From the NCBI RefSeq assembly GCF_900239935.1, contig NZ_LT965929.1, positions 124,001 through 188,000 on the forward strand: a DNA stretch of 64,000 nucleotides, given 5' to 3'. Positions 1 through 64,000 of this stretch are shown piece by piece. A program made the position numbers and the translations under genes. Each line of letters starts with the position of its first letter. Positions within the stretch are counted from its first letter, which is position 1. This stretch comes from Pseudoalteromonas carrageenovora IAM 12662. Its GTDB lineage: Bacteria; Pseudomonadota; Gammaproteobacteria; Enterobacterales; Alteromonadaceae. The notes beneath the pieces are model-generated. The model saw only the letters and a list, made by a program, of their open reading frames with translations, searched no databases and had not been told where the DNA came from.

Positions 1-650
1 TCGATCTTGGTATTATTGTGGGTCTATATAAAAAAATTACTGTGTAAGGCGTTTTGTAGATTTACAAATAATGGGTAATTTACGCAAGCAATCGTAGATA
101 ATGAAAAACACGGTGTTCAATAAGTAGTCAGCTCGTCATTTTTAGAATTGATTTACTTTAAGCTAAATTTTTTATCAATAGTATGAGTTAATAGCCTGGA
201 AATACTTGGGCATTAGTTTCACATTGTTAAATAGGTACAAGCTCTAATTTAGGTTAGTAATTAAAACTATTAATGATAAAGGGTTGGTTTTTAAAATTTT
301 GTACTATTTAACTATCAGTAATAATAGTTGGCTATTTTTTAAATGCAAGTAAACCTTATGTGTATGAAATAATTTGTAATTTAATAATAGCAGTTTGTAT
401 TTTTAGTATTTAACACTGCCCGGCCTTTAAAATAGCGGCTATTTAGGCAATATTTATTGATTTGGTAGTTAAATGTTAGTATTATTTTTAGTCAATAAAT
501 ATTATAAATATAAAACAGTTTATATTGTTTTTTAAAATTATAATTTTAAAAGTTATTGTTAATAATTTTTATTTGGCCTTGTTCAAATAATCACGCAATT
601 TTTTAATTGCTGTACACGGATGTTTTTAAGATGATTCATAGGAAATTTTT
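1..650. other. AT-rich region without a recognisable gene
   Basis: Very AT-rich DNA with stop codons in all frames and no convincing open frame or RNA gene. A short dyad AAATAGC/GCTATTT lies near 430-445, but its one-base centre is too small for a hairpin loop; it could at most be a protein-binding site. The segment probably holds the promoter of the glycosyltransferase that follows. Its composition, like that gene's, is more AT-rich than the rest of the window. Confidence 0.5.
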
Positions 651-1649
651 ATGCACAATATTGGGGTAGTGATACCATTTTATCAAAGAGATAAAGGGAT
701 ACTATTAAAGTCTCTAAAGTCTATACTTGAACAAAAATGCTCAAGTGAAATAAATTATTATGTTGTTATTGTTGATGACTGCTCCCCACTTGCATTGTCT
801 GAAGAATTATCTCAACTACCTACCTTACCTAAAAACGTACACCTTATTAGCCTTTATCATAAAAATAATTCTGGCCCAGCGATCGCTAGGAATACAGCTT
901 TAAGGCATATTCAAGAAAAGCTCAGTAGTGTTGTAGATTACGTTGCGTTTTTGGACTCTGATGATCAATGGGGCGAGAAGCACTCTTCTTTAGCCTTAGA
1001 AGCATTTGATTTAGGTGCTAATTTTTATTTTGGAAATACGGACCGTGATGGTTTTTATGATTCAAATTGGAATACAGATATCCCTGAAATGGAACAAGAC
1101 CTTAGTCGTTTTTCAATAGGTGACTCTCAGTTTATTATTGATTCGTCAGTTGTTATTGAGTCTATGTACAATAAGTACTTATCGCAAACCTCCACTGTTA
1201 TGTATAGATTAAACAAGTTCCCTGATATTTTATTTTGTGACCAATTAAGGTTTGCAGGGGAAGATGAGTTAATGTGGTTGTTACTATGCGCAGGCGCAGA
1301 CAAAGTAGCTTATTACCCTTGTGATGTTACCAAATGCGGTAAAGGGGTTAATATGTTCTTTTCTAATATTAGTTGGGAACTGGTCGGCTCTTGCAATATT
1401 ATGGGAAGTAAAGCATTAGCAACCGCGATGATTTTAGAAAACATAGAGTTAAATTCTAAACAACGAAAAATTTTAAAGAAAACGTTTAACTCTCATTGTT
1501 ATGTTTATTTTAAACTGATGATAAAGCATGCTTTTAAATTTCGTGAAATAGATTTCAAAAACACCATGCTGATAGTGAAATACTTACTAACTAAAGACCT
1601 TTCTAGTTTAAATAAGCACGAATGTGTTGAGGCTAAAATTTATAATTAA
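651..1649 (+). CDS. Family 2 glycosyltransferase
   Basis: A 332-residue protein with an N-terminal GT-A nucleotide-sugar binding domain. The start IGVVIPFYQRDK, the acidic VDDCSP strand end and the metal-binding motif FLDSDDQW around residue 100 are typical of GT2 enzymes. The family moves a sugar from a nucleotide donor onto a glycan or lipid acceptor, usually at the inner membrane face during surface polysaccharide synthesis. The acceptor cannot be read from the sequence. The C-terminal third is lysine- and aromatic-rich without clear membrane segments. The gene stands alone in AT-rich DNA, with no other polysaccharide gene to its right; it may be the edge of a cluster outside the window or an acquired gene. 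Confidence 0.85.
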   Translation: MHNIGVVIPFYQRDKGILLKSLKSILEQKCSSEINYYVVIVDDCSPLALSEELSQLPTLPKNVHLISLYHKNNSGPAIARNTALRHIQEKLSSVVDYVAFLDSDDQWGEKHSSLALEAFDLGANFYFGNTDRDGFYDSNWNTDIPEMEQDLSRFSIGDSQFIIDSSVVIESMYNKYLSQTSTVMYRLNKFPDILFCDQLRFAGEDELMWLLLCAGADKVAYYPCDVTKCGKGVNMFFSNISWELVGSCNIMGSKALATAMILENIELNSKQRKILKKTFNSHCYVYFKLMIKHAFKFREIDFKNTMLIVKYLLTKDLSSLNKHECVEAKIYN

Positions 1650-1929
1650 ACTAAGTGTTCCTCATTTGGTTGCAGTTTATTCTAAATGTTAAAGTTAATA
1701 ATATTTAAATTTTAATATATGTTTTAGTTTATAAATAAATTATAAACGTAATTAAGCTAACTTTAATTTGTTTATATTAAATATTTTTGTTTATAAATAA
1801 AAGTATTTAACTCTAAATAAAGGCGGTAAATAGGCTTTTATTTATAATAAAATTATATCTTTTAAATTTAATATTTACCCTCTAATTAATCCTCTTTTTA
1901 ATTTCTGCTAATTTATACAGGCTTACCAA

Positions 1930-2406
1930 ATGCTTAAATGGATTTTAATATTAGTGCTTAGCGTGTTTGCAACATTAACCCAAGCAGGTACAGCTTACTC
2001 ACAATCTCAATGCGACAGTATTAAAAAGCAACGCGAAGCTATCCGCTCGCAATTTAGAAGTGGTTACAGCACAAAAGAAGGCGAACACTTAACTGCGCGC
2101 GATAAAGCGTTATTTACCTTACTTGCTAATCACTGTAGTAAGCCTAAAAAGAGTAGTGGCGTTTCTTCTATTGCTTCAACTCGAACGTCTAACAGCAATT
2201 GGTTACTTAACCAAAATGTATCTAATATGTCTTTACACAGCGATAGCTATAAAGATGCAGCTAAACTAGATGCTTGGTCTAAATTTTATAAACTGCCTAA
2301 ACGTTGTCGTAAAAAAGGGATGGAGTCGGCCGATTTTGTGTGGTGTAGCGAATACAGAGGTAAACAAAAAGATTTATTTGAAGCGCAGTGGCAAGGGCGC
2401 CCATAA
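1930..2406 (+). CDS. Exported protein of unknown function
   Basis: A 158-residue protein with a clear signal peptide: a hydrophobic run at residues 3-16 and likely cleavage after TQAGTAYS. The mature part is basic and carries several cysteines, including one early (SQCDSIKKQ) and a pair near the C-terminus (RCRKKGM and VWCSEY), suggesting periplasmic disulfides. No family was recognised. The stop codon is followed after two bases by the start of the metallopeptidase-like gene, so the two are almost certainly co-transcribed and may act together in the envelope. Confidence 0.6.
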   Translation: MLKWILILVLSVFATLTQAGTAYSQSQCDSIKKQREAIRSQFRSGYSTKEGEHLTARDKALFTLLANHCSKPKKSSGVSSIASTRTSNSNWLLNQNVSNMSLHSDSYKDAAKLDAWSKFYKLPKRCRKKGMESADFVWCSEYRGKQKDLFEAQWQGRP

Positions 2407-2408
2407 CG

Positions 2409-3542
2409 ATGTTTAACACAAAGTTACGCATAGTATTTATGTTTATTGTGTTGCTTATAGCATCGGCACTTATTGCTAATCATTTTACGGGGCGGGTGTT
2501 TAATTATCACGACCCTGTGGGTGAGGTTAAACGAATTTATAACGGTTTAACGCAAACGATTGTTACTAAACCACAAGTTATAAAACGTTTAGATAATCAA
2601 AGCACTGTAACTTTACAAAATACGCCAGTAGCTATGGATAATCATTCGCCACAAGGCGATATTACGCGCTGCGTGGATGTATCGTTAGGAAAAGTTAAAT
2701 ACAAACAAAATGGCGATATATTTACCTGGACCGACACTGACGGCGTACAGCACTTTAGTGATAAAAAACCTGACTTTGCAGTAGCCACTTATAACACTGG
2801 TTTTATTGAGCCATTAGATTATTTTGATCTCACATTGAATACGCCTAATTTACCCTCGTCGTTTAACCAGGCATTACACATCAAACTTAATACGGTGTTT
2901 AAAGTATATGGCCAGATTATTGGTGTGCACGCGCTTAAAAAGGTAAAACTCAATTTAACTGTATTACCTACGCGCCGTGCTTACGAAGCGGCAATAAAGC
3001 AACGAGGCGCTAACCCTAGCAATACAGCAGGTATGTACTTTCATGCAAGTAATTCTGCCTTTATTAATTATGATAATGAACATGCTGCAATGCGAACTGC
3101 AATACATGAGGCTGTGCATGCTATTAATAAAGCGGTATTAGGTTATACGCCTAGGTGGCTTAATGAAGGATTAGCTGAATACTTTGAACTAACAAAAAAC
3201 CATATGCAAACAGGTATTGTTGAACCTAATAGTTCATGGGTAAAAAATAGCAAAATTACAAAAAGTGTATTCACATTTAACTCGCTAATTACTTTGGATA
3301 AATCTTGGAGTAAAAGTGATACTAGCAAGTTATATGCAAGCAGTTGGGCTGCTATTTATTTTTTGATGGACTCGCATTCAGGCAAAGTTTTACTTAAAAA
3401 CATAATGCTTGCTGAGCAAGAGTTACCTTGTAATAAGCTATCTAAAAAACAATTGAGTACTTCGCTGAATGAGCAGTATCCTGATATTGATAGTCAATAT
3501 TCAAAGTGGTTAAAAACCTCTTTTAAAACACATAACTTTTAG
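2409..3542 (+). CDS. Membrane-anchored gluzincin-like peptidase with DUF4124 domain
   Basis: The start is placed at ATG 2409, giving MFNTKLRIVF, two bases after the upstream stop; an earlier in-frame start at 2388 would overlap that gene. The 377-residue protein has an N-terminal membrane anchor (residues ~7-24), then a DUF4124-like stretch (residues ~95-120, FTWTDTDGVQHFSDKKP). A peptidase domain follows with the zinc motif HEAVH near residue 235 and the downstream glutamate motif LNEGLAEYFE, as in DUF1570/peptidase MA-type gluzincins. Histidines and both glutamates are intact, so an active periplasmic metallopeptidase is expected. The substrate is unknown. It shares a transcript with the preceding exported protein. 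Confidence 0.75.
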   Translation: MFNTKLRIVFMFIVLLIASALIANHFTGRVFNYHDPVGEVKRIYNGLTQTIVTKPQVIKRLDNQSTVTLQNTPVAMDNHSPQGDITRCVDVSLGKVKYKQNGDIFTWTDTDGVQHFSDKKPDFAVATYNTGFIEPLDYFDLTLNTPNLPSSFNQALHIKLNTVFKVYGQIIGVHALKKVKLNLTVLPTRRAYEAAIKQRGANPSNTAGMYFHASNSAFINYDNEHAAMRTAIHEAVHAINKAVLGYTPRWLNEGLAEYFELTKNHMQTGIVEPNSSWVKNSKITKSVFTFNSLITLDKSWSKSDTSKLYASSWAAIYFLMDSHSGKVLLKNIMLAEQELPCNKLSKKQLSTSLNEQYPDIDSQYSKWLKTSFKTHNF

Positions 3543-3679
3543 CGTGAATGGCAATTTAAAAGCTTCGCTTTTCGCGCGAGTAGGTTTTACGCCTAAGATG
3601 GTTGTAGCAAGCTCAGGTATTTAATTACAGACCTCGAGCTTGCTCTCGTTAAAACCCCGAGAATATTTGTAAGCGCAGC

Positions 3680-3710
3680 AAACCAAAGAGTAAGTACTAC
3701 TCTTTGGTTT
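3680..3710. terminator. Hairpin at the convergent gene ends
   Basis: A perfect 13-bp stem (AAACCAAAGAGTA at 3680-3692 with its complement at 3698-3710) around a 5-base loop. The TAG stop of the minus-strand gene (3699-3697) sits at the apex, so the terminator overlaps the end of the coding sequence. T-rich sequence follows on the plus strand, so it may also stop transcription of the peptidase gene. Confidence 0.65.
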
Positions 3711-5445
3711 TCATATTTTTAGCGCGTTCTTCTGCGTCTATAAGTGCTTGTGATTTAGGGGTACGTTTTTTCTCTTCTATTTTGGGCTTTTCTGCAGAGT
3801 TTGGATCCCAGCTTTCATCAAGTGATAGGTTTGCAAATGGATTGCTGCTATCTGCCTTTTTAGGCTCTGGTGCTGGCTCTGGTTTTGAAGGAGCTTGCTC
3901 TTGCTCATCAATTGGTGTCGCAATGTTTTCAGGTTTATTTTCAGGTACAGGTTCAACTTTAACTTCTGCTTTTTTAGGTGCTGGCTTTTTACCTGGAAGT
4001 GGTGCGCTTGGGTCAAATGTACGTACTTCTGGCTCTTTAAAGTCGTGCTCGGTGGCGAATGATGTAACCTCATTGTTTGCTGTTTCATTGGGTGTATGTA
4101 AGTCAGCAACAGGCTCGCTGGGCGTTATTGGCTCAGGTGTGTTTTGTGTTTGCTCTACTGTATTGCGCTCAGTTTCTGTGTGGGTAGGCTCTGTAATTTG
4201 AGCGCCGTGATTACGCTTTCTTTTTACTGGTTTTGCATCAGGATCAAATTCACGTACTTGTGGTTCGCTAAATTCATCGGCGCTTTTTATGCGCTCTAAC
4301 GTGGTTTTGGCTGCGGCTTCAAACTCGGCGGTATTAGGCTCGGTTTTTTGTTTAGCATCGCTAAAAGTAGCGCTAGGTTCATCAGTTGGCTGAGCGCTTT
4401 GAGGCGCGATAGCAACGGGTTGTTCAGTGGTATTAATTGCTTCATTGCTGATTAGTTGCTCATTTGGCTGCTGAGCCACTTCCTGAGTTTCGCTTTTTGT
4501 ATTTGGTAAATTAGCCTGCTCAGCTTTTACTTCTACAGGTATTGGTTTATTTAGCTCTGTGCTTTGAGTTGAAGGTGCTTTATGTTGTTTTTTAATAGGC
4601 GCAGCTGCAGTCGTACTTTCGGTATTTACTTGCTCAGCGGTAGGCTCTGGTTGTTTAGTCTTTTTAGCTGCGCTTTGCTCATTTTTAGCATTTTTAACTA
4701 AAGCGTCTGCGCCCATAACTGGCTCGGTTTTTTGTTGCTTAGCGCGGCGTATACGCACTAATACCATTGCGCCAATTAGCACCACAATAACAATAATTAA
4801 GGTCGGTAATAACAGCGAGCTTGAGTTTTGGTTTGCCGGTAGTGGTGTAACTATTGGTGCTGGTTTGCTTAGTACTTTTATAGGCGCCGTGTTTTCAGGT
4901 GCTGTGTTTACCGGCTCTACTTTTGGTTGTTTAACTGGCGGTACGGCTGGGGGGTGGCTTTCATCTGTATTGTTATTAATTGTGTTTTGCGCTGCGCTTT
5001 GCTCATTTTCGGTTTGTGTTTGTGGCTGATCATTAGCTGTATTTACATCAATGGTTATTACATCGTTTGTGTTTAGCTGCTCATTTATTTGCTGCTTTTG
5101 CTCGTCTGTTAAATTAAGTGTTTCTTCGTTTATGTTATTAGCAGGTGCGACAATGGGCTCAACAACAGGTGCGGGCTCTACAATTAGAGGCTGAGGCTGA
5201 GTAACTATAGGTGTTGGCTCTGGCTCACTTATTTGCGGCTTAGGCTGGGTTTGAACTTGTTTTGGCTTATTACAATTATTTTTGTAGTCGCGCGCGGCTT
5301 TTCGGTATTGTCGGCTGGCTTTATTATTGCTGTTTTGCTGCATTTCTTGTTTTATTAAAATGCACATGGCTTCGTTGTAAGCAGCGCTTTGTGCGCTATA
5401 AAAAAGGGCAAAACACAGAGTAAGTCTAACTAATTTTATGATCAT
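3697..5445 (-). CDS. Pro/Glu/Gln-rich single-span membrane protein of unknown function
   Basis: A 582-residue low-complexity protein. A signal peptide (residues 1-21) is followed by a short Cys-containing segment (YNEAMCILIKQEM to NNCNK). A long Pro/Gln/Glu-rich linker leads to a transmembrane helix at about residues 210-231 (LLLPTLIIVIVVLIGAMVLV), then RIRRAKQQ. The large C-terminal part is acidic and probably disordered. Two related motifs occur there, EPQVREFDPDAKP (~residue 395) and EPEVRTFDPSAPLPGKK (~residue 472). If the signal peptide is cleaved, this part is cytoplasmic. The design resembles envelope-spanning scaffold proteins such as FimV or TonB-like linkers, but no family was recognised. 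Confidence 0.6.
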   Translation of the reverse strand: MIIKLVRLTLCFALFYSAQSAAYNEAMCILIKQEMQQNSNNKASRQYRKAARDYKNNCNKPKQVQTQPKPQISEPEPTPIVTQPQPLIVEPAPVVEPIVAPANNINEETLNLTDEQKQQINEQLNTNDVITIDVNTANDQPQTQTENEQSAAQNTINNNTDESHPPAVPPVKQPKVEPVNTAPENTAPIKVLSKPAPIVTPLPANQNSSSLLLPTLIIVIVVLIGAMVLVRIRRAKQQKTEPVMGADALVKNAKNEQSAAKKTKQPEPTAEQVNTESTTAAAPIKKQHKAPSTQSTELNKPIPVEVKAEQANLPNTKSETQEVAQQPNEQLISNEAINTTEQPVAIAPQSAQPTDEPSATFSDAKQKTEPNTAEFEAAAKTTLERIKSADEFSEPQVREFDPDAKPVKRKRNHGAQITEPTHTETERNTVEQTQNTPEPITPSEPVADLHTPNETANNEVTSFATEHDFKEPEVRTFDPSAPLPGKKPAPKKAEVKVEPVPENKPENIATPIDEQEQAPSKPEPAPEPKKADSSNPFANLSLDESWDPNSAEKPKIEEKKRTPKSQALIDAEERAKNMKTKE

Positions 5446-5518
5446 AAAGTAACAGCGCTTAAATATTAATAGTTTGATTTTAAGCGCAAAATTAAAAATT
5501 ATCTAGGGGGCGCGCGAC

Positions 5519-6985
5519 TTAGTCGATCACCATCAGGCTGCGGTATTCATCATATGCAAATTGATCGGTCATGCCGCTTATGTAATCTTGAATTAACCTA
5601 CAGCGATAATAAAACTCGTACGCTGCAAAGTGGTCAGGCTCTTCTTGCATGGCATCTATTGCATGTTGGTAACTGTTTAGGTGTTTTTTAGAGAGCTTTT
5701 TAACTAAACGCGACTCTATTAATAAGCGTGAGTCGCCATTAAGTGCTCGCCTAAAATCGTCGCTGGTTAATTGCAGCAAAGGTTTATAACAATCAAGCAG
5801 GCCGTTAATTATTCTATAGCCTTGTAGCTCTAGTTTTTCTACCTCTTTATTAGAAAAAACATGCTCAAGCGCTACTTTTTTAAGCGTTTTAGTTACGGCG
5901 TGTAAATGGCTTCTGTCTTCTAAAAGGGCTTGGTTAAAGTCGCCATGGTAAATAGGCTCTATGTGCTTAATAAAGCGTTTTGCCGCATGATTCACCAGCG
6001 GGTGGAGCAGTGCTACGCGCAGGTATATAAAAAATTCGCTATTAAAGTTATATGGCTGAGCCTGTGCACGATCGAGAGCGTAATCTACCGCTTTATCTAC
6101 AAAAGACAGATGCTCAGCATCGTCTATGGTTAGGTTTATAAGCGCTTTTTTATATTGGCTTTTAAGTGCTTGGCACAACAGCTCGGTGCTTATTATGTCT
6201 TTTTCTACTGCGTCTTCTATGTCGGCTAGGCAATACGAAATATCGTCGGCGGCTTCCATTATGTAACTTGCGGGGTGGCGGCAATACGGCTCAATGGTTA
6301 GCTCGTTTTGAAGCGCTTCTACAAACGCTTTTTCGCTGTAGTAGTAACCTACTTTTTTCATTAAGTAGTTTTTGTTTTGCGGTATGTCTTTTACATCAAG
6401 CCCTGCTGGGCGAGTGTATTTTAAAATCCCCGCACTTTGACTATAGGTTAAATTAAGTGTTTGCAGCGAATGAATAATGCGTATGCCTTGTGCGTTACCT
6501 TCAAAATTACAAATATCGAGCGCGAGGTGTTTAAAAATAACGCCTATGCCGGTGTTTGGCTCTTTGCAGCGCTTTGGTGTAACACTTGCTAAATTATTAT
6601 TAAACCAGTGGTTTATTGCAGCTTCGCCAAAATGTCCAAACGGTGGGTTGCCTATATCGTGCATTAGGCAGGCCATTTCTACTAAGCTTTCGAGCGGGCG
6701 TTCTAGCCCTTTTAAGCCAAACTCGGTTTGTTGCTCAAAGCTTAAATTAGCAAAAATGCGCTGTACTATAAAACGGCCCACTTGTTGAACTTCGAGTGAG
6801 TGAGTTAACCGCGAGCGCACTGCTGCGTTTCGCTCTAGCGGAAAAACCTGGGTTTTTTGCTGCAGGCGACGAATAGCTGCACTGTTAATTATGCGACCGC
6901 GATCGCTTTCCATCGCCATTTGTAAATTTGCAGTCGTGCGATACATGCGCGCGGGGGTTATTTTTTTACTAAAGTCGATAGTCAT
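5519..6985 (-). CDS. dgt: Deoxyguanosinetriphosphate triphosphohydrolase-like protein
   Basis: A 488-residue HD-superfamily phosphohydrolase. The enzyme cleaves dGTP to deoxyguanosine and triphosphate in the cytoplasm, acting on dNTP pools. The N-terminus has the family arginine/glutamine cluster (IRRLQQKTQVFPLERNAAVR, residues ~38-57). The metal-binding HD is in LMHDIGNPPFGHFGE (~residues 110-124), and a later ADDISYCLADIEDA helix supplies further ligands. Length is close to the E. coli enzyme of about 505 residues. It is read as a single gene and diverges from the phosphodiesterase gene at 7177. Confidence 0.88.
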   Translation of the reverse strand: MTIDFSKKITPARMYRTTANLQMAMESDRGRIINSAAIRRLQQKTQVFPLERNAAVRSRLTHSLEVQQVGRFIVQRIFANLSFEQQTEFGLKGLERPLESLVEMACLMHDIGNPPFGHFGEAAINHWFNNNLASVTPKRCKEPNTGIGVIFKHLALDICNFEGNAQGIRIIHSLQTLNLTYSQSAGILKYTRPAGLDVKDIPQNKNYLMKKVGYYYSEKAFVEALQNELTIEPYCRHPASYIMEAADDISYCLADIEDAVEKDIISTELLCQALKSQYKKALINLTIDDAEHLSFVDKAVDYALDRAQAQPYNFNSEFFIYLRVALLHPLVNHAAKRFIKHIEPIYHGDFNQALLEDRSHLHAVTKTLKKVALEHVFSNKEVEKLELQGYRIINGLLDCYKPLLQLTSDDFRRALNGDSRLLIESRLVKKLSKKHLNSYQHAIDAMQEEPDHFAAYEFYYRCRLIQDYISGMTDQFAYDEYRSLMVID

Positions 6986-7176
6986 CGGAGTCCTTGCTTA
7001 GTGGTGACGACTGGCAAAGTAAATGCGCGTTGTCATTCGTTTTTAATACTTACTTGTTAATATATACATCTAGACGAGTTAGGTACAGGTGCTTGTATCA
7101 TTTAAGGCCCGGCAATTGTATTATAAAGCTATATTTTTCAGTATTTAACGCATTTTAATGTAGGCGAGTATTTGTA

Positions 7177-8400
7177 ATGAAGTATGTATTTTTAAAGGCA
7201 ATGATGTTGGCTCTTTTAATGTTAACCAGCCAAGCGGCATATGCGGCAAAAGAGCAAACAGTGGTGCTGGTATCAATAGATGGCCTACGTTGGGATTACA
7301 TAGAAAAACACGGCGCGCCTAATTTAAAAGCAATGGGGGATCGCGGTGTAAGGGCTCAAAAGCTTATTCCGGTTTACCCAACTAAAACGTTTCCTAATCA
7401 TATTTCTATAATTACGGGTTTACTGCCTGTAAACCATGGCATTGTAGATAATAACTTTTGTGATAAAGCCCGTAAAAACGAGTGTTACAGTATGGGTAAA
7501 GGCATGGGCGATAGCACGTGGGTAAGCGGTATTCCACTTTGGAATTTAGCAAAAATGCAGGGGCTAAAATCGGCTACTTATTTTTGGCCAGAGTCGGATG
7601 CGCGCTTTAATGGCATGACGCCCGACTATTACTTTCACTACTCTAAATACAGTGAGTACCAAGGCCGTGTAGATCAAATTATACAGTGGTTAAGCTTACC
7701 TAAAGCACAGCGTCCACGCTTTGTAGCGAGTTATTTTTCGTTAGTAGATAGCATGGGGCATGAGTTTGGGCCAGACGCACCGCAAACTCGCGATGCGGTA
7801 AAGCAATTAGACGATTTAATGGGCCAATTACAAACCCGATTAAGCAAGTTAGAGCAAGACGTTAACTTAGTTATTGTATCCGATCACGGTATGGCGCATG
7901 TAGACCCTGAGCAAAGTATTGATATTTCAACACTGCCACAAGACGATAACTTTTTAGTTAAAAACACAGGCCCTCGTTTATTAATTTATACGCAGCCAGA
8001 TGCTAAAAGTGCAGATATTGAAGGCTACAAAGCACGTTTAAAAAAGGCTGCTAATGGGCGTTATACAGTGTTAAATGACGAGCAGTTAGCTGGGTATCAT
8101 TATAATAAGGGCACTCGGGTGGGCGATATTGTAGTGCAAACTACAGCGCCGGCGGTATTTACCAATTCAGATAAAGCAATGTATTTAGGTACTCATGGCT
8201 ATGCCTATACTGATGACATGGCGGCATCACTTGTAGCGGTTGGCCCAGCCTTTAAGCAAGGTGTAAAGCTTGAAAAAGTAAGTAACCTTGATATTTACCC
8301 GGTACTTGCAAAAGTAATGGGGCTTAAGCTTTTAGATAAAGTAGATGGTGACGGTAAAACGTTAATGCCTGCTGTAAAACAAAAAATAGTAGTGCATTAA
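7177..8400 (+). CDS. Periplasmic nucleotide pyrophosphatase/phosphodiesterase, alkaline phosphatase superfamily
   Basis: A 407-residue protein with a signal peptide ending near AAYA-AKEQ (residue 23). The catalytic domain starts with VSIDGLRWDY, supplying the first metal-binding aspartate. The nucleophile motif TKTFPNH follows around residue 68. Further metal ligands are in DSMGHEFGPD and IVSDHGMA, and a final histidine in YLGTHGY. This set and order match the NPP branch of the alkaline phosphatase fold, which hydrolyses nucleotide phosphodiester or pyrophosphate bonds in the periplasm to scavenge phosphate and nucleosides. The exact substrate cannot be told. Monocistronic by spacing. Confidence 0.88.
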   Translation: MKYVFLKAMMLALLMLTSQAAYAAKEQTVVLVSIDGLRWDYIEKHGAPNLKAMGDRGVRAQKLIPVYPTKTFPNHISIITGLLPVNHGIVDNNFCDKARKNECYSMGKGMGDSTWVSGIPLWNLAKMQGLKSATYFWPESDARFNGMTPDYYFHYSKYSEYQGRVDQIIQWLSLPKAQRPRFVASYFSLVDSMGHEFGPDAPQTRDAVKQLDDLMGQLQTRLSKLEQDVNLVIVSDHGMAHVDPEQSIDISTLPQDDNFLVKNTGPRLLIYTQPDAKSADIEGYKARLKKAANGRYTVLNDEQLAGYHYNKGTRVGDIVVQTTAPAVFTNSDKAMYLGTHGYAYTDDMAASLVAVGPAFKQGVKLEKVSNLDIYPVLAKVMGLKLLDKVDGDGKTLMPAVKQKIVVH

Positions 8401-8521
8401 TTAGCTGCACACTTTTAGGCTTTTAGTTACTACTTTTTAGTTATTACTATGGTGTAAGTGTACCTATTACCAAATATTGTAAATGTGGACGCAACATTAA
8501 ATTTTGTTAATGATTTAAAAT

Positions 8522-8543
8522 AAAAAAGAGCGCAAATGCGCCC
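8522..8543 (-). terminator. Rho-independent terminator of the metalloprotease operon
   Basis: On the minus strand a 7-bp GC-rich stem (GGGCGCA with TGCGCTC, one G-U pair) is followed directly by six U residues. It lies about 50 bases downstream of the protease stop codon. Confidence 0.7.
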
Positions 8544-8593
8544 TAAAGGGAATAACAAACTAAGCAGGCTATATACAGCCTGCTTTAAATCAC

Positions 8594-9337
8594 TTACTTA
8601 AAGTTAGCAATACTTGTTTTTGTATCGGTAACAGTACGAATTGCATATGCTTGGTTAGTTACACCAAACGCTAAACCGTTTACTGTCCAATTAGGGTTAG
8701 AGAAGTAATCGTATTGTGTTGCGCTACCGTAAACGTGCGGGTAAGCCATTATACTTGCAAATTCGTTTTGAACGCCGTGGCCCATACCATCAACATACAC
8801 GCCACCCGATGTATCGCCTTGCTTACGTGAATGCGCTAAACCTTGGTTATGACCAAGTTCATGTACAAACGTAGTTGCGCCACAATCAATAGCAGTAATA
8901 GAGTACATACGATCGCTCATTGAGCTGTATAAATTACCGTTAGTGCCTTGGCCAACCCAGGCTAAGCCGCACGAAATTAAACCGTTACCAGCACTTTGGC
9001 CTGTACCTAGTACAGCAATCATGTCGGCTTTCCAATCTGTGCGTAAACCATCAACGTAACTGCTGTCGGTAACAGCGTCGAGCCACTCCTCAGACGGTGT
9101 TACTGCGTAATCGCCTAGGTTTTGTGTGCCTGCTAAGTTAAGTGTAATGTCTACACCATTTTGGCTATAAACTTGGTTGCTAAAAGCAATTAGCTGGTTA
9201 ATTTTTGTTGTAATGTTACTTGTAGCAGCCGCCGATTGATCAGTATATAAAATACCAATATTAATCGTTTCTGCTTGAGCAACACTTGCTGCACATAACG
9301 ATGCTGCTATTACGCTTGTTGAGATTACTTTTTTCAT
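8594..9337 (-). CDS. Secreted reprolysin-like metzincin protease
   Basis: A 247-residue protein with a signal peptide (cleavage after SVAQA, residue ~22). The full metzincin zinc site HELGHNQGLAH is present around residue 160, with all three histidines, the catalytic glutamate and the glycine turn. A Met-turn (SIMAYPH) follows about 35 residues later. Two cysteine-containing stretches (GLISCGLAW, TAIDCGATT) could form a disulfide. The family cleaves extracellular proteins. There is no propeptide between the signal and catalytic domain; a separate upstream gene seems to supply it. Co-transcribed with that gene, 29 bases apart. Confidence 0.85.
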   Translation of the reverse strand: MKKVISTSVIAASLCAASVAQAETINIGILYTDQSAAATSNITTKINQLIAFSNQVYSQNGVDITLNLAGTQNLGDYAVTPSEEWLDAVTDSSYVDGLRTDWKADMIAVLGTGQSAGNGLISCGLAWVGQGTNGNLYSSMSDRMYSITAIDCGATTFVHELGHNQGLAHSRKQGDTSGGVYVDGMGHGVQNEFASIMAYPHVYGSATQYDYFSNPNWTVNGLAFGVTNQAYAIRTVTDTKTSIANFK

Positions 9338-9366
9338 TGTTGTATTTCCTTACTTTTGTAGTGGTT

Positions 9367-10080
9367 TTAATTTGTTAAGTTTTCATCTTTTTTAGGTGCA
9401 AATACATCAACTCCTTTTTGTGTATTTGGCGAAAGCGAACTTGTGTCGTGTTCAATATGGCTTTTGTATAAATCACGCTTAGCGGCTATCCAGCCATATT
9501 TACCTTTACTTTCAAAAACGTAATTACCATTAGGGGTCGTAAATTGCCCGTATACAGCGTCTTTACCTACGGTTAAAACGGTATTGTGCATGTTCCCATC
9601 TATACCTGTTACTTGGCCAAAAATACTTTTATCGCCATTGCTAGCCTCACTCACGCTTGTAATTTCTGCTGTGTAGGTTTCTGCAGATTGCGGAATCGCT
9701 AAATCGAAGTTATCACCCATATTTAGTGCTTTTAGTGTTGGTAAATCAAACTCTATATAGGCTTCGTTGTTTAAATCGGTTGGTAGAACTTTGGCATTTT
9801 TAAGTATTGCTTTTGCATCATCCGAAAGCTTATTTATGGCATCAAAGTGCTCGGGTATTGAGGTTTTTGCAGGCTCAATATTTTTAACTGTTATTGGATC
9901 TTTGCTCATATCAATTGGTTGAGGTGCTTTTTGATTCGTCGCAAATTTAGAGTTCACAGGCACTACGTCAATAGCAATTGGGGCGATAGGTTTTGCTGCT
10001 TTTTTGGGAGTATTTAAAAATGAATAAATAGCATATGCCGATAAAGGAATGGCAATAATTAAGGCAACATAACGTTTCAT
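9367..10080 (-). CDS. Propeptide-like partner of the metzincin protease
   Basis: A 237-residue protein with an N-terminal membrane anchor or signal (residues ~4-22), a linker, then a beta-rich domain (residues ~100-210). That domain reads YIEFDLPTLKALNMGD, SIFGQVTGIDGN, TVLTVGKDAVYGQF and GNYVFESKG. This succession (enzyme-like strand, short G-V-G turn, then a V-x-G-x-F strand) resembles the N-terminal propeptide-like domain usually fused to bacterial reprolysin-type proteases. Here it is encoded alone just upstream of the catalytic protein. A role as chaperone, inhibitor or tether is inferred from this and is not proven. Confidence 0.55.
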   Translation of the reverse strand: MKRYVALIIAIPLSAYAIYSFLNTPKKAAKPIAPIAIDVVPVNSKFATNQKAPQPIDMSKDPITVKNIEPAKTSIPEHFDAINKLSDDAKAILKNAKVLPTDLNNEAYIEFDLPTLKALNMGDNFDLAIPQSAETYTAEITSVSEASNGDKSIFGQVTGIDGNMHNTVLTVGKDAVYGQFTTPNGNYVFESKGKYGWIAAKRDLYKSHIEHDTSSLSPNTQKGVDVFAPKKDENLTN

Positions 10081-10457
10081 TTGTTTCTCTTATGGGGTTT
10101 AAAGTTAACTAGGTGTTATGTTTTATAGTATAAAATAGTTTAGATCAAGTTTATAAATGTAATCATAAAGTGGTAAGAGGTGTCTTTGTAACTCATTGTA
10201 AAAAGGATCTTTACCTATTTTAGGACTGCTAAATGTAAATTTATGTATTGGTTTTTTACAATGTTCATGCACCCTGCAGGGCTGTTTTTAGGTACTTGTT
10301 TTGTTTTTATAATTACAATTATGAGTATGCTTTTTAAGCGTTAAAAAAAGTTTAACTATGCGTGAAAATTTTTCATTGGCCATAGCGTAATAGCCAATTG
10401 CAAAGCACTAACATGCAAAGTATGTTGTTTGCTGTAAAAATGAAGTATGAGGGATTT
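10081..10457. other. Divergent intergenic region
   Basis: This AT-rich stretch separates the protease operon from the BenE-like gene and must hold both promoters. A 27-codon frame at 10261-10344 would encode a hydrophobic peptide but has no Shine-Dalgarno sequence, so it is not called. No RNA gene or repeat was recognised. Confidence 0.4.
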
Positions 10458-11615
10458 ATGAAGGTATCTGATCAGTTGCTTAACCGAATTACAGCAGGGC
10501 TTGTAGCTGTAATTATTGGTTTTTCGAGTTCAATTGCACTGATTTATCAGGTAGTAATTACTTTAGGGGGCACGCCGGAGTTAGTTGCCAGTTGGATTTT
10601 AATGCTGGGTTTAGTAATGGGTATAACCTCAATTGGGTTATCGTATTATTACAAAGTGCCGGTTTTAATTGCGTGGTCTACTACAGGGGCTGCACTGCTT
10701 ATATCTAGTGCGCAGGGATATAATTTAGGTGAGGCAATTGGCGCGTTTATGCTCAGTGCATTGCTGGTTTTTTTGTCGGGTATTACTGGTTGGTTTGAAA
10801 AAATAATGAACCGTATACCTAGCGAACTGGCCTGTGCGATGCTGGCAGGCGTACTGGTTACTTTTGGTATTGATGTGTTTAATTTTATGAACGATATGCC
10901 GTTAGTAATTGGTTTAATGGTGCTCACGTACTTTATTGGCAAACGTTTTTTTGCACGTTTTGCTATGTTAAGCGTACTTATTGTAGGTGTGATGCTTGCT
11001 TGGCAAATGGGGCATATAGATACCAGCGCACTGCAATGGAAAATAAGCGAGTTTGCTTATATTGAACCCGTTTTTGATCTTCAAGCTTGTATTAGTATTG
11101 GCTTACCGCTTTATATAGTAACCATGACGTCGCAAAATTTACCTGGTATAGCGGTATTAAAAGCACATAAATATAAAGCGCCAATTTCGGCATCTTTAAA
11201 CGTTACAGGTTTTGTAAATTTACTAACCGCCCCATTTGGTGCTTATTCAATTAATTTAGCCGCGATAACTGCAGCAATTTGCATGAGTGATGAAGCCGAT
11301 AAAAACCACGATAAACGTTACTGGGCAAGTATTGCAGCCGGTGTATTTTATATTTTAATGGCGCTGAGTGCCGCTACGCTTGTTGGGCTGGTAGCCAGTT
11401 TACCTCAAGCTCTAATTTTAGCTTTAGCGGGTATTGCATTATTTGGCACCATTGCCAATAGTTTACAACAAGCACTTAATGGCAGTGAATATACAGAAGC
11501 CGCCATAGTTACGTTTTTAGTTACTGCATCTGATTTAACTATGCTGTCGGTTGGCTCCGCCTTTTGGGGAATAATTGCAGGTGTTTGCACGGTAATGATC
11601 ACCCGAAAAGATTAG
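10458..11615 (+). CDS. benE: BenE-family benzoate/proton symporter-like permease
   Basis: The start is set at ATG 10458 (MKVSDQLLNR), which has GAGGG four bases upstream; an earlier in-frame ATG at 10398 lacks such a site. The 385-residue protein has about 12 hydrophobic spans, the usual size for BenE/YdcO proteins. Family stretches seen include WSTTGAALL (~residue 55), PSELACAMLAGVL and SQNLPGIAVLKAH (~residue 235). BenE carriers import benzoate or related anions across the inner membrane with protons. No aromatic degradation genes lie nearby, so the substrate here is uncertain. Confidence 0.82.
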   Translation: MKVSDQLLNRITAGLVAVIIGFSSSIALIYQVVITLGGTPELVASWILMLGLVMGITSIGLSYYYKVPVLIAWSTTGAALLISSAQGYNLGEAIGAFMLSALLVFLSGITGWFEKIMNRIPSELACAMLAGVLVTFGIDVFNFMNDMPLVIGLMVLTYFIGKRFFARFAMLSVLIVGVMLAWQMGHIDTSALQWKISEFAYIEPVFDLQACISIGLPLYIVTMTSQNLPGIAVLKAHKYKAPISASLNVTGFVNLLTAPFGAYSINLAAITAAICMSDEADKNHDKRYWASIAAGVFYILMALSAATLVGLVASLPQALILALAGIALFGTIANSLQQALNGSEYTEAAIVTFLVTASDLTMLSVGSAFWGIIAGVCTVMITRKD

Positions 11616-11702
11616 ATGATTTAGTTTTTGTGCTATGTATTTCTTGGGCGTATTTATTCTTTGAAATAGTTTGAGTAGCTTGTATTCATGTTATGAAAAA
11701 TT

Positions 11703-11734
11703 ACGAGCTGCGCTCGTCACGCTAGCAAGCTACG
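11703..11734. repeat. Dispersed intergenic palindromic repeat, copy 1
   Basis: The palindrome ACGAGCTGCGCTCGT is followed by CACGCTAGCAAGCT. A closely similar unit occurs at 24595-24627 in another intergenic space, so it is a small dispersed element and not part of a gene. It may fold as a hairpin at transcript ends. Confidence 0.55.
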
Positions 11735-11828
11735 TGCCCAAAAGCATGAGCTAATCGTGTAGCAGCGAGTTTAACTCGTGCTTGTATTACATTCTATCGC
11801 GGCATAAATACTCTGCTACTCATGAATT

Positions 11829-11940
11829 ACACCACAGAGGACACAGAGGCGCTTCGCGCTACACAGAGAAAATACAGGTATAGGTTCATGGCTTCTCCTG
11901 TTCTTCTCCTTCACTTCTCTGTGGTTCATTTGTCCTGTAG
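11829..11940. repeat. Intergenic CACAGAGG-type inverted repeat
   Basis: The sequence contains CCACAGAGGACACAGAGG, then a short GCGCTTCGCGC palindrome and ACACAGAGAAAA. About 60 bases later it has the opposing CTTCTCTGTGG and TGTCCTGTAG. The two arms can pair loosely. This looks like a non-coding intergenic repeat unit; no reading frame is present. The rest of 11616-12060 contains only the small palindrome at 11703 and the terminator at 12004. Confidence 0.45.
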
Positions 11941-12003
11941 ACGTGGAGTTTGATCGCGCAAAATATTAGCTATGATATTTAATAAATGTTTATCTTTAAA
12001 ATT

Positions 12004-12037
12004 AAAAAGCGGTGTTAAATGTAACACCGCTTTTTTT
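12004..12037. terminator. Bidirectional rho-independent terminator
   Basis: A perfect 9-bp stem (GCGGTGTTA at 12009-12017 with TAACACCGC at 12022-12030) has a 4-base loop. It is flanked by A5 on the left and T7 on the right, so it works in both directions. It ends the hemH transcript from the minus strand. Confidence 0.9.
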
Positions 12038-12060
12038 GCGAACTATGTATTATTCATGCT

Positions 12061-13080
12061 TTAGAGCATAGGTTTGATCACATCAAATATGGCATCAATA
12101 TGATCGTCTCTGTCGTTTAAAGCGGCTATGTAGCGGTATTTTTCGCCGCCGGCATTTTCGAATATTTCACGGTTTTCTTCTTCTAGCTCTTCAAGCGTTT
12201 CTAGGCAGTCGGCACTAAAAGCTGGGCTTATAATAGCTACATCGGTGATGTTTTCATCTGGTAAGGCTGCAAGAGTTGCATCTGTGTAGGGTTTTAACCA
12301 TTCAGCTTTACCAAAGCGACTTTGAAAAGTACTTATAACTTTGTCTTTATCTAGGCCTAGCTTTTCAACAACTAAACGTGTGGTTTGCAGACATAGGCAG
12401 TGATAAGGGTCACCTCTGTCTAAAAACAGTTTAGGCATGCCGTGATACGAAAAAACCAGTTTTTGTGGCATACCGTTTTTTTCTAAATCTTCACTTATAC
12501 TATTAGCAAGCGACTCTATATAACGGGTATTTTTGTGATAACCATTTACAAAGTGCAGCTCTGGCACCCAGCGCCATTTGCGCAGTACATTAGAGACCGC
12601 GTCAAATGTTGAACCCGTCGTTGGGCTTGAATACTGAGGATACATTGGCAAAATAATAATACGCGTTAAGCCTTTATCGCGTAGCGCTTCAAGACCTGCC
12701 TCTATAGAAGGATTACCGTAGCGCATAGCCATAACAACTTCGGTGTTTGCATAACCTTGCTCTTTTAATAAGGTGTTTAATTTAAGACTTTGCTGGCGAG
12801 TTATGTGAGTAAGCGGCGAGCCGTTTTCGGTCCATATGCTTTCGTATAATTTTGCAGAACGTTTAGGGCGTACGCGCAAAATTATGCCATGTAAAATTAC
12901 CATCCATACTAGGCGAGGAATTTCTACAATACGAGGGTCAGATAAAAACTCACGTAAATATGTACGTAGTGCTGCGGGCGTTGGCGCATCGGGGCTGCCT
13001 AAGTTAGTAAGTAACATCCCCGTTTTTTGATTAAAACGCCCGTCGTGGGGATTGTCAGTAACAGCAGAAAATCGCGACAC
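12061..13080 (-). CDS. hemH: Ferrochelatase
   Basis: Ferrochelatase inserts Fe2+ into protoporphyrin IX, the last step of heme synthesis. The 339-residue protein has the family N-terminus GMLLTNLGSPDAPTP and the active-site region FSYHGMPKLFLDRGDPY (~residues 195-210), including the catalytic histidine. FQSRFGKAEWLKPYTD and SPAFSADCLETLEELEEE carry the second histidine-equivalent/glutamate region. The GTG at 13080 is preferred because AAGGAG lies six bases upstream. An upstream TTG in frame would add only five residues and would itself overlap that site. A strong terminator follows. Confidence 0.95.
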   Translation of the reverse strand: MSRFSAVTDNPHDGRFNQKTGMLLTNLGSPDAPTPAALRTYLREFLSDPRIVEIPRLVWMVILHGIILRVRPKRSAKLYESIWTENGSPLTHITRQQSLKLNTLLKEQGYANTEVVMAMRYGNPSIEAGLEALRDKGLTRIIILPMYPQYSSPTTGSTFDAVSNVLRKWRWVPELHFVNGYHKNTRYIESLANSISEDLEKNGMPQKLVFSYHGMPKLFLDRGDPYHCLCLQTTRLVVEKLGLDKDKVISTFQSRFGKAEWLKPYTDATLAALPDENITDVAIISPAFSADCLETLEELEEENREIFENAGGEKYRYIAALNDRDDHIDAIFDVIKPML

Positions 13081-13181
13081 GGTGTGCTCCTTCAAGCAAA
13101 GTTAGTTAAATAAGCAAAATTTTAGGTTATGCAAGGTAGATTTAGCCACATTGTAACGAAAAAAACTGCGGTTTAGATCAA

Positions 13182-14510
13182 TCATTTAGCGCTTTTAACC
13201 ATTATTCTAAATGGTGCTGGTTTTTTAGCTTCAAGCTGTTGTAATTTTTCGATTGATTTTGGGCTAAATACATGTCCTTTAGGTAGTAACATTATGCCAG
13301 TGTGGTTATGCAGTGCATGGCTTAGCACCATGTTCTCTTTAAGCTCACTTGCTTTACAAATTTGTATAGTACCAGCGCTACTTAATTTTTCGTTTAATTT
13401 TGCGTGGCTAGCTTCAAGCGCGCGTACAATTTTTGGGTGATAAAATGAGCCACTGTAAAGTTTTACGCTTTCAAGAGCGTGTTCGTGGCGCTGTTTATCG
13501 TCAGTTATATTGCATTGCTCAAACGCATCCCAATAATCGCGCGCCACACCTAATACCATAGCACCTATTGGAATATCGTTTCCGGCAAGGCCTTTAGGTA
13601 ACCCATTTCCATTATAACGCTCAAACTGATGGTAAATAGCATCCGATACATCGTGTAAATGTATGGCAGGCATAAGCATTAGCTGTGCTGTACTTGGGTG
13701 AGTGTAAAATGTTTTACGTTGTTGCTCAGTTAAAGAGTTTACTGGTTTTTTATAGAGCTCGGGGTCCATTGCGAGTAAGCCTATTTGCGCTAAGTAACCT
13801 GCCATAGGGGCAAGGTCGATACTTTTTTGCGATAGGTTTAAATAAAGCGCTATTTGCGTGCAGGTATTGGCAATATTTTGTGCTTTATTTCCATCTAAGT
13901 ATGGGTTTGCATTAATAAAATTATAAAGTAGCTCTACGGTTGCTTTGTGCTCGTGTTTTTCTCGCTCGTTAGCCGACTCTAGTTGTTTTAGCACTTTTTT
14001 AATTTGTAGCGTTCGCTTTTCTACGCTTTGCTCTAATGTGTTATTTAGCTCTAGTAACTCTTGGTTTTGTGCTTTAACTTGCTGCTCTAGCTTTTTATTT
14101 TGTTTTTTTAATGCAAACTTTTCAAGGCTGTCTTTAATACTACGAAGCAGTAAGTCGTTTTGCCATGGCTTTTGAATATACCCATTTATTTGCCCTTGGT
14201 TTACTGCTGCAAGCGTGGTTTCAATGTCAGCATAGCCAGTTAAAAGTATACGCTGGGTGTCGGGGGCAATAGCGCGTGCTTTTTCTAAAAACTCAGCGCC
14301 GTTCATTCCAGGCATTCGCATATCACTAATAATTAAGCCAAACTCGTGATTTTTAAAAAGCGTTAGTGCGCTTTGTGGGTTGTCACACACTATTACTGAA
14401 AGCTCATTCACTTTAAGTAAACGTGTTAACGAACGCAGTACAATTTCGTCATCGTCTATGCAAAGTACATCAACTTGATTAATAGGTGTGCTGGATGTTG
14501 TTTGTGTCAT
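13182..14510 (-). CDS. Response regulator with degenerate HD-GYP domain
   Basis: A 442-residue protein. An intact receiver domain (residues ~10-120) has the acidic pocket CIDDDE, phospho-acceptor SDMRMPGMNG and lysine IQKPW. A coiled coil (~125-185) follows, then a domain aligned by eye to HD-GYP (~200-400). There HPSTAQL, FERYNGNGLPKGLAG and DIPIGAMVLGVA keep the frame of the family. The HD pair is replaced (YLAQIGLLAM), HHE by YHQ, and GYP by GLP. Hydrolysis of cyclic di-GMP is therefore unlikely, and a binding or adaptor role is more plausible. It diverges from the kinase gene at 14710, its probable partner. Confidence 0.85.
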   Translation of the reverse strand: MTQTTSSTPINQVDVLCIDDDEIVLRSLTRLLKVNELSVIVCDNPQSALTLFKNHEFGLIISDMRMPGMNGAEFLEKARAIAPDTQRILLTGYADIETTLAAVNQGQINGYIQKPWQNDLLLRSIKDSLEKFALKKQNKKLEQQVKAQNQELLELNNTLEQSVEKRTLQIKKVLKQLESANEREKHEHKATVELLYNFINANPYLDGNKAQNIANTCTQIALYLNLSQKSIDLAPMAGYLAQIGLLAMDPELYKKPVNSLTEQQRKTFYTHPSTAQLMLMPAIHLHDVSDAIYHQFERYNGNGLPKGLAGNDIPIGAMVLGVARDYWDAFEQCNITDDKQRHEHALESVKLYSGSFYHPKIVRALEASHAKLNEKLSSAGTIQICKASELKENMVLSHALHNHTGIMLLPKGHVFSPKSIEKLQQLEAKKPAPFRIMVKSAK

Positions 14511-14709
14511 GGTTCACCTTGAAATTACTACTGCTTAAATAATAGCTTAAAACTGCTACGGCGTATTTATCGTTAAAGCAATTTACTATTTTGTTCAAAA
14601 TATACACTAAAGTAATGGGCTATTACCTATAAATAATTGAGGCTAGTTGCAAATTTGTATGTTGACGACTAAACGTTAGGTATTAACGCTATATATATGG
14701 ACTAAAGGA

Positions 14710-15672
14710 ATGAAAGGATCAGGTCGCGATTTTGAGCAGGCTTTTTTAAACGAGCAAAAACTTCGCTTAGCGGCAGAGCAACTACTTAAAGATAAAAGCG
14801 ATGTTTTAGTTGCAATAAATAATGAGTTGCAAAAAAAGGTGGCCGATTTAGAGCACCAGCAAGCATTGTTTGTACAAACAGAAAAAATGGCTACGCTTGG
14901 CACCCTTAGTGCTGGCATTGCTCATGAAATAAATAATCCGCTAGCATATGTTATGAGCAATATAGAAAGTATTCAGCATGCAACCCCTTTACTCGTCACT
15001 CTTTTGAAGCTTAATGAGCAATATCTTAATAACGAAATTAAAGAAACTCACTTTAAGCACGAGCTCGATATACTCAATTTACAATATCCTTATGCATGGC
15101 TGTATAACAATTTACCTGGGCAAGTAAACGACAGCGTTGAGGGCCTGAAGCGCATTAAACAAATAGTACATAATTTATTAGACTTTGCTCACCCAAGCAC
15201 ACAACAAGACAAACAGTTAACAGATATAACTGTGGCTGCAAAAAATGCTTTAAAATTGCTCAGCAGTAAACTTAAGTTATGTGAAATTAAAACACGTTTT
15301 GAGCCTTTACCACTTATTTGGTGTAATTTATCGTCAATTAATCAAATTTTTGTCAATTTACTAATGAACGCGTGGCATGCTTGCGAATACGATTTAGAAA
15401 AAGGCTGCATAATTGAAGTTAATCTTTTTGAAATAGAGGAAAATATTTGTATTGAAATAAAAGATAACGGTTGCGGCATGACTGAGCACACAATAGAGCA
15501 TATTTTTGACCCTTTTTACACAACCAAAGAGGTGGGTAGAGGGACTGGCATGGGAATGACACTTGTATATGCTATGGTGCGCGATCATGGTGGAAAAATA
15601 GAAATTAACAGCATATTAGAGACAGGTTCGACCATTCATTGTCTATTCCCTTTAAAAACACCAATCAACTAA
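14710..15672 (+). CDS. Soluble sensor histidine kinase
   Basis: A 320-residue kinase with no membrane segment. The first ~60 residues form a coiled coil. The phospho-acceptor helix is GTLSAGIAHEINNPLAYV (~residues 60-78), as in the HPK4-type kinases. The ATPase domain has an N box (VNLLMNAWHAC), G1 (DNGCGMT), F box (FDPFYTTKEVGRGTGMGM) and the C-terminal strand GSTIHCLFPL. The input signal must reach it through other proteins, since no sensor domain is present. AAAGGA lies just upstream of the ATG. It diverges from the receiver/HD-GYP-like gene at 14510 and the two probably form one pathway. Confidence 0.88.
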   Translation: MKGSGRDFEQAFLNEQKLRLAAEQLLKDKSDVLVAINNELQKKVADLEHQQALFVQTEKMATLGTLSAGIAHEINNPLAYVMSNIESIQHATPLLVTLLKLNEQYLNNEIKETHFKHELDILNLQYPYAWLYNNLPGQVNDSVEGLKRIKQIVHNLLDFAHPSTQQDKQLTDITVAAKNALKLLSSKLKLCEIKTRFEPLPLIWCNLSSINQIFVNLLMNAWHACEYDLEKGCIIEVNLFEIEENICIEIKDNGCGMTEHTIEHIFDPFYTTKEVGRGTGMGMTLVYAMVRDHGGKIEINSILETGSTIHCLFPLKTPIN

Positions 15673-15917
15673 TAAAACTACATTGTAAATAATTCGTTAA
15701 CAATTCTATTTATTGAAATATAATGCCTTATTAGGGTGTATATTAATCAATTAAACGTGGTTTTATCCCATCTTTAAGGTTATTTGCATACTTACACCAA
15801 AAAATTAGATTTTTTCATTTCTTTTTGTTTGCATATGTTGCTAGGATGTTTGCAACAAGCGGCACATAACACCGCTTTAACAAATTAAACAGAACACACA
15901 AAAACAGGGTCGTCACC

Positions 15918-18458
15918 ATGTCAACATACCGTTTAAACACATTAGCTGCAGCCGTTGCGTTTGCTTTTAGCGCACCGAGCATTGTAAACGCACAAGAAGC
16001 GCCTGTTCAGGCACAGCAAAACATAGAACAAATATCTGTATTAGGATCGCGCGTTTCTAACCGTACCTCAACTGAGTCTTCGTCACCTATAGATTTAATA
16101 GACGCAGATGATTTAAATAAAGGTGGGTTTACAGAGTTAGGGCAAAGCCTGCAAGCAACAGCGCCTTCGTTTAACTTTTCGCGTACACAGGTATCTGATG
16201 GCTCTGATTTATTTAGACCTGCAACGCTTCGTGGTTTACAGCCTGATCAAACGTTAGTTTTGGTTAACGGTAAGCGCCGCCATAATCAATCAATTTTTGG
16301 CCTTAACGGTACTGTAGGTGCGGGCGCTGCCGGCACCGATATGAACGCTATTCCGCTTACTGCACTTAAAGGTGTAGAGGTATTACGTGATGGCGCAGCA
16401 GCGCAGTACGGTTCAGATGCAATTGCGGGCGTAATTAACTTATCACTTAATAATTCAACGGGTGTAACCACTGGTTACGTTCAGTACGGTGGCACCAGTG
16501 AAGGTGACGGCGATACGCTTTCTGCAGGTTTAAATCGTGGTTTTGACTTAGGCAACGAAGGCGGCTTTATTAACTTATCGCTTGAATACCGCGATGCCGA
16601 TGGTACAAACAGAGCTGAGCGCGATACGGGCGGCTCGTTAAATGTTGAACCCGGTACGCTTAGTGAAGATGTACGTTGGAGCCAAGGTAATTCTGAAAGT
16701 GAATTTACCTCGTTGTTTTACAATATGGCATTGCCTATGGGCGACGGCGAGCTTTACTCGTTTGGTGGTTACTCTGAGCGAACTGCACTAGGTAATGGCT
16801 TTTACCGCAACTTTAACGAAGCCTCTAAAAACGTAACTCAAGTGTACAGTGATGGTTTTTTACCTCGTATTTATAACGAAGCTGAAGATATTTCAGTAGC
16901 GGTTGGTTTTAGAGGCGATATAAACCCAGATTGGAATTACGATGTATCGGCAGTGTATGGTGAAAACCAATACGACTTTACCTCACGTAATACTATAAAT
17001 GCCTCTTATGCGGCGGAGTACGTATTTAACAACCCAGATGCAAGCGATGCCGATATAGCAGCAAATGCAGGCCCAAGCGGCGGTTACTCTGGTGGCTTTA
17101 GGTTTGATCAAACTACGGTTAATTTAGATGTAAACGGTATTGTAGATATTGGCCGCAATGAACCTTTATATGTAACTATTGGTGCAGAATACCGTAAAGA
17201 AAACTACGAAATAGTACCTGGCGATGAAGCATCTTACGCATGTGGCTTGGCAAATACGGATGCTTCGTATCCATCAGTAAACGATTCTGATCAGTTTGCA
17301 GAGTGTGGTTTTCAGGCGTATAACGGCCTGCGCCCAGAGGCAACTAATGAAAGCGATCGCAACAGTTACGCGTTTTATGTAGACGTAGAAACTATGATCA
17401 CTGACGCATGGAACGTAAGTGGTGCGCTGCGCTACGAGGACTTTTCGGATGCGGGTGATGATTTAATTGGTAAGTTAGCCACACGTTATGAATTTAACGA
17501 TGACTTTGCTGTGCGTGGTGCGGTATCTACTGGCTTTAGAGCACCTTCGCTTCAACAAAGTGGTTATACAGCATTTACGACTAACCTAGGTTCTGACGGA
17601 ACACTTACGCAGTCGTTCACTGCAAATACGGGGACTGCTTTTCCAAGTGCGTTAGGTGTAGATAGCCTAGAGCTTGAGACATCAACTAACTACAGCGCAG
17701 GTTTTGTTTACGATGTAACAAGTGAGCTTTCGTTAACGGTTGATTTTTACCGCGTAGAAATTAAAGACCGTATTACCCTTGGTAGTTTACTTTCTGCGGA
17801 TGATGTTGCCTTTAGTGATGAAGCCGTAGCTGCTTTACAAGCAACAGGCGCCGTGCAAGCTAACTACTTTTCAAACTCTGTAGACTCAACTACGCAAGGT
17901 GTTGATATTATTGCATCTTACCGTACAGAGGTTGAAGGCGGAAACTTTGGTGTAACCTTTGCTGGCAACTTAAACGACACTAAAATTGATAACGTGAACG
18001 CAGAAGAAGGTATTCCTGAGTCGGTTGCGTTTGATGATTTACAACGTAGCTTTTTTACTGATGGGCAGCCAAGTGAACGTGCCACACTAACGTTTGATTA
18101 CGAGCGTGATGTTTACACATCAACACTTCGTTTTAACTACTTTGGCGAAACAGACGTTAAGTACTTTGGTAACGACCATATCTCTTTACCAGGAGAGCTT
18201 TCGCCGACTGGTTCGTTTAAACCAACAAGCACGGTTGAATCAGCAGTATTAGTGGATTTAAACGTTAGCTACCAAATTAACGAAATATTTAATTTATCAG
18301 TGGGCGCCGACAACGTATTTGATGAAACCCCAGATGAATTAGGTGACGACGAAGTACTTAATTTTATCACCAATGGTGCGTTTAAATACCCTGTACGTGC
18401 ATTGCCTTATGGCTTTGACGGGCGTACTTACTATGCAAAAGTAAGCTTTGAATTTTAA
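15918..18458 (+). CDS. TonB-dependent outer membrane receptor
   Basis: An 846-residue outer membrane protein with a signal peptide (cleavage after IVNAQ, ~residue 25). The TonB-box-like EQISVLGSR precedes a plug domain (~residues 50-170) with LRGLQPDQTLVLVNGKRRH and VEVLRDGAAAQYGSDAIAGV. The rest is a 22-strand-type barrel ending in the family C-terminus AKVSFEF with terminal phenylalanine. Such receptors import siderophores, vitamins or oligosaccharides using TonB energy. The substrate cannot be assigned, as no transport or degradation genes flank it. It ends at a strong terminator at 18532. Confidence 0.93.
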   Translation: MSTYRLNTLAAAVAFAFSAPSIVNAQEAPVQAQQNIEQISVLGSRVSNRTSTESSSPIDLIDADDLNKGGFTELGQSLQATAPSFNFSRTQVSDGSDLFRPATLRGLQPDQTLVLVNGKRRHNQSIFGLNGTVGAGAAGTDMNAIPLTALKGVEVLRDGAAAQYGSDAIAGVINLSLNNSTGVTTGYVQYGGTSEGDGDTLSAGLNRGFDLGNEGGFINLSLEYRDADGTNRAERDTGGSLNVEPGTLSEDVRWSQGNSESEFTSLFYNMALPMGDGELYSFGGYSERTALGNGFYRNFNEASKNVTQVYSDGFLPRIYNEAEDISVAVGFRGDINPDWNYDVSAVYGENQYDFTSRNTINASYAAEYVFNNPDASDADIAANAGPSGGYSGGFRFDQTTVNLDVNGIVDIGRNEPLYVTIGAEYRKENYEIVPGDEASYACGLANTDASYPSVNDSDQFAECGFQAYNGLRPEATNESDRNSYAFYVDVETMITDAWNVSGALRYEDFSDAGDDLIGKLATRYEFNDDFAVRGAVSTGFRAPSLQQSGYTAFTTNLGSDGTLTQSFTANTGTAFPSALGVDSLELETSTNYSAGFVYDVTSELSLTVDFYRVEIKDRITLGSLLSADDVAFSDEAVAALQATGAVQANYFSNSVDSTTQGVDIIASYRTEVEGGNFGVTFAGNLNDTKIDNVNAEEGIPESVAFDDLQRSFFTDGQPSERATLTFDYERDVYTSTLRFNYFGETDVKYFGNDHISLPGELSPTGSFKPTSTVESAVLVDLNVSYQINEIFNLSVGADNVFDETPDELGDDEVLNFITNGAFKYPVRALPYGFDGRTYYAKVSFEF

Positions 18459-18531
18459 TTAAAGCTAAAAACTATTTAACCTGAACTCTGGCTAGAGATA
18501 GATTTATTATCCAGGGTTTAGGTTGTTTATT

Positions 18532-18559
18532 AAGCGCAGTTATTTACTGCGCTTTTTTT
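18532..18559 (+). terminator. Rho-independent terminator after the TonB receptor
   Basis: A perfect 9-bp stem (AAGCGCAGT with ACTGCGCTT) around a 5-base loop TATTT, followed by a T run. It lies 73 bases after the receptor stop codon. Confidence 0.9.
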
Positions 18560-18679
18560 ATGCATATTTATTATGACAAAATAGCGTTATGCAATGATAA
18601 AAATACTTGCAAGGTTGAAAATTAGGCATACAATCGCCACTTCTTAAAATAGAAACTCATAGTCAAAATAGGAAATAAA

Positions 18680-18880
18680 ATGGCTAAAAAATCGAAAAAC
18701 AAATCGGTAAATAAAAGCGCGGTAGACACCGGCCGAGGTGTTATTAATCATAATGCGCTTGCGGCTTTAGTAACCTCTAAAGTGTTTAAACCACAAGTGG
18801 TAAAAGCTAAAAAAGGTAAAGGTTCGTTTAAACGCAGCAGTAAGCATGTAGGACGAGAGTCTTATTTAATCGCGGCTTAA
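18680..18880 (+). CDS. arfA: Alternative ribosome-rescue factor A
   Basis: A 66-residue basic protein recognised by NHNALAALVTSKVF followed by KAKKGKGSFKRSSKH. These match the ArfA core in which an N-A-x-x-AL helix precedes KNKKGKGSYxRKGKH. ArfA rescues ribosomes stalled on mRNAs lacking a stop codon by recruiting RF2, as a back-up to tmRNA. In known arfA genes a hairpin near the 3' end makes the message itself non-stop. Here a 15-bp hairpin covers codons 60 to the stop, which is consistent. The C-terminal tail is short (YLIAA) compared with E. coli. Confidence 0.85.
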   Translation: MAKKSKNKSVNKSAVDTGRGVINHNALAALVTSKVFKPQVVKAKKGKGSFKRSSKHVGRESYLIAA

Positions 18881-18902
18881 ATAGCACCGATCAAATAAGA
18901 CT
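18858..18902 (+). promoter_or_regulatory. Hairpin spanning the arfA stop codon
   Basis: Bases 18858-18872 pair with 18888-18902 in a 15-bp stem with one mismatch. The 15-base loop contains the arfA TAA stop (18878-18880), and TTTT follows the stem. Cutting of such a stem by RNase III, as known for E. coli arfA, would remove the stop codon and make the mRNA a tmRNA substrate. It may also act as the arfA terminator. Confidence 0.75.
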
Positions 18903-18911
18903 TTTAACTGC

Positions 18912-19475
18912 CTACTTTTTGCCAAGCATGCGGGTAAGCGTGTTGTCTTTATCTATAACGTGATGTTTTATAGCGCCCACTATATGTAAGCCTAGCGCAA
19001 CTAATAGCGCATTAGCTGTTAAGCCGTGAACGGTTTTACCTAAATTTGACCAGCTTTCGCTAAATGGCATGTTTCTTTGCGGGTTTTCTGGGTTAGGATT
19101 ATGCGGAATAATTTCTAGCCCAAACAAGTCTACGCCATGCCCACCCATACCTGAGGTTATTAATCCTGAAATTGGCATTAATAACATGCTAATTATCAAT
19201 ACGTAGTGAATAACTTTAGCGAGTATCATTTCATACTCTGGATGAGTATTAGTGTGTTTTGGCCAGCCATTTATAATGCGCCACGTTACCCTTAATAAAG
19301 CAAAAGCAAAGAGTAATACTCCAAATGATTTATGCCAGCTCATAAGAAAAAACGCTTCAAAGTTTTCCATGTACAGCCCTGAGCCTAATAACCCAATAAT
19401 AAGTACCGCTACAATCCAATGTAGGCTGATTGTGGTTTTGCTCAGCGTGAGAGGTGTATCTTTTATAAGTTTCAT
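18912..19475 (-). CDS. Cytochrome b561 family protein
   Basis: A 187-residue integral membrane protein with four hydrophobic spans. Candidate heme ligands sit in the expected places: SLHWIVAV (span 1), MSWHKSFGVLLF (span 2), VIHYVLI (span 3) and LGLHIVGAIKHH (span 4). YdhU/CybB-type b561 proteins carry two b hemes and pass electrons between quinol and a periplasmic or other acceptor. The partner is not evident here. It converges with arfA, with only about 10 bases between that hairpin and its stop codon. Confidence 0.85.
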   Translation of the reverse strand: MKLIKDTPLTLSKTTISLHWIVAVLIIGLLGSGLYMENFEAFFLMSWHKSFGVLLFAFALLRVTWRIINGWPKHTNTHPEYEMILAKVIHYVLIISMLLMPISGLITSGMGGHGVDLFGLEIIPHNPNPENPQRNMPFSESWSNLGKTVHGLTANALLVALGLHIVGAIKHHVIDKDNTLTRMLGKK

Positions 19476-19677
19476 ACAGTCTATTCCTAACTTTAATACT
19501 TAAAAATTTTTAATATGTAGTTATACAATTGAACAAACTACATCAATGCAGTTAGCTTAATTTATAGAGGGTTAAAGTAGGGTTAACGAAAATTATTTTT
19601 TAAATTTAAAAGGATAAACCCGCAACGTGAAGTGAAAGTTGTAGGCGCGAAGCTTGCTCGCGCGCGATGCGCAGCAT

Positions 19678-20646
19678 CTAAAAATCTAGGCCGCTTTCTT
19701 TTAAATTATTTGCTATGGTTTGTGATGGGTTTTCGCCAAATAACTGAGTGTAGTCTTTAGTAAATTGCCCGGCATGCCAAAATCCCCAATTGGCTGCTAT
19801 GACTGAAATAGGCTTGGATTGACCAACCAATTTAAGCTCGCGCCTTACATTATTAAGGCGGGTTAAACGCAAAAACCTAAGCGGATTAATTCCTAATATA
19901 CTTTCGAAACTGTACTGCAAAGTACGTCTACTAACAAAAGTAAGCTCGCAAAGCTCAGTTATAGTAATTGTTTTTTGTGGGTTGGCTGCTACGTACTCTT
20001 TTACTTTATCGACCACTGCTTTACGGTGTTTGTAACTTGGGGCTATGTTTTGCTGGGGGTTATCGGCTTGCAATAAGTGTAGTGCTAGCATACTTAGCAT
20101 ATCTTGCTGAGACTCTGGTTTAAGCCCAAAGCCTTTACTTACAACCATACTGTTAATAATTTGCTTTGCAGTTTGCAGCGATGAGTCACTTACCGACAAA
20201 CGAGCAGATTGTGCAGATGATAGGTTTTTTATTGTTACGCCTTGTAACTGTGCCATGTACTCAATTGAATGCCAATCAATAACCAAACCGTAAATATCAA
20301 ATTGTTCAGGCGTAATTAGCTCAAAGTCGCTGTTACTTGTACGGCACATAAATTGATTACTCGCTACATCAAGGCCATTAATTTTACTTTGTTGTGATTG
20401 GCTCGGTATTCCAAGCCAAATAGAGTTAGGCGCTATGCTGCATTGTTGGCGAAGTGAGCGCTCGGTGTATTCTTTAAAAGCATGAATATCGCTGTAGTTA
20501 ACACCTTCTATACAGCCAAAAAAGCTGCCATCGCTTACTTGGTCGTACTTTTGTTGCCACTGAGTGAGGTTATGCGCTTGCTCGTCAATATCGTGCGTGT
20601 ATACCTTGCTCTTTTGTGGTGCGTTGTTGCTGCCTTGCTGCGCCAT
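19678..20646 (-). CDS. eutR: AraC-family regulator, probably of ethanolamine use
   Basis: A 322-residue transcription factor. The C-terminal two-helix AraC DNA-binding domain spans ~residues 210-315: ITELCELTFVSRRTLQYSFE, GINPLRFLRLTRLNNVRREL and ANWGFWHAGQFTKDYTQLFGENPSQ. The tryptophan-containing second helix-turn-helix is the form seen in EutR-type regulators. The N-terminal part would sense the inducer. It diverges from eutB, and known EutR proteins activate eut genes in response to ethanolamine with adenosylcobalamin. The symbol rests on position and resemblance and is less certain than the family. Confidence 0.8.
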   Translation of the reverse strand: MAQQGSNNAPQKSKVYTHDIDEQAHNLTQWQQKYDQVSDGSFFGCIEGVNYSDIHAFKEYTERSLRQQCSIAPNSIWLGIPSQSQQSKINGLDVASNQFMCRTSNSDFELITPEQFDIYGLVIDWHSIEYMAQLQGVTIKNLSSAQSARLSVSDSSLQTAKQIINSMVVSKGFGLKPESQQDMLSMLALHLLQADNPQQNIAPSYKHRKAVVDKVKEYVAANPQKTITITELCELTFVSRRTLQYSFESILGINPLRFLRLTRLNNVRRELKLVGQSKPISVIAANWGFWHAGQFTKDYTQLFGENPSQTIANNLKESGLDF

Positions 20647-20865
20647 ATAGGTGATGCTCTTTTAAAGTAAACATATTTTTATTTTAAGTTAGTGCCAAAT
20701 AAAGGCAGCAACTTACTGAAATAAAATAATAAAACGTGATTTGCCAAAATTCGATAGTCACTTGGTACAAATTAAGCTCCCTTGTGACAATTAAAAATTG
20801 ATTTATAGCTTATATAAGGCAAGACCTATACCAAGGTTTGTAATATTAGTTATGCGGAGTAAATC

Positions 20866-22269
20866 ATGGGGCATGCGTACAGTTATACGTTAGGAACACA
20901 TACTTATCAATTCAAGAGTTTAGCGCAGTTAATGGCTAAAGCTACGCCTCAGCGCTCGGGTGATAGGTTAGCGGGAGTTATTGCACAATCGGCGCAAGAA
21001 CGTGCCGTAGCACAAATGACCTTGGCCGAAGTACCGCTTAAAACATTTTTAAACGATGTACTTATTCCCTACGAACAAGACGAAATTACACGCTTAATAA
21101 TTGATGAGCACGATGCAAACGCATTTTCGCTTATATCGCACTTAACCGTGGGAGATTTTAGAAACTGGCTATTAAGTGATTATGCCACCCCTGCGGTTCT
21201 TGCAAGTGTAAGGCAAGCTATTACACCAGAAATGGCCGCTGCGGTGAGTAAAATAATGCGTAATCAGGATCTTATTTTAGTTGCTAAAAAATGCCACGTA
21301 AAAAGCGCATTTAGAAATACCATAGGTTTGCCAGGGCATTTATCTACGCGTTTGCAACCAAACCACCCAACTGATGACATAAATGGTATAGCCGCATGTA
21401 TGCTCGATGGGCTTTTATACGGCAATGGCGATGCGGTAATTGGCATTAATCCCGCAACCGATAACGTAGCGCAAGCCATTAAGCTTATGACGCTGATGGA
21501 TGATGTTATTCAAAAATACGAAATTCCGACACAAAGCTGCGTGCTTACCCATGTAACTAACACCATAGAGTGCATAGAAGCAGGCGCGCCGGTTGATTTA
21601 GTTTTTCAGTCTATAGGCGGTACAGAGGCTACAAATTCAAGCTTTGGTTTTAATTTAAATACGTTAGCAGAGGCGCAAGATGCTGCGCTTAGCTTAAAGC
21701 GAGGCACGGTTGGCAATAATGTAATGTATTTTGAAACCGGGCAAGGCAGCTCGCTTTCGGCAAATGCACACCATGGGCTTGATCAACAAACTTGTGAGGC
21801 GCGTGCTTATGCTTTGGCGCGTAAGTTTAACCCTTTATTAGTTAATACCGTTGTAGGGTTTATTGGCCCTGAGTACTTATTTGATGGCAAAGAAATTACC
21901 CGCGCAGGCCTTGAAGATCACTTTTGCGCCAAGCTTTTGGGCATACCTATGGGGTGCGATGTGTGTTACACCAACCACGCCGAAGCCGACCAAAACGATA
22001 TGGATAACTTACTTACGTTACTAGGTGTGGCGGGTTGCTCGTTTGTTATGGGAATTCCAGGTTCGGACGACATAATGCTTAACTACCAAACGACCTCATT
22101 TCATGATGCGCTCTATGTGCGCCGAGTTTTAGGCTCTCGCCCAGCTCCCGAGTTTGAAGCATGGCTAAGTAAGATGAAAATTATGGAAAATACCGCCGAG
22201 TCTATTTTATCAAGTACCTTACCAAGCGCATTTGCTAAGCCTTTAAAAGCTGTGCAAGGGGGGATGTGA
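20866..22269 (+). CDS. eutB: Ethanolamine ammonia-lyase, large subunit
   Basis: The 467-residue alpha subunit of the adenosylcobalamin-dependent enzyme that turns ethanolamine into acetaldehyde and ammonia. The length is close to the ~453 of E. coli. Strongly family-like stretches include TVGDFRNWLLSDY, LVAKKCHVKSAFRNTIGLPG, SIGGTEATNSSFGFNLNTL, MYFETGQGSSLSANAHHG and MGCDVCYTNHAEADQNDMD. It forms a translationally overlapped pair with eutC and is followed by a permease. No microcompartment shell genes are present, so the enzyme is probably free in the cytosol. Confidence 0.97.
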   Translation: MGHAYSYTLGTHTYQFKSLAQLMAKATPQRSGDRLAGVIAQSAQERAVAQMTLAEVPLKTFLNDVLIPYEQDEITRLIIDEHDANAFSLISHLTVGDFRNWLLSDYATPAVLASVRQAITPEMAAAVSKIMRNQDLILVAKKCHVKSAFRNTIGLPGHLSTRLQPNHPTDDINGIAACMLDGLLYGNGDAVIGINPATDNVAQAIKLMTLMDDVIQKYEIPTQSCVLTHVTNTIECIEAGAPVDLVFQSIGGTEATNSSFGFNLNTLAEAQDAALSLKRGTVGNNVMYFETGQGSSLSANAHHGLDQQTCEARAYALARKFNPLLVNTVVGFIGPEYLFDGKEITRAGLEDHFCAKLLGIPMGCDVCYTNHAEADQNDMDNLLTLLGVAGCSFVMGIPGSDDIMLNYQTTSFHDALYVRRVLGSRPAPEFEAWLSKMKIMENTAESILSSTLPSAFAKPLKAVQGGM

Positions 22270-23141
22270 TGAAAGCTGTTGAGCCTATAAAAACAAGCCA
22301 TCATATAAATAACGGTAAAGTGGTTGAAAACCCATGGAGCGATTTACGCCGCTTTACCGATGCCCGAATAGGCCTTGGCCGAGCGGGTATAAGTTTACCT
22401 ACAGCTGAAATGCTAGCGTTTCAGTTATCGCATGCTCAGGCGCGCGATGCGGTTAACTTTCCGTTAGATATTAACGAAATGACAAAAACACTCAGTGCTA
22501 TTGATGCGCTTAGCGGTGCAGATAAACCTTTGAGAGTGCAAAGCGAAGCTGTGGACCGTGTTACTTATTTACAACGCCCCGATTTAGGCCGAAAGCTAAA
22601 CCAAGCAGGGCGTACAACGCTTTTAAACACCATGCAAAGTAGGCAAAGCAGTACTCAGGCGCAGTACGATTTAGCCATTGTAGTGGTCGACGGGCTTTCG
22701 TCTTTAGCGGTACAAAAAAATGCTGCGCCGTTTATTAGCGAGCTGCTTAGCCAATTACATAGCAATTCAATGCCTTATAAATTAGCGCCTATAACGCTTG
22801 TAGAGCAAGGTCGCGTAGCGATTGGTGATGATATTGGCGAGCTGTTAAACGCACAAGTTGTAATGGTACTCATTGGTGAGCGCCCCGGGCTTAGTTCGCC
22901 CGACAGCCTAGGCCTTTATTTAACGTGGGAGCCAAAAACGGGGCTTAACGATGCGTGTCGTAATTGTATTTCTAATATTCGCCCTGCAGGGCTTAGTTAC
23001 TCTGAAGCCGCTCGAAGAGCTGTGTATTTGCTGCAAGAGGCTAAAAAGCTCGGGCTTACAGGGGTTAATTTAAAAGACAGAACACAAGACGATGTAATTG
23101 AGCACCAGGTTCAAACAACTAATTTTTTAATTGCACAATAA
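22269..23141 (+). CDS. eutC: Ethanolamine ammonia-lyase, small subunit
   Basis: The 290-residue beta subunit that completes the B12-binding site of EutBC. Recognisable stretches are PWSDLRRFTDARIGLGRAG near the start, then VVVDGLSSLAVQ, EQGRVAIGDDIGE, IGERPGLSSPDSLGLYLTWEP and NCISNIRPAGLSY. The ATG at 22269 overlaps the eutB TGA (TGATG), and a G-rich ribosome site lies just before. A GTG one codon earlier is an alternative. The overlap implies translational coupling and matched subunit amounts. Confidence 0.96.
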   Translation: MKAVEPIKTSHHINNGKVVENPWSDLRRFTDARIGLGRAGISLPTAEMLAFQLSHAQARDAVNFPLDINEMTKTLSAIDALSGADKPLRVQSEAVDRVTYLQRPDLGRKLNQAGRTTLLNTMQSRQSSTQAQYDLAIVVVDGLSSLAVQKNAAPFISELLSQLHSNSMPYKLAPITLVEQGRVAIGDDIGELLNAQVVMVLIGERPGLSSPDSLGLYLTWEPKTGLNDACRNCISNIRPAGLSYSEAARRAVYLLQEAKKLGLTGVNLKDRTQDDVIEHQVQTTNFLIAQ

Positions 23142-23161
23142 AACTATAAAAAGAGGTCAAA

Positions 23162-24565
23162 ATGTCTAATAACAATAAAGAGTATCTTGCACAAAGGCAG
23201 TTAAAAGGCGGCACCGCTGGCTGGCTATTACTTGCTGGTTTAGGTGTGTCGTATGTAATATCGGGAGATTTTGCTGGTTGGAACTTTGGTATAGCAGAAG
23301 CCGGATGGGGCGGCTTTGCAATTGCTGCCGTGTTAATGGCAATAATGTATTTAACGCTTGTGTTATCGCTTGCTGAAATGTCGGCTGCTATTCCTGCAGC
23401 CGGTGGTGGTTATAGTTTTGCGCGTCAAGCAATGGGGCCTGCTGGGGGATATTTAACGGGTCTTGCGGTATTAATTGAATACGCACTAGCACCCGCCGCT
23501 ATTGTTATATTTATTGGCTCAGCAGTTGAAGCTTTAACGGGTTTTAATGGCCCGTGGGTATATGCACTGTTTTATTTAGCGTTTGTGGGTATTCACTTAG
23601 CGGGTGTTGGCGAAGCCTTAAAAGTGATGATGGTGATCAGTGGCTTAGCAGTATTGGCTATTATTGCAACGGCTGTTGTGCTTGTTGCTAACTTTGACGC
23701 CTCAAACTTATTTGATGTAGCAGTAACCGACGCCGCAGGTGCAAGCGACTTTTTACCGCTTGGTTGGTATGGCGTGTGGGCTGCATTACCATTTGCTATG
23801 TGGCTATTTTTAGCTGTTGAAGGTGTGCCGTTGGCAGCCGAAGAAGCTAAAGACCCTGCCAAAGATGTACCTAAAGGCATTATTGGGGCTATGTTATTTT
23901 TACTGTTTACGGCATTACTGGTTGTTGTGTTGGTGCCTGGTGCTGGTGGTGCACAAGCTATGGGTTCAAGCGCTGTGCCGCTAGTAGATGCGCTTAATGT
24001 AACGGGTAATACAAGTTTAGCAACAGCCGTAAATATTTTAGGATTAGCAGGTTTGGTTGCATCGTTTTTCTCAATTATTTATGGCTATAGTCGCTTAGTA
24101 TTTGCACTTTCGCGTGCAGGCTATTTGCCGCGTTCGTTATCAATTACCACAGAGCGTAAAGTACCAGCGCGTGCGCTAATTGTACCTGCCATATTTGGTT
24201 TTGTTGTATCACTTAGCGGTGAGGGTGATTTAATACTGGCCATGGCGGTAGTAGGTGCAACGGTATCGTATGCATTAATGGCGCTTAGCCATATTATGTT
24301 ACGTATAAAGCAACCCGATTTAGTACGCCCTTATAAAACACCGGGCGGTATGATTACATCTGGCGTTGCATTGGTGTTATCGCTAATAGCATTAACGGGT
24401 GTATATGCGTTCGACCCTCGTGCATTTTTATACACCGTAGTGCTATTTTTTATTGGCGCAGCTTATTACTTTGGCTATAGCGCAAAGCATTTAGTTGCTA
24501 AAAGTGCAGATGAAGAGTTTGCAATGCTTGCCGACGCTGAAGCGGATTTAGCAGCTTCAAACTAA
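23162..24565 (+). CDS. eat: Ethanolamine permease, APC family
   Basis: A 467-residue carrier with about 12 transmembrane spans. The start region GTAGWLLLAGLGVSYVISGD contains the glycine-rich first helix of APC transporters. AAIPAAGGGYSFARQAMGP (~residue 80) and FLAVEGVPLAAEEAKDPAKD (~residue 220) are typical of Eat-type ethanolamine permeases. It imports ethanolamine for EutBC. The ATG follows AAGAGG and starts 20 bases after eutC, so it is the third gene of the operon. A gene for acetaldehyde oxidation, often next in line, is missing here. Confidence 0.9.
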   Translation: MSNNNKEYLAQRQLKGGTAGWLLLAGLGVSYVISGDFAGWNFGIAEAGWGGFAIAAVLMAIMYLTLVLSLAEMSAAIPAAGGGYSFARQAMGPAGGYLTGLAVLIEYALAPAAIVIFIGSAVEALTGFNGPWVYALFYLAFVGIHLAGVGEALKVMMVISGLAVLAIIATAVVLVANFDASNLFDVAVTDAAGASDFLPLGWYGVWAALPFAMWLFLAVEGVPLAAEEAKDPAKDVPKGIIGAMLFLLFTALLVVVLVPGAGGAQAMGSSAVPLVDALNVTGNTSLATAVNILGLAGLVASFFSIIYGYSRLVFALSRAGYLPRSLSITTERKVPARALIVPAIFGFVVSLSGEGDLILAMAVVGATVSYALMALSHIMLRIKQPDLVRPYKTPGGMITSGVALVLSLIALTGVYAFDPRAFLYTVVLFFIGAAYYFGYSAKHLVAKSADEEFAMLADAEADLAASN

Positions 24566-24594
24566 GTGGGTTAACGACGATATTTATAGGCAAT

Positions 24595-24627
24595 ACGAGC
24601 TATCGCTCGTCACGCCAGCAAGCTGCG
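24595..24627. repeat. Dispersed intergenic palindromic repeat, copy 2
   Basis: Palindromic ACGAGCTATCGCTCGT followed by CACGCCAGCAAGCT, nearly the same as the unit at 11703-11734. It lies just after the eat stop codon and could act as a hairpin at the operon end. Confidence 0.55.
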
Positions 24628-24742
24628 CGTCTACAGGTAATTTAACCGTTGTGTTAATTTTGGCGATAGGCGCAGAGTTTACTGGTGTGAGATACAAAGC
24701 ATCTAATTACTTAATTATATAACTTAAAAGTAGCACTATCAC

Positions 24743-26242
24743 TTACCCTAAACGTGTTACTTTTACTTTTATTTTACCTGCATTAGCGCCATAAAAGCGG
24801 CTTAAGTCGTTGGCAAATGGGCAAAACTCGCCCGACTTAGCTATTTTTATATCACCGCCACCAGCAATTTCAAACAGGTGTTCATCGTCTTGATTTATTG
24901 CACCTATTAAAGAAAACCATTGTGCGTGAGGAAGCCGCCTAAATGGCTCAAGTAATGCCATGGGTATTTCTTTTACACCTAACTGCACATTATCTCGATG
25001 CCAACCTAAAGAAGTGCACTTTATGCCATCATCGTACCAAAACTGGTCTGGGTAGGGTGTAAATCGATACGTAGCTCCTTGTTCGAGCATTAAGCCTGTG
25101 GTGTTGTATTGCTCTGAGGCAAATACCATTACATCTTGGCTTTGGTTAATACTAAGCACGCTCATATTTTGGTTTGCGAGTGCAATATGTGGGCTTAGCC
25201 CTACAAAGCTTAATGTTGTGCCATCGTTATAACTAATTTTGTAATGACGTTTTTTAAGAGACTCAGGGCGATAACTGGTGAGCTTATTTATACGCGCAGC
25301 CACACTTTGGTGAACTAATGGCTCAAGTTTGCTTGCTTCATTATCAATAAGTACATAGCACTCCCTATCAACCAATTTAAAAAAGGGGTTAAACCAAAAG
25401 TAATTTTGTTGATGGCTTAAAGCAAGTGGGTCGGGTATGACTGTTACATCATCTTGATCTACTAAATTACTCTCTGGCAGTAAGGCGTTGTAGTCAATGT
25501 CGTGACTCGTTAATAGCGATATATTAAGTGGCTGCTCAATTAACCACTCTAGTGCGTAACGCAAGCAAATATCAGCAAGGCCATCGCGATAATAACCACC
25601 ACCAATGTCGGAGTGTGCACCTGCAAACCAAAGTTCGGTAATATTATTTTGATGGTTCATTAAGGTGGGTTCAAACGCACGGCGTTTTTCATCAAGGGCA
25701 ACGCAGTGCAGCGCCTGTGAAATATTATTAGCAATAGTGTGGTTTTCAAAAATAACGTGTTCAGCGCCGCGAGTTGCTTTACTTACTTTTGATAAACCAA
25801 TAGAGGCCACGGTATCAAACACACATATATAAACGTTATTACTAATTAAAGGCTCTAGAATTTTTGCAAAACGCCTGGCAAGTGCGCCGCCTCGGCTAAA
25901 ACCACTAAGGAGTAGGGTATCGCCCATTTGGTAATGTGTTTTAAAATCACTCATAGCCTGATTTAAAATACTGGCAACATCGTCACCGCGCGGTGCTAAG
26001 GTTTGGTTTAAAATACGTTTTAAGCGGCTGCCTTTAGTGCCAATACCTTGGTAATAAAAACTAAGCTGATTTGTAAATGGAGTAGTGGGGGAGTCATCAA
26101 GCTTGCCGCCTAATAACAAGTGCAGCTTAAGAATATTAGAAATACTACTGTCTTCTTTAAAATGGTCTGAGCTAAATTGCTCTGCGTCGCGGGGCTCGCC
26201 CCCTGTACCATCAAAATTAAAAATCAGCGTTTTACCCGTCAT
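24743..26242 (-). CDS. DUF2235 (Tle1-like) alpha/beta hydrolase
   Basis: A 499-residue protein with the DUF2235 layout. The start is LIFNFDGTGGEPRD, the serine nucleophile elbow is LLSGFSRGGALARRFA (~residue 120), an acidic strand reads VFDTVASIG, and FAGAHSDIGGGYYRDGL (~residue 212) carries the histidine/aspartate region. This GFSRG form is shared with the Tle1 phospholipases delivered by type VI secretion, and with housekeeping DUF2235 proteins. The C-terminal ~200 residues are beta-rich and unassigned. No VgrG, PAAR or immunity gene is adjacent and no signal peptide is seen. A lipid-hydrolysing activity is inferred only. Confidence 0.8.
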   Translation of the reverse strand: MTGKTLIFNFDGTGGEPRDAEQFSSDHFKEDSSISNILKLHLLLGGKLDDSPTTPFTNQLSFYYQGIGTKGSRLKRILNQTLAPRGDDVASILNQAMSDFKTHYQMGDTLLLSGFSRGGALARRFAKILEPLISNNVYICVFDTVASIGLSKVSKATRGAEHVIFENHTIANNISQALHCVALDEKRRAFEPTLMNHQNNITELWFAGAHSDIGGGYYRDGLADICLRYALEWLIEQPLNISLLTSHDIDYNALLPESNLVDQDDVTVIPDPLALSHQQNYFWFNPFFKLVDRECYVLIDNEASKLEPLVHQSVAARINKLTSYRPESLKKRHYKISYNDGTTLSFVGLSPHIALANQNMSVLSINQSQDVMVFASEQYNTTGLMLEQGATYRFTPYPDQFWYDDGIKCTSLGWHRDNVQLGVKEIPMALLEPFRRLPHAQWFSLIGAINQDDEHLFEIAGGGDIKIAKSGEFCPFANDLSRFYGANAGKIKVKVTRLG

Positions 26243-26302
26243 AGCGTCATTCCTTCAGTAGATTTTGGTAAAAATACACATCCAATGTTAAATATTAAAG
26301 AC

Positions 26303-26331
26303 AGCAGCGATAAATAATTATTATCGCTGCT
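26303..26331. terminator. Hairpin downstream of ndh
   Basis: A perfect 11-bp stem (AGCAGCGATAA with TTATCGCTGCT) around a 7-base AT loop, ten bases after the ndh stop on the minus strand. The U run after it is broken, so termination strength is uncertain. Confidence 0.55.
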
Positions 26332-26341
26332 TACTCTATTT

Positions 26342-27646
26342 TTAATGCAATTTCATTTTAGGGCGTACTACGCGTAGTACTTTTTCGCTTATCCATAATG
26401 CAAAGGTTTTTGCGCTGCCGTGTATGGCGCGCTGGTGCATGCGATACAGTGATATATACATAAAGCGAGCAATTTTACCTTCTATAAAAAAGGTGTTGCT
26501 GGTTAAGTTACCCATTAAATTACCTACTGTGCTGTAGCGCGATAAGTTAACGAGTGAGCCATGGTCGCTATATTTAAAGCCGCATAGTGGCTGTTGTTTT
26601 AAAGTGGCAATGAGGTTTTTTTCTACGCATAGTGCCATTTGATGAGCCGATTGTGCGCGTGGCGGTACAAGTTTTCCGTCTTCTTGGGTGAAGGCGCAAC
26701 AATCGCCAAGTACAAAAATGCTCTCATCTACGGTGCTTTGTAAAAACTCGTTAACCTTAATTTGGTTGCTACGGGTAAGATCAAAAACACCTAAGTCTTT
26801 AATAAAATCTGGCGCTTTTACGCCTGCGGCCCATACCATTATATCGGCATCTATGTGTTCTTCATCTTTTGTTATAAAACCTTGCTCGGTGGCTTCTTTT
26901 ACCTGTGTTTGCTCTCGCACGTTTACACCCAATTTTAACAGCTCACGTTTAGCGCTTACGGCAATTCGCTCGGGCAGGGCGGGTAAAATACGAGGGCCCG
27001 CTTCAATTAGGTGTATATGTAAACGCTTAGACGACATGTTTGTAAGGCCGTAAAGTTTAAGTAATTCAGATACATGGTACAGCTCAGCTGAAAGCTCAAC
27101 GCCGGTTGCGCCGCCGCCTACAATGGCAATATTTAACGATTGCTGTTGGTTATCGTCTTGGTGTAGGCGGGTAAAGCTGTCGAGCAGTGAATGCTGAAAA
27201 CGCTCTGCTTGCTGGTTTGAGTCTAAAAAGTAGCAATGATCTTTTATGCCTGGCGTATTAAAGTCGTTACTTACACTGCCTATGGCAATAACAAGGTGAT
27301 CGTAGCGTACGGTGCGCTTTGGTAAAATGGTGTGGCCTAGCTCATCGAGGTGCGGCGCAAGGGTGATAGTTTTATTGCTTTGATCAATATTACAAAACGT
27401 ACCAAGCTGAAAATTATAATGGTGTTTTGCAGCGTGGGCTGAATACACAACGCCATCTAAATCGGGGTCAATAGAGCCTGTCGCTACTTCGTGAAGTAAC
27501 GGCTTCCATATGTGAGTACGGTTTTTGTCTATTAGTAGAATTTCTGCTTGTTTTTTCTTTCCTAGTTTATGCCCTAATTGTGTTGCTAGCTCTAATCCAC
27601 CAGCGCCACCGCCAATAACGACGATTTTAGGTTTAGTAATACTCAT
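26342..27646 (-). CDS. ndh: NADH dehydrogenase, type II
   Basis: A 434-residue single-subunit FAD enzyme, the same length as E. coli Ndh, which oxidises NADH and reduces quinone at the inner membrane without pumping protons. The FAD-binding Rossmann motif is IVVIGGGAGGLELATQLG (residues ~7-24). The NADH-binding motif is IAIVGGGATGVELSAEL (~residue 172), and the second FAD contact is VFVLGDCCAF (~residue 310). The C-terminal amphipathic helices that hold it to the membrane are present (ARFMYISLYRMHQRAIHG). ATG 27646 follows GAGGG with a good spacing and is chosen over an upstream in-frame start. Confidence 0.93.
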   Translation of the reverse strand: MSITKPKIVVIGGGAGGLELATQLGHKLGKKKQAEILLIDKNRTHIWKPLLHEVATGSIDPDLDGVVYSAHAAKHHYNFQLGTFCNIDQSNKTITLAPHLDELGHTILPKRTVRYDHLVIAIGSVSNDFNTPGIKDHCYFLDSNQQAERFQHSLLDSFTRLHQDDNQQQSLNIAIVGGGATGVELSAELYHVSELLKLYGLTNMSSKRLHIHLIEAGPRILPALPERIAVSAKRELLKLGVNVREQTQVKEATEQGFITKDEEHIDADIMVWAAGVKAPDFIKDLGVFDLTRSNQIKVNEFLQSTVDESIFVLGDCCAFTQEDGKLVPPRAQSAHQMALCVEKNLIATLKQQPLCGFKYSDHGSLVNLSRYSTVGNLMGNLTSNTFFIEGKIARFMYISLYRMHQRAIHGSAKTFALWISEKVLRVVRPKMKLH

Positions 27647-27890
27647 AACGTTGCCCTCAAAAAATAATATACCCAAATAATCTGTATTATTTTTAGTATT
27701 TTGAGGTCACTTGGGTATAGAAAAAGTTATTTTTGGCAAACGCGACTATTTATTTTTGCGCTATTAGTTTGCGCCTAAATAAAGGATATGTCAGCAAAAA
27801 ATGCTGAATAAAGGCATATAAGTTATACTCACTTTCTTATCGTTTAGCTGTGCAGTTAAATTGCTGTTAAAAACACCGAAAAGGACATTT

Positions 27891-29819
27891 ATGACCACGC
27901 CATTAATTCAATCACTTGAGCAACATTTTGGTTTTAGCCAATTTAGAACAGGGCAACAGCAAACCATTGAGCAGCTTTTAAATGGGCAATCGTCACTGGC
28001 TATATTCCCTACGGGGTCGGGTAAGTCGTTGTGTTATCAGCTAACGGCTATGCATTTACCAAACTTAACCTTGGTGGTATCGCCTTTACTTGCATTGATG
28101 AAAGATCAAATTAGCTTTTTAAATAGCAAAGGTATTTACGCGGCAAGCCTTGATTCGAGCCAAGACCAAATGCAAAGCAGCACCGTAATGAACGATGTGC
28201 GAAATGGTAAAATTAAAGTGTTAATGGTGTCGGTTGAGCGTTTTAAAAACGAGCGTTTTAGAGAGTTTATAAGCCAAGTTGCGCTGTCTATGCTGGTGGT
28301 AGACGAAGCGCATTGTATATCTGAATGGGGTCATAACTTTAGACCCGATTACCTTAAATTACCGCGATACCGCGAAGAGCTAAATATTCCACTGGTACTA
28401 TTACTCACCGCCACAGCCACTAAAAAAGTAAAACGCGACATGAGCGAGCGTTTTAATATTGCCCCAGAGTGTATTGTACAAACCGGCTTTTACCGCGCTA
28501 ACCTCGATTTAAGCGTGCTAAGTGTAAAAACGGCTGATAAAAACACTGAGCTTACAAACATAGTGCGTGCGCAAAATGGCCCAGGTATTGTGTATGTAAC
28601 CCTTCAGCAAAGTGCTGAGCAAGTGGCTAATACGCTAAGTGCGCAAGGTATTCAGGCGGTTGCGTATCATGCGGGGCTTGAAGATACACTTAGGTGGCAA
28701 ATTCAAGATGATTTTATGGCGTGTAAAATTAACGTTGTTGTGGCAACTATAGCCTTTGGTATGGGCGTTGATAAATCAGATATTCGCTTTGTTATTCATT
28801 ACGATTTACCAAAATCAATTGAAAACTACAGCCAAGAAATTGGCCGCGCAGGGCGCGATGGCAACCCATCAAACTGCTACACCTTGGCTAATTTAGATGG
28901 CCTAAACACAGTAGAAAACTTTGTGTACGGCGATACTCCCGAGCTTAGCGGCATTGAATACGTAATTAACGATATTAAAGCCCAGCCGCAGCAATGGGAA
29001 ATGCAAGAGTACAGCCTTTCAAGCGAAAGTAATATTCGCCAATTAGCGCTTAAAACCTTGCTGGTACAACTCGAAATGCAAGGCGCAATAACGCCGCAGT
29101 ACGCCTATTACGCCGATTTTAAATACAAGTTTTTGGTAGATAAAAACGAGCTACTTAGCCAGTTTGACGAGCAGCGCCAAGCCTTTTTAACACAAATATT
29201 TAGCCACACCGATTTTAAAAAAATATGGGGCACGCTTAATTTCGACACCCTTACCCAAGCCGCGCAAGTTGACCGTAAACGCGTAGTGGCCGCGCTTGAC
29301 TACCTAGCCGAAAAAAACCTAATAACCCTTGAAACCAAACGTATTACCCAAGTTTACAAAGTGCATAGTGAGGTTATAAATAACCCTGAACTTGCAAAGC
29401 AATTACACAGTTATTTTATCGAAAAAGAACAAGCCGAGATTAAACGTATAGCTGCATTGGTGCGCTTTTTTGAATTACAAAGCTGCTTAAGCTATAACTT
29501 AGCGCGCTACTTTGACGACCAAAACGCGCCAGCGCAATGCGGGCATTGTAGTGTATGCCGTGGTAATGCTGTTAAGCTTGAATATTCAATAGAGCCTGCT
29601 CACATTGCCGATGACGTTGTTTATCAAAAAGTGGATGAGTTTTTAGCGCACATGGCAACAAAAGGTATTCACAGTGTAGGTATTGAAACTCAGTGCCGCT
29701 TTTTAGCGGGCATGAGTGTACCGTTATTTGCACGTAATAAAGTGCGCCAACTCAGCGGCTTTGCGCTTTGCGAGCAGATGCGTTATAGCGATATAAAAGC
29801 AAAACTACTAGCGCGTTAA
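27891..29819 (+). CDS. recQ: RecQ-family ATP-dependent DNA helicase
   Basis: A 642-residue superfamily 2 helicase that unwinds DNA 3' to 5' in recombination and fork repair. Walker A is FPTGSGKSLCYQ (~residue 45), the Walker B box is VVDEAHCISEWGHNFRPDY, and motifs V-VI are TIAFGMGVDKSDIRFVIHYD and YSQEIGRAGRDG. A zinc-binding segment with four cysteines lies near residue 540-555 (QSCLSYNLARYF and CGHCSVCRG). A standard HRDC domain is not obvious in the last ~90 residues, so it may be a shorter RecQ paralogue. ATG 27891 has AAGGA upstream; an earlier in-frame start lacks it. Confidence 0.88.
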   Translation: MTTPLIQSLEQHFGFSQFRTGQQQTIEQLLNGQSSLAIFPTGSGKSLCYQLTAMHLPNLTLVVSPLLALMKDQISFLNSKGIYAASLDSSQDQMQSSTVMNDVRNGKIKVLMVSVERFKNERFREFISQVALSMLVVDEAHCISEWGHNFRPDYLKLPRYREELNIPLVLLLTATATKKVKRDMSERFNIAPECIVQTGFYRANLDLSVLSVKTADKNTELTNIVRAQNGPGIVYVTLQQSAEQVANTLSAQGIQAVAYHAGLEDTLRWQIQDDFMACKINVVVATIAFGMGVDKSDIRFVIHYDLPKSIENYSQEIGRAGRDGNPSNCYTLANLDGLNTVENFVYGDTPELSGIEYVINDIKAQPQQWEMQEYSLSSESNIRQLALKTLLVQLEMQGAITPQYAYYADFKYKFLVDKNELLSQFDEQRQAFLTQIFSHTDFKKIWGTLNFDTLTQAAQVDRKRVVAALDYLAEKNLITLETKRITQVYKVHSEVINNPELAKQLHSYFIEKEQAEIKRIAALVRFFELQSCLSYNLARYFDDQNAPAQCGHCSVCRGNAVKLEYSIEPAHIADDVVYQKVDEFLAHMATKGIHSVGIETQCRFLAGMSVPLFARNKVRQLSGFALCEQMRYSDIKAKLLAR

Positions 29820-29864
29820 ATTAGTTACTGTATCCTAGTGGCTTATTCAAAAAAGTAAGTCACT

Positions 29865-30173
29865 ATGCCTAATACTGTTATTCCAAGTAAAACTATTTCC
29901 TCTACACCTGAGCCCGTAACCTGCGCTAATTGCCAGGCATGTTGCTGCCAATTAGAAGTGCGTATAGTGACCGACACCGGCGTGCCTTTTCAGTACATTG
30001 ATTACGACAAATGGGGCAGCGAAGTAATGAAACGCGCAGACGACGGCTGGTGTCAAGCACTCGACCGCAATACCCTAATGTGTACCATTTACGAAAACCG
30101 CCCACTTACGTGCCGCGAGTTTGAAATGGCCTCAAACGAGTGTATTACAGAGCGCGAAATAGCGGGTATTTAA
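29865..30173 (+). CDS. YkgJ-like zinc/iron-chelating cysteine cluster protein
   Basis: A 102-residue protein with eight cysteines arranged as in the YkgJ (CxxCxxCC) family. The arrangement is CANCQACCCQ near residue 20, then GWCQAL, LMCTIYENRPLTC and NECI. The family is thought to bind a metal or cluster; a biochemical role is not established. It lies 45 bases after recQ on the same strand and may be co-transcribed. It converges with ktrB, whose stop codon is only 36 bases away. Confidence 0.85.
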   Translation: MPNTVIPSKTISSTPEPVTCANCQACCCQLEVRIVTDTGVPFQYIDYDKWGSEVMKRADDGWCQALDRNTLMCTIYENRPLTCREFEMASNECITEREIAGI

Positions 30174-30209
30174 AAATACGGACTAACTAATAAACCCGCA
30201 TTTGTGTTT

Positions 30210-31574
30210 TTAACCAATAGAGAGTTGTGCGCTTGGGTATCTTAGTTTTTTACTTCGTGGACTTGCTAAAAAGTAGGCGAGAGTGAGCGGGCCTATTCTG
30301 CCCATAAACATTAAAAACATAATGATAAACTCCCCCAGCGGTGATAACGATGACGTTAAACCGCGTGAAAGTCCTACCGTACCCAGTGCCGATACCGCTT
30401 CAAAAGCAATATCTAAAAAAGGTGCATCTTCAACGACCAGTAATGTAAAAATAGCCAACCAAGTGACTCCCGCTGAAATAACGGTTAAGGCTAATGCTTT
30501 ATACACTGAATATTTGTCTATTTCTCGGCGTAACACGGTGACGCCCTTGTCACGCCTTAAGTAGCTATAGGTTGCTAATATTAAAACGATAAACGTAACG
30601 ACCTTTATGCCACTTGCAGTACTCAAAGACCCGCCACCGATAAACATAAGCATCATAGTTAAAGCGGTACTGGCATTTTTTAACTCTTCAATAGCAATGG
30701 TATTAAACCCCGCAGTACGAGGGGTAACGGCTTGAAACCAAGCTGCTAGCCATTTACCTATTTCAGATAACGGCTGCAGTGTTTTTGGGTTATCGTATTC
30801 AATTACGTAAATAAGCAACAATGCAATAACGTTAATAATAACAGTGCTGATCAGCATTAATTTACTGTAGGGACTGAGCTTAGCCCAACGCTTTGATTTA
30901 TATAAATCGGTTAATACGGTAAAGCCTAGGCCGCCAATAATAAACAAATAGGTAATTGTTAAATTTACAACGGGGTCTTCTACATATTGCATTAAGCTAT
31001 TGGGGCTCAATGCAAACCCTGCGTTGTTAAAAGCGCTAATAGTATAAAAAAGTGCATGGAAAAAGCTTTTTTGTAAACCCATTTCGGGTAGCCAATACAG
31101 CGTTAAAATAATAATGCCTACAGATTCAACGATTAGCGCAAATAGCAAAACAGACTTAGCGGTATTTACCAAAGTCGATGTATCTGTTTGATTAAAGGCT
31201 GCTTTGGTCACTGTTTTTTGAATAAAGCCAACTTTATTACCCAGCGCCATTAAAGTTACAACCGCAAAGGTCATTAAACCCAGACCACCTAGTTGAATTA
31301 ATAGCGCAATAACGCCTTGTCCAAAAGGAGTAAATACTGAACCAGTATCAACTACAACTAATCCGGTTACAGTCACCGCGGAGGTTGCTGTAAACGCACT
31401 TTGTATCCATGAAATAGGCGCATAGGTTGCAAAAGGTAGTTTTAACGCCAGGGCCCCTAGCGTTATTAATATTAAAAAACTACAGCAGAGAACAAGCGGT
31501 GGAGCCGCATTGAGTTTTTTATGCCCATTGGCTTTTCGATCTATAGGTGTTTTGAGAGGGTGCCATAAAACCAT
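30210..31574 (-). CDS. ktrB: Potassium channel-like translocating subunit KtrB
   Basis: A 454-residue TrkH/KtrB family membrane protein, near the ~455 of Vibrio KtrB. Four pore-loop repeats are visible: TSAVTVTGLVVVDTG, ISAFNNAGFALSP, VTPRTAGFNTIAI and VSALGTVGLSRGLT. Each carries the selectivity-filter glycine. With the KtrA gating ring it takes up K+ (often Na+-coupled) across the inner membrane. It is the second gene of a ktrA-ktrB operon, two bases after ktrA. Confidence 0.93.
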   Translation of the reverse strand: MVLWHPLKTPIDRKANGHKKLNAAPPLVLCCSFLILITLGALALKLPFATYAPISWIQSAFTATSAVTVTGLVVVDTGSVFTPFGQGVIALLIQLGGLGLMTFAVVTLMALGNKVGFIQKTVTKAAFNQTDTSTLVNTAKSVLLFALIVESVGIIILTLYWLPEMGLQKSFFHALFYTISAFNNAGFALSPNSLMQYVEDPVVNLTITYLFIIGGLGFTVLTDLYKSKRWAKLSPYSKLMLISTVIINVIALLLIYVIEYDNPKTLQPLSEIGKWLAAWFQAVTPRTAGFNTIAIEELKNASTALTMMLMFIGGGSLSTASGIKVVTFIVLILATYSYLRRDKGVTVLRREIDKYSVYKALALTVISAGVTWLAIFTLLVVEDAPFLDIAFEAVSALGTVGLSRGLTSSLSPLGEFIIMFLMFMGRIGPLTLAYFLASPRSKKLRYPSAQLSIG

Positions 31575-31576
31575 AA

Positions 31577-32230
31577 TTATAAAAGCCTTGGTGCAAGATA
31601 GTTTAGTTCGACTCGGCTACCTGATAACAGTAAAGTGTCGTAGGTAAGTAACTCAAAGTCGTCATCAAGTTTGACAAACGTTTGCTTTGCGCGCTTGACC
31701 AATAATGGGTTTACAGTACCTTTTATTTCTTTAAGTAAATGCCCTAGTTTTGTTTTATGTAAGTGCGCTTTTATACTTACTTCAACAACGTATAAGCCAT
31801 TGCCTAAGGAAATATAGTCGTTTACTACAGGGTAATTAAGCGCTTGTGCAACGCGCACGCCCATTTCTTCTTCAGGATGAATAATGCGTGTTACACCTAG
31901 CTTAGAAATAATTGTGTGATGGGCTTTGGTGCTCGCTTTTACCCATATTTGCTTAACAGCTAGGTTTTTTAATGCAAGGGTGCACAGAATGCTCGATTGC
32001 ATGTCTTCTCCAATCGCCACTAAAACTGCCTGACTGCTCGCTAAATCAAGCTCTTTAAGTGCGGCTTCATCAGTGGAGTCGCAAACAACGGTTTCTGATA
32101 AATGCTCAACATATTTTTCAGCTAGTTTAGGGTTACTATCAACCCCAGTGACTGTATGCCCTAAATGAATTAACTCAAGGCTTGCTGCAATGCCAAATCG
32201 ACCCAATCCGATCACTGTAAAATGTGCCAT
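31577..32230 (-). CDS. ktrA: Potassium uptake regulatory subunit KtrA
   Basis: A 217-residue cytoplasmic RCK protein. The RCK_N Rossmann fold starts VIGLGRFGIAASLELIHLG and has the ribose-binding aspartate in GVDSN. The RCK_C domain occupies ~residues 135-217. An octameric ring of KtrA binds ATP/ADP or NAD(H) and opens the KtrB pore. The length fits a single-RCK KtrA and not the double-length TrkA. A short hydrophobic reading frame with a strong ribosome site lies about 50 bases upstream. A KdpDE-like sensor pair diverges from it, which suggests regulation by K+ need. Confidence 0.93.
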   Translation of the reverse strand: MAHFTVIGLGRFGIAASLELIHLGHTVTGVDSNPKLAEKYVEHLSETVVCDSTDEAALKELDLASSQAVLVAIGEDMQSSILCTLALKNLAVKQIWVKASTKAHHTIISKLGVTRIIHPEEEMGVRVAQALNYPVVNDYISLGNGLYVVEVSIKAHLHKTKLGHLLKEIKGTVNPLLVKRAKQTFVKLDDDFELLTYDTLLLSGSRVELNYLAPRLL

Positions 32231-32280
32231 GTTGATACCTAAATTAAAGTTAAAAGAGAGAAGTGGTAAAGTTCATTTGG

Positions 32281-32337
32281 TCAATAAACAGTTAATACAT
32301 AGGCTGTAAGCATCACTATTTTTATCCAACCCAACAT
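32281..32337 (-). CDS. Putative 18-residue hydrophobic peptide upstream of ktrA
   Basis: An ATG at 32337 on the minus strand follows AAGGAG with eight bases between. It encodes MLGWIKIVMLTAYVLTVY then TGA, ending 50 bases before ktrA. The peptide is a plausible short membrane helix with one lysine. It could be a small subunit, comparable in kind to KdpF, or a leader peptide that affects ktrA translation. The ribosome site and position are seen; the function is not known. No family was recognised. Confidence 0.5.
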   Translation of the reverse strand: MLGWIKIVMLTAYVLTVY

Positions 32338-32406
32338 ACGTATTACTCCTTCTGCTGAAGTTAGAATATGAGTTATTAAAGTAACAATGTAGGTAGGCGT
32401 TAAAAG

Positions 32407-32458
32407 CTTTATAAAGATTTAACGAATTAGATAAAAAACTTTATAAAAACTTTATAGA
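32407..32458. promoter_or_regulatory. CTTTATA repeats in the ktrA/sensor kinase divergent region
   Basis: Three copies of CTTTATA begin at 32407, 32439 and 32450. The last two are 11 bases apart and the first is 32 bases (three turns) before the second, so all face the same side of the helix. This spacing suits an OmpR/KdpE-type regulator. It lies just upstream of the kinase gene and could serve both divergent promoters. Confidence 0.45.
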
Positions 32459-32511
32459 GGCAATCTCGAAAAGGCAGTAGTCTAGGTGCTCAAATGTTAG
32501 AGGAAAAATTA

Positions 32512-33837
32512 ATGAATCAGGCTGAGGCTAAACCACGTTGGTATAAAGCATTGTTTTTGTCGGTAATAATGCCATTAATTGTGGTTTTTGCCATTTACCC
32601 TGTACGTAACTGGTTTACTACCACCGATATCGTGATGCTTCAGTTATTATGGGTGACTTGGGTTGCTGTGCGCAGTAATCGCCGTCTTGCCATACTAACC
32701 ACCTTGGTGAGTGTGGCGTGTACAGATTGGTTTTTTGTTGCCCCTAATTTTACTTTTCATATTGAAAACATAGAATATTTAGTAACCTTTATGGTTATGC
32801 TGATTGTTGGCTTTGTGATCAGCCAATTGGCAGGGGAGCTCAGTACTAAAGTTAGGGATGTGCAATTACATGCGAGTAATAGTCGCACCTTGTACGAACT
32901 GGCCAAAGACTTAAACAGTCTAGATACGCTGGATGAACAAAAAAAGTACTTTGTAGAGCGCATCAGTAAGCATTTAAACGCATCTTGTACATTTATACCT
33001 GCAACATCGCAGGGCAATAGTGAGTTTATATTGCTTAGTGAAGTTAACCCTAGCTGGGGCGGGTTTAATTTTACTAAACGGTTAACGCAAGGGCAAAAAT
33101 CCTTTGCTGACACCGCTATTTCGCTTCTTTATCAGGTACATGAAAAAACGTTATTACGCCAACAGTCGGCTGCTATTTCGGTGCAAGCGGAATTAGAGCG
33201 CGCTAAAAATGCACTTTTACGCAGTTTGTCTCACGATTTACGCACACCACTGGCGACTATTATGGGCGCATCGAGCATGCTTGCAGATGATGAGATTACC
33301 CTCAGTGACATCGTGATAAAAGAACAAGCGAGTAATATTTATGAGCAAAGTAAAATACTAAATGAGCACTTTGATAAAGTAATGGAGTTAAGCCGAGTTA
33401 ATAAAATGGGTGAAAACCTAAGTTGGCAAACAATAAACTTACAAGCACTACTTAGTGAAGCTAAAGCTAGAAGGCAGCAGCAACTCACTGATTTTGTCAT
33501 AAATACCAATATAGACGCTCAAACAACATGCGAAGGGGATGTGGCTTTGTTAGAAATTGCGCTGGCTAATATGCTCGAAAATGCATGGCGTTATGGTGAT
33601 AAAAAGGTGAGCGTTGAATTTACTCGAAGTAGCAATCAGCAAAAGATATGTTATCAGCTAATTCTCACTAATAACGTGATCACTAAAGCGCAAACAAGTA
33701 GCAATGAAGGCGTTGGGTTAGGCAGCATTATTTGTGATGTGGTTGCTAAATTTCATCAGGGCACATTTACATTAACAATTAATAACGAAACAAATATGGC
33801 GTACGCAAAGTTAATCTGGGAAAAAAGTAATGACTAA
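32512..33837 (+). CDS. KdpD-like sensor histidine kinase lacking the N-terminal KdpD domains
   Basis: A 441-residue kinase resembling only the C-terminal half of KdpD. A DUF4118-type membrane unit of four spans (residues ~12-110) is followed by a GAF-like region, the phospho-acceptor LLRSLSHDLRTPLATIMGAS (~residue 240), and an ATPase domain with NMLENAWRYGDK and EGVGLGSI. The cytosolic KdpD and USP domains that sense K+ or nucleotides in E. coli are absent. ATG 32512 follows AGAGGA and is chosen over an ATG six codons earlier. Its last bases overlap the response regulator gene by eight bases. It diverges from ktrA. Confidence 0.85.
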   Translation: MNQAEAKPRWYKALFLSVIMPLIVVFAIYPVRNWFTTTDIVMLQLLWVTWVAVRSNRRLAILTTLVSVACTDWFFVAPNFTFHIENIEYLVTFMVMLIVGFVISQLAGELSTKVRDVQLHASNSRTLYELAKDLNSLDTLDEQKKYFVERISKHLNASCTFIPATSQGNSEFILLSEVNPSWGGFNFTKRLTQGQKSFADTAISLLYQVHEKTLLRQQSAAISVQAELERAKNALLRSLSHDLRTPLATIMGASSMLADDEITLSDIVIKEQASNIYEQSKILNEHFDKVMELSRVNKMGENLSWQTINLQALLSEAKARRQQQLTDFVINTNIDAQTTCEGDVALLEIALANMLENAWRYGDKKVSVEFTRSSNQQKICYQLILTNNVITKAQTSSNEGVGLGSIICDVVAKFHQGTFTLTINNETNMAYAKLIWEKSND

Positions 33838-34498
33838 AATCTTGATATTAGAAGATTCTCCCCCCCTTCAAAGCTTTTTAAAAACTTTGTTGCAAGCCAG
33901 TGGCTACGAGCTAAGTATTTGTGATAAAGGGTTAGATGGCTTTGCACGTTTAAGTGAGCAAAGTTACGATCTTGTATTGTTAGACTTGGGCCTTTTAGAC
34001 ATGGATGGTCAAGACTGGTTAATTGAGTTTAGACAATGGAGTGCCTTACCTGTTTTAGTACTCTCAGCTCGAGATGGCGAAGTTGAAAAAGTCACAGCGC
34101 TTGATAATGGGGCAAATGACTATATTACTAAACCGTTTAGCGCGAATGAGTTGCTAGCCCGAATTCGGGTTTTATTACGCACCCAAAGCCAACCGAGTGT
34201 GGCATTTACCTGCGGGAATATAAAAATAGATCCGCAAAAGCACAGTGTTACTGCTTCTGGAGGTGAGGTAAAACTCACTAAAAAAGAGTACGCAATACTC
34301 TTATTGCTGTTTCAAAATAAAAATAAAGTACTCACCCATAATGCAATCTTAAGCCATATCTGGGGGGCGCAGTATGTAGAGCGTCCTGAATACGTGAGAG
34401 TCCATGTGGCACAGCTCAGACAAAAACTAGAGGCTAACCCTGCGAGTCCAAAATATATTTTAACTGAACCGGCCGTGGGTTATCGATTGGTTGACTAA
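33830..34498 (+). CDS. KdpE-like response regulator
   Basis: A 222-residue OmpR-family regulator. The receiver domain has ILEDSPPLQ, the phospho-acceptor LLDLGLLDMDGQDW (~residue 52) and TKPFSANELLARIR. The C-terminal winged helix runs from about residue 125 (LTKKEYAILLLLF, HIWGAQYVERPEYVRVHVAQLRQKLE, VGYRLVD). The LDLGL-x-DMDG sequence and winged-helix spacing are like KdpE. It overlaps the kinase gene, so they are translated together. No kdpFABC genes are in the window; the likely target is the adjacent ktrAB. Confidence 0.88.
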   Translation: MTKILILEDSPPLQSFLKTLLQASGYELSICDKGLDGFARLSEQSYDLVLLDLGLLDMDGQDWLIEFRQWSALPVLVLSARDGEVEKVTALDNGANDYITKPFSANELLARIRVLLRTQSQPSVAFTCGNIKIDPQKHSVTASGGEVKLTKKEYAILLLLFQNKNKVLTHNAILSHIWGAQYVERPEYVRVHVAQLRQKLEANPASPKYILTEPAVGYRLVD

Positions 34499-34616
34499 AA
34501 ATGAGAACTTTAGAGTTTTACTCTACAGCACAATGATCCAGATAAATTATTTTTAATTGAATTTTAATACGCTTGAGCAAATTAGTGTAAATAAAACAGA
34601 GCAGCAAAAATGTTTG

Positions 34617-34642
34617 CTATGACTGTGTTTCCACAGTCATAG
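34617..34642 (-). terminator. Hairpin downstream of the GST gene
   Basis: A perfect 11-bp stem (CTATGACTGTG with CACAGTCATAG) with a 4-base loop, 10 bases after the GST stop codon on the minus strand. A T-rich stretch follows after a few bases. Confidence 0.65.
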
Positions 34643-34652
34643 GCGTATAAAA

Positions 34653-35270
34653 TTAGTCGTATTTAGCTTCTAGCTCATTAGCCGTATGAAACTTCTCGTG
34701 GCTTTGTAATTGCTCATCGTACTTTACAAGGTGTTTAAAGTGCGCAAGTTGGCCTGAGTTTTTAACTATTTCTACAATAAACGACATCATAATGTCGGCA
34801 CCAGTAAGGGTGTCGCCTACTAAATAGCGCTTACCTTGTAGTCGGTCATTAAAATAGCTAATTACTTTAACGGTTTCTGCGTCGGCATAATTTTCTAAAA
34901 ACTCTGTTTTAGCGCCATCTTTTAAAACAAACATTTTAAGTAATAGTGGTAAAATAGCTGAGCTTTCAGCAAAGTGTAGCCATTGTTGATATTCAACATA
35001 TTCAGCGGTGCCTGCTTTTGGCGCAAATTTTCCGTTACCGTATTTAGTAATTAGGTAGTCGGTAATAGCGCCAGATTCGGTAACAATTAAGCCATCGTCT
35101 TCAATCACTGGTGACTTACCTAATTGGTGTACTTTTTTAAGTTCGTCAGGCGCTAAAAAAGTTTCTGTATTGCGTTGGTAGGCAACAATTTCGTAATCAA
35201 CATCTAGCTCTTCTAAAAGCCAAAGAATACGTTTTGAGCGCGATTTATTTAAATGGTGTAGTTTAATCAT
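34653..35270 (-). CDS. Glutathione S-transferase family protein
   Basis: A 205-residue protein with an N-terminal thioredoxin-fold GST domain: KLHHLNKSRSKRILWLLEEL, the cis-proline and glutathione-binding segment GKSPVIEDDGLIVTESGAI. An all-helical C-terminal domain has the conserved aspartate in GDTLTGADIMMSF. A serine in NKSRS is the probable catalytic residue. Such enzymes conjugate glutathione to electrophiles in the cytosol. The gene follows the NADP-dependent oxidoreductase gene on the same strand, so the pair may deal with reactive aldehydes or enones. Confidence 0.88.
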   Translation of the reverse strand: MIKLHHLNKSRSKRILWLLEELDVDYEIVAYQRNTETFLAPDELKKVHQLGKSPVIEDDGLIVTESGAITDYLITKYGNGKFAPKAGTAEYVEYQQWLHFAESSAILPLLLKMFVLKDGAKTEFLENYADAETVKVISYFNDRLQGKRYLVGDTLTGADIMMSFIVEIVKNSGQLAHFKHLVKYDEQLQSHEKFHTANELEAKYD

Positions 35271-35283
35271 GTCAGTCCTTGTT

Positions 35284-35309
35284 GGCGTTACAGCATAGGC
35301 TGTAACGCC
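35284..35309 (-). terminator. Intercistronic hairpin between oxidoreductase and GST genes
   Basis: A perfect 10-bp stem (GGCGTTACAG with CTGTAACGCC) and a six-base loop. On the minus strand no U run follows; instead the GST ribosome site comes next. It may attenuate or process the mRNA more than end it. Confidence 0.45.
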
Positions 35310-35319
35310 TTAATATTTA

Positions 35320-36348
35320 TTAAAGTGGTTCGTTAATTTTAACCACTGTTTTACCAAAGTTTTTGCCGCAAATCATATCGTTAAATGCGCTTACAGTGTT
35401 TTCAATACCTTCAACCATGTGCTCGCGGTATTGAACTTTGCCTTCTTTAAGCCATTTTTGCATGTCTTGTGCAAATTCGTCGTAGCGGTGGCCGTAGTCG
35501 TCAAAAATTATAAAGCCTTGCATTTTAATACGTTTAGTAAGCAACTGCCCCATTAGCATACCCATACGATCAGGGCCTTCAGGTAAGCTTGTAGAATTGT
35601 ATTGCGATACTAAACCACACAGTGGCACACGGGCAGCGGTATTAAGTAGAGGCAATACGGCATCAAACACTTTACCGCCCACATTTTCGTAATAAACATC
35701 TATGCCGTTATCACAGGCTTTTTCTAGCTGCTCTGCAAAGTCATCGGCTTTGTGATCAATACAGGCATCAAAGCCCAGCTTTTCAACAGCATGTGTACAT
35801 TTTTCGCTGCCACCAGCAACCCCCACTACTTTACAGCCTTTGAGTTTAGCTATTTGGCCAACGGTTGCGCCAACCGGCCCTGTTGCTGCAGCTACTACAA
35901 CGGTTTCGCCTTCTTTAGGTGCGCCAATATCTAGTAAGCCCATGTAGGCTGTAAAGCCAGGCATACCTAAAATACCCAGTGCGTACGATGGGTTTTCTGG
36001 CTCTTTACCTAATTGCATTAAGCCTTCGCCATTACTAATGGCGTAACTTTGCCAACCGGTGTAGGCAAGTACCCATTCGCCTTCGCTGAATTTATCGTTT
36101 TTAGACTCTTCTACTTGGCATACGGTAGCGCCTACCATTACATCGCCCACATTAACCGGATCGGCGTACGACTTTGCATCGCTCATGCGGCCACGCATGT
36201 ATGGGTCAAGTGATAGGTATATGGTGCGCAGCAGCACCTCGCCATCTTTAAGCGCTGGTAAATCTACTGTTTTAAGGTCAAAGTTTTCATCGGTAGGGGC
36301 TCCGTGCGGGCGTGATGCTAAAGTAAGTTGACGACTAGTTGCAGACAT
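35320..36348 (-). CDS. NADP-dependent zinc-independent oxidoreductase (CurA/PTGR-like)
   Basis: A 342-residue medium-chain reductase. The N-terminal segment SLDPYMRGRMSDAKSY is the signature of the CurA/prostaglandin reductase branch, which lacks the zinc ligands of alcohol dehydrogenases. The nucleotide motif is VVAAATGPVGATVGQIAKLKG (first 20 of it at ~residue 148), and YYENVGGKVFDAVLPLL follows. These enzymes reduce the double bond of enones and alkenals with NADPH. It probably shares a transcript with the downstream GST gene, fitting a detoxification role. Confidence 0.88.
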   Translation of the reverse strand: MSATSRQLTLASRPHGAPTDENFDLKTVDLPALKDGEVLLRTIYLSLDPYMRGRMSDAKSYADPVNVGDVMVGATVCQVEESKNDKFSEGEWVLAYTGWQSYAISNGEGLMQLGKEPENPSYALGILGMPGFTAYMGLLDIGAPKEGETVVVAAATGPVGATVGQIAKLKGCKVVGVAGGSEKCTHAVEKLGFDACIDHKADDFAEQLEKACDNGIDVYYENVGGKVFDAVLPLLNTAARVPLCGLVSQYNSTSLPEGPDRMGMLMGQLLTKRIKMQGFIIFDDYGHRYDEFAQDMQKWLKEGKVQYREHMVEGIENTVSAFNDMICGKNFGKTVVKINEPL

Positions 36349-36523
36349 AAAAATCTCCTCTTAAGAGTGAATTTACTTAGCGAATGTTTACGCGTTTAAA
36401 ACCAGGTTGAGCCTAAACAATAATGCGCGCTAAGTAGTGTGAATATATATTTGTACCTTAATACACGAGCTTTGGGCGCGAGGCTGGTAATTCAAGCTTT
36501 GCAAAGTATTTATTCTAAACGGT

Positions 36524-37012
36524 TTATTTTAGCTTGCTAAAAATATGGCTATCGTAAAACACACCATTTTTATAAATGGCCTGTTTGAGAACGGCTTCAG
36601 CTTTAAAGCCGCATTTAGTGAGTGCCTTTATAGAGCCAGTATTACCAGCAAATACAGCGCCAAAAATACGGTTTAGGTTTGAGCTTTTAAATGCGTCATC
36701 GCAAATTTTTGTAATAGCGTGTGTCATTATACCTTGCCCCCAAAAGTGGCTATTAAGCCAATAGCCTATTTCGCCACTGCGGCTATATTCAAATTCTCCG
36801 GGCGTTATACCTATACACCCTGCAAATTGCTCATTTACAATAATTGCTTTAATAATCCCACTTTTAGAGCCTTGGTTTATCCACCAGTCGGCGTCGGCTT
36901 GAGTATACGGAAATGGAATTTTAGACGATAAAAAGCGCGTAACCTGTTCATCGTTTAAGGTATTAATAATGTGTGGCGCGTCTGTTGGTTTAAAGTCTCT
37001 TAGGGTGATCAT
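36524..37012 (-). CDS. GNAT acetyltransferase, RimJ/RimL type
   Basis: A 162-residue N-acetyltransferase. It has the start ITLRDFKPTDAPHIINTLND, the central strand GCIGITPG, then SGEIGYWLNSHFWGQGIMT with the acetyl-CoA pyrophosphate-binding glycines. NLNRIFGAVFAGNTGSIKAL and CGFKAEAVLKQAI follow, typical of RimJ/RimL-like enzymes. They acetylate ribosomal protein N-termini or small molecules such as amino acids or antibiotics. The acceptor is not predictable. It is a single gene divergent from anmK. Confidence 0.88.
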   Translation of the reverse strand: MITLRDFKPTDAPHIINTLNDEQVTRFLSSKIPFPYTQADADWWINQGSKSGIIKAIIVNEQFAGCIGITPGEFEYSRSGEIGYWLNSHFWGQGIMTHAITKICDDAFKSSNLNRIFGAVFAGNTGSIKALTKCGFKAEAVLKQAIYKNGVFYDSHIFSKLK

Positions 37013-37159
37013 TGTTTTAATTAAGTGTCTGTTGCATACGGGTCAACTTAGCAAGCAATTATAGATTGCACAATCACAAAGATTAACCGCTTACGCCTAT
37101 AACTTTGTTTTAAAGTACTCTAATATAAGCAAAATATGATACCTGTTTAAGATACCTTT

Positions 37160-38365
37160 ATGCACCCACACATAGCCGCCCTTTATAATAGTGCCCAAAA
37201 ACCAAGCCGTTTAATTATAGGTTTAATGAGTGGTACCTCGTTAGATGGGCTCGATGTAGCACTGTGTAAGGTAACGGGCGCAGGTATAAATACGCAAATT
37301 GAAGTGCTGAACTTTACCACCGTTGACTATAACAACGAGTATAAAAGTAAAATAAAGCAGGTATTTGCCAAACGAGAGTGTGATTTAGAACTTATTACCT
37401 TACTGCATCCATGGGTGGGTAAACTCCATGGCGATATGGTTAATCAGTGCTTACATACTTGGCAGGTGAATCCAGCAAGTATTGATGTAATAGCCAGTCA
37501 CGGGCAAACAATTTACCACTGCCCACAGTCGCAGCATAATCATAAAAGCTTTACTAATGGCACATTACAAATTGGCGACAGCGACCAAATAGCCGTTACT
37601 ACCGGCATTACAACGATTGGTGACTTTAGGCAAAAACACATAGCCGCAGGAGGGGAAGGTGCACCGCTTGCGGTATATGGCGATTACTTATTTTTTGCAA
37701 ACCACAATGAGAACCGCATTTTATTAAACATGGGTGGTATTGCTAATTTAACGTTTTTACCTAAAAGCGGTGATGCAAATAGCGTATTTAGTAGCGACAT
37801 AGGCCCAGGTAACACCATTATGGATGCGTACATACAGCAGCATTTTGAAGGCATGCACTTTGATGATGGCGCTAAAATAGCAAAAGCGGGCAAGGTAAAT
37901 ACAGCCTTATTAAATGCAATGTGTAGCAACACTTTTTTTGAGCTTGCGCTGCCTAAAACAACGGGGCCTGAAGTATTTAATTTAGCGTATTTGCATGCTG
38001 CTCAGCTGCAAACAAATACACAGCACTTAAGCCATGAAGATGTAATGGCAACTTTAAATATGTTTAGCGCAAGGGTAATTGCAAATGCGTTAAACGAATG
38101 CGCGCAAAGTGCTAAAGAGTGTGTGGTGTACGCAAGTGGTGGCGGTATTCATAACCCATTATTAATGGCGCACCTTAATGCGCTGTGCCCGACAATTAAA
38201 GCGTTTGAAAATACTGATGATTTAGGCATAAACCCCGATGCCAAAGAAGCCGTACTATTTGCCATTTTAGCCAACGAATGCCTAGCAGGTGAGCAGCAGC
38301 ACCTAAATAATACTGCGCAGGGTATTGCTGGGGTCACTATGGGTAAAGTGAGCTTTGCTGATTAA
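37160..38365 (+). CDS. anmK: Anhydro-N-acetylmuramic acid kinase
   Basis: A 401-residue sugar kinase of the ASKHA fold that converts 1,6-anhydro-MurNAc to MurNAc-6-phosphate during peptidoglycan recycling. The N-terminal phosphate-binding loop is IGLMSGTSLDGLDVALC (residues ~20-36). Further marks are ASHGQTIYH, LQIGDSDQIA, TIGDFRQKHIAAGGEGAPL, LNMGGIANLT, SDIGPGNTIMDA and ASGGGIHNPLL. It is about 30 residues longer than the E. coli enzyme, mainly at the N-terminus, so a later start cannot be excluded; no strong ribosome site is seen before ATG 37160. Confidence 0.95.
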   Translation: MHPHIAALYNSAQKPSRLIIGLMSGTSLDGLDVALCKVTGAGINTQIEVLNFTTVDYNNEYKSKIKQVFAKRECDLELITLLHPWVGKLHGDMVNQCLHTWQVNPASIDVIASHGQTIYHCPQSQHNHKSFTNGTLQIGDSDQIAVTTGITTIGDFRQKHIAAGGEGAPLAVYGDYLFFANHNENRILLNMGGIANLTFLPKSGDANSVFSSDIGPGNTIMDAYIQQHFEGMHFDDGAKIAKAGKVNTALLNAMCSNTFFELALPKTTGPEVFNLAYLHAAQLQTNTQHLSHEDVMATLNMFSARVIANALNECAQSAKECVVYASGGGIHNPLLMAHLNALCPTIKAFENTDDLGINPDAKEAVLFAILANECLAGEQQHLNNTAQGIAGVTMGKVSFAD

Positions 38366-38392
38366 GGTTTTATGAGTTTGTATACCAACACA

Positions 38393-38878
38393 TTAAAAAA
38401 ACGAAAATAAACTTGAGCTCATATTACGAAAGTATTTTTTAACGCCATGGGGCTTAGCTTGGCTTTTAAGGGCTTGCTGATTTTTATAACCAGCCTCAAA
38501 CGCATTTACTTGCATATCAAACTGTAAACTATTTTTTAAAGTGGCATTTAAGCCATGCAGCATCAATTGCATTACTAAGCAGTGGCTTTGGGTAATTTTA
38601 CTTAATGTTAAATACACATAACCACGCTCTAAATCGGCGTTAGTGAGTGTTTTTTCACTAAAGTATTGCGCATCACGCGCATTGGGATACGTTGCGCTCA
38701 GCGAAATAATATCGTTTTCGTGGGCGTCGTCGGGCAATACGCATTGCAGCGTAATTTCATGCATAGCACTGGCTTGCAAGGTTAATTGCTCGTATTCCAT
38801 TGTATGACCCATCGCCGCAGAGAGAGGATCTTCAAAAGACTGTAACGCAAATGTGAGTTGCGTCATTGGTGTGCTCAT
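38393..38878 (-). CDS. Protein of unknown function
   Basis: A 161-residue protein without signal peptide or membrane span; the final SSSLFSFF is hydrophobic. The middle reads like a small beta-rich domain. No family was recognised. Its stop codon is 28 bases from that of anmK, which it faces. Its promoter lies at the left edge of the cassette array, so it marks the chromosome side of that boundary. Confidence 0.55.
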   Translation of the reverse strand: MSTPMTQLTFALQSFEDPLSAAMGHTMEYEQLTLQASAMHEITLQCVLPDDAHENDIISLSATYPNARDAQYFSEKTLTNADLERGYVYLTLSKITQSHCLVMQLMLHGLNATLKNSLQFDMQVNAFEAGYKNQQALKSQAKPHGVKKYFRNMSSSLFSFF

Positions 38879-39019
38879 TTACTTCAACTTCTAGATTATA
38901 AAAAATACAGTTCGAGTTTAAATTATCACCTATTTTGATTGCAGTTTTATGACAAATTGCACTTAATCGGATAATCGCTGTATTTTGATCAAAAAAGATC
39001 GCTATATGTTCTTTCTCAT

Positions 39020-39553
39020 TCAACTTTGGAATAGTTTGTCACACATCTGGAATAAAGAGCCATATGTGGCAAGGCTTGTAGCGATGGTATTGCTGTTCCT
39101 TATTTGGGTTTTCTCATAGGGTTTTCTTCATAGGGAATAGAATTTGGTTTTTGGCTTAAACTAATCAAAGCATTAAATAAAGATCCTAAATTAATATTCC
39201 ATACTTTATTTTTTTTGATTTAATACGGTATGCATTGCGGTTGAATGTTGTAGCACATATTAAAAGAGTTCCCCACAAGCTAAGCTATCTTAGGTTAAAA
39301 ATGTAGTAAGGCGTTTATGAGCAATAACAGGTCATTGATATTGGCTAAATATGATTAGTTAAACTGCTCTTTGCGCATATATTCATGAAAATAAGCGCTA
39401 CGCGCAAATTGGATTATTTAACTCTACCTAAAAACTTTAGAAAACTTAGTGTTAGTAATACCTTAGGTAATTTGTTAAAACTATATAAAGTAGATAAATG
39501 AGCGCTAAGTCGCTAGAAATATGCGCGACGAGCGTACTATTAAATTGTTAGGT
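39020..39553. repeat. Long non-coding repeat ending in an attC R' core, copy 1
   Basis: About 530 bases that recur with roughly 90% identity by eye at 43599-44126. No frame of useful length is open. The last 128 bases begin ACCTAAA and end GTTAGGT, the form of a long attC site, so the unit looks like a non-coding integron cassette with its recombination site. It is the left edge of the array. It may carry the promoter for the first cassette gene. The left border was placed by eye. Confidence 0.7.
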
Positions 39554-39558
39554 TGCAA

Positions 39559-39912
39559 ATGAAATATATCGTCTTCTTGTTAATTTTATGGGCGGGATTA
39601 GTAGAGTCAAAAACTATAATAACTCCTCCCCCAGATGGCTTGACTCATTTTGGATTATTTGATGCCAATGCTGAATTTGAAAAAAAGGCATTTGATGCGG
39701 CTAAGGAATACCTTAAAAGCAAAAACGAGGATTTGAATAATTACTATCTAGCTGAGAATAAATTGGATATAAAAACCGGATTGTATCGTTTTCATATCAA
39801 ACACATTTCAACATATCGAAGAAGCAAAGCAGTGTTTGATGAATCGTATAAAAATGGGGTTATGTACTATGATGGCAAAAGAGATGAAATTGTTAAATTT
39901 CACCGTAAATAG
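39559..39912 (+). CDS. Cassette gene 1: small exported protein of unknown function
   Basis: A 117-residue protein starting at ATG 39559, six bases after an attC R' core. Residues 1-17 are a signal peptide (KYIVFLLILWAGLVES). The mature part is mostly charged, with a helix (FEKKAFDAAKEYLKSKNED) and beta strands ending in YDGKRDEIVKFH, suggestive of a small cystatin-like fold, though no family was recognised. An attC site begins three bases after its stop codon, so gene plus attC form one cassette. Confidence 0.6.
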   Translation: MKYIVFLLILWAGLVESKTIITPPPDGLTHFGLFDANAEFEKKAFDAAKEYLKSKNEDLNNYYLAENKLDIKTGLYRFHIKHISTYRRSKAVFDESYKNGVMYYDGKRDEIVKFHRK

Positions 39913-39914
39913 CA

Positions 39915-39989
39915 ACCTAACAAGCCAAGTCAGCGGGAATTTTACTCGCTGCACAACGCTCATAAAATCCCCTGCTTGGGGCGTTAGGC
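39915..39989 (+). repeat. attC site 1
   Basis: Starts ACCTAAC (R'') and ends GTTAGGC (R'), both matching the RYYYAAC/GTTRRRY consensus. The 75 bases between form an imperfect palindrome: GCCAAGTCAGCGGGAATTTT on the left pairs with TAAAATCCCCTGCTTGGGG on the right. Orientation is the same as the other sites. Confidence 0.85.
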
Positions 39990-39993
39990 ACTT

Positions 39994-40359
39994 ATGAGAC
40001 ATCCCGCTAGAGAAGCCATTAATAAATTCAATAAGCTTTTGAATCTACATGAAGATCCGCTCATGCAGGATTGGGAAGTTGAATGTGCGGATGCCTTGCG
40101 TATTGAAGAGTTTATAAATTGTTATAGAACTTCTGCTAGCACGGATGATGAACGCTTCACATTGATGGCTCTAATTTTGGGTAGCTTTGAAGAGTATCAT
40201 GGGCTGGAGACTCCAAAACCAGAGGTGTGGGAAAAGATTAGATATATACTTTCGACAGAGTCAAAATTGCACGAGGATCATATAGAATACTATAGCTGTT
40301 TAGAAACTGAAGTTCCGGAAGAGTGGTTTCCAATAACACCGTTTATTCGAGCGGTATAG
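39994..40359 (+). CDS. Cassette gene 2: acidic protein of unknown function
   Basis: A 121-residue cytosolic, acidic, probably helical protein with no recognised family. ATG 39994 is only four bases after the R' core of attC1, and the GGGG of that site is the only candidate ribosome site, a common arrangement in cassettes. The stop codon is followed 16 bases later by attC2. Confidence 0.6.
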   Translation: MRHPAREAINKFNKLLNLHEDPLMQDWEVECADALRIEEFINCYRTSASTDDERFTLMALILGSFEEYHGLETPKPEVWEKIRYILSTESKLHEDHIEYYSCLETEVPEEWFPITPFIRAV

Positions 40360-40375
40360 TACGTGCGCAATAATT

Positions 40376-40481
40376 GCCTAACAAACACAGTCAGTGCGAC
40401 ATTTATTCCGGCGCTTTTTTTATGCCGGCCGCTACGCTGGCATAAAAAAACACCTACATAAATGCGCCTGCTGTGGGCGTT
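40376..40481 (+). repeat. attC site 2, interrupted by the insertion sequence
   Basis: R'' is GCCTAAC. The middle contains a strong apical stem (TTTTTTATGCC with GGCATAAAAAA). The site breaks off at GGGCGTT, directly followed by the insertion element. Joining the other flank restores GGGCGTTATGTC, an R'-like end comparable to GTTATAT in attC6. Confidence 0.8.
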
Positions 40482-40499
40482 GGTATGACTCCCACTGTC

Positions 40500-40791
40500 A
40501 AGTTAAACGCACTGATCCCTGCCTAACTTTTTTAAGTCATAATTACTTTAGCTCGAATTAGAGCGAGTTAATACATAAGATGAAGCAAGTAATTTCGTCG
40601 GTTATCTTGCTGATATTCGTTGGTTATTACTATTTCTAGCAACAGAGCAGACCTTACTTATTCCGTCGTGGCACCTGTCTTCAGTCTATGTTCGTGGTTC
40701 AATGCAGCGTTAGCTGCATTGCCATCCTAACGCCGTCGGTGGTTGTGCCACACCCGATGCTTGATCCCATGCATTAACTCTAATTCGTTTA
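40500..40791 (-). ncRNA. Predicted bridge RNA region of the IS1111-type element
   Basis: The non-coding stretch downstream of the transposase, at the end where IS1111-type elements are reported to encode their bridge RNA. On the minus strand it contains GGCGTTAGG (complement of 40726-40734), identical to the attC R' core. Next to it is a hairpin with an 8-bp stem at 40701-40720 that contains the same core in inverted form. These could be the target-recognition loops. Exact RNA ends cannot be set from sequence alone. Confidence 0.5.
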
Positions 40792-41946
40792 TCATGCGGG
40801 TACTCTTGCCAATCTAAGTTTTGCGTTCACTGGCGTAAGTACCACTTCTTTTGCAATGGCCCATATGTACGCAATCATTTCTCGGGCAATTGCGGTGACA
40901 ACAAGGTTGTAGTGTTTCCCTTTGGCTATCATTTTTTTATAGCGCTTGCAGAGCCTAAGTTGTGCTTTCCACGCAATATCAATAATGTCCTTTGGTAAAC
41001 CTTCTTGTCGTTTTTGCATATCTGTCGATATATTTGCCGCATACCGATAAGTGTGTGCACCTTCAACGAGAAGGCGTCTTGCTCGGCCGTTTCCGCATTT
41101 TGTGATAGCGCCAATATGGCGTTTGCCACCACTCGAGTGTTCACTGGGTACAAGACCGAGATAACTCATTAATTTACGGGGATGGTCGAAGCGCGATAAA
41201 TCACCAAGCTCAGCTACAACGCCGGTGGCGACCAACAAGCGAACACCTCGCATTGCTTGTATTGCTTTAACAACGGGATAATAACGCCATTGATGGACGT
41301 GATGTGTTAGTTCATTGTCTAGTCTTTCAAGTCGGCTTATTCGCTCGGTAATTGTTTGTAAAAACTCCTGTAAGACAATGTGCTGCGCGGGATGTGGCAG
41401 CACAAGCTCAGTGAGCCAACGTAAATGTTTTTGTGACCAATTTGCGGTGCCTTTGTAATTAATATTATTGCGAAGCATCAACGCTTTTAATTGATATTTA
41501 GCATCTTTTAAATCTTCCATGGCTATTTCGCGTGCGCGAGATAAATCGCGTACGGCTTCATCTTCAGGCTCGGGAACATAGATAGGTGTTAAATCTTCAG
41601 ATTTAAGTAATTTAGCGAGCTTAAGGGCATCACGTTTATCGGTTTTAATCTTCTCGCCTGGTTTTTTAGGAATAAGAGACGGGGCAACCACATAACAGCA
41701 ATGGCCAAGGCTTGTGATTAATCTGTAAATCCAATAACCACAAGGGCCTGCTTCATAAACAAAGTGTAGCGTTGCGCCAGGGTATTTAGATTCAAACTGA
41801 CGAACAAGCTTTTGAACGGCCACTTTGGAAGAAGAAAATCGACCAAGGTGAACAGGTTGAGAGCCTCTATGTTCTTCAATATAGGCGACTTCATTGAATT
41901 CTTTATGTGTATCAAGTCCGATAAAAAGTATGCTATGTTTGTTCAT
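40792..41946 (-). CDS. IS110-family transposase (DEDD recombinase with Transposase_20 domain)
   Basis: A 384-residue recombinase. The N-terminal RuvC-like DEDD domain shows GLDTHKEF (first aspartate), FVYEAGPCGYW (glutamate) and KTDKRDALKLAKLL (two aspartates). A helical middle leads to the Transposase_20 domain with MRGVRLLVATGVVAELGDLSRF, SYLGLVPSEHSSGGKRHIGAITKCGNGRARRLLVEGAH; the serine of this segment is the catalytic nucleophile in the family (motifs at ~230-300). All catalytic positions look intact and the frame is full length, so the element may be active. It uses an RNA-guided mechanism in studied relatives. Confidence 0.93.
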   Translation of the reverse strand: MNKHSILFIGLDTHKEFNEVAYIEEHRGSQPVHLGRFSSSKVAVQKLVRQFESKYPGATLHFVYEAGPCGYWIYRLITSLGHCCYVVAPSLIPKKPGEKIKTDKRDALKLAKLLKSEDLTPIYVPEPEDEAVRDLSRAREIAMEDLKDAKYQLKALMLRNNINYKGTANWSQKHLRWLTELVLPHPAQHIVLQEFLQTITERISRLERLDNELTHHVHQWRYYPVVKAIQAMRGVRLLVATGVVAELGDLSRFDHPRKLMSYLGLVPSEHSSGGKRHIGAITKCGNGRARRLLVEGAHTYRYAANISTDMQKRQEGLPKDIIDIAWKAQLRLCKRYKKMIAKGKHYNLVVTAIAREMIAYIWAIAKEVVLTPVNAKLRLARVPA

Positions 41947-42090
41947 GTTAGCCTCTGCTGTTTAGTTAATTGACAAACTAATTATGGCTCTGGCTTTGAA
42001 TTAAGCTAACCCACGAAAAGCGGAGGCTAACACCGTGTGGGAGTCATTATGTCTATGTATCTGTTGTTTCTAAGTAGAAAGGTTTAACTA

Positions 42091-42366
42091 ATGATTTATA
42101 TTGATGGTGGGAGTCTTTGGAGTTTGTGTAAAAACGATAGTGATTATTTTATACAACAATTGAGTGGAAGTATGCATTCTGAAACGACTGCTACTTATAA
42201 GTTAACGAAGCAAGAAGTAAATGATTATCTATCTCAAGGAGCTGAGTCTTTATCAGAAACGATAAATTTCTTCCGGAATGTTGGCAATTATTCAGCTCGT
42301 TCAAACGAAAGGTATACTCATAAAGAGGCTTCTACCGAGATATGGGAAAGTATTAAAAATCGATAA
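42091..42366 (+). CDS. Cassette gene 3: small protein of unknown function
   Basis: A 91-residue soluble protein with no recognised family. ATG 42091 follows AAAGG with good spacing. It lies 43 bases after the insertion element, which separates it from the array upstream, so any read-through from the left is probably blocked. An attC site begins about 30 bases after the stop codon. Confidence 0.55.
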   Translation: MIYIDGGSLWSLCKNDSDYFIQQLSGSMHSETTATYKLTKQEVNDYLSQGAESLSETINFFRNVGNYSARSNERYTHKEASTEIWESIKNR

Positions 42367-42394
42367 CTATATTTTGCCCAGGAAATACATAAAA

Positions 42395-42486
42395 AGGCAT
42401 TTAAACGAAACTAAAACAGTGGGTTACGTTTCACTTCGCTACACATTCTAACCCACTATTTTAGTCCGTTTAATGCGGCGTTAGGT
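42395..42486 (+). repeat. attC site 3
   Basis: Ends in a consensus R' core GTTAGGT. The left arm GCATTTAAACGAAACTAAAA and following AGTGGGTTA pair with TAACCCACT, ATTTTAGT and CGTTTAATGC on the right, giving the extended imperfect hairpin of attC. The R'' box is degenerate (ATTTAAA instead of RYYYAAC). Confidence 0.7.
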
Positions 42487-42508
42487 AACAAATCAGGTGT
42501 ATAGACTC

Positions 42509-42886
42509 ATGGATAGAGTAGTAATTTTCGTTTTGTGTTTCAGCCTATTTATAGGTGGTGCAACTCACATATTTGATAATTTATATTATGGATTCTTGCC
42601 TTATAAATTTGCTCCTGAATGGGTTAATATTTATTGGACAGCGTTGGCTGTTATAGATATTGTGGCTGTTTACTTGTTAGTTAAATGGCGTAACGCTGGT
42701 TTGGTGTTAACACTGGTTATAATGCTTAGCGACGTAGCAATTAATTCTGTTGCTTTTTATTCATTAAACGTTCTTTCGGATAGTTCTGCTTTACAACTTC
42801 AAACATTGTTTCTAGGTTTCTGTATTGGTTCTTCTATTTGGTTATGGCAGTCAAAAAGTAAGGCTAACGTGGTAAATGTTACCTAA
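42509..42886 (+). CDS. Cassette gene 4: small integral membrane protein
   Basis: A 125-residue protein with four hydrophobic spans (beginning VVIFVLCFSLFIGGATHIF, then around WTALAVIDIVAVYLLV, GLVLTLVIMLSDVAI and LFLGFCIGSSIWLW). Such four-helix cassette proteins are common in integrons; the role is unknown. ATG 42509 is preferred, with AGGTG upstream; a GTG four codons earlier is an alternative. The TAA stop lies inside the R'' core of attC4. Confidence 0.6.
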   Translation: MDRVVIFVLCFSLFIGGATHIFDNLYYGFLPYKFAPEWVNIYWTALAVIDIVAVYLLVKWRNAGLVLTLVIMLSDVAINSVAFYSLNVLSDSSALQLQTLFLGFCIGSSIWLWQSKSKANVVNVT

Positions 42887-42978
42887 CAAACAATTAAACA
42901 AGGACAAAAATAGTTGGTTTTGCTCCCTCGTCGCTTATTTTAACCAACCATTTTTTGCCTGTTAACAGGGTGTTGTAT
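42881..42978 (+). repeat. attC site 4
   Basis: R'' is ACCTAAC and includes the stop codon of the preceding gene. The arms AAAAATAGTTGGTT and AACCAACCATTTTTT pair. The right end GTTGTAT departs from GTTRRRY at one position. Confidence 0.7.
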
Positions 42979-42993
42979 TCAAGGAGGTTTCAG

Positions 42994-43284
42994 CTGAGAG
43001 TCAAGGCTAGCAAAAAGTTAAAAGCTGAAATGTTCAAAAGAGTTTTGATCGCTTTAGTACTTTTTGTAATCGGAGTTTATATTCTAGGTTCACCTGATGG
43101 AGTTTGCTTTGAGATATTATCTCGCGATCTCTGTAATTCCGAAGAGAAGGCTGTAGTTTTTCATTGGATACTGTTTTTTGATTCTCTTTTGCTCGCATAT
43201 GTTATGTTCCCCTTTTTTCATTTAGGCGCTATGAAATTCATTATTAAAGCAAAGAATACTAACAAGAAAATCAACAAGGACTAA
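42994..43284 (+). CDS. Cassette gene 5: small membrane protein with probable CTG start
   Basis: A protein of about 96 residues with two hydrophobic spans (VLIALVLFVIGVYILG and WILFFDSLLLAYVMFPFFHL), a Cys-containing loop between them and a lysine-rich C-terminus. No ATG lies near the cassette start. A near-perfect ribosome site AAGGAGG (42981-42987) is followed six bases later by CTG in frame, so CTG is the best start. A later ATG at 43030 would still keep both spans but has no such site. The attC-like end overlaps the last codons. Confidence 0.5.
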   Translation: MRVKASKKLKAEMFKRVLIALVLFVIGVYILGSPDGVCFEILSRDLCNSEEKAVVFHWILFFDSLLLAYVMFPFFHLGAMKFIIKAKNTNKKINKD

Positions 43285-43336
43285 AAACAGTGGGCTTTTG
43301 CTCCTACGTCGCCTATTTTAGCCAACAATTTTTGGG
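43257..43336 (+). repeat. attC site 5, incomplete
   Basis: Begins TACTAAC and has the arm AGGACTAAAAACAGTGGGC, closely like attC4, with GCCTATTTTAGCCAACA opposite. A GTTRRRY core is not found where expected, so the right end appears lost by rearrangement. Confidence 0.5.
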
Positions 43337-43598
43337 TCAAAGGAGTCAAATTTTGACTTTATACTTAGAGGTTTACCAGTGCCTGCTGATGTCGCACTAG
43401 CGAAGTTTGCCAGAGTACGCCTATCAAGTTAACTATATCCTTAAACCTTTACTGTACTTGAGTGGCTAGCAACGTACGGGTGATCCCTTCCAACGTTAAT
43501 TGAGAAATAAGCTTAATTCCAGCATTGAATGGGAAATAATTCCAAATTCCTATTGGAAATTTACTTATCAAAGCCTCGCCTTATATAAAGCCTTGTTC
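43337..43598. other. Unassigned segment in the array
   Basis: Roughly 260 bases between the broken attC5 and the second long repeat. No open frame, attC or known element was recognised. A short inverted repeat GTCAAATTTTGAC lies at its left end. It is probably the remains of a cassette or of another insertion. Confidence 0.4.
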
Positions 43599-44126
43599 CA
43601 AGCTTGAATGGTTTGTCACACGTCTGGAATAAAGAGCCCTATGTGGCAAAGCTTGTAGTAATGGTATTGCTGTTCCTTATTTGGGTTTTTCTCATAAGGT
43701 TTGGAATTTAGTTTTAGGCTTAAACTGATTAAAACACCAAATAAAGATCCTAAATTAATATTCCATACTGTATTTTTCTTGATTTAATACGGTATGGATA
43801 GCGTTTATTGTTTAAACTCGTATTAAAAGAATGTTCTGAAAGCTAAGCTATCTGATGTTAAAAATGTAGTAAGGCGTTTATCAGTGATAACCGCTCATTG
43901 AGATTGGCTAAATATCGTCGTTAATTGATTGGTTAAATGCGCTTTGTGCATATATTCATGAAAATGAGCGCTGCGCGCAAATTGGATTATTTAACTTTAC
44001 CTAAAAACTTTAGAAAACTTAGTGATAGTAATACCTTAGGTAATTTGTTAAAACTATATAAAGTAGATAAGTGAGCGTTAAGTCGGCAGAAATATGCGCG
44101 ATGAGCGCACTATTAAATTGTTAGGT
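43599..44126. repeat. Long non-coding repeat ending in an attC R' core, copy 2
   Basis: Second copy of the unit at 39020-39553, with scattered substitutions and a few small gaps. It ends ATTAAATTGTTAGGT like copy 1, and its terminal 128 bases (43999-44126) again run from ACCTAAA to GTTAGGT. A different gene follows each copy, as expected if the unit is a mobile non-coding cassette inserted twice or duplicated. Confidence 0.7.
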
Positions 44127-44134
44127 AACTAGAG

Positions 44135-44431
44135 ATGGGCACAGAAATTTTCGTTTTATCATACTTGGTTACATCGCTGATATTTCTGGTATCAATAGGT
44201 CTACTGTTTAAAACGAAATTTCCAAATGCAAAAGCAATAATAGTCTTAATCGTAAATTCACTTTTTCTGGGTTACTTTTTAGTAAGTGGTGCTTTGGATG
44301 GATACTTATTACAAGCTTTCTTAGTAGGTGGATTTTTACTAATTCCCTTCCAAATAGTTAGCTTGTCATTAGCTTATATATTTGGCGCAAAATTAAAGAG
44401 TTACATTGGATGTCATGACAGCGTTACCTAA
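44135..44431 (+). CDS. Cassette gene 6: small membrane protein
   Basis: A 98-residue protein with three hydrophobic spans (ILVTSLIFLVSIGLL region, AIIVLIVNSLFLGYFLV, FLVGGFLLIPFQIVSLSLAY). No family recognised. It starts nine bases after the R' core of the second long repeat, and its stop codon lies in the R'' core of attC6, which is tight cassette packing. Confidence 0.55.
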   Translation: MGTEIFVLSYLVTSLIFLVSIGLLFKTKFPNAKAIIVLIVNSLFLGYFLVSGALDGYLLQAFLVGGFLLIPFQIVSLSLAYIFGAKLKSYIGCHDSVT

Positions 44432-44494
44432 CAAAACAATCAAGACGGATTTGCCGGAAAAGCGCCGTCAAACCGCTTATTGTAAGCGTTATAT
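44426..44494 (+). repeat. attC site 6
   Basis: R'' ACCTAAC holds the TAA of the previous gene. The right end is GCGTTATAT. Inner arms GACGG and CCGTC and the outer arms AACAAAACAATC/TATTGTAAGCGTTA pair imperfectly. Confidence 0.7.
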
Positions 44495-44508
44495 ACCTAG
44501 GAGCATCA

Positions 44509-44826
44509 ATGTCAGTTATCGCTAATACACCGAAACCTCCATATTTTGCTGTTATTTTCACTTCCATACGAACAGAAGGTGATAATGGTTATGGTGAAAT
44601 GGCAAATAGGATGATTGAGCTTGCAGAGCAGCAGTCTGGATTCTTGGGCATGGAATCAGCAAGAGAAGATGTAGGTATAACGGTTTCTTATTGGGCAGAC
44701 TTAGATTCAATTAAAAATTGGAAAGATAACTCTGAGCACTTGGAAGCCCAAAAAATTGGTCGTAAGTCTTGGTACGATACATTTAAGGTTCGTATATCTA
44801 AAGTGGAACGTGATTACGGTATATAA
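44509..44826 (+). CDS. Cassette gene 7: antibiotic biosynthesis monooxygenase-like protein
   Basis: A 105-residue ferredoxin-like ABM-domain protein. The pattern YFAVIFTSIRTEGDNGYGEM, then LAEQQSGFLGMESARE, VSYWADLDSIKNWK, EHLEAQKIGRKSWYDTFKVR is typical. The family contains heme-degrading and quinol monooxygenases and many uncharacterised members, which are frequent integron cassette cargo. A specific reaction cannot be assigned. TAGGAG precedes the ATG. It is followed directly by attC7. Confidence 0.85.
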   Translation: MSVIANTPKPPYFAVIFTSIRTEGDNGYGEMANRMIELAEQQSGFLGMESAREDVGITVSYWADLDSIKNWKDNSEHLEAQKIGRKSWYDTFKVRISKVERDYGI

Positions 44827-44920
44827 CAAGCCGTTTAAGATGGAAAATTTACAGTCGGCTATTTTCACTCCGTTCAATATTTTAGCCAACAATAAATTTC
44901 CCCTTAATAGGGCGTTAGCT
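44821..44920 (+). repeat. attC site 7
   Basis: Left end ATATAAC overlaps the stop codon of the ABM gene; right end is GTTAGCT after GGGC. The two ends each depart from consensus at one position. The arms around TGGAAAATTTACAGTCGGCT and AGCCAACAATAAATTTCC pair imperfectly. Confidence 0.65.
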
Positions 44921-44952
44921 GCTTTGAGGTCAATCATTAGTAAGGTGTCATA

Positions 44953-45834
44953 GTGAGAATTTTAGTAACAGGCTCTGCCGGTAGAGTCGGGCGTGCAATC
45001 TATATTAAATTAATGCGCACCCATGACGTGGTCGGCATTGATAAAACGCCTTGCTCAACAGCCGATTACATTGGTGATATTCTTGATAGTGATCTGATTG
45101 ATCGGGCTCTTAAAAATGTTGATGTCATCATTCATACAGCGGCTCTTCACGCTCCACATGTTGGTTTAGTACCTGATTCAGAGTTTCAGTCTATCAACGT
45201 AGACGCGACCGAGAAACTCGCTCTGGCTGGATTAAAAGCAGGTATTAAGCACTTTATTTTTACCAGCACTACTGCATTGTACGGCTATGCTTCAACACCT
45301 AAAGGTATTGCAGGTTGGATAAATGAAGACGTCACACCTCAACCCAAGTCGATTTATCATAAAAGTAAAATTGCGGCTGAAGCTAAGCTAGAAGAAATTT
45401 CAAAGTTGTTTCAGCTTCCAGTTACTGTGCTGCAAATGTCGAGATGTTTTCCTGAACCTGCGGATTTAATGGCAGTATTTCGCCTTACTCGTGGCATAGA
45501 TGCTCGTGATGTAGCAAACGCTCATTTATGTTCTGTGGAAAAACGCTTAAGTGGTTTTAATCGTTTTATAATCTCAGGCGCTACACCTTTTCAACTTTCT
45601 GATTGTGAAGCTCTATATACTGATGCTGCATCTGTCATCGAGCGTCAATGTCCTGACATCGCGCTAGCATTTAAACAAAGAGATTGGCAACTACCTCAAA
45701 GCTTAGATCGCGTATATGATTCATCATCTGCATGTGACAAATTAGGGTGGTTACCTATACATGGTTTTAAAAGCGTTTTGAAAATGCTAGATACTGAAAT
45801 ACCTGAAGTATTGCCAATTTTGAAACGCAGCTAA
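44953..45834 (+). CDS. Cassette gene 8: NAD-dependent epimerase/dehydratase family protein
   Basis: A 293-residue extended short-chain dehydrogenase. The NAD-binding motif is ILVTGSAGRVGRAIYIKL, and the acid after the second strand is in VGIDKT. A DVIIHTAALHAPH strand, the catalytic Ser-Thr region FTSTTALYG and YHKSKIAAE with the Tyr/Lys pair follow. The enzyme is expected to oxidise, reduce or epimerise a nucleotide sugar or similar substrate. It starts with GTG, with AAGGTG upstream. It is long for a cassette gene and is the last member of the array. Confidence 0.85.
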   Translation: MRILVTGSAGRVGRAIYIKLMRTHDVVGIDKTPCSTADYIGDILDSDLIDRALKNVDVIIHTAALHAPHVGLVPDSEFQSINVDATEKLALAGLKAGIKHFIFTSTTALYGYASTPKGIAGWINEDVTPQPKSIYHKSKIAAEAKLEEISKLFQLPVTVLQMSRCFPEPADLMAVFRLTRGIDARDVANAHLCSVEKRLSGFNRFIISGATPFQLSDCEALYTDAASVIERQCPDIALAFKQRDWQLPQSLDRVYDSSSACDKLGWLPIHGFKSVLKMLDTEIPEVLPILKRS

Positions 45835-45900
45835 CAAAGCAATTAAGAGTGATTCGGCATGGGCAGCGTTTTTACTATGCATTGCTTTTAACATCAGGCA
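45829..45900 (+). repeat. Partial attC-like end of the array (site 8)
   Basis: AGCTAACAAAGCAATTAAGAGTGATTCGG after the epimerase stop codon is like an attC left arm (shown 45829 onward), with AGCTAAC as R''. No GTTRRRY core follows within 150 bases, so the right half seems lost and the array ends here. The first 20 bases carry the R'' and arm. Confidence 0.5.
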
Positions 45901-46013
45901 AAGCGAGTTCGCCCTCAGTACACTCTTTTTTAAAAGTTTCATACTTTGTGCCTAAACTCGTTTGCAAGTTTAGTTTTTCGATAGCTGCCTGTATTAGCCC
46001 TTGTCCATCTTTT

Positions 46014-46064
46014 GTTCACTAAATGCTGGTGTTCATTTTTATTGAACGATATTAATTAGTGAAC
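46014..46064. promoter_or_regulatory. Nested inverted repeats right of the cassette array
   Basis: Outer arms GTTCACTAA (46014-46022) and TTAGTGAAC (46056-46064) are perfect 9-bp complements; inside, GTTCA (46031) and TGAAC (46043) form a second pair. No U run follows, so it is not a terminator. It could be a repressor operator or a remnant of an element end. The rest of 45901-46158 shows nothing recognisable. Confidence 0.4.
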
Positions 46065-46158
46065 AGGTAAACTTAAATCCCTCACTGTAATTAGTGGAAT
46101 AAGTACAAGCCTGATAAGTAACCTTTAGAGAGTTTATAACAGCTCTATTAAAATAAGC

Positions 46159-46187
46159 CCTGTGTTAAACGTTACGTTTAACACAGG
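46159..46187. terminator. Hairpin downstream of the porin operon
   Basis: A perfect 13-bp stem (CCTGTGTTAAACG with CGTTTAACACAGG) with a three-base loop. It lies about 30 bases after the porin stop codon, and T-rich bases follow on both strands. Confidence 0.75.
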
Positions 46188-46217
46188 TTTAGGCTAACCT
46201 ACGAAACACCAAACGTA

Positions 46218-47309
46218 TTAAAACGAATACTGCAGCCTTAATGAGATTGCATTGCCCGATGTGATAGTACCGCCTGCCTCGTAGTAATCGGCTTTAATGT
46301 AGTCGGCCATAAACTTTATATTCTTGTTTACGGTGTAGTTAACGCCGAGGGCGTAGGTTTTTGCGTCTTGGTTTTCTTGCTTGAGCTTAAGTAGGCTGTA
46401 GCGGCCTGTAATTTCCCAGCCTGGCTCTGAGCTTGCGCCTAGTTTTGCGTTTTTATACTTACGGTATCCGCCCGATAGCTGATAACCAAATTGCAAATAG
46501 CCGCCTTCGTAATCATTGGTTGTATTTTCAATACTGGTTACTTGTGCTTGTTGCCACTCGGCCATCATGGTAAATCTATCTTTAAGCCATAGTAGCTCTA
46601 CGCCTTGTTGCGAGAGGCTATCGGCATTAATTTTATCGCCTTCTATTAATGAGTCGGCGGTATAAACTTCAAGAGGTTCATTCACTCTAAATTCGTTACC
46701 GTCGTACTGCCTCTCACTAAATGCGACGCCTAGGTGTAAAAGGTTGGTGTTTTGCTGCCATGGCACCCAAGCTACGCGCCCTGTAATAGCAGACGTTGCT
46801 TCGTCTTCATCGGGCTCGTAATAACCTAGTTGCCAATTTACTGAGGCTATGTCTCCCGATAGGCTAATACCTAAGCTACGGCCTGGCGAAAACGCTTCGC
46901 TTATCATGCTTCGTTCGAGCATTAATAAATTACGAGAGCTGGTTAGTTTTTCTAGGCCAAAGCCTTCTTTTTGTTGGCCTATGGTTAAATCGGCATATTT
47001 CCAGCCAGAGTATTCTAAGTAGGCGTCTTTTATTTCGGTTTCGCCATCGGCAAAGCCAAGTTGAAATTTACTTTTCCAGTCTTTGCTGATGTCTGATTTA
47101 AAACTTAGGCGTGCGCGGCGTATTTCAGAGGTACTTTCTGAGTCGTTGCTTTCGTATTGCCCCTCTAATAATGAGGTATCAAACTTGTTGTAGTCGAGCA
47201 TGATATAGCCGCTTAGGTCTATATCGTCGTTAATTTTGGCAAAGCTTGCGTTACTTACAAAGCAAAGTGCTGAAAGTGCCGCATAAGTAATCGTTTGTTT
47301 AGAGGTCAT
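46218..47309 (-). CDS. Phosphate-selective porin OprP/OprO-like protein
   Basis: A 363-residue outer membrane protein with a signal peptide (cleaved after ASFA, ~residue 24). Near-regular beta strands follow, and it ends SLRLQYSF with a terminal phenylalanine. Stretches such as RRARLSFKSDISKDWKSKFQLGFADGE, AYLEYSG and LTIGQQKEGFGLEKLTSSRN match OprP/O-type porins (motif in the first third). These form trimeric anion channels; phosphate or pyrophosphate specificity is known for some members only. It is the last gene of the operon with CotH, VTC and DUF4956 genes, one base after its neighbour. Confidence 0.85.
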   Translation of the reverse strand: MTSKQTITYAALSALCFVSNASFAKINDDIDLSGYIMLDYNKFDTSLLEGQYESNDSESTSEIRRARLSFKSDISKDWKSKFQLGFADGETEIKDAYLEYSGWKYADLTIGQQKEGFGLEKLTSSRNLLMLERSMISEAFSPGRSLGISLSGDIASVNWQLGYYEPDEDEATSAITGRVAWVPWQQNTNLLHLGVAFSERQYDGNEFRVNEPLEVYTADSLIEGDKINADSLSQQGVELLWLKDRFTMMAEWQQAQVTSIENTTNDYEGGYLQFGYQLSGGYRKYKNAKLGASSEPGWEITGRYSLLKLKQENQDAKTYALGVNYTVNKNIKFMADYIKADYYEAGGTITSGNAISLRLQYSF

Positions 47310-47310
47310 G

Positions 47311-47898
47311 TTAGGCTGCCTTTGTTTGTTTTTCGGCTAAGTAACTTACTTTTAGTTGCGCTACGTCTCTTAAAAAGTCGATGTGTTCTATATCTACAGC
47401 AACTACGTTTAGCCCTGTGCGCTGTTTTAAATCATGGATGAGTGTGGCTTGGTTTTGCGGGGTTATGTTTTCTATGCGCTCGTAGCAAACGCTTTGTACT
47501 TCGTAGCGTTTTACAAATACGCTAGAGTCAATCAAAAAGGCAATTAAGCAAATTATGCCGTTAAGAATGCTTAGCTCAATTAAGCTCATTTGCCCTACAG
47601 AGGTCAGTAAAGCAATGGCAGTAACGAGAAATAAGTAAGTCATTTCTTTAATCGAAATAGACTCAGTGCGGTACCTTAGCATGGTAAATACGGCAAATAG
47701 GCCAAATGCAAATTCCATCGACATATCAACGCCGTGCAGCAAAAAGGTAATAATAAAAACGCCTACGCCAAATAAAATAAACGAGCCTGCCACCACTGCA
47801 TTTTTACTTATGCGAAAGTAACAGCCATAGCAAAGTACAGCCAGCGATAGGATGTTAACTAAAAAGCGGGAAAGAAAAATAAGATCTAATTTGGTCAT
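47311..47898 (-). CDS. DUF4956 membrane protein
   Basis: A 195-residue protein with about four or five spans in the first ~130 residues (LSRFLVNILSLAVLCYGCYF, GSFILFGVGVFIITFLL, FAFGLFAVFTMLRYR). The segment FAFGLFAVFTMLRYRTESIS followed by KEMTYLFLVTAIALL is characteristic of DUF4956. The C-terminal ~60 residues are cytosolic (NVVAVDIEHIDFLRDVAQL). The family often sits beside VTC-domain genes and is thought to take part in polyphosphate-related membrane work, but its function is unproven. One base separates it from each neighbour. Confidence 0.88.
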   Translation of the reverse strand: MTKLDLIFLSRFLVNILSLAVLCYGCYFRISKNAVVAGSFILFGVGVFIITFLLHGVDMSMEFAFGLFAVFTMLRYRTESISIKEMTYLFLVTAIALLTSVGQMSLIELSILNGIICLIAFLIDSSVFVKRYEVQSVCYERIENITPQNQATLIHDLKQRTGLNVVAVDIEHIDFLRDVAQLKVSYLAEKQTKAA

Positions 47899-47899
47899 T

Positions 47900-48814
47900 T
47901 TAATTATTCTCTAAAGGTAATAGTGGGTTAGTGCGGTTAAGGTGTTTTAAGCGGGCTAAAACAGGTTTAAAGCGGTTTACTTTTAAGCGCTCGGGGTAAA
48001 GCAAAGCACAGCCAATGCAGTATTTACTAAACGAGGCAGGGAATATGTGGTGTTTGCTCATAAGCTTATAAAATGGCGAGTGTTTTGTTTTTTTACGTTG
48101 CTTAAGTTCGGCAATAAAAAAGCCCGGTAGTGTTATTTTGTTATCGCCTTTTGGGGTGTTGTACCACAGGTTAAAATCAAGCGTTAAGCGCTCGGCTTTT
48201 TCTTCGTTGGCTAGTGCTATGCGGTTATAGCCGCTTTGCTGGGTTACGTTTAGATGTGCAAAGCTGTTTTTCATTTGCTCTTTCATAAACGCAGTACAAT
48301 GGGCTTGCTCGTTGTTTTTTTCGAGCTTGATGCGTGTTTTAACCGTACGGCTTTGGTTGTTTTTTAGTTTTACTTCTAGGTATTCGGTGGCTGTATCTAC
48401 GTAGCGCCTTTGGCGCACTTTGTAGCGATTAAGCTTACCGTTATGGTGGGCTTTATATAAATCAAGTTCGGGCGTATCAAAGTACTGATTATAGTAAGAA
48501 AATAAACGCTTACCTTGTATATCAAGTACACGGTACTGGCCTTGTATATGAGTAAGTAGCTCAGGTAAAAACGACAGTGGTAGCATAAACTTACTGTCTA
48601 CACGGTTCATTAAATTAGCGTTATTAAGATCGTTTAACCCGTAGCCTTCAAATGGGGTGAGTAACTCGTTAATTAATGTTGATAATGAGCCATCAGCATT
48701 TGGCTTTTCAGGTTGAGCCTGCTTATTTTTAGAGTTTATTGCAGTAATTGCTACTGGTGAGATTGAAGTATCCTTTTCAAAAAGTTCATCCTTAAAACGT
48801 GCTTGAATTGTCAT
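47900..48814 (-). CDS. VTC-domain polyphosphate polymerase
   Basis: A 304-residue protein whose residues ~70-290 form a VTC tunnel-fold domain. NRVDSKFMLP, the YYNQYFDTPELDLYKAHHNG strand, KVRQRRYVDTATEYLEVKLK and TVKTRIKLEKN carry the arginine/lysine and glutamate residues that line the active tunnel. In yeast Vtc4 this domain makes polyphosphate from ATP; bacterial homologues are assigned the same role. An N-terminal extension of ~70 residues is hydrophilic. Its place between CotH and DUF4956 genes is the usual bacterial cluster. Confidence 0.9.
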   Translation of the reverse strand: MTIQARFKDELFEKDTSISPVAITAINSKNKQAQPEKPNADGSLSTLINELLTPFEGYGLNDLNNANLMNRVDSKFMLPLSFLPELLTHIQGQYRVLDIQGKRLFSYYNQYFDTPELDLYKAHHNGKLNRYKVRQRRYVDTATEYLEVKLKNNQSRTVKTRIKLEKNNEQAHCTAFMKEQMKNSFAHLNVTQQSGYNRIALANEEKAERLTLDFNLWYNTPKGDNKITLPGFFIAELKQRKKTKHSPFYKLMSKHHIFPASFSKYCIGCALLYPERLKVNRFKPVLARLKHLNRTNPLLPLENN

Positions 48815-48891
48815 AATTTTCTCAGATTATTAAATTGCAAAGTTACAGAGTGCAGTGCCAGCGTGCTGGCACTGCGCAAAGGATGGGCTGT

Positions 48892-51450
48892 TTATCTAGC
48901 GCAAAATCCGCTGCCATCACCCGCTGAGGGCAATGTGCCATCAATCTGCGCGACCATATTTGCTACGCGGTACTGCATAAAAGACGTTAAGCCGTAAAAC
49001 TGCCCCGTTGTAGAGGTAAGGTTTTGCTCAAAGTAGGTTGAGCCATAAAAGCTAGTTGGGTCGTTTTGTACGTGCTCACGAATTAAATCGGCTATTTCAT
49101 TTACGCGTGCGTTAAATGTGTCACTTGAAAGTGAGCCATTAATAAGCTGTGTTAAGTAACTGTGGTACGTGTCTAGGTTGCTTTGCTCGGCAAAGACATT
49201 AGCAATTAACGGGCGCTCGCTTAATGCGCCGCTTACTGGCTCATCAATGTAGAGCTCTCTTACATCTACGTTATTACAATCCATGTTAAATGTGCCGAAT
49301 GACTCGTTAAAATCCCACGGCAAAATGCTAAATACGCCATCGTCATCGTAAATATAATAGTTATGTGCAAGCGGGCCGTGGTAGCTATCTAAATTGGACA
49401 GTGAAGTACTAACCGACATATAACGTAAAAGTGTGTCTACTTCTATGGCGCTGGTTTCGCCTTTATCGAGCGATTCTACAAAGTTAATAAAGGCGCCGTT
49501 ATCTGTGGTGTCTTCGTTGGTTTGCAGGTTTATATCGGTGTAGCTTTGTATGTCGTCACCTAGCCATAATAAATCGCTGCCTGTGCCATCTGGCTTGTAT
49601 AAATCGCCATTACTGTTGGTAAAGTGTTTTTCAACAAATTCGCCATCTACGGCTTCTACCATTAAATACAAACCAAATAGTTCGCCGTTTACATAAAAGT
49701 TAACGTAAGCATGCTCAGGCGTTGGTACGCCCATTTCATCCATTAGCTCGTAGGCGATTACTTCACGCATGTACGACGGGTCGTTAAACGAGTTTTGTAG
49801 TGTGAATTTTTTTAGTCCAAAAAACTTTTGCCCCGACACATATTCGTTAATATCAACCTTAAAGCTGTAACGGTCGCTGCTAGAGTTGGCAACACTGCTT
49901 AAGCTTGAGCCGCCTTTAGTGCGAATAGCAACGCTATCAAGTGTTACACCATTAAAGGTAATAGCGGTTTCGTGATATTCCTCATCAAGTGGGTTATCTA
50001 GAATGTCTTGCCAGTTTTCGTCAGTAATTGTAATAGAAAGCGTATTAACCGCTGTGGGTGTAAAGGCGGTTGCAACTGTATTTTCACTACTTGGGGTAGG
50101 TGTTAAAAACGCATGAGTAAAGCCTGTATTGCTACTTAGGCCGTAACTAAAGCCTGTGGCTACATCACTTTCATCCCAGTCAATGTAGTCAATTACTTCA
50201 TCGTTGAGTATTAAGCTTAGCTCGTCTTCTTTGCCTAGTTTAAACGGGACGTAGTAAGTGCCTGGGTCTTCGTCGGTGGCATAAATAGTTATGTATTCAC
50301 CCGCGTATAAATCTATGTCGGGCAGGGTAACGGGGTCTATGTCGTCGCTTTCATCAATAACTTGGTAGTTGGCTAAGTTAATTGTATTTGCGCTGTTGTT
50401 GTATAGCTCAAACCAGTCGTTGCCATCGTCTGCGGCGCTTGCCACTATTTCGTTAATAACGAGTGGCCCGTGGGTTGCTTGGCTGTTTGAGCTAAGCTCT
50501 GTTGGAGTGAGTACCGCAGTTGCATCGCTGCCATCAGGGTAGCGACCATAGCTGTAACCACTCAGCGCTTGGCCTTTATTCCACGATAACTGCTCTATAA
50601 TTACATTGTTACTGTAAAGGCTTACGGTATCGCTTGAGCCTAATTTAAACGCAACGCTTGGCAGATCGCCTAAATCATCGGTGCTTGCGTAAATACGGTA
50701 AAACTCACCCGGCGATAACGTAATATCGGGTAGAGCAAACTGTTCGTTATTGTCATCACTTAGGGTGTAGTCTGCTAAATAAACATCGCTACTGCTTGTT
50801 ACATAAAGCTCTATCCAGTCCTCGCCGCCACTACTATCTTTTGCTAATACTTCGTTTATACGCAGTGGGGCATCTTCAGCAATTAGCGTTGTAACAAGTG
50901 TTGAGGTATCTGCTGTTTGGTTAGCTGCGCCCTCTGTGGGCGTTAGTGTTTGCGCGGTGCCGGTGCCATCGGTGTATAAGCCGTAACTAAAGCCTTCAGC
51001 GGCTTCGCCTTCTTCCCAATCAAGTACAGAGATAGCAGTGCCGTCCTCGTATAACGTAACCGCATCGTCGCTACCTAGTTTAAAGGTGACGTAATAACCG
51101 TTATCGGGCGGTGTATCGGTTTCATCAATGGCTTGAATAACAATAAACTCACCTTGGGAAAGCGATACTGCGGGCAGAGCTTGAGGCTCTCTGTCGGCGT
51201 TATCATCAACAAGTGAAAATACCGATAAGTCGGCTATATCTTCAGTGGCGTATAGCTCAATCCAATCGTAGGTGGTATCGCTTGGGCTTGCGACAATTTC
51301 GTTAATAACTAAACCAGTTGACGTGATTGTTGATGATGAGTCAGTACTTTGCTCTGTGCTGCTATCGGTTGTTTGCTCAGTACCGCCACAGCCATACAAT
51401 AATGTAGTAGAGGCAATAACTGAATAAAATATAAAAGGTTTTATATTCAT
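48892..51450 (-). CDS. CotH-kinase-like lipoprotein with three lamin-tail domains
   Basis: An 852-residue protein with a lipoprotein signal (lipobox LLYGC, Cys ~21) and a Ser/Thr linker. Three lamin-tail domains follow, starting LVINEIVASPSDTTYDWIEL, LRINEVLAKDSSGGEDWIEL and LVINEIVASAADDGNDWFEL. The CotH domain begins about residue 465, with AIRTKGGSS, FGLKKFTLQNSFNDPSYMRE, FGLYLMVEAVDGEFV and SILPWDFNESFG. CotH proteins are atypical kinases; substrates in Gram-negative bacteria are unknown. Membrane anchoring places it in the envelope. It is the first gene of the operon, 77 bases before the VTC gene. Confidence 0.88.
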   Translation of the reverse strand: MNIKPFIFYSVIASTTLLYGCGGTEQTTDSSTEQSTDSSSTITSTGLVINEIVASPSDTTYDWIELYATEDIADLSVFSLVDDNADREPQALPAVSLSQGEFIVIQAIDETDTPPDNGYYVTFKLGSDDAVTLYEDGTAISVLDWEEGEAAEGFSYGLYTDGTGTAQTLTPTEGAANQTADTSTLVTTLIAEDAPLRINEVLAKDSSGGEDWIELYVTSSSDVYLADYTLSDDNNEQFALPDITLSPGEFYRIYASTDDLGDLPSVAFKLGSSDTVSLYSNNVIIEQLSWNKGQALSGYSYGRYPDGSDATAVLTPTELSSNSQATHGPLVINEIVASAADDGNDWFELYNNSANTINLANYQVIDESDDIDPVTLPDIDLYAGEYITIYATDEDPGTYYVPFKLGKEDELSLILNDEVIDYIDWDESDVATGFSYGLSSNTGFTHAFLTPTPSSENTVATAFTPTAVNTLSITITDENWQDILDNPLDEEYHETAITFNGVTLDSVAIRTKGGSSLSSVANSSSDRYSFKVDINEYVSGQKFFGLKKFTLQNSFNDPSYMREVIAYELMDEMGVPTPEHAYVNFYVNGELFGLYLMVEAVDGEFVEKHFTNSNGDLYKPDGTGSDLLWLGDDIQSYTDINLQTNEDTTDNGAFINFVESLDKGETSAIEVDTLLRYMSVSTSLSNLDSYHGPLAHNYYIYDDDGVFSILPWDFNESFGTFNMDCNNVDVRELYIDEPVSGALSERPLIANVFAEQSNLDTYHSYLTQLINGSLSSDTFNARVNEIADLIREHVQNDPTSFYGSTYFEQNLTSTTGQFYGLTSFMQYRVANMVAQIDGTLPSAGDGSGFCAR

Positions 51451-51535
51451 GTATGCACGCTTATTATTTTATTAAAGTGGATAAACTATAAGAATAAAAG
51501 GTGCAAACAATGTGTAAAAATTCAGTAAATTACAT

Positions 51536-51557
51536 TTTTATGATGGTTTTGTGACGA
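51536..51557 (-). promoter_or_regulatory. Possible Pho box upstream of the CotH/VTC operon
   Basis: Read on the minus strand, GTCACAAAAC and ATCATAAAA form two half-sites 11 bases apart. Against an idealised tandem CTGTCAT/A-A-A-A box I count 17 of 22 matching bases. It lies about 90 bases before the CotH start codon. Phosphate control would fit a polyphosphate and porin operon, but this is an eye-made match. Confidence 0.35.
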
Positions 51558-51617
51558 GCTTTAAGGACGCGTTAACTGCAAGGCTCACAATAATAGGGGG
51601 CGTGTATTTAAACGTAA

Positions 51618-51650
51618 AAAAAGCAGATACTTAATTAGCATCTGCTTTTT
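51618..51650. terminator. Bidirectional rho-independent terminator
   Basis: An 11-bp stem (AAAAAGCAGAT with ATCTGCTTTTT) around an 11-base AT-rich loop. A and T runs are built into the stem, so it can end transcription from either strand. It lies 22 bases after the oxidoreductase stop codon. Confidence 0.8.
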
Positions 51651-51672
51651 AATTTTAACGAAGAATATTTAA

Positions 51673-52800
51673 TTAAGCTTGAGGTTTAATTAAGTACTTC
51701 TCGCCGGTAGCTTGTTTAGAGTAAGCCGCGATTGATTGTAAATGTAATACCTCAGCTAATGACACTTCGTGCGTGTAGTTGCTCGCAAATGTAGTGGTGA
51801 TTTCATTAGCAACGCGTTTGCGCATTTTCATTACTGTATCTGTGCCTAATTTACCTAAAGCATTAAATAACAAGAACCCGTTTACAGCCCAAGCAAAGCC
51901 AAAGTTACGATTAAGTGTAATAGGCCCGCGATCTAACGCACCATAAATATATGCTTGTTTAAACGTGTCTGAGCCATATAGGCTGTGCTCTTTCATATCG
52001 CGCGCAGCTGCCGCTTCCATACAGTTCAGTATGTCACTTGTTAGTTGGCCGCCACCAATAGGGTCAAATGCGATAGTTGCACCGGTTTCAATTATTGCAG
52101 CTGTTAGGTCAGCAAGAAAAGTGTCGCTGCTTGAGTTTACAACGTATTTAGCACCCATATCGCGCAGTAACTTTTCTTGTTGTGGTTTGCGTACAATGTT
52201 AATTAAATCAACGCCATCGGCAATACAAATACGGTTTAGCATTTGGCCAAGGTTAGAAGCCGCTGCGGCGTGAATAATGGCTTTATGGCCTTCAGCGCGC
52301 ATGGTTTCTACCATGGCGAGTGCGGTAAGTGGGTTAACAAAAGATGATGCACCTTCTTTAGCGGTAGTCCCTTCTTTTAACTCTAGGCAACTTTGTACAT
52401 TGGCACATATAAATTGACGGTACGTACCGCCACCAATAACAGCCACTGTTTTGCCCATTAATGCTTGTGCGGCTGGCGATGAGCCTGCAGCCACTACGGT
52501 GCCTGCACCTTCATTACCTACTTGTGTTGCTTTACCAACACGTGTTTTAAGTGATGGCATAAATTGAGCTGGAACATCAGCAGTAATTACGGGGTTTTCA
52601 TCAGTACCCGATTGTTTTGCAGTAGACAAATCAGCTGCGCTGAATAAAACGCCTAAGTCTGATGGATTTAATGGTGCAGCTTCAATACGAATAACTACTT
52701 CATCGGCATTTGGCTTTGGCATCTCGATGTTTTTTAAGGCAAGTGTAAGTTTATTGTCTTCGCTGATAGTTGAAGTTAGTTGGATATTTTTATCTGTCAT
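51673..52800 (-). CDS. Zinc-independent medium-chain dehydrogenase/quinone reductase-like
   Basis: A 375-residue MDR protein. The N-terminal GroES-like part has RIEAAPLNPSDLGVLFS and GNEGAGTVVAAGSSP, and the nucleotide-binding part has IIHAAAASNLGQMLNRICIA and LLRDMGAKYVVNSSSDTF, followed by FDPIGGG. Catalytic zinc cysteines are absent. Members reduce quinones or activated double bonds with NADPH. It is the second gene after a GST, with 43 bases between, and the pair diverges from a LysR regulator that probably controls it. A terminator follows. Confidence 0.85.
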   Translation of the reverse strand: MTDKNIQLTSTISEDNKLTLALKNIEMPKPNADEVVIRIEAAPLNPSDLGVLFSAADLSTAKQSGTDENPVITADVPAQFMPSLKTRVGKATQVGNEGAGTVVAAGSSPAAQALMGKTVAVIGGGTYRQFICANVQSCLELKEGTTAKEGASSFVNPLTALAMVETMRAEGHKAIIHAAAASNLGQMLNRICIADGVDLINIVRKPQQEKLLRDMGAKYVVNSSSDTFLADLTAAIIETGATIAFDPIGGGQLTSDILNCMEAAAARDMKEHSLYGSDTFKQAYIYGALDRGPITLNRNFGFAWAVNGFLLFNALGKLGTDTVMKMRKRVANEITTTFASNYTHEVSLAEVLHLQSIAAYSKQATGEKYLIKPQA

Positions 52801-52843
52801 AAGAGTGTTCCTATAAATTGAGAATGGGTAGCGTATAGCTTAA

Positions 52844-53521
52844 TTACTTGCTTTGAGCTGCCAGTATTTGTGCTGTTACCTTTTGCATAAACTCAGGCAT
52901 ATTTGCTTGGCGATCTGCCTCTATTTGCTGAGCAATAGTCGATTGACTCATCTTTGCTTGCCACTCTTTCAAACCTGGGATTTCGGCCAGTACATCCCAA
53001 TTAAGCTCTTTTGGCGTGAATGCGTTAACCACTGTATTTACGTAGTAAACGTAAATATCTGCCATGCTAAATTGTTCGCCAGCTATCCACGGCGAAAAAT
53101 GCGTTAATTCACAAAGAGCGTTTACACCGCGCGTTAATAGCTTGCGAATGTCGTCTTTTACGTGTTCAGGTGCAGGGGAGCCTGTAAATACATACGGGAT
53201 TAAGCGTCTGCTTGGCAATTCAAAGTAAAGCTCACTTATTTTCATAATTTGGCGAACAAAAGCACGCTCGGCTGAATCTTCAGGGTATAGCGTGTTGCTT
53301 GGGTAGGTTTCTTCAAGGTAGTCGCAAATAACGCTCGACTCTGCAATATTTAGCCTATCAGCGGTGGTTATAGCCGGTACTTTTCCCATAGGGTTTATAG
53401 CTAAAAACTGCTCGTCGTTGTTGTATATAAGGTGCTCATTAAATGGCAGCTCTTTGTGTAAAAGTACATGCTTAACCAAGTTGTAATAGTTACTAGCTGC
53501 GAAGCCGTGCAAAGTAATCAT
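52844..53521 (-). CDS. Glutathione S-transferase family protein
   Basis: A 225-residue GST. The thioredoxin-fold part starts ITLHGFAASNYYNLVKHVLL and contains NPMGKVPAITTADRLNIAES. The helical domain has the conserved aspartate in GEQFSMADIYVYYV. It is the first gene of the GST-oxidoreductase pair and lies 166 bases from the divergent LysR gene. It is not closely alike to the GST at 34653, so this is a second, separate detoxification unit. Confidence 0.88.
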   Translation of the reverse strand: MITLHGFAASNYYNLVKHVLLHKELPFNEHLIYNNDEQFLAINPMGKVPAITTADRLNIAESSVICDYLEETYPSNTLYPEDSAERAFVRQIMKISELYFELPSRRLIPYVFTGSPAPEHVKDDIRKLLTRGVNALCELTHFSPWIAGEQFSMADIYVYYVNTVVNAFTPKELNWDVLAEIPGLKEWQAKMSQSTIAQQIEADRQANMPEFMQKVTAQILAAQSK

Positions 53522-53687
53522 AATGTAGCCTTTGGTTTTAAGCTTTAACTATTGGCGTTAAATAAATTAAAGCGTGTAGATAAGTTAAGGTTATTATTAC
53601 TTGTTTTAATTTGCTTATATATAAGGGAAAATGCGAATCACTTTTGTCTTTAAGACAATAAAGCATTTTATTTAATGGAGAGGCAAC

Positions 53688-54587
53688 TTGGATCAACTAA
53701 AAGCAATACGGTATTTTATTAAGGTGGTTGAAACAGGCAGTTTTACCAAAGCCGCAAAAGCATTTGATGTGCCGCCCTCGTCGTTGTCACGGCGGGTTGC
53801 TGATTTAGAAAAAAGCCTAGGGGCGACGCTTTTAAAGCGTTCGACCCGTATAGTTAAATTGACCGAAGTTGGGCAAATTTACTATAACGATGTTCAGCAA
53901 ATAATAAATCAGCTAGAGCAAAGCCACGAAACAGTGCGCAGTTATCAAACAACACCAATGGGGCGATTATGTATAAGCTCAATGGTGAGTTTTGGTGATA
54001 AAATATTACTGCCTCTGCTTGATGAATTTAGCGCGCTATACCCCGAAATTATATTAGATGTTAGCTTAAGTGATGAGCTGTCTACACTTGGGCGTGACGA
54101 CGTTGATATAGCCATTCGTGGTGGTTATGCGCCAAATGAACGCGTGCTAGCAATAAAACTAATGGATAATGGCTTTATTCCTGTCGCGTCACCCTGCTAT
54201 TTACAAAAATACGGCGTGCCTAATAATGTTATGGAATTAAAGGATCACAGTGGCCTTTATTTTAAAACGCCAGCGGGGCCAACGCCTTGGTTATGTAAAG
54301 TGGATGATCAATGGCACGACGTTTCTGGGCCTGCGGTCGCTATTTCAAATAACGGATCGTGGCTGGCTAAAAAAGCATGTAATGGTGAGGGTATTTTAAT
54401 GTCTACTCGGTGGGCGCTCGACTCATACCTTGAGTCTGGCCAGTTGCAAGAGCTTAAGTTTGAGCATGAATTAGCGATAAGCCAAAATGCGACTATGGCG
54501 GTTTATTTGTTATATCAAAAACAGCGCTATTTAGTACCAAAGGTGAAAGCGGCGGTCGACTTTTTAGTACAAAGAATAAAAAGCTAG
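53688..54587 (+). CDS. LysR-family transcriptional regulator
   Basis: A 299-residue LysR protein. The winged helix-turn-helix is at residues ~1-60 (AIRYFIKVVETGSFTKAAKA, PPSSLSRRVADLEKSLGATL, KRSTRIVKLTEVGQIYY), and the effector domain starts near 90 (GRLCISSMVSFGD). It starts with TTG; GGAGAGG just upstream and the conserved DQLKAIRYF beginning support this. It diverges from the GST-oxidoreductase operon, its most likely target, in the usual LysR layout. Confidence 0.9.
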   Translation: MDQLKAIRYFIKVVETGSFTKAAKAFDVPPSSLSRRVADLEKSLGATLLKRSTRIVKLTEVGQIYYNDVQQIINQLEQSHETVRSYQTTPMGRLCISSMVSFGDKILLPLLDEFSALYPEIILDVSLSDELSTLGRDDVDIAIRGGYAPNERVLAIKLMDNGFIPVASPCYLQKYGVPNNVMELKDHSGLYFKTPAGPTPWLCKVDDQWHDVSGPAVAISNNGSWLAKKACNGEGILMSTRWALDSYLESGQLQELKFEHELAISQNATMAVYLLYQKQRYLVPKVKAAVDFLVQRIKS

Positions 54588-54690
54588 ATAAATTTTGTAT
54601 TTTTTGTTCTCCAGTAATTGCTTTTAATATCATAGAAGTGGAGTTAAAAATTCCTAAATAGTTTAATTTCAAATGTATTTAGGGTGGGCT

Positions 54691-55077
54691 ATGAAAATAA
54701 ATTTTTCTTGGCGAATTCAGTTTGGTCGCATTGTACCAATATGCTCTTGTGAAAATGTAAACAGTAATGGTAAGAGTGTATTGTTAAGTCTTTTATTAGA
54801 TGATGGTGGGTTACGTTACAGTGAAACTATTTTTTGGATTGATGAAGGAATAAAGAGAATAAACTCTGTTTTAGCAAGTGAATGTAGCTTTCTTGACTGG
54901 AACCGCGAAAGATGGGGAACTGAATTCACGCTACACAATGCACGAGTATATTCTTTACTAGACGATAGCTATTTTCAAAATATACCTACGCAGCAGCTTA
55001 AAGAAGCTCTTGGCGCGTGGAAGTTATTCTTAGAGTCAACCCCTGATCTACAAAAAAACATTGAAATAAAATTATAA
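54691..55077 (+). CDS. Protein of unknown function
   Basis: A 128-residue soluble protein beginning MKINFSWRIQFGRIVPI. ATG 54691 is chosen for the GGGTGGG just upstream; an earlier in-frame ATG lies six codons before. The first half reads as beta strands, the second as helices (QQLKEALGAWKLFLES). No family recognised. The next gene starts 69 bases later on the same strand. The small, AT-rich, unmatched pair would fit immunity or orphan genes, but no toxin is identified. Confidence 0.5.
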   Translation: MKINFSWRIQFGRIVPICSCENVNSNGKSVLLSLLLDDGGLRYSETIFWIDEGIKRINSVLASECSFLDWNRERWGTEFTLHNARVYSLLDDSYFQNIPTQQLKEALGAWKLFLESTPDLQKNIEIKL

Positions 55078-55146
55078 AAGACAAGTTTAATCAGTATGTT
55101 AAGCGGTATCAGCTGGCTTAATGTTTAGTTATTGGGAGAAGTACGT

Positions 55147-55620
55147 ATGGTGCCATTTGGTTTAAGTTCAGAGCAGTTTAAAGCTAAATTTTTAGTTTCA
55201 TTAGAAAAAATATCACCTTGTTTTATTCGCGAGCTCAAGAATTTGTTTACAGTTTCAATTCCCGAATCTGTTTTAGGTGCTGAGATTCAAATATTTCTAG
55301 GTGATGATTGTATGGAGACTCCTTCAGCTTGGATATATTACGAAGGAAAACAAAAAAAGATAAATAGCACTGATGCTTCAATATTTTCTGGTAAATCAGT
55401 GGAGTTACTTTCGGGTGATTATGCTATACCTCATTTTGATGAGAAATATTATATCAATGAAGAGTTCAACGCGGGTTACTTAATTGCTAATCTAACAAAA
55501 CAATGGCTGGCTGAGAGCTGGTGGAAGGCTGGAGGCTGGGATTATCCTATTCCAGTATTAGTTATGGTTCATGATGATTATGGTGATGGTTCGTCGATTA
55601 AGTTGTCTGCAGTTTGCTAA
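55147..55620 (+). CDS. Acidic protein of unknown function
   Basis: A 157-residue acidic protein rich in aromatic residues (WLAESWWKAGGWDYPIPV, VMVHDDYGDGSS). No signal or membrane span. ATG 55147 has GGGAG upstream; the TTG five codons earlier is unlikely. The make-up resembles small immunity proteins of polymorphic toxin systems, yet no toxin or secretion marker is next to it, so the role stays open. It may be co-transcribed with its neighbours. Confidence 0.5.
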   Translation: MVPFGLSSEQFKAKFLVSLEKISPCFIRELKNLFTVSIPESVLGAEIQIFLGDDCMETPSAWIYYEGKQKKINSTDASIFSGKSVELLSGDYAIPHFDEKYYINEEFNAGYLIANLTKQWLAESWWKAGGWDYPIPVLVMVHDDYGDGSSIKLSAVC

Positions 55621-55684
55621 TAAATAAAAAGAATACCTTATAACCCCACAAAAATATCTTTCGAGTAAGGACTACCGAGTAAAT

Positions 55685-57319
55685 ATGTTGACTATACATT
55701 CTCAGATACAAAAAAATATAGATTTAATTCGTGACCCTAATTTTGGTGTTGTTCAAAAAGGTGTACCTAATAAAAAAAATAAAGCAACAGTAAGAAACAT
55801 TCATGCGCAATGGAAAAAATTAATAGAAGAACAGCAAGCAACCATTAAAAGGCAATATGATCGAGGGCTCATTGATTGGCCAGAATGTCGTAGTTTAATG
55901 AGGGCTGATTTTAGCATTGAAGATGAAATATACAGCGCAATGATGAATTGGCTTTCAACCATAGATTTATCTGACACACTTGAGGTTGAGTACCTTGCTA
56001 CGTTTATTGAGACTGTAAGTAGCTCAGATTATTCGCCAAATGCTTTGGTGTTATTAAAATATCACCAAACTATACTAACTAAAATAAAAGAACTTATTGA
56101 ACACCAACGGGTACATCAGCAAAATACAAAAATTAACTTAGTTGTTTCAGGTTTAATAGAGCTATATTTTTATCTTTCAGTAGGCAGTTACACTCCAGAT
56201 TTTATCAAGCGGTATGAACTCAATAAAGTTGATATAGCGCTATTGCTTCCTTCTTTTTATCGAGCATTTTCAGATGAAGATAGTAATTTGATAATGGGTA
56301 TTTTTGAAGAGTTTCACCCAGATGTTATAAACGAGTTTACTCAGCTATTACATTCGAGCATTGTTAGGCATGCTAGAAATAGCAGTTACGGCTGGATGCA
56401 TTCAGAACTACTAAGTATGCTTGCAAAGCCTGCAGATGTGTTTTATAAAAACGCACCTCTGATTTTTAAAAGCCTGATTAATGACTTTGATTTTTCTGAT
56501 ATTGAGATGGATTATTTAATTGAAAATTTAATACTATGCCCGCTTGGGATTGAAGGTAAAAAAACACAACAAGCACATATTCATGAACACCTAAATCACA
56601 TTAAAGCAAAGGGCGCAAAACAAAGTATAATTAACGATTATCAACAAAAATTAGATAATATAGATTCAGTTAGCCAAGAAAAATACAACAAAAATATTAA
56701 AACGGCTCTGCGTAGAATTACCGTTTCAGCCCCTACTCGAAAAAGCTTAGACATATTACTTAAAGCCACTACCGATAAAGCTAAAGTGACACACTTAAAA
56801 TCGTTACTTTTAGAAGCTGATGCTTTAAAAAACACACCTAAATTGTTTAATATTAATAATAAACCCACCGTTTTATTTCGTGATTTTAATTTTAAGTTAC
56901 TCGTTATTGAAGAGCTGATGTATCGACAAGAGATCCTCTTACCAAAGTTTGATTTAGATTTATTTGCCAAAGAGTATATAAAACGCGAAATTGATCGAGA
57001 AGAAGATGGATATGAGTGCATTGCTGAAGTTAAAAAGTACTTTAAAAACGTAGAAATACCGATGACTTTACTCGAAAAAGTAACGCAGCTTTATCAAGAC
57101 AGTGGTTTAAATGGTGGAGCTGTATTTTTAGAGCACATGCATCCATTTTGGGATCCCGGTATGGGAGATGAAGTACCCAAAGTAACAAATAAGGCAATTG
57201 ATGATTTAGCTCTATTACCTAATCTTACTGAAATAATTGGTTTAGAAAATAGCGAGCCGAGTAAAAAATTATTAAATGCCTTAGCTGAGCGAAATATTGA
57301 GTTGGAAGAGGAGGAGTAA
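55685..57319 (+). CDS. Large cytosolic protein of unknown function
   Basis: A 544-residue, mostly alpha-helical protein, with lysine- and glutamate-rich segments and no signal peptide or membrane span. The N-terminal ~100 residues contain KNKATVRNIHAQWKKLIEEQ, likely a helical bundle; the C-terminus is very acidic and ends ELEEEE. No catalytic motif or family was recognised. It follows the 157-residue gene by 64 bases on the same strand. Base composition is AT-rich like the two genes before it. Confidence 0.55.
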   Translation: MLTIHSQIQKNIDLIRDPNFGVVQKGVPNKKNKATVRNIHAQWKKLIEEQQATIKRQYDRGLIDWPECRSLMRADFSIEDEIYSAMMNWLSTIDLSDTLEVEYLATFIETVSSSDYSPNALVLLKYHQTILTKIKELIEHQRVHQQNTKINLVVSGLIELYFYLSVGSYTPDFIKRYELNKVDIALLLPSFYRAFSDEDSNLIMGIFEEFHPDVINEFTQLLHSSIVRHARNSSYGWMHSELLSMLAKPADVFYKNAPLIFKSLINDFDFSDIEMDYLIENLILCPLGIEGKKTQQAHIHEHLNHIKAKGAKQSIINDYQQKLDNIDSVSQEKYNKNIKTALRRITVSAPTRKSLDILLKATTDKAKVTHLKSLLLEADALKNTPKLFNINNKPTVLFRDFNFKLLVIEELMYRQEILLPKFDLDLFAKEYIKREIDREEDGYECIAEVKKYFKNVEIPMTLLEKVTQLYQDSGLNGGAVFLEHMHPFWDPGMGDEVPKVTNKAIDDLALLPNLTEIIGLENSEPSKKLLNALAERNIELEEEE

Positions 57320-57475
57320 TTTAGATTACGCCTTCAAAATTTTAGATTAAAAGCAGATGATTATATCTAAATTCAAGTATTAATTTTTTCTGCTTTTAAT
57401 TTTATTACTGTAGCTAAAGCTTTTAGCTAAATGACCGATAAAATACTTAATAGAGTTTAGCGATTAAGGATAATC

Positions 57476-59440
57476 ATGGTCAACAGCACTCTTGGCAACC
57501 ACGCCAATTTAAGCGCTTTACTTGGTCAATCAGTTAATAATACGAGTCAAACCTCTTTGGCGGCGCCAAAAAGTAACGGTGACCTTCAAGCTATTAATGC
57601 TTTACACACTAACGTGCCTAAAATAACCGACGAGCTGCTTAGCCAGTTAAATAACGAAACTACTGACGAAGCCCTAGCCAGTAATCAAAAAGTTGAGGAT
57701 GTTTTACAGCAGCAATTAACCTCACTATTTACAATATCGAGTACACCAAGCCTTAATAACTATAAACCCTCCAATGAAGAACTCGCCCTGCGCACCGTAA
57801 TAAGCTCTCAGCATGAGGGGTTATTAAAAAACGAAAACAGTACCCAATTAATTGAGCGATTAAATACGTCGGTTAAGAATATTCAGGGTGCTTATGCTAA
57901 TACCAGCGATATTTTATCGAGTTTAGGGCAACTTGGGCATGAGCAAAAAACCTTTTTAGCCTCAAGTCAGCAACGTGTTGAGCGCACGCTTAATCCGTAC
58001 ATGGAAAGCCTTAATCGCGCAAAATACGAGGATGGCGATCACAACCTGTTTGAGCTCTCGGTAAAAACTAAAGAAGGTGATGTTATAAACATTACCTTTA
58101 ACTCATCGCAAGGTTATGACGAAGAAACAGGCGAAGCCGTTGATGGCTTTAGCTTAAGTTACGAAGTAAATGGCGATTTATCTGAGGCTGAGCATAAAGC
58201 ACTTACGCAGGTGCTCAGTGGTGTTGGCGAAATGGCCGATGAATTTTTTAAAGTGAGTGAAAACTCATTTAATTCTCTTATAGTGCCAAACCAAACAGAC
58301 ATGAGTTTAGATTTTTTAGCTGGGTTTAATAGTGAGCAGCTAACAGGCTTTGATGTGTCGTTTTCAACAACGCAAAATAAAGATCCTGATTCGAAAGAGA
58401 ACACGCTTGATTTAAGTTACTCCATTGATGAAGCATCAAACCAGCAAGCACTTGTGTTTAAAGCCGCAGGTGGGCAAAACGACATTGATTTTACACTCGA
58501 TATGTCAACCATTGGCGCTAAAGACACGCAGCAAATGCAGCAGTATTTAGCGTCGCTCGATCAAAGCTTAGAAGATAGCCGAGTAAACAGTACCAAAGAC
58601 AATAAAGAGTCGGCATTTGGGCGAAAAGGTGACGAAGCAATGCTGCAGGGCTTTGCATTATTTAAAGGCGCTTTTGCAAGTATGTCGTCGGCGGCTGAGC
58701 GTTATAGCAATTTGGAGTCGCTTGCAGATCTGCACTTTAATGACGGGCGCGCTATGGTAGCCGATTTAGTTGATAACATGGTCGCAAACGATAGCCGTTA
58801 CCAAAGGCTAGGTAATAAAGCGCCGAATACATTAGGATCGGGGATTTCTAAGCTCGCTGATTTTGATGCCACTTTTTCATATGCGCTGGATAACGGCGAC
58901 TATCAACCAAAAAGCAGCATTGAATTAAGCCAAGCAACTGAGCAAAGCCAGTTAGGGGATCTTAGCGGTGTAACGCAGAGTAAAAATGTAAGTAGCCATT
59001 TTGATTATCAATACAGTCGCCCTGATTACTACAACAAAGAAGAGAGTTATAACGTAGGGACTGCGGTTAAAAATAAAGAGCTAGTGGGGCTTGATCAGTC
59101 TCACGAAGTGGATGTTGATACAAAAATGTATGCGTTTAACCCGCAAACTAACCAATATGAACTGCAAATGGCGATGCAAGAGCAAACAGTTAGTAAAAGC
59201 GACATTCGCTTAATTGACGATATTTGGCTCGAAGAAAACGAAAACAGCTACTCAATGCATAAAAAAGAGCGCGATGAGAGTGATGACAAGCAAGATGATT
59301 TTATAGAAACAAACCGTCACTCACACACCAAGCTTGTTACCTTAATTGGTGACTTAGATAAGTTAGCCGAGAATAAAGCAGTAAGGCGAGAATATTTAAC
59401 TAACTTATCGCAAGTTAATTTTTTTATGGATAAAAAGTAA
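57476..59440 (+). CDS. Large protein of unknown function
   Basis: A 654-residue protein, Ser/Asn/Gln/Asp-rich and acidic, with no signal peptide or membrane span. The N-terminal region (MVNSTLGNHANLSALLGQSV) is low-complexity, while ~190-360 appears beta-rich (NLFELSVKTKEGDVINITFN, GFSLSYEVNGDLSEAEHKAL). This reads like a domain repeated around 270-345 (FDVSFSTTQNKD, DFTLDMSTIGAKD). AAGGA precedes the ATG. No family recognised. It is separate from the preceding gene by 156 bases. Confidence 0.55.
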   Translation: MVNSTLGNHANLSALLGQSVNNTSQTSLAAPKSNGDLQAINALHTNVPKITDELLSQLNNETTDEALASNQKVEDVLQQQLTSLFTISSTPSLNNYKPSNEELALRTVISSQHEGLLKNENSTQLIERLNTSVKNIQGAYANTSDILSSLGQLGHEQKTFLASSQQRVERTLNPYMESLNRAKYEDGDHNLFELSVKTKEGDVINITFNSSQGYDEETGEAVDGFSLSYEVNGDLSEAEHKALTQVLSGVGEMADEFFKVSENSFNSLIVPNQTDMSLDFLAGFNSEQLTGFDVSFSTTQNKDPDSKENTLDLSYSIDEASNQQALVFKAAGGQNDIDFTLDMSTIGAKDTQQMQQYLASLDQSLEDSRVNSTKDNKESAFGRKGDEAMLQGFALFKGAFASMSSAAERYSNLESLADLHFNDGRAMVADLVDNMVANDSRYQRLGNKAPNTLGSGISKLADFDATFSYALDNGDYQPKSSIELSQATEQSQLGDLSGVTQSKNVSSHFDYQYSRPDYYNKEESYNVGTAVKNKELVGLDQSHEVDVDTKMYAFNPQTNQYELQMAMQEQTVSKSDIRLIDDIWLEENENSYSMHKKERDESDDKQDDFIETNRHSHTKLVTLIGDLDKLAENKAVRREYLTNLSQVNFFMDKK

Positions 59441-59534
59441 CGCTTTAGAGCTGTTCACTCCTCACTCAATATTGGGTATAGTCGTTAAATGCTTTATTTA
59501 ATACCTAATTTAATATCTAATTAAGAGCAACCTT

Positions 59535-59993
59535 ATGTTTAAACAATTAATTTTATTGTGTGCTTTAAGCATGCCGTTATTAAGCTGTGCTGCTGACGCA
59601 CCATTTTCGGGGGGTATTACAACTGATGTACTGCTAAGCGACTACGACAAGTTTAACGAGCAATACAAAGCATTCACGCCAACAGCACAAGACATTGCGT
59701 TAATGCAAAAGCTAGAAGGTAAAGAGCTAATTGTATTATTTGGCACATGGTGCCACGACAGTGAGCGCGAAGTGCCGCGTTTAATTAAGTTACTAGATGA
59801 ATCAAAAGTACAACTTGCAAGCATTGAATATGTGGCCGTGGGTTACAACAAGCAAGACGATGCAGGCATTGCAAAGGCTCACGACTTGCAATACACCCCA
59901 ACGTTTATTGTTAAGCAAAATGGTAAAGAGTTAGTACGCGTAATTGAAAAGCCAACGGGGTCATTGGCACAAGATTTAACTAAGGGCTTATGA
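59535..59993 (+). CDS. Thioredoxin-fold lipoprotein with a CxxS active site
   Basis: A 152-residue protein with a lipoprotein-like signal (MPLLSC, Cys ~19). The thioredoxin fold shows ELIVLFGTWCHDSEREVPRL (~residues 70-90) and the cis-proline YTPTFIVKQNG. The usual CxxC is CHDS, so the second cysteine is missing. Such CxxS proteins cannot catalyse dithiol oxidation in the classic way, but may act in isomerisation, glutathione-linked redox or holding. Envelope location is likely. It follows a separate gene and stands alone. Confidence 0.82.
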   Translation: MFKQLILLCALSMPLLSCAADAPFSGGITTDVLLSDYDKFNEQYKAFTPTAQDIALMQKLEGKELIVLFGTWCHDSEREVPRLIKLLDESKVQLASIEYVAVGYNKQDDAGIAKAHDLQYTPTFIVKQNGKELVRVIEKPTGSLAQDLTKGL

Positions 59994-60206
59994 GTTTAGC
60001 TTGATCATATTTGGGCTTACTGATTTAGCTAATAGATTTATGGGTAGCTGGTGAACTGCTATGAGTGTTCTCTTAAAATTACAGTGCGTGAAGACGGGTT
60101 TGATCCATTTGGCTGAGCAGAAATAGGAATTCAGCTATGGTTTGCATATCAATTAAAACAAATAAAAAACTAATTAATCTACAAGCTCGTTGTGGTATTT
60201 CTTAAT

Positions 60207-60593
60207 ATGTCTAAAGATCTACGTAAAAATTTGATTGCTGCGATTCTTAGTCCATTAATTGCATTACCAGTCCTTGGTTTTTGTTATTTTTATGCGGGTA
60301 TCGAAAACTATACTTCTGTTAGTTCATTAATTTCAGGTGTTGGTTTTGGTGTATCAATAGGGGTGGGAAGTTTATTTTATTTTTATCCTTTGATGCTCAT
60401 TTACGGATTACCTATTAGCTTATTACTCCAAAAGTTAAATTTATTTAAATTACCGGTAGTTTTAATCTTAAGCATACTTCCTGTTTTTTTACTTAGTCTT
60501 TTTAGTGAATTTAATCGTGAAACATTGGTTCTTCATTTATTGGTACTTTCAATGGGTTTAACTAGTTGGCTTATATATAATAAATTAAGGTAA
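60207..60593 (+). CDS. Small integral membrane protein of unknown function
   Basis: A 128-residue protein with four hydrophobic spans (LIAAILSPLIALPVLGFCYF, LISGVGFGVSIGVGSLFYFY, PVVLILSILPVFLLSLF, LVLSMGLTSWLIY). The positive N-terminus MSKDLRKN suggests it faces the cytosol. ATG 60207 is preferred; a GTG five codons earlier is an alternative. No family recognised. It stands alone between the thioredoxin-fold gene and a convergent LysR gene. Confidence 0.55.
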   Translation: MSKDLRKNLIAAILSPLIALPVLGFCYFYAGIENYTSVSSLISGVGFGVSIGVGSLFYFYPLMLIYGLPISLLLQKLNLFKLPVVLILSILPVFLLSLFSEFNRETLVLHLLVLSMGLTSWLIYNKLR

Positions 60594-60657
60594 CACCGCA
60601 ACAAGCCATTCATGTCACACAACCTTTCCCTTACGTGACTTACAGCTCACATAATCA

Positions 60658-61536
60658 CTATATACTAAACAGGCTTTTTTCGAATGCTTGCGCAGCATGC
60701 GAAGACGGTCTGTCTTTATAATGTAGTTGATACAGTGGCCTAGAGAGTTGCTCGTTATTTTTTTGGCTCAGGCGTGTTAATTTGCCTAGCTGCACTAAAT
60801 CCTCAGTAACTACATTTGGCAATAAAGCGACCCCCATACCTTGAGCAACGGCCCTAGCTATGGCTTCGTTGCTGCCTAATTGCATACTTTGCTCAGCTTG
60901 TACGCCATGTTGTGCTAATAACTTAACCGACATTTCTAAAGTGCCAGAGCCTGGCTCGCGCAGTAGCCAAAACTGCTTGTTTAACCATGCTTTTAAGTCT
61001 TTAGTGGGCTCACTGTTGCTGGGTATAACGACACTCATTAAATCGTTTTGCCAGTGCTTACTAATAATGTGCGGCTCGGTGGGTGTGCCTTCAACCAGTG
61101 CTAAATCGATAGTGCACTCTAGCAATGCGTGCTCAATTTGCGCGGTATTAGCCACTTGTACTTCTACTTTTATATGTGGGTATTGGGCGCAAAATTTGGC
61201 TAAATAAGGCGGTAGCCAATAACTGGCAATGGTGGTGCTGGTGCCTATAACTAATGTACCGCGCTTAAGCCCTGTGCGCGATTTTATATCGTCAATGGCG
61301 GCTTTTTCAATGGCAAAAATACTACGTGCGTGATCATATAGGGCTTGGCCGCCTTCGCTTAAGGTGAGCTTTTTACCTTTAGATGCACGTTCAATAAGTT
61401 GTATGTTTAGTTGATACTCAAGCTCTTTTAAAGCCTTTGATACCGCAGGCTGGCTTATAAAAAGCGCTTCGGCTGCGCCTGAAAAGCTACCGAGCTTAGC
61501 CACCGTATAAAACACCCTAAGTGCATGTAAGTTCAT
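60658..61536 (-). CDS. LysR-family regulator divergent from yeiH
   Basis: A 292-residue LysR protein. The helix-turn-helix is at residues 1-60 (NLHALRVFYTVAKLGSFSGA, LFISQPAVSKALKELEYQLN), followed by RASKGKKLTLSEGGQALYDHA. The effector domain starts near residue 92 (GTLVIGTSTTIASYWLPPYL). This form is like YeiE/CysB-related regulators, which often pair with yeiH. A palindrome in the spacer at 61570 is a plausible operator. Confidence 0.9.
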   Translation of the reverse strand: MNLHALRVFYTVAKLGSFSGAAEALFISQPAVSKALKELEYQLNIQLIERASKGKKLTLSEGGQALYDHARSIFAIEKAAIDDIKSRTGLKRGTLVIGTSTTIASYWLPPYLAKFCAQYPHIKVEVQVANTAQIEHALLECTIDLALVEGTPTEPHIISKHWQNDLMSVVIPSNSEPTKDLKAWLNKQFWLLREPGSGTLEMSVKLLAQHGVQAEQSMQLGSNEAIARAVAQGMGVALLPNVVTEDLVQLGKLTRLSQKNNEQLSRPLYQLHYKDRPSSHAAQAFEKSLFSI

Positions 61537-61569
61537 TGTATAACCTTAAATTGCATAACTCTATACTGC

Positions 61570-61584
61570 ATAACTTTAAGTTAT
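61570..61584. promoter_or_regulatory. Palindromic LysR-type operator candidate
   Basis: ATAACTTTAAGTTAT is a perfect 15-base dyad (seven bases each side). The same GCATAACT occurs twice, at 61553 and 61568. It lies in the 137-base spacer between the regulator and yeiH, where LysR proteins usually bind. Confidence 0.5.
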
Positions 61585-61673
61585 CAAATCATGATTTTAA
61601 TATATTGGAGTTATATTTTGAACTTTCTTACAATTAAGTCAACACATCAATATGGTTTAAGTGAGGGAATATT

Positions 61674-62750
61674 ATGCTTAGCGCTATTAAAAATAGTTTT
61701 CAGCCTTTGGCTATTAATACTAAGCAATACGGCGATACGCGCTGGTGGTTAGGTATGCTGCTGGTGGTTATTTTAGCGGGGGCATCTGTTGGATTAAGTA
61801 AATTACCTATAATGCAAAGTGCGCAATTTAGCTCCTTAACAATTGGTATTGTGCTTGGCATTATTGTGGGTAACAGCGTGTTTGCGCACATTGCTACGCG
61901 TACAGATGTAGGCGTTGATTACGCTAAAAGTATATTACTCAAAGCGGGCGTTATTTTATTTGGGTTTAGAATTACTTTTGCGCAAGTAGCGGGTGTAGGC
62001 TGGCATGGCCTATTAACCGATGTGGTAATGCTGCTTGGTACGTTTATATTAGCAGTACAGCTAGGTAAGCGCGTTTTTAAGCTTGATGAACAAACAACCA
62101 TACTAATAGGTGCGGGTAGCTCTATTTGTGGCGCTGCAGCGGTAATGGCAACCGAGCCAGTTATAAAAGCTCAGGCACATAAAGTATCGGTAGCGGTGGC
62201 AACGGTTGTGGTGTTTGGCACGTTCAGTATGTTTGCATACCCAATTATGTTTGAATATATGGGTGTGAGTGAGCATGCGTACGGTATTTTTGTTGGTTCA
62301 ACCATTCATGAAGTTGCGCAAGTGGTCGCAGCAGGTACTGCGGTAAGTACCAATGCAGCCGACACCGCCGTGATTGAAAAAATGTTACGCGTGATGATGC
62401 TTGCGCCATTTTTAGTGGGCTTGTCGTTTTGGCAAAGTAAAAAGCATGCAAACATAAACGCACATGGCGGCGAGCAAAAAGCGGGTATTACAATCCCTTG
62501 GTTTGCGGTGTTATTTATAGTGGCAAGTGGCGTGCATTCGTTATCGGTTATTCCGCAAGGTGCTACAAACGCCATTGTATGGTTTGATAATATATTGCTC
62601 ACCATTGCCATGGTCGCACTTGGGCTGCGTACACATGTTGGCGCTATTCGCCAAGCGGGTATAAAGCCACTGTTATTAGCAGGTTGTTTATTTTTGTTTT
62701 TAACCTTAGGTGGCTTTGCCATTAATATAGGCATTGCTCAGCTGTTTTAA
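61674..62750 (+). CDS. yeiH: YeiH-type putative sulfate exporter (UPF0324)
   Basis: A 358-residue membrane protein with about ten spans. Characteristic stretches are LTIGIVLGIIVGNSVFAHI (~residue 55), YAKSILLKAGVILFGFRITF, LIGAGSSICGAAAVMATEPV and GIFVGSTIHEVAQVVAAGTAV. E. coli YeiH is a putative sulfate exporter; the true substrate is not certain for this family. It diverges from a LysR regulator. Its stop codon faces a cryptochrome gene, sharing an 18-bp hairpin. Confidence 0.9.
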   Translation: MLSAIKNSFQPLAINTKQYGDTRWWLGMLLVVILAGASVGLSKLPIMQSAQFSSLTIGIVLGIIVGNSVFAHIATRTDVGVDYAKSILLKAGVILFGFRITFAQVAGVGWHGLLTDVVMLLGTFILAVQLGKRVFKLDEQTTILIGAGSSICGAAAVMATEPVIKAQAHKVSVAVATVVVFGTFSMFAYPIMFEYMGVSEHAYGIFVGSTIHEVAQVVAAGTAVSTNAADTAVIEKMLRVMMLAPFLVGLSFWQSKKHANINAHGGEQKAGITIPWFAVLFIVASGVHSLSVIPQGATNAIVWFDNILLTIAMVALGLRTHVGAIRQAGIKPLLLAGCLFLFLTLGGFAINIGIAQLF

Positions 62751-62758
62751 ATATAACC

Positions 62759-62802
62759 TAAACGAGGTAGATTGGCTTAAATAGGCCAGTCTACTTCGTT
62801 TA
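62759..62802. terminator. Bidirectional terminator at yeiH and cryptochrome ends
   Basis: An 18-bp stem with two G-U pairs: 62759-62776 pairs with 62785-62802, loop of eight bases. The cryptochrome stop codon (62777-62779) sits in the loop, so the stem overlaps its last codons. It can end both transcripts. Confidence 0.75.
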
Positions 62803-64000
62803 AGTGATCGAGCTGCTGTGTTTTATTACTGTGCCCGTGCCATTTATTGGTATAAATACCATTTGGGTCAAACTGCTGTGTTTGCTTTTCAATATTGAAG
62901 TGCCGCCCGCCACGAGGGTCAACGCCCACACCAGCTATGTATTGCCAGTTGCCCCAGTTTGCTGCTACATCGTAATCAATTAGTTGTTGCTCAAAATAGG
63001 CTGCGCCGTACCGCCAATCAAGGCCTAACTCGTTTACTAAACAGCTTGCTGCAATTTGCCTTGCACGGTTTGAAATGTAACCCGTAGTGTTTAGTTCTTC
63101 CATAATGGCATTTACAAGCGGGTAAGGGGTTGTGCCATTACACCATGCTGCAAAACGTGTAGGTGAAAAAGTAGTGAGCGGTTTAGTTTGTTTTTGCCCT
63201 TTAAAGCTAAACAGGCTGTTGCCCGCTTTAAGTGCGTGCCATTTAAAATACTCTCGCCATAGCAATTCAAATTTAATCCAGTAAGTAGACTCGTTTGCCG
63301 TGTTGCTTTGTTCGTAATCTTCTACGGCTTTATATACTTGTTTTGCACTTAAACAACCAAAGGCAAGCCAAGTACTAAATTTGGTGGTGTTGTTAAAGCC
63401 ATCAAGTTCGTTGCGAGTCGTTTTATAAGTACTTGGCATAGCGCCTGCAAAATACTGTTTTAAATGAGCTTGCGCGTTGTTAAGCCCGCCATGCATTACG
63501 CCTTTATTTGTTATACGTTCTATAGGTTTTTTTGCGCATAAAGTTATTGGCTTAGGCAGCAAGCCGTTTGGCAAAGTTGTTGGTGTAATAGGGCTATTAG
63601 CGGCCTCTACCTTTTTACGAAAAGGGGTAAAGTGTTTGGGTAATTCGCTTAAATCAAAGGGGAGGTCACTTTGCTTAAAGAGCGTGTCTTGCTGCGACCC
63701 TGTAAATTGTGTATTGGGGCAATGTGCTTTGAGTAAGTTTATTTGGCGTTGTTCGTACAGGCCAAATTGCTCACTGTATACCACTTCATCAATATTTTGC
63801 TCATTTATACGCGCTTTTAAAAGCGATACGGGTTCGCCTTCAAGCACATGTAGGGTTTGCCCACGCTCAATAAGTGCTTGTTGTAGCTCGTACAAGCTTT
63901 GCATTAAAAACTGCTGCTTATGTTTACCGTAGGGTTTTTGTTGGTAGTTACTATTTTTAAACCAGTGCGGATTAATAACAAATACAATATCAAGCGCACA
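62777..64000 (-). CDS. DASH-type cryptochrome, N-terminus beyond the window
   Basis: The frame is open to the right edge of the window, so the gene begins outside; the visible part is 407 codons. The first visible residues DIVFVINPHWFK and GKHKQQFLMQSL match the N-terminal photolyase domain of DASH cryptochromes (NPHWFK for the usual DPRWFK). The C-terminal FAD-binding domain has FELLWREYFKW, TGYISNRARQIAASCLVNEL and DYDVAANWGNWQYIAGVGVD, then PRGGRHFNI. These proteins repair cyclobutane dimers in single-stranded DNA with blue light and may also signal. It converges with yeiH. Confidence 0.93.
   Translation of the reverse strand, partial: CALDIVFVINPHWFKNSNYQQKPYGKHKQQFLMQSLYELQQALIERGQTLHVLEGEPVSLLKARINEQNIDEVVYSEQFGLYEQRQINLLKAHCPNTQFTGSQQDTLFKQSDLPFDLSELPKHFTPFRKKVEAANSPITPTTLPNGLLPKPITLCAKKPIERITNKGVMHGGLNNAQAHLKQYFAGAMPSTYKTTRNELDGFNNTTKFSTWLAFGCLSAKQVYKAVEDYEQSNTANESTYWIKFELLWREYFKWHALKAGNSLFSFKGQKQTKPLTTFSPTRFAAWCNGTTPYPLVNAIMEELNTTGYISNRARQIAASCLVNELGLDWRYGAAYFEQQLIDYDVAANWGNWQYIAGVGVDPRGGRHFNIEKQTQQFDPNGIYTNKWHGHSNKTQQLDHLNEVDWPI

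Follow-up and report, generated by a model that had tools for sequence, protein, structure and literature searches.

A predicted two-guide seekRNA of an IS1111-family insertion sequence at attC in Pseudoalteromonas carrageenovora, with a one-base guide difference between near-identical copies at different targets

Targeting of attC by RNA-guided IS1111 elements was shown in 2024 for ISKpn4 and ISPst6, and an RNA with two target matches, in the same order as those described below, was co-purified with both transposases (Siddiquee et al., PMC11187229). The seekRNA of an IS1111 element is defined as an RNA of ~70–100 nt that co-purifies with the transposase and is essential. As this mode of targeting is already published, the element described here is a further case of it. 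The new part is a natural one-base re-targeting between near-identical copies in one genome; in the open-licence literature, at the level of titles and abstracts, no description of one-base re-targeting within one genome was found.

We analysed a window of 64,000 nt, which is the whole stretch from position 124,001 to 188,000 of contig NZ_LT965929.1 of P. carrageenovora IAM 12662, and identified an IS1111-family insertion sequence in it (Table 1). Its transposase has both the IS1111 motif GL-P----S(T)G and the PF02371 C-terminal domain, at the domain and motif level, with DEDD assigned by the family match, and it also matched NCBIfam NF033542 ('IS110 family RNA-guided transposase'). Weak sequence matches to the solved transposases of IS621 and ISCro4 were detected (E about 1e-4 and 7e-4). 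Six copies are present in the host genome, five of them full-length with 100% identical protein and one without the first 57 residues. This sixth copy (L006), with its 5′ part cut off, adjoins a small transposase-like gene, presumably similar to a small Y1/REP-associated transposase.

Read in the transposase sense, the element starts with AGACATA followed by ATGACTCCCAC and ends with GTGGGAGTCAT followed by ACC, which sets its limits at 40482 and 42054. IS1111 elements have a 3-bp right extension beyond the subterminal repeats. A 7-bp left extension is described for the family too (PMC11187229). The sequence ...GGGCGTT ends at 40481 and is followed by ATGTATC from 42055; the element interrupts the 3′ core of an attC site, GGGCGTT/A, where the slash marks the insertion point. 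The original prediction had placed the flanks at 40470–40481 and 42049–42060, which was nearly right, the right part starting at 42055 and not at 42049. Target duplication was absent, as the flanks of L003 read GCATT and ATGAT against the intact AGCATTATGAT in relative L256, and the exact junction was set from intact uvrD genes of relatives. Non-coding DNA amounts to 310 bp downstream of the transposase gene (40482–40791) versus 108 bp upstream (41947–42054), the longer part being downstream as in IS1111 elements. In the attC sense, the right-end extension (40482–40484 and its equivalents in relatives) reads GGT, GAT or GGC, and the split core still reads GTTRR. Judging from these letters, the core left after insertion may be partly functional for recombination.

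Table 1. Features of the element and its surroundings, in window coordinates (a slash within a motif marks the insertion point)
Feature	Position	Strand	Remarks
IS1111-family insertion sequence, 1573 bp	40482..42054	-	Subterminal repeat pair in the window copy and 4 other full-length copies
Subterminal inverted repeats, 11-bp, ATGACTCCCAC and GTGGGAGTCAT			With 7-bp left extension AGACATA and 3-bp right extension ACC
attC site split by the element	40377..40481, rest from 42055	+	R'' CCTAAC ... L'' CACAG ... L' CTGTG ... R' GGCGTT/A; arms strict score 5/5
Transposase, 384 aa	40792..41946	-	DEDD_Tnp_IS110 (PF01548) and Transposase_20 (PF02371), Pfam; GLVPSEHSSG at residue 264
Predicted seekRNA (bridge RNA) core, ~97 nt	40659..40755	-	Covariance model R1, 116 bits
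Closing stem, 5′ strand GTGGCAC	40745..40751	-	Helix 1: 97.9% of cells paired, two-sided changes at 5/7 pairs
Guide 1, GGCGTTAGG	40726..40734	-	Reads target -6 to +1 (GGCGTT/A); match and covariation with targets
Apical hairpin, structural stem-loop, not a guide	40700..40721	-	Helix 2: two-sided changes at 6/7 pairs; no conserved target match
Guide 2, GAACAT/AGAC (GAACATAGAC)	40684..40693	-	Reads target +1, +2, perhaps +4
Closing stem, 3′ strand GTGCCAC	40668..40674	-	Helix 1

Relatives were pooled from named genomes (79 loci, from the best 80 of 119), from other genomes of the genus, family, order and class, and from plasmid records, and were mainly marine gammaproteobacterial. The 216 loci gave 174 distinct ones after removal of shared flanks, 157 of which had a usable flank; nine loci without an RNA anchor, as well as L015 and L055 with an insert after guide 1, were then dropped, which left 146 insertions. 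Copies at contig ends (L016–L020, L163, L025–L033 and L048–L053) are perhaps two ends of one insertion and thus double-counted. Among the 108 genomes of the genus, 24 had matches to a broader sequence pattern, part of them due to chance, and the guide-2 arm was present in 10 of the 18 loci examined from the pattern searches. L229, L236, L238 and L247 lack this arm, look like chance matches and were rejected as copies. Most of the transposase is kept, with broken frames, in L228 and L243, and part of it in L232, L233, L234, L235, L244 and L248, while L240 starts at a contig end. Among 13 distant relatives (41–55% amino acid identity), the right end was recognisable in 10 and not in 3. Six of these 10 matched their own target (seven bases plus A) at 7 or 8 of the 8 positions, the others being L201, L205, L206 and L209; 14 of the 90 cross pairs also reached 7, partly owing to some close kin. 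In L206, its RNA region recurs in the right flank, as would result from insertion of one copy into another's RNA gene.

The region downstream of the transposase gene is strongly conserved, and its predicted fold consists of a closing stem, an open loop and an apical hairpin. Since RNAalifold gave only a thin consensus for 93 sequences, a specified structure was tested instead on an alignment of 83 of them; L057, L071, L085, L109, L114, L115, L119, L162, L166 and L167 were omitted, mainly because their closing stem has inserts in its 3′ half. In the 82 distinct sequences, 96.9% of the cells were paired with two-sided changes at 11 of the 14 pairs, and the covariation of both helices was 0.465 versus 0.175 when shuffled (0 of 500 shuffles reached 0.465) and at most 0.139 when slid. 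The conserved RNA-like structure that had been proposed 3′ of the transposase is borne out by this fold and its covariation. The covariance model R1, which was derived from 83 relatives, the window copy among them, found 6 matches in the host genome at an E-value of at most 0.001, one per transposase copy (150 of 700 first-look candidates were scored). The curated Rfam models gave no match at gathering score anywhere in the window.

Short GC-rich palindromic inserts were observed in the 3′ strand of the closing stem of L008, L009, L057, L071, L109, L114, L115, L119, L166 and L167, which belong to several genera. In L015, L055 and L079, from different genera, a similar insert of ~45 nt with the palindrome CCTACATGGATGTAGG follows right after the guide-1 GGCGTT, which is intact.

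A search for internal promoters found 2 versus 3.4 expected, none of them convincing. The joined ends of the element give TTGACA-17-CATAAT. In the joined ends of 137 relatives, TTGACA or a near form stands 17 bases ahead of a -10-like hexamer in 94 and a poorer form in 4, and 39 show none. Such a junction promoter agrees with that described for ISEc11 (PMC11187229).

The minus-strand GGCGTTAGG was found where the original prediction had put it. It occurs 3 times in the window, twice in the cassette array (39980 and 42477), versus 0.45 expected, and 1 of 100 shuffles had 3. Its proposed role as a guide to attC is supported by match and covariation between guide and target over the 146 insertions, and the attC core is kept in homologues, with GGCGTT in guide 1 of 130 of the 146 (L085 counted, which is aligned one base off and is thus scored as a mismatch in the guide counts). 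The target had G at -3 in 141/144, T at -2 in 142/144, T at -1 in 144/144 and A at +1 in 137/139 insertions, the last two always at the right end of the element, in one orientation. The agreement of guide 1 with the target, 142/144 at -3 and 124/137 at -4, exceeded all 2000 shuffles at both positions; it gave p=0.0055 at -5 and p=0.0005 at -7 and was not significant at -6 (p=0.19), with kinship ignored in all these shuffles. Variation at -2, -1 and +1 was too low for covariation testing. At +2, guide 1 agreed in only 37/134, under the shuffle mean of 48.5, and +3 was no better than shuffles; the guide-1 reading therefore stops at +1, and the terminal GG of GGCGTTAGG lies outside the target match.

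Over -6 to -1, mismatches between guide 1 and target numbered 0, 1, 2, 3 and 4 in 108, 19, 6, 2 and 2 of 137 insertions, i.e. at least one in 29 and at least two in 10, the misaligned L085 among the latter. Guide variants are few in this set. Some agree with their own target, namely L012 (GGAAGTT in both), L036 (AAAAGTT in both), L002 and L003, and T stands at -4 in both guide and target of L025, L027 and L123; others (L014 and L031, both with guide GGTGTT and target GAAGTT, and L216 and L076) do not follow it. The usual guide C faces a target T at -4 in L005, L020, L035, L041, L100 and L167, and further mismatches of the usual guide include L057, L154 and L156. One relative (L112, 80% amino acid identity) was found on a Klebsiella pneumoniae IncC plasmid (NZ_CP095763.1), at an attC-like site between arr-3 and qacEdelta1/sul1 with catB3 and blaNDM-1 near it; its guide GGTGTT faces a target GGCGTT, with a possible G-U pair.

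The predicted guide 2 runs on as AGAC, identical to the left end of the element, and its base before T-AGAC is expected to pair with target +2, so that A predicts T and C predicts G. Guide A was found with target T in 83, G in 24, A in 9 and C in 2 insertions, guide C with G in 13 and T in 2, and guide T with A in 1. This amounts to 97 matches of 134, the best of 5000 shuffles being 90 (kinship ignored). With one vote per unique RNA, the target was mostly G in 7 of 9 C-type RNAs versus 16 of 80 others (Fisher p=0.0009). Target +4 also covaries with guide 2 (p=0.0008), and +3 and +5 do not. At attC-like GGCGTT sites (loose detector), the T:G ratio for A-type elements was 36:11 when occupied versus 33:33 when unoccupied (p=0.006). 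The predicted RNA thus matches each target strand over a short stretch, with the top-strand match first, as in a seekRNA.

IS1111-attC elements are likewise characterised by a single orientation and by a site within the 3′ core of attC. Of the occupied sites with at least 150 nt upstream (n=134), 67 had a strict attC-arm score of 5, 25 a score of 4 and 42 a score below 4, versus no score of 5 and under 1% with a score of 4 among 532 control CGTT sites elsewhere in the window. The 42 low-scoring sites indicate that the strict test misses sites or that some targets are not attC. GGCGTTA is common, with 23 sites in the 64-kb window versus 11 expected, so the seven guide-1 bases alone cannot explain the attC preference; this preference calls for something beyond guide 1 or for selection against genic insertions.

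Two host copies, L002 and L003, share a guide-1 change from G to A at the base equivalent to 40731, which faces target -3. No other substitution in the element is common to both and absent from L001, L004 and L005; relative to L001, they differ by this guide base and one base private to L001, and L002 by one further difference. L002 lies at GACATT/AAAT in a porin-like gene (the family scan gave a sub-threshold porin-like match only), which we take to encode a FadL-type outer-membrane protein, and L003 lies at AGCATT/ATGA in uvrD (TIGR01075 on the 242-aa first part). Both targets carry the A that matches the changed guide base, and the leftover guide-1 differences, at -5 in L002 and at -6 in L003, are of wobble-compatible kinds. 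The strict attC score is 0 for both versus 5 for L001, L004, L005 and L006; L002 is scored as attC-like by the loose detector. Five identical transposases thus go with guides of two types, the base at target -3 varying with the guide. A at -3 was found in 2/2 insertions with the A guide versus 1/152 others, i.e. in none of the 142 others of the counted set; 10 further, mostly decayed, G-guide insertions outside that set, in which RNA and right end were recognisable, had G in 8, A in L239 and T in L244. L239 has both guides and the right end, with the usual G guide beside an attC-like GCATT and no transposase match in its 3-kb locus; it represents either the remains of a decayed copy or a transposase-less RNA.

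A single match to the uvrD fragment was found in the host genome; among relatives, 9 of 10 likewise have one, in an open frame of 721–746 aa. The only uvrD (DNA helicase II) match in the host is broken after codon 242 (L003 462–1187 and from 2761), and the mutation rate of the strain may be raised.

Taken together, it is very probable that the element targets attC by means of a seekRNA (bridge RNA) encoded in the non-coding DNA 3′ of the transposase gene, with two guides that meet at the insertion point. Such an RNA, with its closing stem, open target-binding loop and apical hairpin, would be transcribed from the promoter TTGACA-17-CATAAT formed when the ends join in a circle, and would be bound by the transposase. 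The 5′ arm of the loop, GGCGUUA, would pair with one target strand from -6 to +1 of GGCGTT/A, the 3′ arm, ACAU/A, with the other strand beyond the cut, and this pairing would cause the choice of site. The ends, insertion point, orientation, putative RNA fold and guide–target covariation were all established by comparison of sequences.

Another placement of the guides was the one originally proposed, with GGCGTTAGG and the hairpin loop GCTAACGC as the pair. The hairpin AATGCAGCGTTAGCTGCATT with its perfect 8-bp stem is indeed present at 40701–40720 and, in the window copy, contains GCGTTAG as its reverse complement. The hairpin regions of 51 of 94 unique RNAs share 4 to 6 nt of TAACGCC (4 nt in 17, 5 nt in 19 and 6 nt in 15). 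However, the 2 occurrences of GCGTTAGC in the window compare with 4.0 expected, and 2 or more were reached in 90 of 100 shuffles, so the copy in the hairpin alone is at chance level. The remaining 43 RNAs share no piece of at least 4 nt, and nearly all of the 94 relatives target the same kind of site; the loops seen include TAAC, TCAC and GAAA, the last, for example, with the same kind of target. The stem also varies by compensatory change, with changes on both sides in 50, 41 and 43 of the 82 sequences for the three innermost of the tested pairs, and the hairpin stayed constant in L002 and L003 despite their altered target. A guide in the hairpin is therefore very improbable. The predicted second guide lies beyond the hairpin, at 40684–40693, and the hairpin between the guides would only hold the structure.

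The shortness of the 7-bp guide match, which cannot single out attC in a genome, implies that something else contributes, and it might be argued that the transposase protein alone recognises attC, the RNA match being a by-product of captured attC sequence. This is scarcely credible, since copies with identical protein differ in their targets, following the RNA base, and guides covary with targets in other lineages. It could also be argued that L002 and L003 are accidental off-target insertions with an unrelated guide change in common: they share one mutation, i.e. a single evolutionary event followed by two insertions, a mismatch is tolerated by other copies such as L005, and the decayed G-guide remnant L239 lies beside GCATT. 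Yet both targets have A exactly at the changed position, where A is otherwise confined to one of the 10 further insertions, and no other substitution sets the two copies apart from L001, L004 and L005, which makes an accident unlikely.

How far the re-targeting extends is a more balanced matter. We see an even chance that it represents guide drift, in which one guide-1 base change let an attC-bound copy found a lineage landing in ordinary genes, including the only uvrD found, and in which sister copies form a guide pool shared in trans, with a target range that evolves like a quasispecies. To move, an element must also be flanked by a matching target (PMC11187229), so the mutated copy probably left attC with the RNA of an unmutated sister, or by mismatch tolerance. 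The copies give a clean natural experiment, with the same protein, the same genome and one RNA base changed, and the address changed to match. Apart from this, the analysis yields a covariance model as well as a large collection of guide–target pairs for attC-seeking elements, one of which adjoins resistance cassettes on the Klebsiella IncC plasmid, corrects the placement of the second guide within the RNA, and raises the question of why such elements sit in attC, given that seven guide bases are insufficient.

As in ISKpn4 and ISPst6, the predicted RNA lies downstream of the transposase gene, the insertion is at one end of attC, and there is one short match per target strand, the top-strand match being 5′ of the bottom-strand match, a likeness at the level of the published description (PMC11187229). 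Unlike the family figure of 330–350 aa, which is the spread of IS1111 transposase lengths and not a criterion, the transposase here has 384 aa (PMC11187229). The targeting of attC is shared with the IS1111-attC group (Tetu and Holmes 2008; Post and Hall 2009; as cited in PMC11187229 and PMC11616780); unlike that named group, the relatives here are mainly marine gammaproteobacterial, the likeness being one of targeting. The DEDD recombinase, the two-guide target loop and the overlap of the putative guides at the core recall the IS621 bridge RNA (Durrant et al. 2024, PMC11208160), whereas the predicted RNA here lies on the downstream side instead of upstream, and its guides come in the opposite order. 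Finally, a guide change accompanies a target change as in the natural re-direction described for ISEc11 and ISXne4, the proteins of which are 72% identical with 3/13 target bases shared (PMC11187229), whereas here the proteins are identical and the guides are one base apart.
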